Virus record (IMG/VR): IMGVR_UViG_3300025151_000180
Location: 1-30,576 of that record
DNA: 30,576 bases
Reading direction: 5' to 3' (one strand)
Origin: a virus
The translations under genes and the position numbers were made by a program. Of the stretch, positions 1-30,576 are shown piece by piece. Positions within the stretch are counted from its first letter, which is position 1, and every line of letters starts with the position of its first letter. The notes under the pieces are model-generated. The model did no database searches and had not been told where the DNA came from. It saw only the letters and a program-made list of their open reading frames with translations.

Positions 1-95
1 AGAAAAAGTATATAGTAAAAAAGGAAGCAGACGCATCATTTAGTAAAATACTCAACGGAATACTAGCTGTATTGACAATATTGGTAATGTTATGA
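1..95 (+). CDS. C-terminus of a truncated small membrane protein
   Basis: An open frame (codons starting at position 3) runs in from the window edge and stops with TGA at 93-95. The visible 30 residues begin with charged KKYIVKKEADASF and end in a hydrophobic stretch, ILAVLTILVML, which looks like a C-terminal membrane anchor. The stop overlaps the ATG of the next gene (ATGA at 92-95), the usual sign of translational coupling. The N-terminus lies outside the window, so no family can be named. It could be a small phage membrane protein; the frame is short enough that chance is possible, but the ATGA junction argues for a real gene. Confidence 0.5.
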   Translation, partial: KKYIVKKEADASFSKILNGILAVLTILVML

Positions 96-610
96 TAATA
101 AAATTAACAAAATATAACCTTAAAAAGTGTGAACAGTTTGCAGACGATCAACTTAAAGGCTCTGCAAAACTTTATGCATATAGAGGAGAGTCCTCTAAAA
201 TAAAAATGAGAGAGGATATTGTCATAGGAAAACTAGCTGAAGTAGGTGCTTACAAATATTTCAAGTCTCAAAAACCAGACTTTACCATCTACGAAAGAAG
301 TAAAAAGTCATATAGTGCAGACTTGAAGTTAGGTAACATGAGAATACATGTTAAGAGTCAATCCAAAGAATCAATTAGAAAGTATGGTCACTCTTGGTTA
401 TTCCAGAGGTCAGACCAGATAGTTAGAAATGCTACACCTTTTGATTTCTTAGTGCTGACATCTGTTGACCTTGATAAACTAGAGGTTAATATATTAAAAA
501 TAATAAGAGCTAGAGAGATAAACAAATGGGGAGAGTGTAGAGTTCCAAGATATAGACACTCAAAAGTAGCCCTATATTTAAAGGAGATACAAGATGGTTA
601 CGATCATTAA
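92..610 (+). CDS. PD-(D/E)XK-like nuclease, putative
   Basis: This 172-residue protein has the residue pattern of a restriction-endonuclease-fold enzyme: a helix with GKLAEVGAYKYF (Glu50), then Asp77 in SADLKLGNMR, then IHVKS with Lys88. These would be the E, D and xxK metal-site residues of a PD-(D/E)XK core, with His86 in the usual Glu position. Small stand-alone nucleases of this kind in phages act on host DNA or on recombination and replication intermediates; which applies here is not known. The start overlaps the stop of the upstream peptide (ATGA), and the end overlaps the next gene by 17 bases. The assignment rests on motif spacing only, and a divergent homing-type or inactive protein is possible. 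Confidence 0.55.
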   Translation: MIIKLTKYNLKKCEQFADDQLKGSAKLYAYRGESSKIKMREDIVIGKLAEVGAYKYFKSQKPDFTIYERSKKSYSADLKLGNMRIHVKSQSKESIRKYGHSWLFQRSDQIVRNATPFDFLVLTSVDLDKLEVNILKIIRAREINKWGECRVPRYRHSKVALYLKEIQDGYDH

Positions 611-902
611 ACAGTCTGGAAACCCAGTAGATGAAGGAGACGCTAAAAAATTCTTAGATGAATGGAAAGAAGGGTTTGATAGACTCTTTGAAGCAGGTGG
701 AGACATGGCAGATGTTACTGAAAAAGCTAAGGCATATGAAGAAGAGTTGATAAAAAAATATGATATGGAAAAAAGCGTAGAACTACCTAAGAGTTTAAAA
801 GCATGGAAAAGACTTTTAGAAGAACACCATAGCAGTATTATGGTCGATGTCCACCACAAGACAGGAGACCTCATGTTTGTAATACTAGATCAGGGGCTAT
901 GA
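594..902 (+). CDS. hypothetical 102-residue acidic helical protein
   Basis: No family is recognised. The protein is acidic and mostly helical up to about residue 75, with a predicted amphipathic stretch near 18-55. It ends in a short beta-like segment, SSIMVDVHHKTGDLMFVILD. The ATG at 594 is preceded by AAAGGAG with good spacing, inside the end of the nuclease gene, so the two genes are translated from one message. The overlap and strong ribosome site make it a real gene. The nearby nuclease raises the idea of a partner protein, but nothing in the sequence proves it. Confidence 0.7.
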   Translation: MVTIIKQSGNPVDEGDAKKFLDEWKEGFDRLFEAGGDMADVTEKAKAYEEELIKKYDMEKSVELPKSLKAWKRLLEEHHSSIMVDVHHKTGDLMFVILDQGL

Positions 903-953
903 TGTTAAATTGGTTTTACTATAATGTTATGAAAAGAATACAAGGAGCTAGGA

Positions 954-1199
954 ATGGCAACGAAAAAGATAATGAAACTATCACCAAGAGAATCTCAAGT
1001 GCTACTAAAGATGAAAGATGGTCTGATGATAAAACAAATTGCATTCGACTTGAATTTAAGTCCGAAGACAGTAAGCACATACAAGCAAAGAATCTTGCAG
1101 AAATTAAAGATAGAGAGTGAATGGGACTTAGCTGTATACGTTTCTAATCTAGAGGGTATGAAACCTAAGAAGGATAAATCCAAGTGGTTGAGTTTCTAA
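954..1199 (+). CDS. LuxR/GerE-type helix-turn-helix regulator, stand-alone
   Basis: The 81-residue product is essentially one LuxR-type DNA-binding domain: LSPRESQVL at residues 9-17, the first helix-turn-helix helix around IKQIAFDLNLS (26-36) and the recognition helix around PKTVSTYKQRILQKL (37-51). No receiver or ligand-binding domain is attached, so it resembles GerE-like single-domain regulators. It should bind DNA as a dimer and control phage or host promoters. AAGGAG lies eight or so bases before the ATG. It is the last full gene of the rightward cluster, next to the convergent boundary with the late operon. That position is compatible with a switch of late transcription, but the target is unknown. 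Confidence 0.85.
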   Translation: MATKKIMKLSPRESQVLLKMKDGLMIKQIAFDLNLSPKTVSTYKQRILQKLKIESEWDLAVYVSNLEGMKPKKDKSKWLSF

Positions 1200-1246
1200 T
1201 ATGGTTTGCAATAGGGTATTACATTGGATATTTAATTACGAGGTAA
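1184..1246 (+). CDS. possible 20-residue transmembrane microprotein
   Basis: A GTG at 1184, preceded by AAGAAGGA (about 1168-1175), opens a 20-codon frame that overlaps the last 16 bases of the LuxR-type gene and stops with TAA at 1244-1246. The product is almost entirely one hydrophobic helix (FLIWFAIGYYIGYLI) closed by TR, typical of very small phage membrane peptides. Its end overlaps the convergent RusA gene end by 15 bases. No homology can be judged at this length. The composition and ribosome site are the only support, and a chance frame cannot be excluded. Confidence 0.35.
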   Translation: MVEFLIWFAIGYYIGYLITR

Positions 1247-1690
1247 ATCCTTTATATTCAATGTTACCCTGATTCTAAAATCTTTACCAACTCTTTTACG
1301 AGACCGTAAGTCAACTATGTACTTATCATCAATGTTGAGATTTTTTGCACCATAAGGACTTGGTCTATCATAGAACATGGGTAAAAATACTAAATCTATA
1401 AGAGGTTTCTCTACATTACTAAGGTCATGCGCCCTAGCAGATATACCTCCATCTTTTCTAAACAAAACGTGCTTTGGGTAGAAAAAGGTAAGATCTACTT
1501 TGTAGACATGCTTCTTTGGGTCAAAATGTTGACGAAGCTCTTTTAACTTTTTCTTATTCTCTTTTAAAGCTAGTGCCACTAATACTGAACATGACCATTC
1601 TTGTGCCTCTATTGTTTTATGCCTTTTATCACGGCAAAACATGGCATTTATAGAAAATGGCTTTAGCTTAAGAGTTATTACACGTCTCAC
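1232..1690 (-). CDS. rusA: RusA-like Holliday junction resolvase
   Basis: The 152-residue protein has the RusA layout: an N-terminal strand with KPFSINAMF, a strand at KVDLTFFYP, the signature DLSNVEKPLID at 89-99 and NIDDKYIVDL at 119-127. Asp89, Asn92, Lys95, Asp99 and the Asp121-Asp122 pair match the metal-site residues of the family. At the place of the second aspartate of the E. coli DxDN motif it has Ser91. RusA enzymes are dimeric nucleases that cut four-way DNA junctions, which in phages helps resolve replication concatemers before packaging. It is the last gene of the leftward late operon. The start is GTG at 1690 with no clear ribosome site; a hairpin lies just upstream. Confidence 0.85.
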   Translation of the reverse strand: MRRVITLKLKPFSINAMFCRDKRHKTIEAQEWSCSVLVALALKENKKKLKELRQHFDPKKHVYKVDLTFFYPKHVLFRKDGGISARAHDLSNVEKPLIDLVFLPMFYDRPSPYGAKNLNIDDKYIVDLRSRKRVGKDFRIRVTLNIKDLPRN

Positions 1691-1692
1691 AG

Positions 1693-1710
1693 GACAGTCT
1701 ACACACTGTC
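1693..1710 (-). promoter_or_regulatory. stem-loop abutting the RusA start
   Basis: On the minus strand GACAGT, the loop GTGTAG and ACTGTC form a perfect six-base-pair stem. The stop codon of the upstream 66-residue gene lies in the loop, and the stem ends two bases before the GTG of the resolvase gene, where a Shine-Dalgarno site would be expected. No T-run follows, so it is not a terminator. It may gate translation of the resolvase or make it depend on translation of the upstream gene. Confidence 0.4.
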
Positions 1711-1899
1711 AGGTGATTTTTCTTCTTTCTTTTCTACTATCATTGCCTCTTTAATTTTAGCAACGATTTCATCATCAATCTTGTTGTCAGATTTTTTAGC
1801 TAACTTTTCGAGTAAATAGAGAATGATCTCTTTTACGAATTTCTCAGTTAGTAGGGATGAAATTAAGGCTTTACCGATAGATTTTAATACTTCAATCAT
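1699..1899 (-). CDS. hypothetical 66-residue helical protein
   Basis: The product has an amphipathic to hydrophobic N-terminal half (ALISSLLTEKFVKEIILYLL, about 11-30) and a highly charged C-terminal half with EKKEEKSPDSV at the end. This could lie along or in the membrane, as small lysis-associated or holin-like proteins do, but no family is recognised. AAGGAAAAGAA precedes the ATG, and the start overlaps the stop of the upstream gene (ATGA at 1896-1899). It belongs to the microprotein chain that ends the late operon. A role in lysis is possible only by analogy. Confidence 0.7.
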   Translation of the reverse strand: MIEVLKSIGKALISSLLTEKFVKEIILYLLEKLAKKSDNKIDDEIVAKIKEAMIVEKKEEKSPDSV

Positions 1900-2207
1900 T
1901 TCTTTTCCTTTTTTGCTTTAAGTCTTTTACTTATGTTTTTAGCCAGTTTCCTAGCTGATTCTTTTGACCCTGCTCCCCATGCTCTAAGAGACAATAAGAG
2001 TCTGGTCGGTTTTCCATCTTTATATTCTGGTCCAGGCATGTTCCCCATTCTAGCTAGGAAGCTTGCACGTCTTGGATTGTCTCCACGTTTTACAGGAGGT
2101 CTAAGGTTAGAACCAGGATTTTGTCGTTCATAGGACTTTCTACCTGCTTCATTCAGACCACCTTTTGGGTTCTTTCCTTTTTTTCTGGTCCATGCAGGAG
2201 ACTTCAT
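1896..2207 (-). CDS. DUF6321-like small basic phage protein
   Basis: The 103-residue basic protein carries the run KSPAWTRKKGKNPKGGLN at its N-terminus and NPRRASFLARMGNMPGP in the middle, followed by PTRLLLSLRAWGAGS. From memory this matches the conserved family labelled DUF6321, which is frequent in marine cyanophages and pelagic phages. The conserved aromatic, arginine and glycine motifs suggest nucleic-acid or structural binding, but no function has been established. It is coupled by four-base overlaps to the genes on both sides. The family name is given with moderate certainty; that the gene is real is nearly certain. Confidence 0.75.
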   Translation of the reverse strand: MKSPAWTRKKGKNPKGGLNEAGRKSYERQNPGSNLRPPVKRGDNPRRASFLARMGNMPGPEYKDGKPTRLLLSLRAWGAGSKESARKLAKNISKRLKAKKEKK

Positions 2208-2350
2208 TTCTTCTTCCTTTTATCTAAGTACTTGAAAAAATTAATTTGTTTCTCTCTTTTCATAGCCTGTTCTTTGGTATCAAAAGTACCAAGAGTTTTT
2301 GACCCATCTTTATTTTTTAGTACAAATTTTGAACCCTGTTTAATTATCAT
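2204..2350 (-). CDS. hypothetical 48-residue protein
   Basis: A 48-codon frame from ATG at 2350 to TGA at 2204-2206. The product begins MIIKQGSKFVLKNKDGSK and continues LGTFDTKEQAMKREKQI, a beta-hairpin plus helix pattern (xGSKFVLKNKDGSKTLGTFxTKExA) that recurs in very small phage proteins. The start overlaps the stop of the upstream DUF5872-like gene and its stop overlaps the start of the DUF6321-like gene, both as ATGA. It fills an otherwise empty gap of about 140 bases exactly. The ribosome site is weak (GAAG), consistent with coupled translation. Function unknown. Confidence 0.75.
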   Translation of the reverse strand: MIIKQGSKFVLKNKDGSKTLGTFDTKEQAMKREKQINFFKYLDKRKKK

Positions 2351-2601
2351 TTTTTCTTCACAATTGTCTTAACATTTATAGGACTTTGACCTTTTCTTTG
2401 CCTTACCTTTTCTGCTATTCTTTTTCTTCTGACTGCTGATTGTTTTTGTTTAGCAGACATTCTCATAGCCTTTGACATAGGAACACATTTAGGATATTTA
2501 CCTTTTGACGCATCCTTTCTGCCACATTCAGCAAAAGAACCGTCTTTTTTCTTTCTACCTAAGTCTACCCACTTTTCAGCAAACCATTTTTTAAGGCTCA
2601 T
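2347..2601 (-). CDS. DUF5872-like small basic protein
   Basis: The 84-residue product starts MSLKKWFAEKWVDLGRKKKD and carries FAECGRKDASKGKYPKCVP around residues 23-41, then a basic tail rich in Arg, Lys and Gln. The KWVDxGxxKKDGxxxxCGR and KYPKCVP motifs with two conserved cysteines match what I recall of DUF5872, found in phages and some large viruses. Cys26 and Cys38 could bind a metal or form a disulfide. No role is known. It overlaps its neighbours by four bases at both ends, inside the microprotein chain. Confidence 0.75.
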   Translation of the reverse strand: MSLKKWFAEKWVDLGRKKKDGSFAECGRKDASKGKYPKCVPMSKAMRMSAKQKQSAVRRKRIAEKVRQRKGQSPINVKTIVKKK

Positions 2602-2747
2602 CTGTAGCCACCGCCCTTCTTTTTGTAGGTTCTAACTAACCAAGCATTGGCGTAGGCACTAGGATAGACCTTAAATTTTCTTTTTGCCATAGCTTTAACT
2701 GTGGCATATAATTTAGGGTTAGTCGGTTTTGGTTTTTTATCCGCCAT
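2598..2747 (-). CDS. small conserved phage protein, 49 residues
   Basis: A 49-codon frame from ATG at 2747, with AGAGGATATAAA directly upstream, ends in TGA overlapping the next start. The product reads MADKKPKPTNPKLYATVKAM and then RKFKVYPSAYANAWLVRTYK. The PTNPxLYxxVKxxAKxKFxVYPSAYANAWLVxxYKxxGG pattern recurs in marine phage and giant-virus genomes. It is basic, helical and ends KKKGGGYR, suggesting nucleic-acid contact, though the function is unknown. It is the first gene of the ATGA-coupled run extending to 1699. Confidence 0.8.
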   Translation of the reverse strand: MADKKPKPTNPKLYATVKAMAKRKFKVYPSAYANAWLVRTYKKKGGGYR

Positions 2748-2760
2748 TTTATATCCTCTA

Positions 2761-3018
2761 TTATTGTATTTTTATTATATTAACTATAGAAACCCCTACA
2801 GCTACAAGACTAGACAAAACGCCTATAAATACCAAAATGCCTTGAGCCTTAAGAACATGTCCTTTCAGTGGTTTAACTTCTTCTTCTAACATGTCCGTTC
2901 TTTTTATATGATACTCTAACAAAGTATTATTTACAGCTAGATTTTTGTCAATGCTATCAATTCTTTCATCTATTCTATCTAGTTTTTCTTCTATCCTGTC
3001 CATATGAGCACCATTCAT
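2761..3018 (-). CDS. coiled-coil plus C-terminal membrane anchor protein (XhlA-like)
   Basis: The 85-residue protein has an acidic heptad-like coiled coil (MDRIEEKLDRIDERIDSIDK, about 6-25, continuing to about 50) followed by one hydrophobic segment at about 61-82 (ILVFIGVLSSLVAVGVSIV). This is the architecture of small XhlA/hemolysin-type phage proteins associated with holins. It sits about 600 bases from the three-helix holin candidate, compatible with a lysis accessory role. The start may be at 3018 or at the internal Met6 (3003); neither has a strong ribosome site. The upstream Cys4 micro-ORF overlaps its start and could provide coupling. Confidence 0.75.
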   Translation of the reverse strand: MNGAHMDRIEEKLDRIDERIDSIDKNLAVNNTLLEYHIKRTDMLEEEVKPLKGHVLKAQGILVFIGVLSSLVAVGVSIVNIIKIQ

Positions 3019-3073
3019 TGTTACAAGGTTGTTTACAAAAAGGGCAGTTACTTATCTTTTTTTTCTCTTTCAC
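2975..3073 (-). CDS. Cys4 microprotein (putative zinc-binding), overlapping
   Basis: A 32-codon frame begins with GTG at 3073 and stops with TAG at 2975-2977. AGAGGAGCGAAAAC immediately precedes the GTG, a near-ideal ribosome site. The product has a basic lead (KEKKKIS) and then NCPFCKQPCNNEWC, giving C-x2-C-x3-C-x4-C, followed by a basic tail (QDRRKTR). Four closely spaced cysteines suggest a small zinc knuckle. It overlaps the end of the 59-residue gene by 26 bases and the start of the coiled-coil gene by 44 bases, each in a different frame. It exactly bridges the gap between them. Function unknown. Confidence 0.55.
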   Translation of the reverse strand: MKEKKKISNCPFCKQPCNNEWCSYGQDRRKTR

Positions 3074-3227
3074 GTTTTCGCTCCTCTAACATTTTTTTAA
3101 ACTCTTTCTCTCTTTTTTCATCTTTCATCTTATCTGCTTCTTTGCCTATTTTTTTTCCATACTTCTTCATAAGAGAAGCATATAAGGCTGCTCCAGTTAA
3201 TTTAGCTAGTATTGCAGGTAAAGCCAT
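3048..3227 (-). CDS. hypothetical 59-residue charged protein
   Basis: A 59-codon frame runs from ATG at 3227 to TAA at 3048. The first 20 residues (MALPAILAKLTGAALYASLM) are hydrophobic and could be a membrane-inserting or amphipathic helix. The rest is an unbroken Lys/Glu/Arg-rich helix ending KREREKKDK. The start lies one base past the stop of the 136-residue beta-rich gene, and GGGG lies within its ribosome-site window. No family is recognised. The layout resembles small phage membrane-associated proteins. Confidence 0.7.
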   Translation of the reverse strand: MALPAILAKLTGAALYASLMKKYGKKIGKEADKMKDEKREKEFKKMLEERKREREKKDK

Positions 3228-3228
3228 T

Positions 3229-3639
3229 TTAATACCCCTTTAAATTTACTCTACAACTAGAAATAGCTCCAGTTCCAGTACTACGATCAAAGAATAGTCT
3301 ACCCCAACGTGCTCCTATGTCTGATAAAGCTATTCGGTAAGTAGCGTCTGTAGCTCCTATAGCAGTAGTAGTGTGAGTTACCCATTTGGTAACTATATCA
3401 TTTTCATTAATTCTAGTTACGCCTTCATCGTCTGCTGAACCTTCATCATTAGAAACTTGAAAAATCATGTTACCTGTTGGACCTGCTGCAAAATGCATAT
3501 GAATTTCACCCATGAATGATCTTTCTAGTGGGATAATTTCACTGTATCTATCAGCATTAAGGTTTGCCGCAGCTGTGGATGTGCTAGGGTCTGCCCCATC
3601 TTTTATTACAAGTTCATAGTTGGTAATTATAGCACTCAT
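3229..3639 (-). CDS. small beta-sandwich virion protein
   Basis: This 136-residue protein is beta-rich and mostly polar, with no membrane segment. The central part (TGNMIFQVSNDEGSADD, about 55-71) and the C-terminal part (RWGRLFFDRSTGTGAISS, about 111-128) follow a pattern common in phage structural proteins: a strand with QVSND, then a late RLFF...GTGxI strand. The 127-residue gene at 11747-12130 shows a similar pattern. A minor virion or fibre-associated role is inferred. It overlaps the start of the holin candidate's end by four bases (3636-3639). Confidence 0.6.
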   Translation of the reverse strand: MSAIITNYELVIKDGADPSTSTAAANLNADRYSEIIPLERSFMGEIHMHFAAGPTGNMIFQVSNDEGSADDEGVTRINENDIVTKWVTHTTTAIGATDATYRIALSDIGARWGRLFFDRSTGTGAISSCRVNLKGY

Positions 3640-3926
3640 TCGTCGCCTCCTAATTTCTTTTTTATTTTGTTTTCAATCATCGGTAGTAGCCTTATCCCAC
3701 AATATCCTATAATATAAGAGATAGCTAAAGCTACTTCAGGAGGGAACTTCCAATAAGCCATGATAGCAGGTATAAAAAATTCTGCTGCTACCCATCCTAC
3801 AAATATTGATAATATTAAATCTAAAGGTTTAATCTTTTTATTAACTGCCCAGTTAGTCACTCCTCCACATCCTGCTGAGAATATGCAGCAAAATTTAGCT
3901 CCAAATGTTGCAATTAACCATTCCAT
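3636..3926 (-). CDS. holin candidate, three transmembrane helices
   Basis: The 96-residue protein has three hydrophobic segments: about 3-26 (WLIATFGAKFCCIFSAGCGG), 36-57 (LDLILSIFVGWVAAEFFIPA) and 64-84 (EVALAISYIIGYCGIRLLPM). It ends with a basic tail (ENKIKKKLGG). Length, three-helix layout and charged C-terminus are those of class I holins, which open the inner membrane at the end of infection. Four cysteines lie in or near the helices. No endolysin lies next to it; the only murein-hydrolase candidate in the window is the 840-residue virion protein. Holin is an inference from topology alone. Confidence 0.6.
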   Translation of the reverse strand: MEWLIATFGAKFCCIFSAGCGGVTNWAVNKKIKPLDLILSIFVGWVAAEFFIPAIMAYWKFPPEVALAISYIIGYCGIRLLPMIENKIKKKLGGDE

Positions 3927-4309
3927 TATTTATCCTTTAATTTCTTAACAATTTTCATGACCATACCGCCATGCTTCATCTTTTTAATTTTCTTATCTTT
4001 CATTGCTTGCTTCATGGATTCTTTTCTGTCCCCATCTTTGTCAAGATCTAGAAAGTCAGGTTTGGAACCTCTTTTTGTTCTAAGAACATCTTTAGGTTCA
4101 GCTTTAACAGGAGTGTGAATTACTCCACCTTTTGCATACTCCATTTCCCCACCGTCTTTGAAGCCCATGCCTTTTAGACGTTCAGCTTGACTCTTGTGCA
4201 TCTTTGAAGCTTTCTCTAATTCTTTAGGGATTTTTTTTGCTTCAGGAGTTACCTCAACCTTTCCACCCTCTTTGTATTTCTTCAAAATTTTCTTAGCATA
4301 ACCTGGCAT
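3926..4309 (-). CDS. Lys-rich protein with an incomplete EF-hand-like loop
   Basis: The 127-residue basic protein is low in hydrophobics and has several GG turns (KEGGKVEV, FKDGGEMEYAKGGVIH, KHGGMVMK). Around residues 86-99 it has FLDLDKDGDRKESM, in which Asp88, Asp90, Asp92, Gly93 and Asp94 fit the first part of an EF-hand or dockerin calcium loop. The usual acidic residue at loop position 12 is replaced by Met99, with Glu97 two positions earlier. Calcium binding is plausible but not certain. Similar small GG-motif proteins occur next to structural genes of marine phages. It may be a minor virion protein. Confidence 0.65.
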   Translation of the reverse strand: MPGYAKKILKKYKEGGKVEVTPEAKKIPKELEKASKMHKSQAERLKGMGFKDGGEMEYAKGGVIHTPVKAEPKDVLRTKRGSKPDFLDLDKDGDRKESMKQAMKDKKIKKMKHGGMVMKIVKKLKDK

Positions 4310-4310
4310 T

Positions 4311-5105
4311 TTAATCCTCCTCTATAGGATGTCTATGTTTTATATCTTTTCGTAATTCTAAATATTTATCCATCTTTTCTGGTCTACCTTCTTCAAGTTT
4401 TTCAACTAGAGCTTCTAGTAGTAGTCCGTCTATAGCTCCATAAGCTTTTTGACGATCTTTAATGGGTTTTTCTTTTTTCTCTTTATCATCTAAATGTTTT
4501 TTAGCTAGTTCAAGCTTTAAGACTTTAGCTTCAAAATCCTCAAGGTCATCTTTGTCCCACTTAGCTATTCTATCACTATGATGGACAGAGTGTTTTTCTC
4601 CCTTAATCTCAACCATTTCTTCACCAAAAGCCTCTAAAAAGTAAACATTGTTTTGAGTTAACTCTTTAAGTTTTGATTCTAACTCATCCTTTTTCTTATT
4701 ATGCTTATACAAAGCAACAGTGTCTACAAAAGCTTGAGCTTTTTCAACGTCAAGACTTTCTTTTAAAAACTTAATTATAGTTTTCTTATTCCAAGGTAAG
4801 TGTTTTATCTCTACAACTTTATCCTCTTCGTCTTTAATCTCAATGCAATCACAAAAAGGAAATTGTTTCCAATGAAAAAATTGATGAACCAGAGGCTCTT
4901 GGTATTCTTCCTCTTTCTCAAGTTCACGATTCCATCGTCCATAGGTCTCTAGTTCTTCAAAGTCAACCGAGTCTATAAGCTCTTGGATCTTATCCTCTTT
5001 TTCTTTTTTTTCTTTTTCTAGCCTTAGTTTTTCTTCTTCAGCTAGTTTTAGTTTCTCTTCTTCAGTTAGTTCTATTTCTTCTACTTCTAATTTTTCGTCT
5101 GACAT
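4311..5105 (-). CDS. Glu/Lys-rich helical protein of unknown role
   Basis: The 264-residue protein begins with about 45 residues made almost only of Glu, Lys and Leu (ELTEEEKLKLAEEEKLRLEK), a predicted single helix or coiled coil. A more globular middle follows (QFFHWKQFPFCDCIEIK, about 74-90; LPWNKKTIIKFLKESLD), and then further charged helices to the end. No family is recognised. It lies right after the large fibre gene, with eight bases between. A chaperone or assembly role is conceivable from position and composition only. Confidence 0.65.
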   Translation of the reverse strand: MSDEKLEVEEIELTEEEKLKLAEEEKLRLEKEKKEKEDKIQELIDSVDFEELETYGRWNRELEKEEEYQEPLVHQFFHWKQFPFCDCIEIKDEEDKVVEIKHLPWNKKTIIKFLKESLDVEKAQAFVDTVALYKHNKKKDELESKLKELTQNNVYFLEAFGEEMVEIKGEKHSVHHSDRIAKWDKDDLEDFEAKVLKLELAKKHLDDKEKKEKPIKDRQKAYGAIDGLLLEALVEKLEEGRPEKMDKYLELRKDIKHRHPIEED

Positions 5106-5113
5106 GATTGCTC

Positions 5114-8044
5114 CTATTTAAGTTTTCTAATTTTAACATTGGCAAATTTACTTATGTCTCCAGCAGCACTAAAAGTAGAGTCTTCCCCTAATCCGTAAGT
5201 AGATTGAGCTGTAGACGTTCTATACTGAAGGCAATATTCAGTTGAGGCAGTAATATTTAAAACTCCATAAACAGGACCGTTAATAAATCCGTTATTTGCT
5301 ACTGTTTGATTGTTTGTCCCTACAATCGCAATTGAACTATTTGTTTTATCATATAATCTTAATTGAGTATAAGCAGTATTATAAAAAGGAGCAAAAGCTT
5401 CTATTTCATAAGTTCCAGGCTCAAGTGTAAAGTCAGTGTTAGTTCCACCAAGTCCTGTTGTTCCTGTTCCAGACAAGGTAACAAACCAGCTTTCACCATT
5501 AATCGTATTTAGCTCTCTAGGCGTCCAACCTGTAGATACACTATCTCCTCCGTTAGTAGTTCCACCTTTTACGTCTGAAAGAACAGCCACGGCTGGTTTT
5601 ATAATATGAGCCATGTTGGTATTGCTGAAATCTTTTTCTACGAATATGGAAAATAAAGAATTGATACCCCCACTGTAAGAAGTTCCTCCATTGTTAGATG
5701 TTCGAACTTGAAGGTTTTCCCCAGGTTCTAAAACACATACAGCAGTTTGAGAGTAAATTCCAGAATTTCCCTCTAGCTCAGATCCAGTTATTCGATACCC
5801 ATCTAAAGCAGAATTACTAAAAGACACCGTATGGTCTGTTACTGCCGAAGCTGTACCAGCTACTACTCCATAATACCAGTTTGTAGAAGAGTGTCCGTTA
5901 CTCATACTAACAGTAACCTTTACTCTTTGTTGAGCCTGTAGGTTAAAAGCTGTAGTACTTGTTCCTGCTGTAACAGCACAGAGTCCACTTGTGGATAGAG
6001 TGTCAGTATAGACTGTGTTAACATATTTACCATACCCTACGTTTGCTCCATTAAAATAGCCTGAGTATTCTGCATTATTATTTCCAATCTCTACAAGTGG
6101 CAAAGACAACAATGGATTAAAATTTGAGTTCCAGCCTTGGATTGGTATTATAGCACGAAAGGTTAAATTTTCGGTGTTGCCCATGGAGTTTGATGGAATA
6201 CCAATAGTACTACCTGTAGAAGCTCCACCAAAATAAAGTTTATCGGTAGCTGTTACTGTGTTTGCTAAAACTAAAAAGGACCTTCCTGCACCATTTTGCT
6301 GTCCGGCATGTCCAACATTTTGACCAGTAACACTAGTATTACTTTCAATTCCTAATTTAGAGCCGTCTATGTTGTAACCTGAAGGAAGTGTGAAGGAAAT
6401 TGTAGTTCCTGAAGTAGTGCCAGACTTTACATTTCCCATAATGTACATTTTATCGCCAATTCTAGACCATGTTGCTTTGTTCTCGGATACAGTCCCAAGC
6501 CCTGTCCAAGTTGGAGTATAAGAAACTGTGTCGGTAAAAATCTCGTCCTGACTTTCCAAAATTATTGCTTCTGACTCCAATGGTTCAACCATTATATTCA
6601 TACCAGCTTTAAATTCTTCACCACTGTAAACACCACTGTTCGAAGCAGGTCTAATAGTATCACCTTTGTTTAAAATAACTTCAGCAGTACAATTAGCTCC
6701 ATCATTATCTAAGCCTTTTCCAAAAGCTACTCTATTGGCATTTAAGCTAGTGGACATAGGGTCTGTTGAGCTTAAATCATTTATTATAATAGCGACATAG
6801 TTATCGCCACTGGCATTTCCTCTTTGCCAAAGACTCATTGTTACCTTACACCTACAACTTGCTTCAAAGTGAGTGTAGGAGGTAGAGCTTCCATTTTGCC
6901 AAGTTCCGTATTGACCAGTAAAAGTGTTTTGATTTTCTGTTGTGTAATATGGAGTATAGGATTGATAAACATCATCCCAAGTAACGTATCTCGCTATTTC
7001 TGGTTTACCCTTGGAGCTAGCTTGTAAAAATTTATTCTGAGAAACTAATATGCCATCGAAAAATAATTCAATTACATTTGTAGTTGTACTTTTATTACTA
7101 AACCAGACTACAACCTGTTCCGTATCCTCCTCGGTCTTAACTGCAATACTAAAGTCTTTTCCAACTTTGTTTGTATCCGAGTCAGCAGAAGGCAAGAGTC
7201 CTGAAGTTTTATCAGATAACCAACCTGTCACTGCTAAACCTGAAGCTATAACTTGAACATCCTCAGATACTTTAATATTATTGTCTGTACTAGAAATTTC
7301 AGTAATATAGGCTTGAGTAAGAGAGTTTGCTACACCACCTACCGTAGAACCAGTTCCTCCAGTTTCAAACCAAATTTTATCTCCAACAGATAGATTAGTT
7401 TTAGATGTCATTAAGATGTTAGAACCTGCTGATATTGTAGTTCCAGTTGTTAATGTAGAAGCTTGAGTAGTTTTAACACCATTAGATTTATCCCAAACGG
7501 AAACTTGAAAATCTCCATTGGAAGTTGTGGCACTAGCTTCTTCTGTCCTGTATTTAAACTTTATAACTATATTCTGCCCTCTAGTTTGAGCAGGTATGTC
7601 TACAGGAATACCAAAGTAATCATTGTTATTATTAGCTCCTGCTGAAAAATACCTAAAAACTTTGTTGGCATCAAACTCAGTCAGTAGGGCATCCCCACCT
7701 GTGCTAGGAATCTCTAGGGCTCCTAGTAGTCCTGTACCTGTAGAAGTTTCATGAGGAACAGCGTTTGTATTTCCTGCCAGAGTACTAGTAGAGTTTAAAG
7801 CAGAGCTAAAACCTACAGCACTAGTATCAGTTGACATTATAAGTCTTAAAGTCTCTAAGTCTCCTTGAGCATTGTCAAGAGACATCCATGCTGCACCGGA
7901 GTAGTGATAAATACCTTTAGCAATATCACCTGTACCTGTAGCTTGTATAATTTGTCCAGCTTCAGGACTCCCAGGTTTATTGGCTTGAGGTTCAGCTATT
8001 ATGTTTTGTGACTTTATACTAGTCGATTTTATCTCAGTTGCCAT
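5114..8044 (-). CDS. large multi-domain tail fibre / receptor-binding protein
   Basis: The 976-residue product is rich in Thr, Ser, Gly and Asn, and almost all beta. The first 60 residues (MATEIKSTSIKSQNIIAEPQ, then GIYHYSGAAWMSLDNAQGDL) look like a virion-anchor segment. Residues about 110-335 resemble a carbohydrate-binding-type sandwich. About 375-490 and 670-805 look like related jelly-roll units, each with an xxRxKVTxS strand and a later ILxKGDTI or LEPGENL turn. About 508-635 starts YTPTWTGLG, a motif seen in fibre heads. The C-terminal 815-976 has TLEPGTYEIEAFAPF, C1q-like. It probably contacts the host surface. It overlaps a tail assembly chaperone gene by 11 bases. Confidence 0.8.
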   Translation of the reverse strand: MATEIKSTSIKSQNIIAEPQANKPGSPEAGQIIQATGTGDIAKGIYHYSGAAWMSLDNAQGDLETLRLIMSTDTSAVGFSSALNSTSTLAGNTNAVPHETSTGTGLLGALEIPSTGGDALLTEFDANKVFRYFSAGANNNNDYFGIPVDIPAQTRGQNIVIKFKYRTEEASATTSNGDFQVSVWDKSNGVKTTQASTLTTGTTISAGSNILMTSKTNLSVGDKIWFETGGTGSTVGGVANSLTQAYITEISSTDNNIKVSEDVQVIASGLAVTGWLSDKTSGLLPSADSDTNKVGKDFSIAVKTEEDTEQVVVWFSNKSTTTNVIELFFDGILVSQNKFLQASSKGKPEIARYVTWDDVYQSYTPYYTTENQNTFTGQYGTWQNGSSTSYTHFEASCRCKVTMSLWQRGNASGDNYVAIIINDLSSTDPMSTSLNANRVAFGKGLDNDGANCTAEVILNKGDTIRPASNSGVYSGEEFKAGMNIMVEPLESEAIILESQDEIFTDTVSYTPTWTGLGTVSENKATWSRIGDKMYIMGNVKSGTTSGTTISFTLPSGYNIDGSKLGIESNTSVTGQNVGHAGQQNGAGRSFLVLANTVTATDKLYFGGASTGSTIGIPSNSMGNTENLTFRAIIPIQGWNSNFNPLLSLPLVEIGNNNAEYSGYFNGANVGYGKYVNTVYTDTLSTSGLCAVTAGTSTTAFNLQAQQRVKVTVSMSNGHSSTNWYYGVVAGTASAVTDHTVSFSNSALDGYRITGSELEGNSGIYSQTAVCVLEPGENLQVRTSNNGGTSYSGGINSLFSIFVEKDFSNTNMAHIIKPAVAVLSDVKGGTTNGGDSVSTGWTPRELNTINGESWFVTLSGTGTTGLGGTNTDFTLEPGTYEIEAFAPFYNTAYTQLRLYDKTNSSIAIVGTNNQTVANNGFINGPVYGVLNITASTEYCLQYRTSTAQSTYGLGEDSTFSAAGDISKFANVKIRKLK

Positions 8045-8393
8045 CTTTTAGCTCCGGTTTTTTTGGGTAACTTACATTTGAAATATCAAAATCTTCTTTT
8101 TCTAAATATTTACTTGGTAAATCTCTCAGCTCTTGTCTATAAATTTTCCATTCTTCATCATTGGGTAATTGTATGTCTCTGTTTTGAGTCCAATCAGATT
8201 CATTTAATAACATATTTCTCATTTGCCTTAACTCTCTAATTTTAATCTCTTTAGGAATAGGAGGGTATTTAAAGTTTCCATCATCATCTCTAATCATTCC
8301 TGTATTTACACTATCATCTACTTCAATAGAATTAGGATATTCTTTGTTACTTTTAAAAATTACTGTTTCATTTTCTATTATAACATAAGCCAT
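8034..8393 (-). CDS. tail fibre assembly chaperone-like protein
   Basis: The 119-residue protein has at about 51-93 the pattern IRELRQMRNMLLNESDWTQN followed by DEEWKIYRQELRDLPSKY. The R..R...L..(T/S)DW.Q, then W..YRQ.LRDLP signature belongs to phage tail assembly chaperones (Phage_tail_APC family), which help fibres trimerise or attach. The N-terminal part (MAYVIIENETVIFKSNKEYP) is a small beta region typical of these proteins. It lies directly upstream of, and overlaps, the 976-residue fibre gene, which is therefore its likely client. Confidence 0.8.
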   Translation of the reverse strand: MAYVIIENETVIFKSNKEYPNSIEVDDSVNTGMIRDDDGNFKYPPIPKEIKIRELRQMRNMLLNESDWTQNRDIQLPNDEEWKIYRQELRDLPSKYLEKEDFDISNVSYPKKPELKDGN

Positions 8394-8395
8394 AC

Positions 8396-9040
8396 TTAAC
8401 TTCCTATTAGTTGAATTTTAACATGAGCATGTAGTCTAGAAGTAGTCGTTGTCCAAAAATTAGTGTTATCGTTTGAACAAAGACTATAAAATTTTAACTG
8501 TGTTCCTGCTGCTAGCGTTCCTACATAAAATCCTGTAGGAGCAATACCCCCTGCTGGATCGTCTGAAGTCTTAACAAAACCTCCAGGGGATGTTGCTAAT
8601 ACTGTTGAAGTTGAGTTATTGTATAATTGACTAGAAACGTAAGCTGCTCTAAAATGACAAGCACTATTAAAAGTAATAGCATATTTACCAGCATTTGTAA
8701 CAGTTATTATATCACCTGACAAAGATATAATTCCAAATGGGTCTGATTCATTATCAAGTTTTCTCCAGTAAGTGAAAGGAGCAGTACTAGAAACGGTACC
8801 TGCTGCTGTATCATCTGAAGTTCCACTATCTCTCCATACTAAGGCAGTAGGAGATACTCCACCTGTTCCAGGTAAGTCTTTTAGTTCTTCTAATTTACCT
8901 GGAAAAGTTACTGTACTTGCTATTGTTGAAATACCTGTTATAGTGGAGGCTTCTATAGAATTAGTTCCTGCACTAATATTATCATTTACAGTGACCGTAG
9001 TTCCTGTGCTTTCAATTGTATCTACAATTATCTTACTCAC
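8396..9040 (-). CDS. short tail fibre with C1q-like head
   Basis: The 214-residue protein starts MSKIIVDTIESTGTTVTVND, the short N-terminal anchor found on many marine phage fibre proteins and shared with the gene at 9488. The C-terminal 130 residues show the C1q/TNF jelly-roll pattern: ITVTNAGKYAITFNSACHF (about 112-130), then VSSQLYNNSTSTVLAT and a last strand LHAHVKIQLIG. The start is GTG at 9040 with AGGAGG six bases upstream, inside the preceding gene. It probably forms a trimeric minor fibre. It lies between two chaperone genes. Confidence 0.7.
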   Translation of the reverse strand: MSKIIVDTIESTGTTVTVNDNISAGTNSIEASTITGISTIASTVTFPGKLEELKDLPGTGGVSPTALVWRDSGTSDDTAAGTVSSTAPFTYWRKLDNESDPFGIISLSGDIITVTNAGKYAITFNSACHFRAAYVSSQLYNNSTSTVLATSPGGFVKTSDDPAGGIAPTGFYVGTLAAGTQLKFYSLCSNDNTNFWTTTTSRLHAHVKIQLIGS

Positions 9041-9491
9041 TTGGAACCTCCTCTATTGGTTTTTCTACTTTGGGTTCTTCTTTGGGTTCTTCTACTACAG
9101 GTTCTTCAACTACAGGTTCTTCTACTACAGGTTCTTCTACTACAGGCTTAGGATACTTGTCTTTTACTTTTTGTATTTCTTCTTTCCAACCTTCAACACC
9201 TTTATGATATAAAAGATCTAATTGATCTTCAATTTTAGGGTATTCAGGTTTACGTTTTCTTTGATATTCAAATGTAGCATATTCAACCTTTAACTCATCC
9301 CAAACTTTTTCTACTTCTTCCCATGAGGGTATTTCAAAATCAGGTTTTCCAAAAAGATTTTGTTTGGTATGGTCTTGTCCTACTACCCATTGTATTTTTT
9401 CGTAGCTCTCTTTTCCTTGAGGTCCACTTAAAACAAAATAAGCGTCTGGAAGTAATTTTTGAATAGCTTTTGATAGATGAGGATATTTCAT
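9033..9491 (-). CDS. XkdW-like tail assembly protein with PVVEE repeats
   Basis: The 152-residue protein has ESYEKIQWVVGQDHTK near residues 28-43 and EYPKIEDQLDLLYHKGVEGW at 83-102, the YPxIxDQLDxLxH signature of XkdW-type and related phage tail assembly proteins. Residues 116-135 are four exact copies of PVVEE, followed by an acidic Pro/Glu/Lys tail, forming a flexible linker. It overlaps the fibre genes on both sides by four and eight bases. A role in fibre assembly is inferred from this position and the motif. Confidence 0.7.
   Translation of the reverse strand: MKYPHLSKAIQKLLPDAYFVLSGPQGKESYEKIQWVVGQDHTKQNLFGKPDFEIPSWEEVEKVWDELKVEYATFEYQRKRKPEYPKIEDQLDLLYHKGVEGWKEEIQKVKDKYPKPVVEEPVVEEPVVEEPVVEEPKEEPKVEKPIEEVPSE
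9087..9146 (-). repeat. four tandem 15-bp units encoding PVVEE
   Basis: The 60-base stretch encodes four identical five-residue units in the tail of the XkdW-like protein. The units are nearly identical at DNA level (CCTGTAGTAGAAGAA with one silent change in the second-last unit, GTTGAA), so they look recently expanded by slippage or unequal recombination. Copy number may vary between related phages. Confidence 0.8.
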
Positions 9492-10135
9492 CCTTTTACC
9501 TCCATTAATATTAAATTCGATATACCTGCCATAGTGTAACTAGAGTCTACGTTATCCCCTGAAGAGTTTATTATAATTTGATTACTAGAAGGAGCGTTGA
9601 TGCTTCCTGCTCTTAAAGTGTAAGAAATTGCAGAAGTAGACGAAGGAGAGTCTTTGAAAGTCATTGACGAGTTAAAGTTGTTATGTTGAGCATCACTTGA
9701 CCCATCTGAGTTAGCAGCTACCGCAGTTCTTGTTCTAGAACCTGCTGAATCTCCTTGAGCAATTTTAGTAGAATCTCTATAAACTTGAATATTAGCATAT
9801 CTAGCTTCATCTTGGCTAAAACACACGTTTATAAATATTAAAATATGGCTAGAAGTACTACTAGGAGTTATTGTTCCTGTCATAAATGTAGTGTAAGTAT
9901 TCGCTGCTTGAGTCATTGTAGTTATGTCTGTTTTAGCAACGGTTACAACTTGTAAAATATGTCCAGCTCCTAGTCTTGCATTTGCTAAAGTTCCAGACGC
10001 TATGTCACCTGCATCTACGGCAAGATTAATAGTACCCGAACTATTAGCTATGTCTAACTCTGAACCGGAAGCTATATAAATTTTATTAGAGGATGAAGCT
10101 GGACCAGCTAAATCTTTTACAATTATCTTACTCAT
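9488..10135 (-). CDS. tail fibre-like protein with MSKIIV anchor
   Basis: The 215-residue protein begins MSKIIVKDLAGPASSSNKIY and then ELDIANSSGTINLAVDAGDI, a repetitive beta-turn leader seen at the base of phage fibres. GTLANARLGAGHILQ follows, near residue 52. The rest is a beta domain with FMTGTITPSSTSSHILIFIN and a final strand MAGISNLILMEVKG. It shares the first six residues and 16 bases around the start with the fibre gene at 8396. GGAG lies six bases before its ATG, and the start overlaps the stop of the upstream gene. It is probably a minor fibre or appendage. Confidence 0.7.
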   Translation of the reverse strand: MSKIIVKDLAGPASSSNKIYIASGSELDIANSSGTINLAVDAGDIASGTLANARLGAGHILQVVTVAKTDITTMTQAANTYTTFMTGTITPSSTSSHILIFINVCFSQDEARYANIQVYRDSTKIAQGDSAGSRTRTAVAANSDGSSDAQHNNFNSSMTFKDSPSSTSAISYTLRAGSINAPSSNQIIINSSGDNVDSSYTMAGISNLILMEVKG

Positions 10136-10596
10136 ACAACACTCCAGTTACCATTTACAGTAACAGTTCTAGTAGAGGCTATAGTTATAGGACCTGCACT
10201 CATACCATTAGTTGTACTAGAAATAGTTATGTCCTCATTTATAGTTTGTGCGTTTGTTCTTATAACTGAGCTAATCCCTAAACTAGGGTCAATCTCATGT
10301 TCTACTCCGCCATCATCTTTAAAAAATAAACCATCATAATGACCATTCCCAGTTCCGTTTTTAAAATATAGAAAATCTTTATTTGAAGCTGGAGTAGTCC
10401 CAGGAGTAGTTTGATGGGATAAAGTCATCGCTGCTGTAAAAACAGGGGTACTCTGAGATACTAAGGTATCAGTTCCACTAAGAGTAGGAAGGGAATAATC
10501 GTATGTTCCAGAGCCAACAATCCTCCAACCGGACTTCCCCTTCAAGTTGTCCTTAAGGATTTTTACGTTGACACCATTAAAAATCGCTGCTGGCAT
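10132..10596 (-). CDS. fibre-associated virion protein
   Basis: The 154-residue protein has a distinct N-terminal segment, MPAAIFNGVNVKILKDNLKG. A beta region around 65-101 follows (SNKDFLYFKNGTGNGHYDGL), then a C-terminal motif, SAGPITIASTRTVTVNGNW (about 133-151). That last motif (SAGPITI...TVTV..G.W) recurs as the end of many fibre and baseplate-like proteins of marine phages. A hairpin and CAGGAG precede the start. A structural role in the tail appendage is inferred. Confidence 0.65.
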   Translation of the reverse strand: MPAAIFNGVNVKILKDNLKGKSGWRIVGSGTYDYSLPTLSGTDTLVSQSTPVFTAAMTLSHQTTPGTTPASNKDFLYFKNGTGNGHYDGLFFKDDGGVEHEIDPSLGISSVIRTNAQTINEDITISSTTNGMSAGPITIASTRTVTVNGNWSVV

Positions 10597-10615
10597 TTTG
10601 TAGTCTCCTGACTAG

Positions 10616-10631
10616 TAGGCTTATTAGCCTA
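10616..10631 (-). promoter_or_regulatory. stem-loop at the intergenic junction
   Basis: TAGGCT and AGCCTA form a perfect six-base-pair stem around a four-base loop. It spans the stop codon of the 373-residue gene and the start of the short gap before the next gene. No T-run follows, and CAGGAG for the next gene lies just downstream, so it is more likely an RNA-processing, stabilising or translational element than a terminator. Confidence 0.35.
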
Positions 10632-11745
10632 GAAAATTTATAGCAATCTTACCACTGGAGATTGCCGTTCCAGTTTCACTATATAATTGTACTGCACTTG
10701 TAGCTGCTAAACTGACCTTAACTCTTCCACCACCTAGAGGTAGATAGGCTTTTACAGTTCCACCAACTCTAAGAGACATAAACTCACCTATGTCTTCTTG
10801 TATTTCTATTTCTGTACAAGCTGCTGCAAGACTTGAAACTACTGTAGTTCCAGTTGATGCAATGTTAGCTGTACTTGTATCTACTAGCCCTGAGTCTAAA
10901 AAGTCTACAGGAGCTATGGCATTTACATCTACTTTACCAATTGTGTTTGTCCCTGAAGGTAAGGCAGGTAAGGATGTAACATCTACATCACCAATGTCTA
11001 CTCCAGAGTTTGCAGCTAGCTTACCAATTGCAGCTGTACCAGCTCCAAGAATAACGGTACCAATAGAGTTTGTACCTGCTGGTATAGAAGGTAATGACGT
11101 AACATCTACATCACCTATATCTACTCCAGAGTTTGCTGCAAGTTTACCTATGGCATTTGTTCCTGCTGGGATTGAGGTAGCCAAAGAAGTATAAAGAGCA
11201 CCTGTTGCGTTAACTTGTAAAGGGCTATAATCTCCATCGGCTCCAGATAGATCCGCTAGAGTATCGTTTCTTACAACTAAGGCGGCTATACCTACATCGG
11301 TAGCACCTTGAGCACTTTGGATTGCTTTACCTAAGTTAGTAGCTCCAACTCCTGGGACAATGCTGGTTACATCAACGTCTCCAATATCAACACCGGAGTT
11401 AGCTGCTAGTTTACCGATAGCATTGGTACCAGCAGGTAAGGAAGCTACAACATCTACCTGCATTTCAGTTCCAGATACGGCTCCAGCTAAAGAGCTAGTA
11501 TCTGCATCAATTGTAGTTAAAAGATTATTACCTGCTGTTTGTAATGCAGCAGTGGCAGCACCGGAAGGAAGAGGTAAAGAAACTACAGCGTTAATTTCTA
11601 ATCTACCAGAGCTATCAGTCAAGAGGGCTCGGGTGGCTGTAGAGTCATAACCAGCTATAACCATTTGTTTCGCAGGTAGGGAACCACCATTAGTTTGTTC
11701 AGAATCTAATGAAGCCGTAAGAGGTGGAAATATAAATTGTGACAT
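10624..11745 (-). CDS. repeat-containing beta structural protein
   Basis: The 373-residue protein is low in charge and rich in Ala, Gly, Ser and Thr. Three copies of the 20-residue unit AIGKLAANSGVDIGDVDVTS lie at about 109-128, 198-217 and 239-258, each near a partial (I/L)PAGTNxIG element. Such units are likely to build a beta-helical or beta-prism shaft. The N-terminus (MSQFIFPPLTASLDSEQ, then DSSGRLEINAV) and the C-terminal beta domain (about 290-373) are non-repetitive. Proteins of this kind lie beside fibre genes in many marine podoviruses. It is most likely an appendage or virion surface protein. Confidence 0.7.
   Translation of the reverse strand: MSQFIFPPLTASLDSEQTNGGSLPAKQMVIAGYDSTATRALLTDSSGRLEINAVVSLPLPSGAATAALQTAGNNLLTTIDADTSSLAGAVSGTEMQVDVVASLPAGTNAIGKLAANSGVDIGDVDVTSIVPGVGATNLGKAIQSAQGATDVGIAALVVRNDTLADLSGADGDYSPLQVNATGALYTSLATSIPAGTNAIGKLAANSGVDIGDVDVTSLPSIPAGTNSIGTVILGAGTAAIGKLAANSGVDIGDVDVTSLPALPSGTNTIGKVDVNAIAPVDFLDSGLVDTSTANIASTGTTVVSSLAAACTEIEIQEDIGEFMSLRVGGTVKAYLPLGGGRVKVSLAATSAVQLYSETGTAISSGKIAINFLG
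10972..11421 (-). repeat. three 60-bp coding repeats (10972-11031, 11095-11154, 11362-11421)
   Basis: The three copies encode the same 20 residues exactly, but the DNA differs at many third codon positions (for example the codons for the GVDIGDV part). Protein identity with silent divergence means the repeats are not fresh duplications and are held by selection on the protein. Confidence 0.75.
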
Positions 11746-11746
11746 C

Positions 11747-12130
11747 CTACGCTCCTATGGTCTTAGCAGACATTATGGCACTAACTGTACCTGCTGCATG
11801 GGTTGAGTTTGTATAAGCAAGCCTTATGGCTCTGAACGGTATTTTGTCAAAAATAACAACATGCTCACCTGAAGCTCCTGTAAGATTAATATTTCCTCCA
11901 GAGAGTGTAAGGTCAAAATAATCTGCTGCTACAAAATCTGAAGCATCTGGGTCTTTGTTGGTACCTTGTACCACTATGGAACCAGTGTTTGTGCCAGTGG
12001 AACCTGACCAAGTTATATTTATTGACATATGATCGACTGTTGTGGTCACTGTTGCTGTACTGTTGACACTAGTATCTAGGTCTTTGGTATCAAGCATTTT
12101 ATAAGTATAGATAATATTCTTTCTGCCCAC
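11747..12130 (-). CDS. small beta-sandwich virion protein
   Basis: The 127-residue protein is beta-rich: VDHMSINITWSGSTGTNTGS around 32-51, IVVQGTNKDPDASDF after it, and a late pair of strands IPFRAIRLAYTNST and HAAGTVSAIMSAKTIG. This pattern (a strand with VQGTN, then RLAYTNS..AGTVS) also appears in the 136-residue protein at 3229. The start is GTG at 12130 with AAGGAG at the right distance. It lies one base from the repeat protein downstream, suggesting the two products work as a pair. Exact role unknown. Confidence 0.65.
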   Translation of the reverse strand: MGRKNIIYTYKMLDTKDLDTSVNSTATVTTTVDHMSINITWSGSTGTNTGSIVVQGTNKDPDASDFVAADYFDLTLSGGNINLTGASGEHVVIFDKIPFRAIRLAYTNSTHAAGTVSAIMSAKTIGA

Positions 12131-12192
12131 CGAAAACTCCTTATGAGTACAGGGTTGTAGCCCTTAGTTTCTACCCTTGTATTTATGTTATA

Positions 12193-14550
12193 TTATGATC
12201 TATTCAAATCTCTACGATTACTTACTTTTTCTAGATCGGTGGCTTGGGACTCTGCTATATCTAATTGCTTCGCTGCGGCAGCAGTAATAGTTCCTCCTGC
12301 CTGAGATACTTGAGCTTCTTTATAAAAAGACTGTAAACCTTGTATGGACATTGGTTCCAAGGATAGATCCGTAGGAAGGTCCATAAGTATGCCTAATTGT
12401 AGTCTTTGTTTATATGTAGTTTCTCCTCCAGATTTTTCTAAAGAATCATACACCTTAGACTGTATTTCAGCATATAAGTTTGGATAAACATACCTTACAG
12501 CTTCAATTCCTTCTCTACTCAAGACTCCGCCATTAAGATCTTTCATAACTGACATTGGGTTTTGTACAGCTTGAACATATCTTTTAAATTTATAGATTTC
12601 TTGATCAGATATAGGATAGCTCTTTTTTATAAATGGGTTAACATTTTGTGTTTTTCTAGGAAGTTTGGAGTCTAAAAATACAAAGGCTCTACCAGCAACC
12701 TGTCTAAGTTGTTGATATGTTTGAGGAGCACTAGACTGTAAGTTAGCATCCATCATAAGTTTACTCATGTAAACAGGATTGTCTTTTATTTTGTCTATAT
12801 TATCAGCCATGTTTTTTATGGCTTCTCTCTCATCTTTTGGTCTTCCTATGGCTATTTCGTTTTCCGTTTTTCTAGCCAGTGGATTGCCAGTCAAAAGGGT
12901 AGCAGATAGGGCAGGTAATTTGTCAAACTTCTTACCTTTGAAAAACTTACTTATTGAACTAGATATTTTTTGTTGAACTCTAACATTACTTCTTTCTATA
13001 TCAGTTAAGACCATGAGCTTATTTTTTAAGTCAGACCTTGCAAAGGCAGAAGTCATAGCTGCTGCCCCTGCTGCACTAACAGGATCAACTCCAGCACCAA
13101 AAGCACCTAGCCCAAAGAATATGTCTCTTAGTCTAGGGAAGTTGGTTTGACCACCAATTTTTTTGTTAAATTCTTTTACAAAAGTTACTAAACTACTGTA
13201 ATCTGTCAACTCCTGTGATAATTGTTTACCCAGAGGAGAGTCAACTTTTCCTGCAAAATCTACCAATTCGTCTCTTACAGCTTTACCCATGACCCTATTT
13301 ATATCATCTTTTACTGTGGGCATTCCAGTTTTGTCATATCTACCGAGTTTATGATATTTAATTTTCATATTTTGTAACTCAGAGGCAGTGTAAGGTTTTT
13401 TATTTAATAAATCTTTTTCAAACAAAGAATTTATTTCATCATCTATCTTTTTTATATAACTAACAGCTTCTTTATTTAAGGCGGAGCCATCTGGTTTTTG
13501 AAATTTTTTCTTCAAACCTTCTAAACTATCTATTTGTTTTTGAGCTACACTAGAGTATGTAGGAAATACTGACTTATCAACTATGTCATCATCCATAGCT
13601 TTGACTGTTTTTCCTATCTTATCGCCTATCTTTTCTAGGTATTTTCTAGAGTTACTTAATAAAGAGGTGTTAGAGGCTAAAGATTTTGCTAAACCCTCAG
13701 ACCTCATGACTTTACCTATTACTTCTGGCATGTTTTTAGCCATAACAGGTTGTTCTAATATTATTTTTTCTATCTTATCGTCTGCAAACCCTGCAAGTTT
13801 CATAGCATTATAGGTAGGGTTGGTCATATTTTGTCTAAAGTTATCTATCTTTTCAACGCCCATTCCAACTATCTTGCTTCCTTTTATTTTAGGAACAACG
13901 ATAGAAACTGATTGTCCTATGCCTCCTAGAGAACCTCCTACAAGACCACCAAATAAGGCACCTTTTCCTCCATAAGCTGCTAGGTTTTCTGCATTAAACT
14001 CTGCATTACCTAAGGCATTTTCTTCTATTAGTTCGCCAACTCCATAAAAAGTACCTTCTACTGCTGAGCCTGCACCTTTTTCTACACTCTTCTTTAGAAC
14101 GTCTCTAGCAAATTTTTTCTTTCCACTGTCTTTGATTAATTTTTTAAGACCTGAAGCAGTTAGTTTTTCAACAGTTGTACCTGCTTTAGCTGCCGTAGCT
14201 ATACCTTTTCCAGCTACGCCTGCACCTTTTGCTAGTAGTGAACTACCTCCAGACAATAAAGCTGGTCCCACTATACCTGCTATCTCTCCACCTAAAGCAG
14301 AAAATTCATTTCTTTTACGTCTTTCTCTTAAAGCTTGTTTAAAATCATCACCTAAAGCTGCATAGGCTTGATCACTAAGTCCAAAAGTAGCCGATGATGC
14401 AGCAGATTCTAAGAATGTTCTCAGACCAGAATCTCCATACTTTTTATCCATCTCTACGTTTTTTTCAACAAAATCTATCTGTTCCTCTGATAATGGACCT
14501 TCAACTTTGTTAAAACTTTTAAGATATTCTTTTTCTTTTTCTGATATCAT
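12193..14550 (-). CDS. internal virion / DNA ejection protein (785 residues)
   Basis: The N-terminal third contains FLESAASSATFGLSDQAYAA near 46-65 and Gly/Ala-rich hydrophobic stretches around 85-115 (LGGEIAGIVGPALLSGGSSL) and 192-220 (YGGKGALFGGLVGGSLGGIG). These can insert in membranes. The remainder is mainly alpha-helical, with a further hydrophobic patch near residue 480-500 (GLGAFGAGVDPVSAAGAAAM). Length, helix content and Gly/Ala hydrophobic segments match the ejected internal proteins of podoviruses that form the channel across the host envelope. It is the last of three such large genes in a row. The start is ATG at 14550, seven bases from the end of the previous gene. Confidence 0.7.
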   Translation of the reverse strand: MISEKEKEYLKSFNKVEGPLSEEQIDFVEKNVEMDKKYGDSGLRTFLESAASSATFGLSDQAYAALGDDFKQALRERRKRNEFSALGGEIAGIVGPALLSGGSSLLAKGAGVAGKGIATAAKAGTTVEKLTASGLKKLIKDSGKKKFARDVLKKSVEKGAGSAVEGTFYGVGELIEENALGNAEFNAENLAAYGGKGALFGGLVGGSLGGIGQSVSIVVPKIKGSKIVGMGVEKIDNFRQNMTNPTYNAMKLAGFADDKIEKIILEQPVMAKNMPEVIGKVMRSEGLAKSLASNTSLLSNSRKYLEKIGDKIGKTVKAMDDDIVDKSVFPTYSSVAQKQIDSLEGLKKKFQKPDGSALNKEAVSYIKKIDDEINSLFEKDLLNKKPYTASELQNMKIKYHKLGRYDKTGMPTVKDDINRVMGKAVRDELVDFAGKVDSPLGKQLSQELTDYSSLVTFVKEFNKKIGGQTNFPRLRDIFFGLGAFGAGVDPVSAAGAAAMTSAFARSDLKNKLMVLTDIERSNVRVQQKISSSISKFFKGKKFDKLPALSATLLTGNPLARKTENEIAIGRPKDEREAIKNMADNIDKIKDNPVYMSKLMMDANLQSSAPQTYQQLRQVAGRAFVFLDSKLPRKTQNVNPFIKKSYPISDQEIYKFKRYVQAVQNPMSVMKDLNGGVLSREGIEAVRYVYPNLYAEIQSKVYDSLEKSGGETTYKQRLQLGILMDLPTDLSLEPMSIQGLQSFYKEAQVSQAGGTITAAAAKQLDIAESQATDLEKVSNRRDLNRS

Positions 14551-14557
14551 AAATCAC

Positions 14558-17080
14558 CTAAATTGGTAAAGGCTCATTCATATTCCATATAGTACCAGGC
14601 TTAGCTCCTGCTTTTTGAGCGTCTATCTCTCCTTTTATCAGTCCATCAATAACACTTCTTCTGTTTTTAGCATTGTCCTGTAAACGTCTTCTACTTAATA
14701 TTTGTTGTATTCTCAAGTCATTTGGAGTTTTTTGTATAGCTATACCGTCTCTTCTAAGTTTATCTCTAACTCCATAATTAAGTTTCATAATTAGTTTAAG
14801 AATTTTAGGTTTTTCCCTTGAGTCTGTTGTTAAAAGAGCGTTAGGGTCTCCAAGAATTCTTTTAGCTTGAGCCCTTTCTTGATCAGTCATAACACCTGGA
14901 CCAAAGAACTCAATTCTTAGTTTACCTACTAGTCTATCTCTAAGAGATTGAGCCGCAGCAGCGTCAATAGAAAAAATAGGAACTGCTTGATCTACTATAC
15001 TAATTTTATCAAAATAACTATATAAATCAGTAAGACCGTCTATAGAATCTTGAGCGTCTGCTAAGTATGCCTTAACTTTGTTTATATTAGAAGGACCACC
15101 TCTTACATAGTAGTTTAGACCATTTCTACCTTTAATCATGGAATCTCTTAATTTTAGTTTACGATATTTAGAGTCAAACTTAGACAGTTCTTCATCTGTT
15201 ATACCTCTAGTATTTACAATCCGGTTTACGTTTGTTAACTGTTGTTCATCTTGTAGTTTTTTAAGTTCTTTGATTCCTGCTGTTCTTTGTTTTTGAAAAA
15301 TTTCTAAAAGTCTAATTTTTTGTTCTTCATTCTTAGTAGACATGGCTAGTTTTTTGGCTATTTGACCAACCTTGAATTTAGCAGCAGCAAGCTTTCTACC
15401 TTCGTCTTCTAATCCTAGTTGTTGAGCTTTTATATCTTTTTCTACTTCTCTATCTAATCTTTGTACAAAAGTGTTAGGAGTGCCATATTTGTAGGAACCA
15501 TAGGCACCTGCTGCTAGACCAACAAGACTTACTATTTTATTAAAAGTACTCATATTTTTAAAAAATCTTTTTGGGTCTACAGATTGTGCTGCTTTTTCAG
15601 CTTGCACTATAGAGTCGTCTAAGGCTTTTCTAAGCTCAGCTTCATCTATTTCTTTTTGGCTTCTGTCTTCTACTTTTGTTCTATTAAGTTGTTGAAACTT
15701 TTTTCTTTGTTTTTCAGCTTCATCTTTTTGTCTTTTAGCTTCTTCTCTTTGTTCTTGGTCTCTATCTAACTCAGCTAATCTTTTTAGAGACATTCCATCA
15801 AATTCTTTTTTTCTCCTAGACAATTCTCTGGTAACAGCAGGTTCTTGTGGTTGTCCAGGGACTTTTTTACTCATTAGTTCGTCTACACTCATTTGAGATA
15901 GTTGGTATTCTCTAACACCTTGAAAATCTGGAGACCTTTCTCTTTTTGGAAAAGGGTCTGGTCTTGATTCTATTTCATCTACTTCTGTTTCAGTAATGTC
16001 TTCTATCATGAAATCTTGTGGCTCATTTTGTTTAGGTAAAAGGTAGTCTGGAAGGGCATCAACTTCTCCTCCGTTTCGGTACCTAACTTCTCCACCTTCA
16101 GCTGCTAACATCATTTTATCTTTTTCTTGTCTTTCCGCCATATCAAATTCATCTGTTCCTTTAGCATATACACCAAAGGGAACTGATTGATCCATTGGTA
16201 TTGTTTCTTCTAGTTGTATGTCTTCTGTTTTTATTTCTTGTTCAGGTTGTTTTGCCTCTTCTATAATTTCTTGTTGTGCTTTAGCCATGTCTTCATCTTT
16301 AGACCGTTCAAACTCTTCTGGACTGTCAAACTTCTGATCATCTACAAATTTAAATTTTTCTTCAAACTCATCCATAGACTCACCTTTTTCTAAAGTGAGA
16401 TATCTTTTACCTCTCCAAGTAAATTCTCTTTTACCTTCTGCTCTAGCTTCTTTGAAAGCTTGTGCAAATGGTTTAGAGTCTTGAGGAAGTCTAGAGGGTT
16501 TATCATCCTCTAGATAACTTTTCTTTTGTTCTAGAAATCCTTTAATGTTTTTTTGTAATCTTTTTAAATTAGGGTCTTTTGATTTAAAATGAGTCGCTAT
16601 CCCTTCCATAGCAACATCAGGAGAAGAGTTCCAATAAGCATAATATTCATGGTCAGCAGGTTTTCTATTAAAAATTTTTTTTACATAGTTGTCAGCCATT
16701 CGTGTAGTGTCTTTTAGTAAAGCTACTAATAACTTATCTTGGATTTCCTCATTCTCTACTAACCATGTTGAATACTCTGAAACTTGATTTTTACCTGGAG
16801 TAGTTTTTAAACTTTTTATTTTATCATAAAGTTTTTTATTAGCTAAAAGACCCTTTGGCTTAGTTAATAATAAAGCCGTGTTCTTATGCAAGTGTAAATC
16901 TCCACCTGACTTACCTTGGTCTCCTGCAAGTAATATTCCATTCTGTGATTCTCTTTTTTGAAACTTTAATATTCTTTCTAGTGGAACACCACTAAGTTTA
17001 GCAAGTTTCTTCATTCGATCTAAATTTTTAGCCATGGCTGTACTCCCTAATAGTACAAAAATTAAAATCGCTCTTAGCAC
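14558..17080 (-). CDS. internal virion protein with putative N-terminal murein transglycosylase domain
   Basis: The 840-residue protein has near its N-terminus KFQKRESQNG (Glu44) followed by AGDQGKSGGDLHLHKNTA (52-69) and, at 143-154, DHEYYAYWNSSP. This resembles a divergent lysozyme/SLT fold, with a catalytic Glu-Ser, a GDxGKSxG turn and a YxxYNxGP-like segment. The rest is charged coiled coil, with GG elements near 329-338 and one hydrophobic segment at about 513-533. Two starts are credible: GTG at 17080 (AGGAG, eight-base spacer) gives a signal-peptide-like leader, MLRAILIFVLLGSTAMA, and ATG at 17035 (GGGAG, seven-base spacer) starts right at MAKNLDRMKK. It would digest peptidoglycan during DNA entry. 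Confidence 0.65.
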   Translation of the reverse strand: MLRAILIFVLLGSTAMAKNLDRMKKLAKLSGVPLERILKFQKRESQNGILLAGDQGKSGGDLHLHKNTALLLTKPKGLLANKKLYDKIKSLKTTPGKNQVSEYSTWLVENEEIQDKLLVALLKDTTRMADNYVKKIFNRKPADHEYYAYWNSSPDVAMEGIATHFKSKDPNLKRLQKNIKGFLEQKKSYLEDDKPSRLPQDSKPFAQAFKEARAEGKREFTWRGKRYLTLEKGESMDEFEEKFKFVDDQKFDSPEEFERSKDEDMAKAQQEIIEEAKQPEQEIKTEDIQLEETIPMDQSVPFGVYAKGTDEFDMAERQEKDKMMLAAEGGEVRYRNGGEVDALPDYLLPKQNEPQDFMIEDITETEVDEIESRPDPFPKRERSPDFQGVREYQLSQMSVDELMSKKVPGQPQEPAVTRELSRRKKEFDGMSLKRLAELDRDQEQREEAKRQKDEAEKQRKKFQQLNRTKVEDRSQKEIDEAELRKALDDSIVQAEKAAQSVDPKRFFKNMSTFNKIVSLVGLAAGAYGSYKYGTPNTFVQRLDREVEKDIKAQQLGLEDEGRKLAAAKFKVGQIAKKLAMSTKNEEQKIRLLEIFQKQRTAGIKELKKLQDEQQLTNVNRIVNTRGITDEELSKFDSKYRKLKLRDSMIKGRNGLNYYVRGGPSNINKVKAYLADAQDSIDGLTDLYSYFDKISIVDQAVPIFSIDAAAAQSLRDRLVGKLRIEFFGPGVMTDQERAQAKRILGDPNALLTTDSREKPKILKLIMKLNYGVRDKLRRDGIAIQKTPNDLRIQQILSRRRLQDNAKNRRSVIDGLIKGEIDAQKAGAKPGTIWNMNEPLPI

Positions 17081-17100
17081 TAATTACTCTCCTGTTCATG

Positions 17101-19530
17101 TTACTTACCTACCTTTCTTTCCAGTTCTTCAATCCGTCTCATGAGGTCACTCTGAGCCGAGACCACTGCTCCATAGCCAGAAGAAGGCATCTTGAATTGG
17201 TCTTTTACCACACCTGGACCCTTCATGTCAACAGCACCACCCATTTGGAAGTGTCTGAATTTACGTCTAGCTCCACCATGTTTTGCATCTTTGGCAGCTT
17301 TATCGTGAAATATTGATTCTGATTCATAGCCTATGGCTTCCTTAAAAGCTTTCTTAGGTCTAGCGTAGGCTTCTCCACCCTCTGCAAATTTTTCGACTTT
17401 ACCCATTTTATCTTGTAATTTATATAAAAAATCTACACCCTTAGCTCTTTGTTCTTCTTTGCCTTTTGCACCCATGGACTTACCTAACCCACGTACAGCA
17501 GAAGCTTTAACTACAAACTCTCCATCAGATAGTCTAGCAGGTATGGAATCTGATGTTTCGGTACCTGGTCCAGATACAAACCCACCTTCTGCTCCACCAA
17601 ATATGTTACCAAAATCAAACGTGCCTAATATGTCTTCTGCTTTATTTAACCCAGTGGACACTGCTTCCAAACCTTTAAGCCAGCCTGGTTTATCAGAGGC
17701 AGAAGACACTACTCCTTTTCCAGATGCTAACTTCTGTCTTTCAAGTGCATTTTGTCTATCTTTCTCAGCTTCACTAAGACCTTGCTGTTCTTTTCTTCTA
17801 GTCTCACGTTCTTTCATCAAGGCTATTTGAACTTGTGGAGCAAATTCTCTATCAAATCTTTCTTGTGATCTTTGTAGTAATCTAGCCTTTTGACCAGGGC
17901 TTACACCTCTTAGTCCTCTTATTGAAGCTAGTTGTTGAGCTAAGCTTCTTTCTCTAATCATTTGAGCTTCTTTTTTAACTATAGAATCTCCAACTTCATC
18001 TGGAGTTAGTTGTTCAACAGGTTTTGGGGCTGGAGCAGGAGCTGGAGCTGGAGCTGGAGCAGCAGCAACAGGAGGAGCAGCAGGAGCAGGAGCAGATTTA
18101 GGTTCTCCTCTACGAACAGGTGGAGCTACTGAAGGTTTTGGCTCCTTAGCTTTTGTTATTTTTTCTTCCTCAATAGAAATGTCTTCTTGAGCTTCTTCCA
18201 TTGTAGTAGGGTCAGATACTTTTTTATTTATAAATTCTGCTATATTTTTTACAGGAGCACCTACCCCCCCTGGCAATAAGCCTAGAGCTTTTATAAAATT
18301 TCTTCTAGTTAAGACAGACTTTCTAGGTATTTTTTCATTTCCTGTTAGTGCTCCATACTCTTGAGCACTTATTAAACCCTTTTCATAATCCAACAAAGCC
18401 ATTCTATCTCTTTTACGATTTTGAGATTCAACATATGCTTCTTCAAACCTTCGTTGGTCTTCTGCTATTTCTTCAGGCGTTTTTTCTTCTTGTGCATCTT
18501 TAAAAGCTTCAAATTCTTCTTCACTTCCAAATCTAGGGTCTGCTGCCATTTGTTCTCGAAGCTCTCTATCAGCTAAAGCTTTTCTTATTCCAACTTGGTC
18601 TGGAGCATCAGCTTCTATTAGTCTTTCTGTTTCTGCTTTTTTTCTACGTTTTAAGTCTTCTCTTCTTAAATCTTCAGATAACTCTCTATCTTCTATAGCT
18701 TTTTGAAAGTCAAAGCCTTCTTCTCTTAGTTGTCTACCAAAAGAACTTTGTTCTTCTTCTAATTTTCTTTTTTCTCTCATTTTATCAGTAAATTGACCTA
18801 TTTCTTGATCTCTTTGTAAAGCATCAGTAAACTTATCTGCTCTATCTTTACGTTCTTTTTCCAACCTGTCTTGTCTCATTTGACCTGTAAAGTCAGCTGC
18901 TTCTTGGTCTCTTTGCATAGCATCAGTAAACCGATCTCCTCTTTCTTTTCTTATTTCATCAGGAACCTCACCCATCCTTCTATCTCTAACTAAAGAATCA
19001 GTGAACCTATCTGCTCTAACCTTACGTTCTTGTTCATCCATTTGTTGAATAGCAGCTTGATCAGCTTCTCTAGCTTTTCTAAGTTGAGCAGCTTTTGCAA
19101 CAGCTTCAGCTTTTACTTTAGCTTCTTGTTTTTGTTGTTCTTCTTTTCTTCTTTGAGCAGCTTTTGCCATGGCTTCAGCTTTTGCCTTAGCTTGTTGTCT
19201 TTGCTGGTCTTCCTTTCTTTTTTGTTCAGCTTTTGCCTTAGCTTCAGCAGCAGCTTGTTGTTTTTGTCTTTCAATACCTAATTGTGTCTGTGCAGTTTCC
19301 CTTCTTCCTTTATCAACTACAGATTTTGCTTCTGCCTCTTGTTGTTTTTTTCTAAAAGCATCGGTTTGTAACTGAGCCTCTCTTTGTTGAGAAGACTGTT
19401 CTCCAGTTCCACCTTTACCACCTCCACCACGACTGCCACTGCCGCTGGAGCCGTTACCGCCGCCACCTTTGAAACATTTCAGAGGTCCGACTGCTATAAG
19501 TTTAGGTCCTTTTAAAATTGGTTTTTTCAT
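17101..19530 (-). CDS. coiled-coil internal virion protein with Gly-rich N-terminus
   Basis: The 809-residue protein has a Gly/Ser-rich region (about 21-45), then about 350 residues of Ala/Lys/Glu/Gln/Arg coiled coil. This includes three repeats of a D(R/K)FTD(S/A)xxRD unit at about 174-250. TRRNFIKALGLLPGG lies at 408-422, and an Ala-Pro linker at about 480-503. The C-terminal part has EGGFVSGPGTETSDSIPARL followed by SDGEFVVKASAV (649-680), a motif common near the end of large phage tail and ejection proteins. GG-turn segments and a final short coiled coil follow. It is the first of three large helical genes and probably part of the injected or internal complex. It overlaps the acetyltransferase gene by four bases. 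Confidence 0.65.
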   Translation of the reverse strand: MKKPILKGPKLIAVGPLKCFKGGGGNGSSGSGSRGGGGKGGTGEQSSQQREAQLQTDAFRKKQQEAEAKSVVDKGRRETAQTQLGIERQKQQAAAEAKAKAEQKRKEDQQRQQAKAKAEAMAKAAQRRKEEQQKQEAKVKAEAVAKAAQLRKAREADQAAIQQMDEQERKVRADRFTDSLVRDRRMGEVPDEIRKERGDRFTDAMQRDQEAADFTGQMRQDRLEKERKDRADKFTDALQRDQEIGQFTDKMREKRKLEEEQSSFGRQLREEGFDFQKAIEDRELSEDLRREDLKRRKKAETERLIEADAPDQVGIRKALADRELREQMAADPRFGSEEEFEAFKDAQEEKTPEEIAEDQRRFEEAYVESQNRKRDRMALLDYEKGLISAQEYGALTGNEKIPRKSVLTRRNFIKALGLLPGGVGAPVKNIAEFINKKVSDPTTMEEAQEDISIEEEKITKAKEPKPSVAPPVRRGEPKSAPAPAAPPVAAAPAPAPAPAPAPKPVEQLTPDEVGDSIVKKEAQMIRERSLAQQLASIRGLRGVSPGQKARLLQRSQERFDREFAPQVQIALMKERETRRKEQQGLSEAEKDRQNALERQKLASGKGVVSSASDKPGWLKGLEAVSTGLNKAEDILGTFDFGNIFGGAEGGFVSGPGTETSDSIPARLSDGEFVVKASAVRGLGKSMGAKGKEEQRAKGVDFLYKLQDKMGKVEKFAEGGEAYARPKKAFKEAIGYESESIFHDKAAKDAKHGGARRKFRHFQMGGAVDMKGPGVVKDQFKMPSSGYGAVVSAQSDLMRRIEELERKVGK
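18019..18099 (-). repeat. Ala-Pro linker repeat
   Basis: This low-complexity GCTCC/AGC-type DNA encodes an Ala/Pro-alternating stretch (residues about 478-504 of the 809-residue protein). It is GC-richer than its surroundings and is likely an extended spacer between the coiled-coil half and the C-terminal half of the protein. Confidence 0.7.
18766..19017 (-). repeat. three degenerate FTD coding repeats
   Basis: Three units of about 26-33 residues in the 809-residue protein share R(A/G)D(R/K)FTD(S/A)(L/M)xRD, and two of them also share a following DFTGQMR or QFTDKMR element. The copies differ from one another, so this is an old expansion inside a coiled-coil region. Confidence 0.65.
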
Positions 19531-19862
19531 ACTACATCCTTAATGAGCACAATATAGTCGCCATTATTCCAGGCTAGTTTCCATTTGTTGTGTAAAAACT
19601 TAGCTAGGGTTTCGTTTGCATGTTTGTTAAAAACATAAACGGAACAACTAACTTTTTCATATTCTTTGTCTTTTGCGTATGTAAATATCTTATCTTGATA
19701 TTGTTGTCCTATTTTTTTATCTCTAAATTCTGGTTTTACCCACATGTCTTCTATATGTAATCTTTTATCATTATCATGGCTCTTTACTGCAAAAAATCCA
19801 TGTTCGTCTTCAAAAGTATGAATGTCATAACACTCTAGTCTGTAGTCTGCATAATCACTCAC
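19527..19862 (-). CDS. GNAT-family N-acetyltransferase
   Basis: The 111-residue protein carries the acetyl-CoA-binding core of GNAT enzymes: IEDMWVKPEFRDKKIGQQY (37-55), the beta4-alpha3 element with the R..xxG loop (Arg47 to Gly52), and a later strand CSVYVFNKHANETLAKFL (73-90) including Asn79. The loop is RDKKIG rather than the more usual RGxGxG, so activity may be altered. It is short for the family (usually about 140-170), missing part of the N-terminal region. GTG at 19862 has TAGGAG upstream. It lies between the tail hub and the first internal protein, so it may modify a virion protein or a host target. Confidence 0.85.
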   Translation of the reverse strand: MSDYADYRLECYDIHTFEDEHGFFAVKSHDNDKRLHIEDMWVKPEFRDKKIGQQYQDKIFTYAKDKEYEKVSCSVYVFNKHANETLAKFLHNKWKLAWNNGDYIVLIKDVV

Positions 19863-19870
19863 AATTGCTC

Positions 19871-22800
19871 CTAAGTTATAGAAGTAGAACCAAATACCCT
19901 AGATTGCTTAATCTTAAAGTCACCTTCTTTAGTTCCTACTATAAACGAAAGGTTAGATAATGTAAAGCCTGGTCCTGCTGACTCTGCGTCTCCAGACGAA
20001 TTAGAACCTTCTATTTCTTCTATACATATCTTTATAGACTCACATTTTTGTTTAGCAAAGTTTAATCTTATTTGATACTGTGTGTTATCTTTACCACCGT
20101 AAGCTATTGCGCTGGTACCAGATGGATCTCCATAAGTATTCTGGGTACCTGTAGAAGGACTACCATATGTATAACTTTCTGTATAACTTGTAACGTCTAC
20201 AAGTTTTTCTTGTTGCCAAACATCATCATAGTTGTAAGCTATCTTAATTAATAGCTTATGTGGAGACTTATACTCTCCTAGTAAGAGCATTCTATACACT
20301 CTTTGAAACCCTTGTATTCCTGCAAATGATAGCCAACCAGTCTCTACTTTCATTGGTACTATGGCACCATCAAAACTAGATGTTGTGCTTACTTGTTTAT
20401 ATATTTTGTCTTTATAGCTTGCTAAAAAGTAATCATCTCCTACAAGACATGAACTATTTCCTCTGTGGTCAGTGTATGTATACCACATATTTAGAAGGTA
20501 GTTATAAATAGCTGTAGGACCATCAGAAGCTAAAAACCTTACTTCACTTTTTTTAGGAACTACAGTGGTTTTAGTTATTGTTAAATCTCTATAGTCTTCA
20601 GCAGGAGCACCTATGTATTCTATACCTAAACTTCTGTTTAAAAGAAAAATACCTTTTTGGGACATAAACATAAGTCCTTTAGGCATAAAAGCTACACTAT
20701 TGGCAAACTTACATCCTATATCAGATGTAATTAGTTGAGGCTCGATAAAATCATTTTGTTCACCAAGATTATTGGGACCTTCTCCAGTAAGCATGTAAAT
20801 AGCTCTTTCTTTAAATATAATTAATTTATCATCCATTTTTTTAAGAGCTACTATGGCTCCACCATCAGTAGGAACTTCTAGTGTAAGACTATCACTAAAT
20901 TCTACAGGAGTAGTGTCATAAACATTTCCTTGTATTGATTTAGAAAAATATATAAGGTGATCACTAGGCTCAATCCCTGCTAAAAATAAACGGTTTTTAT
21001 AAGATGCCATAATTGAAGCAGCAGGAGCTACACTGTTTTCTAAAACCCCTCCTGTTGTATATAGTAATTCATTATCTTGTAAATCATCATCAGTTATTGT
21101 ATCTCTTATTAAAATATAATTATGGTCTCTTTGATTTCTATTAGCTCTAAAAGAAGTGGTCAAGTTTTGATCACTAACCTTGTAAAAAAGAGTTCCTCCA
21201 TTTGTAGTACGATATAGTTCTATAAATGTAGCATATTCATACTTAGCAGTAAAGTTTACCATAGGTATTAAAATATCTATGTTTTGATAATTAGTAGTAG
21301 AACCAAGTTGAAAGCTAAATTGAGGAGACAGACTAGACCTGTGAATGTTACCAGAATGGTCTTCATAACGAAACGCAGCATAATAATTATACACTCCATT
21401 TTGAACAAACGGGTGATTAGTTCCAGTAGTTGTTAAACTCTCGCTATAGACATATAAAGCACTAACTCCTTGAACAAAATTATGTTCTTGAAATCTCATT
21501 TGATCACTGGAAAATAATTGACTTCCTGCTACAATCAAATTTCCTGCTACTTGTTCATTTTGGTTAGCTACAGAAAAATCATAGGAAACTTTAGTTATAG
21601 AAGGTACAGGGAAAGTAAAAAAAGATCCATCATTAGATTCTATTCTGCCTTTTTGATTTGTAGGGATATGAACATGACCATCACTATCTATACTTACACC
21701 TGGAACTCCCGATAAACCCCCTAGTGTTGAGTCATAAGGATAATATGTTTCAGCAGTCCCATAGCTCATTACTCCAACAGGTATGTTAAGTCCTGTGTCA
21801 TAATCCTCTACAGACCATAAGTAGTAAGCATCTTGGTTGTCTACTCTTTTACCAATGGGTAATATAGGGTTTCCATCTACAAGATAAGGTTTTGCAGTTA
21901 TAGTTCCTGTGACGCAAGAAAATTGTTTAGTAAAATCGCCAGCACTAGTTCCATCAAGATCTGCATAATGTCTCCACACTGAAATCCTTTGTTTATTACA
22001 AGAGGGAAAATCTGCATACGAAACTGGACTCCAAATACTTGTTGCTGAAGTCATAGCATTAACATAGTTACTTGAAAAAGTTGTAGTTGTAAAAGATTGA
22101 GAAGCATATGTTCCTGTTCTATTGTCTATAACAAAAAGTTTATCATTAGAAGTTCCTGTTCCTGTAGACGATAAACTAAAATCAACATAGACATCATAAG
22201 CAAGACCGTTAGTTCCCCCTGAAGTAAAATTATTATCTCTTGCCATAGGTATAATAGCTTTCGGTGCTATGGCAAGATCCCACAATCCTGTCCCTGATCC
22301 ACTGTGACTAAAACCGCTGTTTATGTGTATGTTAGTAGCAAACTTATCAAACGTAAGTAAAGCCAAAGCATTGGCATCGGCATAGGCTACAGCAAAACCT
22401 CCTTGATCTTCCGTGCTGGTTGGAACTCCATTTTTTTTAGGATTTGAAGTTATAGGAGTTACGCCAACCGCTGATATTGTGGAAGAACCACTAGTAAAAG
22501 AAGCATCAGATTGTAAAATATCAGCAGCAGCAGGGGCTATATTTAGAAACAAAGATATAATCTCAGCTTTTCCGGCAGTAGTTTTATGAACTAGACATAT
22601 ACAGTCCTCAGATTCGTTAACTGAAACATCATATATTTTATCTGCATGAGTTTGGCTTATACTATTAAAAGCACTTGAAAAATCTGTAGTTAATTCAGTA
22701 TAACTAAGAGGGCTAGACATGTTATAACCTATAAAATAATTAGTTCCATCTTTTTTAATAGCAAATTTTACTATTTTATCTCCTAGGGAAACTATTTTAG

Positions 22801-23329
22801 GTCTATCAAATGCAGTGGTTGATATTGTTGCCTGTGTAATAAAAGGAGTATTGTCTTTTATATTTTTAACAGTTAAGTAAATTGCAGAGGTTGTAGAGGA
22901 AAGTTGTAAAGAGTACACAGAATATGCATAGTCTGCTTTAACAACTAAATTATGATGAACTGGATAATAAGAAGTTTGTTGCTCAACATGTTTAGTTTCT
23001 ATACTAGCAGGAGAGTATTTACCTTCAAATATAGCTTTTCCTAAACCTGGATTATTAGACAATGCTTTATTATTAGTAAGAATATAAAGATCATCTTTTA
23101 AAGAAGTTATAGATTGAATGTCAGTTATTGATTTTTTAAGATCGGTATAGTTATACCCATATTCGTCTTGAACCTTATTATATCCCTCTCTTTTTTCTAT
23201 TTCACCAAACTTATCAACTTGAATATTTTCTAATTCTTTTAAAGACCCAGGAGGTTCCTGTTTTGGGTCAATCTTTTGATTTATCCCTTTTGACAAAGGT
23301 ATAGCTACTCTTCCTTTTTGTAAAGCCAT
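19871..23329 (-). CDS. large tail hub / stabilisation protein
   Basis: The 1152-residue protein begins VAIPLSKGINQKIDPKQEPP then LENIQVDKFGEIEKREGY, the characteristic start of podovirus tail hub or stabilisation proteins (functional analogues of T7 gp12 or P22 gp10). The C-terminal half includes KNRLFLAGIEPSDHLIYFSK, LKKMDDKLIIFKERAIYMLT, LITSDIGCKFANSV and MFMSQKGIFLLNR, the repeated strand pattern of the beta-propeller core. It should close the portal channel below the adaptor and connect to the fibres. The length exceeds the usual 700-900 residues because of a long polar middle region. It is one of the longest genes in the window. Confidence 0.8.
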   Translation of the reverse strand: MALQKGRVAIPLSKGINQKIDPKQEPPGSLKELENIQVDKFGEIEKREGYNKVQDEYGYNYTDLKKSITDIQSITSLKDDLYILTNNKALSNNPGLGKAIFEGKYSPASIETKHVEQQTSYYPVHHNLVVKADYAYSVYSLQLSSTTSAIYLTVKNIKDNTPFITQATISTTAFDRPKIVSLGDKIVKFAIKKDGTNYFIGYNMSSPLSYTELTTDFSSAFNSISQTHADKIYDVSVNESEDCICLVHKTTAGKAEIISLFLNIAPAAADILQSDASFTSGSSTISAVGVTPITSNPKKNGVPTSTEDQGGFAVAYADANALALLTFDKFATNIHINSGFSHSGSGTGLWDLAIAPKAIIPMARDNNFTSGGTNGLAYDVYVDFSLSSTGTGTSNDKLFVIDNRTGTYASQSFTTTTFSSNYVNAMTSATSIWSPVSYADFPSCNKQRISVWRHYADLDGTSAGDFTKQFSCVTGTITAKPYLVDGNPILPIGKRVDNQDAYYLWSVEDYDTGLNIPVGVMSYGTAETYYPYDSTLGGLSGVPGVSIDSDGHVHIPTNQKGRIESNDGSFFTFPVPSITKVSYDFSVANQNEQVAGNLIVAGSQLFSSDQMRFQEHNFVQGVSALYVYSESLTTTGTNHPFVQNGVYNYYAAFRYEDHSGNIHRSSLSPQFSFQLGSTTNYQNIDILIPMVNFTAKYEYATFIELYRTTNGGTLFYKVSDQNLTTSFRANRNQRDHNYILIRDTITDDDLQDNELLYTTGGVLENSVAPAASIMASYKNRLFLAGIEPSDHLIYFSKSIQGNVYDTTPVEFSDSLTLEVPTDGGAIVALKKMDDKLIIFKERAIYMLTGEGPNNLGEQNDFIEPQLITSDIGCKFANSVAFMPKGLMFMSQKGIFLLNRSLGIEYIGAPAEDYRDLTITKTTVVPKKSEVRFLASDGPTAIYNYLLNMWYTYTDHRGNSSCLVGDDYFLASYKDKIYKQVSTTSSFDGAIVPMKVETGWLSFAGIQGFQRVYRMLLLGEYKSPHKLLIKIAYNYDDVWQQEKLVDVTSYTESYTYGSPSTGTQNTYGDPSGTSAIAYGGKDNTQYQIRLNFAKQKCESIKICIEEIEGSNSSGDAESAGPGFTLSNLSFIVGTKEGDFKIKQSRVFGSTSIT

Positions 23330-23338
23330 TAGTAACCC

Positions 23339-24004
23339 TTAGTTTTGCATTCTAAACCATTTTGTAGATCCATCAGTAACTACTATGGCATGACCGTAAT
23401 TTGTAGATATAGTAAAGTTTCCACCTGCTGTACCACCGTCTATGCTATCTGTTCCTGAAGCTGTAATAGTTACGGCTCTTGTTCCTGCCGCACCGCCACC
23501 GTCTTTTATGTAATAAAACCTTCCTTCTGCTTGAGAGGAAGCTGATGGTAAAGTTAAAGCTACTGTAGTTGTTCCTGTTCCAGCTGCATTTATAAAAGAA
23601 ATACCAGAAGCAGCAGGAATGCTATAAGTAGAGCTTGTTCCAGTTGTGTAATAACTTAAAGTATTTGAATCTCCTTTTACTAATCCATCTTTTGTTATTT
23701 GTACTGAAGCTGTAGAGTTTCTCCAGTGTAGATCATTTCCTTTACTGTAAATTGACCTAGCAGTAGTAGAGTCTGAGCCTTGATCTTCAAATACAGTATA
23801 TTTAAGTTCAGTAGCACTATTTCCATTAAATTCAACATCAGCATTAATATTAAGACCAGCAGAAGGAATACTCTTACCTTGAGTACTGTGGTCATGATCA
23901 TCTAGATCAACGAAAGCATTGTTAAGAGTTGTAGCCCAAGTTGGTCCAAGTGTGGTACCTACATCAGGTAAAGTTAAATTTAAAAATGTTCCTGAGCTTG
24001 CCAT
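23339..24004 (-). CDS. fibre-like structural protein with HxH motif
   Basis: The 221-residue protein begins MASSGTFLNLTLPDVGTTLG and has LDDHDHSTQGKSI near residues 33-45, a possible His-metal site (D-H-D-H) seen at the trimer interface of several phage fibres. The rest is a beta-rich fibre shaft and head ending TNYGHAIVVTDGSTKWFRMQ. This domain order occurs in podovirus proteins that link the tail hub and fibres. It is directly upstream of the tail hub gene (nine bases). Confidence 0.65.
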   Translation of the reverse strand: MASSGTFLNLTLPDVGTTLGPTWATTLNNAFVDLDDHDHSTQGKSIPSAGLNINADVEFNGNSATELKYTVFEDQGSDSTTARSIYSKGNDLHWRNSTASVQITKDGLVKGDSNTLSYYTTGTSSTYSIPAASGISFINAAGTGTTTVALTLPSASSQAEGRFYYIKDGGGAAGTRAVTITASGTDSIDGGTAGGNFTISTNYGHAIVVTDGSTKWFRMQN

Positions 24005-24013
24005 TATGTTCTC

Positions 24014-24337
24014 CTAAAATATCCAAAAATCTGTGTTTGTTGTTGCTGCTGAACCCTTGAGTATTAAAAATTTATCTCTGTTTGGATTAGCAGTTGTAGA
24101 CTCATAAACTTCTCCTGCTTCATTTTTTCTAATAACAATCCAACCTATAGGCTCTCTACCAAGTTTATGATTTACTACAGTGTCTCCAGTTCCTAAGTCT
24201 GCACCTTTTATAACTACTCCATTTATAATTGGAGAGTTAGCAATTTGTTGAACAGAAGTGTTAACATTACTTTGAGTTTGTGTAATATTTTGATTCTGAG
24301 GATCAATTTGTTTAACAAATGATTTTATACCAGCCAT
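24014..24337 (-). CDS. small fibre or tail-associated protein
   Basis: The 107-residue protein has a helical, Gln/Asn-rich N-terminus (QIDPQNQNITQTQSNVNTSV) and a C-terminal beta part with GTGDTVVNHKLGREPIGWIV (about 70-89) and NRDKFLILKGSAATTNTDFW. The NHxLGRxPxGWIVI pattern recurs in small tail proteins of podoviruses, where it forms a compact beta domain. It overlaps the adaptor gene end by one base and may contribute to the tail knob. Confidence 0.65.
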   Translation of the reverse strand: MAGIKSFVKQIDPQNQNITQTQSNVNTSVQQIANSPIINGVVIKGADLGTGDTVVNHKLGREPIGWIVIRKNEAGEVYESTTANPNRDKFLILKGSAATTNTDFWIF

Positions 24338-25068
24338 CAGGTCGTCCTTGTATACATAAATTCATCATTAGCAACATAAATATCACTAACTGATATAGGA
24401 TGTCCTGCATCTCTATTATTAGCAGCTTCTTCTATTCTTCTTTTCATATCAGCTTTTTGTTTTAGAAGAACACTGACATCACTTTCTTCTTTTTGTAAAC
24501 ACTTTATAGCTGCGTCTATTACTACATATTCTGCATAGCCATTTATATCATCATAAGTATCAGTAGATGTAGATGGTGTTCCAGCAGTAAATTGTTGAGC
24601 AGTTGGTATGTACCATATTCTAACTTCAGTAACACCATCAGGAGTAGGAGTAAAAACTACACTACTACCTACCATTCTATATCTTACATTTGTTAAACCT
24701 AGAAGACTCCAAGTTCCCCAATTGTTGTATAAGTTTCTTTCGTTAAAGTTAAATGGTCTTAAGGTAAAATAATCTGAACCATTTATCTTTGCATCTACTC
24801 CTCTAAGTTTGTAAAAATCTGTGATATTTATGTTCTCAGTTGAAGTAGAATCATTTATAGGATAAGTATCTTTGTTTGCAGCAGTGTTAAAAGTTTTACT
24901 GCTGACATAGTAATCTTGTCCATAAGTTTGAACTAACAGGTCATGTAGCTCTGCTATTCCTGCATTAATGTAGGTTTGTACTTCTAGGTCAGAGACAAAA
25001 AGATTGTCTTCCATGTCTGCCCTTTGCCGTACCCTAGCTAATAATTTAGGCTCAGTTATAGCCGCCAT
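24337..25068 (-). CDS. head-tail adaptor protein (gp4-like)
   Basis: The 243-residue protein (starting at the ATG, 25068) opens MAAITEPKLLARVRQRADME and then FVSDLEVQTYINAGIAELHD, the helical start of podovirus adaptors that dock under the portal. A beta domain follows (VRYRMVGSSVVFTPTPDGVT, WYIPTAQQF), then EYVVIDAAIKCLQKEESDVS. The longer frame beginning with TTG at 25104 would read through a terminator hairpin and adds only a weak Gly/Pro lead. A GGGGG run lies five bases before the ATG. The ring formed by this protein receives the tail hub. Confidence 0.8.
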   Translation of the reverse strand: MAAITEPKLLARVRQRADMEDNLFVSDLEVQTYINAGIAELHDLLVQTYGQDYYVSSKTFNTAANKDTYPINDSTSTENINITDFYKLRGVDAKINGSDYFTLRPFNFNERNLYNNWGTWSLLGLTNVRYRMVGSSVVFTPTPDGVTEVRIWYIPTAQQFTAGTPSTSTDTYDDINGYAEYVVIDAAIKCLQKEESDVSVLLKQKADMKRRIEEAANNRDAGHPISVSDIYVANDEFMYTRTT

Positions 25069-25077
25069 AAAACCCCC

Positions 25078-25104
25078 AAAAAGAGGAGGGCTTGCGCCCC
25101 CCAA
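25078..25104 (-). terminator. rho-independent terminator, GNRA loop
   Basis: On the minus strand GGGGGGC, loop GCAA and GCCCTCC (one G-U pair) are followed by TCTTTTT. It follows the stop of the small charged gene at 25105 by one base and precedes the adaptor gene. It would partly separate capsid-decoration transcripts from the tail genes. Confidence 0.75.
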
Positions 25105-25371
25105 TTAGTAATCGTCTTTAACACATTTTTTGATGAACATCTTGAGACATTCTGAGAACATATCTTTGTCTTTTTCTTCCATGGCTTTGAACATTCCGTC
25201 TACTTCTTCTTTGTACTTCTCGTAAACTTCACTGTCTTTATGTTCTTCATCATGCTTACCTTCCATGAAGTCTTCGTTAGATTCCTTTCCTTTGCCGTAG
25301 TGGTCTTTCATCTTTTCAATGATGATAGAAACCATACCGCCTTTGTCTTTCTTAGGACCCATCATAATCAT
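25105..25371 (-). CDS. small charged protein of unknown function
   Basis: The 88-residue protein is very rich in Lys, Glu, Asp and Met (DHYGKGKESNEDFMEGKHDE, then EVDGMFKAMEEKDKDMFSEC) and helical, ending in FIKKCVKDDY with one cysteine nearby. Starts at Met1, Met3 or Met4 are all possible; AAGGGGG precedes Met1. It sits between the two terminators, co-transcribed with the decoration-like gene, so a structural or assembly-related role is likely. No family is recognised. Confidence 0.6.
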   Translation of the reverse strand: MIMMGPKKDKGGMVSIIIEKMKDHYGKGKESNEDFMEGKHDEEHKDSEVYEKYKEEVDGMFKAMEEKDKDMFSECLKMFIKKCVKDDY

Positions 25372-25382
25372 AACAGACCCCC

Positions 25383-25811
25383 TTAGCTAACACCTACACC
25401 TGGAAGGGCAGAGTTTTTAAGAACAAACATGAAATGAACAACTTCACCTGAACCAATTTCAGCAGCAGCTCCGTTTTTATCTAGAGCGATAAAATTAACT
25501 GTACCGTTAGTAGAAACAGTTGGAGCACCTTTTAGTTGAAAAGCCATACCACCTGAAGCACCACCTAGAGCTGTTGATTTTTGGATGTCAAAGTAACCGC
25601 CAAAAAAGTGACTGTATAAATCAGTATCACCACTTGGAACACCAAGAACTATTGAATAGTCTCCTGCACTATTTCTAGTTACACTTTTTACACCAACACT
25701 TTTTGAAGCAGAAAGAGTAGGAGCACCTGATGAACCTACATCGAACTGTCCATGAATTATTTTTATTTCTTTATCTAAGGCTTGTAGCCTTTGAAAACTT
25801 CTATTTGCCAT
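25383..25811 (-). CDS. probable capsid decoration protein
   Basis: The 142-residue protein has a helical lead (FQRLQALDKEIKIIHGQFDV) and a beta body including KSVTRNSAGDYSIVLGVPSG (42-61) and GSGEVVHFMFVLKNSA near the end. This is the size and fold pattern of small beta head-decoration proteins encoded beside capsid genes. AAAGGAG with good spacing precedes the ATG, and it has its own terminator-bounded transcript segment with the next small gene. Decoration is inferred from position, size and beta content. Confidence 0.6.
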   Translation of the reverse strand: MANRSFQRLQALDKEIKIIHGQFDVGSSGAPTLSASKSVGVKSVTRNSAGDYSIVLGVPSGDTDLYSHFFGGYFDIQKSTALGGASGGMAFQLKGAPTVSTNGTVNFIALDKNGAAAEIGSGEVVHFMFVLKNSALPGVGVS

Positions 25812-25850
25812 TTTTTTTCTCCTTTAGTCAGAGTGGAAGCGACCACGCTG

Positions 25851-25884
25851 CGAAAAAAAGAGAAGCCCCGAAAGGCTTCCCTAA
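25851..25884 (-). terminator. rho-independent terminator after the capsid gene
   Basis: On the minus strand GAAGCC and GGCTTC pair around TTTCGG, and the stem is followed by TC and seven Ts. It begins about ten bases after the stop of the major capsid gene. Such a signal after the capsid gene fits an arrangement in which the most abundant transcript ends or is stabilised there. Confidence 0.8.
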
Positions 25885-25893
25885 TTAATTAAA

Positions 25894-27075
25894 TTAAGAT
25901 AAAGCAACTCTTACGTTGAAACCAGGAGCACGACACCCTAACTGAGCGTAGTATCCAATTCTAGCTTCAACAGCATCAGCTGTAGACTCTCTTAGGAACT
26001 TAAGTCCATCAGAGTCAAGAATCTTAGGAGCTTTACCAAGAGAGTAAAGTTTCCAAACATCCATTTGAAGCATATAAGCAACACCGTTCGGACAGTTTTG
26101 ATCTGGAACAACCTTGATTGGTCCTCTAGGTCCGTGAACTAGTATTCCTCTAAACCCGATTTCAGGGTTAACTTTAACGTCAACATAAGAAACCTTTGAG
26201 CCTAAGGCTTTTTCAAGGTCTGCAAAGTTGTTGTAGTTGATAAAACAAACATCAGGCTTTCCACCTTCTCTAGCAACTCTAGCAGCAGCACCGATAAGAG
26301 CTTCTTCGATAGGAAGTGATGAACCATCAAATCTGATACCACCAAGTCTGGTAGAATCTGAAGATCTGTTAACACCAAAGAAAGAGTCAGTAGACCCAGG
26401 AGCAGATGATGGAAGCCATCCACCTAGACCAGTAAGTTTGTTGTCTTTGTCACCATCAACATAGATAGCTTCGGTAGCAGTAGCACCTGAAGCAGCAGAA
26501 AGAAGGATAACACCTGTGTCTCTGTTGATAGTAGAAATTTCTTTGTTAGTAGTAGCTGTACCAAAGTTTAACTGCATACCAACTTCAAAGTTAGTAATGT
26601 CTTGGATAGTAGCTAGAGTAACAGTATCGTTAGAAGCAGTAGTAGTAGCTAGTGAACCAACAACACCGATTTGACCTGAACCGTCTCCATAAAGAGCGAT
26701 AGCAAGTGAACGAGTAGCAGCTTCGATAGCTCCATCAATTTCGAAAGTAGCAGCTTCGATAAATGCATTAGCATTACCTTTTGAAGCTTCGATAGTTTCG
26801 TTAGAGATAGAAGCGATAGCATAGTCAGCTTTTCTAGTTAGTAAAAATGCTTTTAACTGAGAAGCAGATTTGTTAGAAACTGCATCAGCAAAAGTAGCAG
26901 ACCGACCCATTGGAAGTCCGTACTTTACAGGAAGCTTGAGGTTTTCACCACCAAAGTCTTCATACTTTGAAATCATGGCTAAGAATGGGTTATCCTTGTA
27001 TACCATGTTTTCGATTTTTTCGTCTGTGTAATGCTGCTTAAGAGCCGCAGCAAAAGTTGTCATATTAAGTGCCAT
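25894..27075 (-). CDS. major capsid protein, HK97-fold
   Basis: The 393-residue protein fits podovirus HK97-type capsid proteins: an N-terminal arm (MTTFAAALKQHYTDEKIENM), a region with DNPFLAMISKYEDFGGENLK at about 28-47, a long central part, and a P-domain/A-domain end with KPDVCFINYNNFADLEKALG, EIGFRGILVHGPRGPIKVVP and YYAQLGCRAPGFNVRV. There is no separate protease-cleaved lead; a scaffold gene lies directly upstream. Codons such as ATC, AAC and TTC are more frequent here than in neighbouring genes, as expected of a highly expressed gene. A terminator follows. Confidence 0.85.
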   Translation of the reverse strand: MALNMTTFAAALKQHYTDEKIENMVYKDNPFLAMISKYEDFGGENLKLPVKYGLPMGRSATFADAVSNKSASQLKAFLLTRKADYAIASISNETIEASKGNANAFIEAATFEIDGAIEAATRSLAIALYGDGSGQIGVVGSLATTTASNDTVTLATIQDITNFEVGMQLNFGTATTNKEISTINRDTGVILLSAASGATATEAIYVDGDKDNKLTGLGGWLPSSAPGSTDSFFGVNRSSDSTRLGGIRFDGSSLPIEEALIGAAARVAREGGKPDVCFINYNNFADLEKALGSKVSYVDVKVNPEIGFRGILVHGPRGPIKVVPDQNCPNGVAYMLQMDVWKLYSLGKAPKILDSDGLKFLRESTADAVEARIGYYAQLGCRAPGFNVRVALS

Positions 27076-27101
27076 TTTTAAACTCCTTTAAGTTTAGTAA
27101 A

Positions 27102-27968
27102 TTATTCATCCCATTGTAACATTCGTGCCATTTCTCTTTTTGATTCTTCATCAGATAACTTTTTTGCTACTCTTTCATTCGCCTGAGCAGAATGGGCGTT
27201 CGACAGTGTTACTTGCGATTGTCTCTGTGGTTGTTGCTCAAAGTCTCCAGTGTTAAACTTGGAACGAAGTTTACCTAGACTTAGGAGCTTTTCAGCTTCC
27301 TCTTCTAAATAACTTTCTACTGCTTGGGCAGCCTCTTCTATATCTAAGATTTTGCCTGTTTCATTGTAGTGTTCTTCAATTACGTCGTAAACTACATCTT
27401 TTGCTTCGTTTGCTTGTATTAATTCAAACTGTTCAGGCTTAGAATTAACAAAAGCTTCGATTTCATTTTTGAAACCCGTTTCAATTTCATCGTAACGTCT
27501 TTGCTCATCGTTCTTTTCTTTCTCTATAATTCTTTCTTCTAACTCTTTATATTTAGATTTATAGTCATTCTCTAGTTCTTCACGCATCAACCTCATTTGC
27601 ATATCAGGGGTAAGTTTCCCATCATTTAATGCTAACTCAGTTAATTTGTCATAGCTAAGACCCATTTCTTCTAGTGCTTTCAAAGGGTTTTGTTTTAACC
27701 TGTACTCAAAAGGAAGCTCTGGTTCTTTCTGAACTTCTTGCTTTGGTTGAAACCTTGACTCTAGTTCAGCAATCCTTTTGTCATACTCTGCTTCTTTTGC
27801 TCTAATCTCTTTTTCTCGTCTGCTCAAAGCAGCAAACTTACGGTTAAATTCATCCCGATCTGGGTTACTTGCTTGTTCTAATGATTGCTCTACTTCTTCA
27901 GCAGCATCTACTGAGGAATTTTGATTCTCTATGACATCGTTAAGATGTTCATGACTATTAGACTCCAT
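27102..27968 (-). CDS. capsid scaffolding protein
   Basis: The 288-residue acidic protein is largely coiled coil (KFAALSRREKEIRAKEAEYD, then ELENDYKSKYKELEERIIEK) with an unstructured Gln/Ser region near 240-260 and a short basic and acidic C-terminal helix (KKLSDEESKREMARMLQW) that would bind the capsid shell. Position between portal and capsid, length and composition all fit podovirus scaffolds. It is separated from the portal gene by about 67 bases containing two small hairpins without T-runs. Confidence 0.8.
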   Translation of the reverse strand: MESNSHEHLNDVIENQNSSVDAAEEVEQSLEQASNPDRDEFNRKFAALSRREKEIRAKEAEYDKRIAELESRFQPKQEVQKEPELPFEYRLKQNPLKALEEMGLSYDKLTELALNDGKLTPDMQMRLMREELENDYKSKYKELEERIIEKEKNDEQRRYDEIETGFKNEIEAFVNSKPEQFELIQANEAKDVVYDVIEEHYNETGKILDIEEAAQAVESYLEEEAEKLLSLGKLRSKFNTGDFEQQPQRQSQVTLSNAHSAQANERVAKKLSDEESKREMARMLQWDE

Positions 27969-28035
27969 TTTTACTCCTTTAGCTTAATGGGCTACGCCCG
28001 ATCAATGTGATCTATTAATTGTATTCCTATTATAA

Positions 28036-29961
28036 TTACTCTATAATCTCTTCTTGTACTTCTTCATCTACCTGTATTTCTTCTTCTGGAGCTTCTAATT
28101 CACTTAAATCTATGGCTCCAGTTGTTAATACGTTTGTATCCTGCGGTATGTCTTCAGCTACTTCAGCAGCAGCAGTTTGTGCTCCAGCTTCAGCTAACTC
28201 TTGTGTAAGTTCTTGTGGACTTGGTACCTGTTCTCTAGCTCTTTCTAGTAAATTTTGACAGTCTTCCATGTATTGTCTTAGAAGTTCTAGTCTATCGTCT
28301 GGAGCACCTTGAACTTTGTACATTAAATAAGCTTGTTGTGTTTTTCTTAGACAGTTTTCAAGATTTTGGTATGGTTCAGGTGGGAAGTACTCACCTTTGT
28401 CCATCATTGTTTCTAATATTTTATCTAAATTAGTAGCATCTGCATTCAACATATTCATAGATGCTTCTAAGTCTGGAAAATCTAACAGCTTGAGAGCGTC
28501 TTCTTTTCCTATAAAACCTGCGGTTAGTAAATCTTGAACATCTGCTAATCTTGCAGATGGAGTAGTTGATAAGGCAGAGGTAGGAAAAATTTGCATCATG
28601 TACTTATCTGCATCCATGTTGACATCTTTCCAACTTATACTTTCTATAAATTTACCATCTTTGGCTTTAACTTTGAAATCTCCTTCAGATTCATACAAGT
28701 CTTTAGCCATGTCTATCATAATTTCAGCAGCGTTCATAAAACATTTTTCATATCTTTTAGCTACTGCCATAAATCTTTCTGTTTCTAAGTCATTGTATTC
28801 TCTTAAGGCTTTACCTGAGTCTAAGCCAGCAGGTTTCAAAGATGAAGCAGCTAATTGAGAAATACCTGATATTTCGTAAGCTCTCTGGTACAGACGATCT
28901 AGATGAGAGAATAATTCACCTGGAATACCACCAAGAGGTGCATAAGCTGGGGGAGTTCCTGCATATTTTATAACTCCACCAATTCTGTTATTTAAATGAG
29001 AAGAAACAATTTTAGAACTTGCTTCTACTAATAATTTTGGAACACTGACAAGGTGCATTGATACTTGTATTGTTCTTAGTATTTTATTAATCTCTAACTG
29101 AATACCTTGTAGTTGTTCACATAGACCTTGACCAAAAAATCCTACAGGTCTTTCACCCCATCTAAAAAATACAAATGGGTAGTAGTCTTTATCATACTCT
29201 TCTTCAAAGAGAGTAGCACTAGAAATACAAATAGTGTGTTTACCGTCTTTAGCATCTGGTCCAGATTTTAAGTGCCAGGACTCTATGACTTTGATCATGT
29301 CTTTAGATGTAGCAGATTGACCATAACTTTGAGAGTCTGGATAGGAAGCCACATCTATCTGAGCTTCAAACTCAGGAAACATAGCTTTTAGGACTGATTT
29401 TTCTATAAATTTTTCTTGATGTACTTGGCGTGGTTTTCCATAGTAAGCTTCGATATCGTCTACTTTGATTTCACTAATTATCACTCTTTCTGTTTTTATT
29501 TCTCCGTCTTCTATAAATATCTTGATACATCCGGTACCAAAGATACAAGCATCTTGAAATGCCATGGTAGCTTTTTCATAAAACTCTGAGTAAGAATAAA
29601 TGCCTTCAACAAATTTAGTAAGCTTTTTCGCTTTACGTTGTAGACTGAAATCACCCCCTGAAGTCAAGAAAGTAGCTTTAGGTTTGTTTTTAGTTATTTT
29701 TGATACTACCGTATCAATGAGAGACTGTATTACGTTAAGAGTTACCCTATTGGTTACGTTGTAAGAAGCTTCTATTCTACTGTATGTGTAAGCACCTAGA
29801 CCCATTTGTTGGTAGTTTCCATATAGTCTAGCAAATCTAAGATTATCTGCTTCTCTATAGGTTTGTCTATTATCTAAGGCACTTACGTAGGCAAAAAGTT
29901 CTTGGTATAAATTGTTTTTATTGGCAAGCCACCACCGACTTCCATTTATTTCGTAATTCAA
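28036..29961 (-). CDS. portal protein
   Basis: The 641-residue protein has TNRVTLNVIQSLIDTVVSKI (about 71-90), CIFGTGCIKIFIEDGEIK (about 139-156) and FFRWGERPVGFFGQGLCEQL followed by GIQLEINKILRTIQVSM. These are hallmarks of podovirus portals, the wing and stem region preceding the crown. The C-terminal part becomes acidic (EEEIQVDEEVQEEIIE) and probably reaches into the capsid interior. Gene order terminase, small gene, portal, scaffold, capsid supports the call. Twelve copies would form the ring at one capsid vertex. Confidence 0.85.
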   Translation of the reverse strand: MNYEINGSRWWLANKNNLYQELFAYVSALDNRQTYREADNLRFARLYGNYQQMGLGAYTYSRIEASYNVTNRVTLNVIQSLIDTVVSKITKNKPKATFLTSGGDFSLQRKAKKLTKFVEGIYSYSEFYEKATMAFQDACIFGTGCIKIFIEDGEIKTERVIISEIKVDDIEAYYGKPRQVHQEKFIEKSVLKAMFPEFEAQIDVASYPDSQSYGQSATSKDMIKVIESWHLKSGPDAKDGKHTICISSATLFEEEYDKDYYPFVFFRWGERPVGFFGQGLCEQLQGIQLEINKILRTIQVSMHLVSVPKLLVEASSKIVSSHLNNRIGGVIKYAGTPPAYAPLGGIPGELFSHLDRLYQRAYEISGISQLAASSLKPAGLDSGKALREYNDLETERFMAVAKRYEKCFMNAAEIMIDMAKDLYESEGDFKVKAKDGKFIESISWKDVNMDADKYMMQIFPTSALSTTPSARLADVQDLLTAGFIGKEDALKLLDFPDLEASMNMLNADATNLDKILETMMDKGEYFPPEPYQNLENCLRKTQQAYLMYKVQGAPDDRLELLRQYMEDCQNLLERAREQVPSPQELTQELAEAGAQTAAAEVAEDIPQDTNVLTTGAIDLSELEAPEEEIQVDEEVQEEIIE

Positions 29962-29970
29962 TTTTTACCC

Positions 29971-30201
29971 CTACGGATTAGAAGACCAAAACAGGAGTTC
30001 ATCGTCTTCTTTCTTCTGTTGTTCTTCTTCAAATTTTGATTCGTCTGATACAGTTTGTATTTTTTCTGCGTAATCTTGGATATTTTCTACAAACGCTAAC
30101 TCTGAGAGTTCAAATTGAACACCGTCAATTTTAAATGATTTTACTTTATGTTCTTTACACCATTCTATAAACAGCTTAACATCTTCTAAATTTTCTAACA
30201 T
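29971..30201 (-). CDS. small protein between terminase and portal
   Basis: The 76-residue acidic protein has KLFIEWCKEHKVKSFKIDGV (about 9-28) and then QFELSELAFVEN, with a Glu/Lys tail ending ELLFWSSNP. The start lies nine bases from the end of the terminase gene and its end is nine bases from the portal gene. Genes of this size and position recur in related phages, but their function is unknown; an assembly helper is possible. Confidence 0.65.
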   Translation of the reverse strand: MLENLEDVKLFIEWCKEHKVKSFKIDGVQFELSELAFVENIQDYAEKIQTVSDESKFEEEQQKKEDDELLFWSSNP

Positions 30202-30210
30202 AGCTGTCTC

Positions 30211-30576
30211 CTATTGTTCATCTATTATATTGTCCAATTCTTTTATATCCTCTTCGTACATTTTTTGCAAGTCAAAAGAATATGGGTCTTTTTTTCTCTG
30301 TTCACACTCTTCCGCTTCTCTAGCTTCTAATTCTTGCATGTAGGCATCTGTAAAATCCTCTACTTTTTCTTTTGGCTTTTCAGATAGATAATGTCTACAT
30401 TCCCTCCAAGCATACAGCACAGCGTCACAGATATCAGAGTGGTAAGTGTCTGAAATTTTTGGTCTTTCTGGATTACGAATTTTCGAGTCTTTGTCCCATT
30501 GGACCAACATGCAATCCTCTTCAAATAGAGAACTCTTGAAGGCTTTAAATTTTTCAGTTCGTAAATCATCATTTAA
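30211..30576 (-). CDS. terL: large terminase subunit, C-terminal fragment
   Basis: The frame runs in from the window end, so 121 C-terminal residues are visible. They include TEKFKAFKSSLFEEDCMLVQ, then PKISDTYHSDICDAVLYAWR, where the Asp pair in HSDICDAVLYA matches the last metal-binding motif of the RNase H-like terminase nuclease. A charged tail follows. The protein cuts and pumps concatemeric phage DNA into the capsid. Placement directly before the portal gene fits. The ATPase domain lies outside the window. Confidence 0.85.
   Translation of the reverse strand, partial: LNDDLRTEKFKAFKSSLFEEDCMLVQWDKDSKIRNPERPKISDTYHSDICDAVLYAWRECRHYLSEKPKEKVEDFTDAYMQELEAREAEECEQRKKDPYSFDLQKMYEEDIKELDNIIDEQ

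What the first reader, a model, noticed from the sequence alone, without database searches (positions are those of the whole stretch)
17035..17080. Two credible starts that add or remove a signal peptide on a virion murein hydrolase
GTG at 17080 has AGGAG and yields MLRAILIFVLLGSTAMA, a near-classic signal peptide with an AMA cleavage site. ATG at 17035 has its own GGGAG and starts right after it. Use of both would give a cytoplasmic form for packaging in virions and an exported form that could act as the lysis enzyme. No other endolysin is visible in this window.
Basis: partly seen in the sequence, partly recalled or inferred. Interest (0 to 1): 0.6.

Follow-up and report, generated by a model that had tools for sequence, protein, structure and literature searches.

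The report
Phage wall-cutting protein with two starts
A phage gene for a wall-cutting protein that is probably carried in the virus particle has two evolutionarily kept start sites, one adding an export signal and one leaving it off, which suggests that a single enzyme may open the cell wall both on the way in and on the way out.

Summary
The ORF at 14558-17080 (-) has a GTG start (17080) giving MLRAILIFVLLGSTAMA and an in-frame ATG (17035) with its own GGGAG. Nine related uncultured phage contigs were compared. Six of them plus the window (seven genes, about four sequence lineages) keep the leader, although the N-terminal domain behind it differs between them. The leader varies like a translated hydrophobic signal. 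All seven also keep an internal ATG with an unusually strong ribosome site; in L016 the ATG at the cleavage site is lost, but an ATG 39 nt further on carries AAGGAG. Of 1,392 internal in-frame ATGs in these phages only 11 have so strong a site, and 7 are these. Three relatives lack the leader.

The enzyme reading is moderately supported: a model of the window domain best matches phiKZ gp144 lytic transglycosylase, and relatives carry Phage_lysozyme2 or SLT domains behind the same leader. Two contigs of one relative together span its genome, and no separate endolysin was recognised there. A distant relative with separate hydrolases has neither leader nor recognised hydrolase domain on this protein.

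That one form is packaged and the other lyses the cell is inferred, not shown.

The parts
17101..19530 (-). upstream gene, 809 aa, tape-measure-like; its stop codon abuts the leader region
   Evidence: PHROG 6090 tape measure E 8e-11, on a short C-terminal stretch only
17028..17099 (-). short out-of-frame ORF (23 codons) starting 1 nt after the upstream stop and ending over the internal ATG (ATGGCTAA)
   Evidence: In all seven leader-bearing genes its stop lies within -7 to +8 nt of the internal ATG; role inferred (reinitiation), may be chance
17089..17093 (-). AGGAG ribosome site of the GTG start
   Evidence: -7.8 kcal/mol
17030..17080 (-). signal-peptide leader MLRAILIFVLLGSTAMA, GTG start at 17080
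   Evidence: Kept in 7 genes / about 4 lineages; frame-specific amino-acid constraint; rule-based SP screen
17043..17047 (-). GGGAG ribosome site of the internal start, inside the leader codons G-S
   Evidence: -8.4 kcal/mol
14558..17035 (-). leaderless ORF from internal ATG 17035, 825 aa
16526..17029 (-). N-terminal lytic-transglycosylase-like domain (invariant E44-S45 of the long form)
   Evidence: AlphaFold model pTM 0.69; best PDB match phiKZ gp144 3bkh, prob 0.99, E 0.04
14558..16483 (-). C-terminal part, about 640 aa; at least its last 350 aa are shared by all relatives whatever the N-terminal domain
12193..14550 (-). downstream 785-aa protein, likely partner ejection protein
   Evidence: Conserved neighbour in every relative; function from gene order only
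3636..3926 (-). probable holin
   Evidence: PHROG 2359 holin E 9e-7
2761..3018 (-). XhlA-like small membrane protein
   Evidence: Weak XhlA match E 0.0015, below Pfam cut-off; homologue in relatives

Best explanation
The gene makes two nearly identical proteins from two ribosome sites. The GTG form carries a cleavable Sec signal, so its N-terminal murein hydrolase domain is sent to the periplasm late in infection and serves as the lysis enzyme, with the holin setting the timing. The ATG form, which starts at the signal-peptidase site, stays in the cytoplasm and is built into the virion as the ejection protein that cuts the wall on entry. Shown: the two start sites, their conservation, the leader's translated-like evolution, and the lack of a recognised endolysin in one relative's genome. 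Inferred: that both forms are made, that the signal is cleaved, and which form does which job. A short out-of-frame ORF that ends at the internal ATG may feed ribosomes to the leaderless start (speculative).
For: The leader is kept in seven genes while the domain behind it changes: transglycosylase-like (window, L003, L004, L009), Phage_lysozyme2 (L002, E 1e-13), SLT (L016, E 2e-4), and an unassigned domain in L023 that looks M15-like by eye. Between the four lineages 7-16 of 48 bases differ with no indel or stop; amino-acid similarity in the leader frame beats random placement of the changes (p 0.001-0.035 per pair) and exceeds both other frames. Internal start: 7 of the 11 strongest internal ATG sites among 1,392 are this one. 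L016 lost the cleavage-site ATG but has AAGGAG-N9-ATG at codon 29, before its SLT domain. Two overlapping contigs that span one relative's genome hold no other recognised wall hydrolase among 26 non-structural or unassigned proteins scanned. Distant G011 has separate M15_3 and SLT enzymes, and its positional homologue has no leader and no recognised hydrolase domain.
Against: No expression data. Three relatives lack the leader, so an exported form is not essential in the group. The whole 840-aa protein, not just the enzyme, would be exported. The window's domain is not recognised by any sequence family. A novel endolysin among the unassigned early proteins cannot be excluded. Four of the seven leaders are nearly identical at DNA level, so independence is limited to about four lineages.
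Confidence: 0.45

Rival explanations
1. Both forms are made, but the exported form is not the lysis enzyme: it acts in the producing cell on another wall task (loosening the wall, blocking superinfection, staging assembly at the membrane), and an unrecognised endolysin does the lysis.
For: Two early proteins of G010 also have signal-like N-termini with no known family, and many early proteins are unassigned. Leaderless relatives must lyse by some other route.
Against: No hydrolase family found there; the only recognised or modelled wall hydrolase in these genomes is this protein.
Confidence: 0.22
2. Only the long form matters: the virion protein is made with a leader that targets the membrane or is removed during assembly (I recall a processed leader for the P22 ejection protein gp7, not checked here), and the internal ATG is incidental because ATG and GGG AGT fit the A-M-A and G-S residues of the signal.
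For: The internal ATG sits in the cleavage motif, so its conservation is partly explained by the protein; L016 lost it there.
Against: GGG is only about 7% of glycine codons; the site strength is rare genome-wide and L016 has an equally strong one elsewhere. Leaderless relatives show that the protein can do without a leader.
Confidence: 0.18
3. Only the short form is functional; the upstream codons are an untranslated or regulatory stretch.
For: Leaderless relatives L014, L015, L024; strong internal site; short overlapping ORF ends at the internal ATG.
Against: Frame-specific constraint and signal-peptide form kept across about four lineages; the start codon changed from GTG to ATG in L016 at the same place.
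Confidence: 0.1

Closest known systems
T7 gp16-type ejection proteins with N-terminal transglycosylase (PMC8954989)
   Same: Long chain, murein-cutting domain at the N-terminus, domain mosaicism, neighbours of other long ejection-type proteins
   Different: As far as I know T7 gp16 has no signal peptide or second start; here packaging is not shown and no sequence homology to gp16 was found
Phage phi6 P5 and phiYY Ply17 (PMC6088179)
   Same: One lytic enzyme reported to serve both entry and lysis; phi6 lysin is the second structural match of the window domain
   Different: dsRNA enveloped phages; no dual-start compartment choice described in the passages read
fOg44 Lys44 endolysin with a Sec signal peptide (PMC6116005)
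   Same: Exported wall hydrolase with a typical signal peptide
   Different: A dedicated endolysin, not an ejection-type protein; no second start described there
Ms6 LysA and other endolysins with in-frame internal starts (PMC6116005, PMC3314691, PMC9430671)
   Same: Two products from one lysin gene by an internal start
   Different: There the second start shortens the enzyme itself or yields a subunit; here it removes only the export signal
phiKZ gp144 lytic transglycosylase (PDB 3bkh)
   Same: Best fold match of the window domain
   Different: Only 16% identity, E 0.04, TM-score 0.46

Membership tests
Sec signal peptide | Positive n-region, hydrophobic core, small residues at -3 and -1 | tested here: met
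   R3/K3, core of about 9 residues, AMA/AIA/AMS; 7 of the 9 passing ORFs among 270 are this leader; rule-based only
Sec signal peptide | Export and cleavage | not testable with these tools
   Needs N-terminal sequencing or PhoA fusion
Lytic transglycosylase / lysozyme-like | Sequence family match | tested here: not met
   No Pfam or PHROG hydrolase hit for the window domain; relatives L002 and L016 do match
Lytic transglycosylase / lysozyme-like | Fold | tested here: inconclusive
   phiKZ gp144 prob 0.99 but E 0.04, TM 0.46; model pLDDT 72 with residues 42-61 below 50
Lytic transglycosylase / lysozyme-like | Candidate catalytic Glu followed by Ser, invariant | tested here: met
   E44-S45 invariant in four; an RES motif also in L002 and L016; catalysis not tested
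Podovirus ejection protein | Long protein in the tail/ejection gene block | tested here: met
   Between the tape-measure-like gene and another conserved 785-aa protein in all relatives
Podovirus ejection protein | Present in virions and ejected | not testable with these tools
   No proteomics
Dual-start (in-frame) phage gene | Second start with a ribosome site above background and conserved | tested here: met
   7 of the 11 strongest of 1,392 internal ATGs
Dual-start (in-frame) phage gene | Both products made | not testable with these tools
   Needs proteomics or initiation profiling

The most novel reading that the evidence does not exclude
A DNA phage group has dispensed with a separate endolysin: one ejection protein, made with and without an export signal from two starts, cuts the wall on entry from the virion and on exit from the periplasm, and the leader with its built-in second start works as a portable module in front of different hydrolase domains.
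Probability: 0.38. Interest if true: 0.82.

Novelty: new variant of a known kind. Interest (0 to 1): 0.64.

Why it matters
It would be a compact solution to needing the same enzyme in two compartments, and would explain how phages without a recognisable endolysin lyse their hosts. It also gives a concrete, searchable signature (a signal peptide with a strong ribosome site at the cleavage point) for similar genes elsewhere.

Tried and rejected
Chance extension of the ORF: rejected by the frame test and relatives. Internal ATG explained only by the AMA motif: weakened by L016 and by site rarity. RNA switch at the start region: no consistent structure, only L002 folds better than shuffles. Named phage relatives: none for the 840-aa protein; portal and capsid matches only 21-23% identical. 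The genome collection scan found no homologue. The PHROG 'endolysin' hit of the upstream gene (phrog_971) is one of several matches to the same C-terminal stretch that also hits tape-measure families, so it was not counted as an enzyme. PDB sequence searches gave no useful hit. The window holin was not found in nine related contigs, some of which are fragments. No SignalP was available.

Full report
What was checked. On the minus strand the ORF 14558-17080 opens with GTG at 17080, preceded by an in-frame TAA and by AGGAG; 15 codons later an in-frame ATG at 17035 follows GGGAG. The upstream 809-aa gene ends at 17101. The window is the whole of a 30,576-base virus record.

Relatives. Scans gave nine related contigs. 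The C-terminal part of the protein is common to them; the N-terminal domain is not. Window, L003, L004 and L009 share one domain. L002 has Phage_lysozyme2 (PF18013, E 1e-13), L016 an SLT domain (E 2e-4), L014 GH108 plus PG_binding_3 (E 7e-15). L015 and L023 look M15-like to the eye but matched no such family, and L024 has only a weak M23 match (E 0.017). The leader stands in front of the transglycosylase-like, Phage_lysozyme2, SLT and L023 domains, and is absent in L014, L015 and L024.

Leader. The four distinct sequences are MLRAILIFVLLGSTAMA, MIKAILIFFLLGSTAIA (L016), MLKVILLYLCLGSSAMA (L002) and MLKAIILYLCLGSIAMS (L023). Pairs differ at 7 to 16 of 48 bases without indel or stop; similarity in this frame exceeds random placement of the same number of changes (p 0.001 to 0.035 per pair) and exceeds the other two frames. 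The pairs are not independent tests. A rule-based signal-peptide screen passes nine of 270 ORFs of the group, seven being this leader.

Second start. Its ribosome site (-8.4 kcal/mol) is stronger than 24 of 31 window gene starts. Over 11 contigs and 219 genes, 11 of 1,392 internal in-frame ATGs reach this strength and seven of those are in this gene, one in each leader-bearing copy; all other internal ATGs give 4 of 1,385. In six copies it lies at codon 16, in L016 at codon 29 with AAGGAG, after the A-M-A methionine became isoleucine. Either way the product would lack the signal and keep the enzyme domain. Because four of the seven are close relatives, about four lineages, not seven, support this.

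Short ORF. An ATG just upstream of the leader start (19 nt before it in six genes, 4 nt in L023) opens a reading frame shifted by one; its stop falls within -7 to +8 nt of the internal ATG in all seven, including L016 where the internal ATG has moved. This would suit reinitiation, but overlap with the constrained leader frame makes the significance uncertain. No conserved RNA fold was seen.

Enzyme. The window domain was modelled from four sequences (pLDDT 72, pTM 0.69). The best solved match is phiKZ gp144 lytic transglycosylase (probability 0.99, E 0.04), then phi6 lysin; the leading viral-library matches include several transglycosylases and endolysins. None is below E 0.001, so this is moderate support.

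Other lysis genes. The window has a probable holin at 3636-3926 and an XhlA-like protein but no endolysin was recognised. Contigs G002 (L003) and G010 are 99.9% and 99.7% identical over 12.3 and 6.9 kb at both overlaps, so they are one phage and together span its genome. Of its non-structural or unassigned proteins, 26 were scanned against Pfam with no wall hydrolase; the DNA polymerase, RNR, ThyX, helicase-like and a few small ones were judged by eye from their sequences and not scanned. Absence is therefore likely, not proven. In distant G011, M15_3 and SLT enzymes are separate genes, and the positional homologue (550 aa, weak match E 0.001) has no recognised hydrolase family and no leader.

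Mechanism. The simplest reading that uses all of this is a dual-compartment enzyme. Signal-peptidase cleavage after AMA would leave K18 first; the internal start after Met removal would leave A-K, so the two products would differ by one alanine (inference). A Sec-exported chain should not be available for packaging in the cytoplasm, and a cytoplasmic chain does not reach the wall without a large holin hole, so two starts would serve both needs. One enzyme for both entry and lysis is reported for dsRNA phages (PMC6088179), a signal-peptide endolysin for fOg44, and internal starts in endolysins for Ms6 and others (PMC6116005, PMC3314691, PMC9430671). I found no report combining them in an ejection-type protein within the open-access papers searched.

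Limits. There are no expression, export, packaging or activity data; the host is unknown; virion location is from gene order.

Noticed in passing
window 16526-17029; L002, L014, L016: The N-terminal wall-hydrolase domain of this protein is exchanged between relatives (transglycosylase-like, Phage_lysozyme2, SLT, GH108) on a common C-terminal part.
   Followed up: yes
L015:3163-6165: The tape-measure-like protein of this relative has a Hint/intein-type segment (PF05203 E 4e-7) and, by eye, an M15-like stretch near its N-terminus.
   Followed up: no
L056:4587-5024: S-adenosylmethionine lyase family protein (E 2e-18) in the early region, a likely anti-restriction protein.
   Followed up: no
L056:6704-7267 and 7532-8179: Two ClpP-like genes before the terminase; the second begins with a hydrophobic signal-like stretch.
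   Followed up: no
L056:3095-3397 and 3479-3814: Two small early proteins with signal-like N-termini and no family; candidates for spanins or other envelope proteins.
   Followed up: partly
window 3636-3926: The probable holin was not found in nine related contigs, so it may be specific to the window's phage (some of these contigs are fragments).
   Followed up: partly
window 17028-17099: Short out-of-frame ORF whose stop overlaps or lies next to the internal start, repeated in all leader-bearing relatives.
   Followed up: partly
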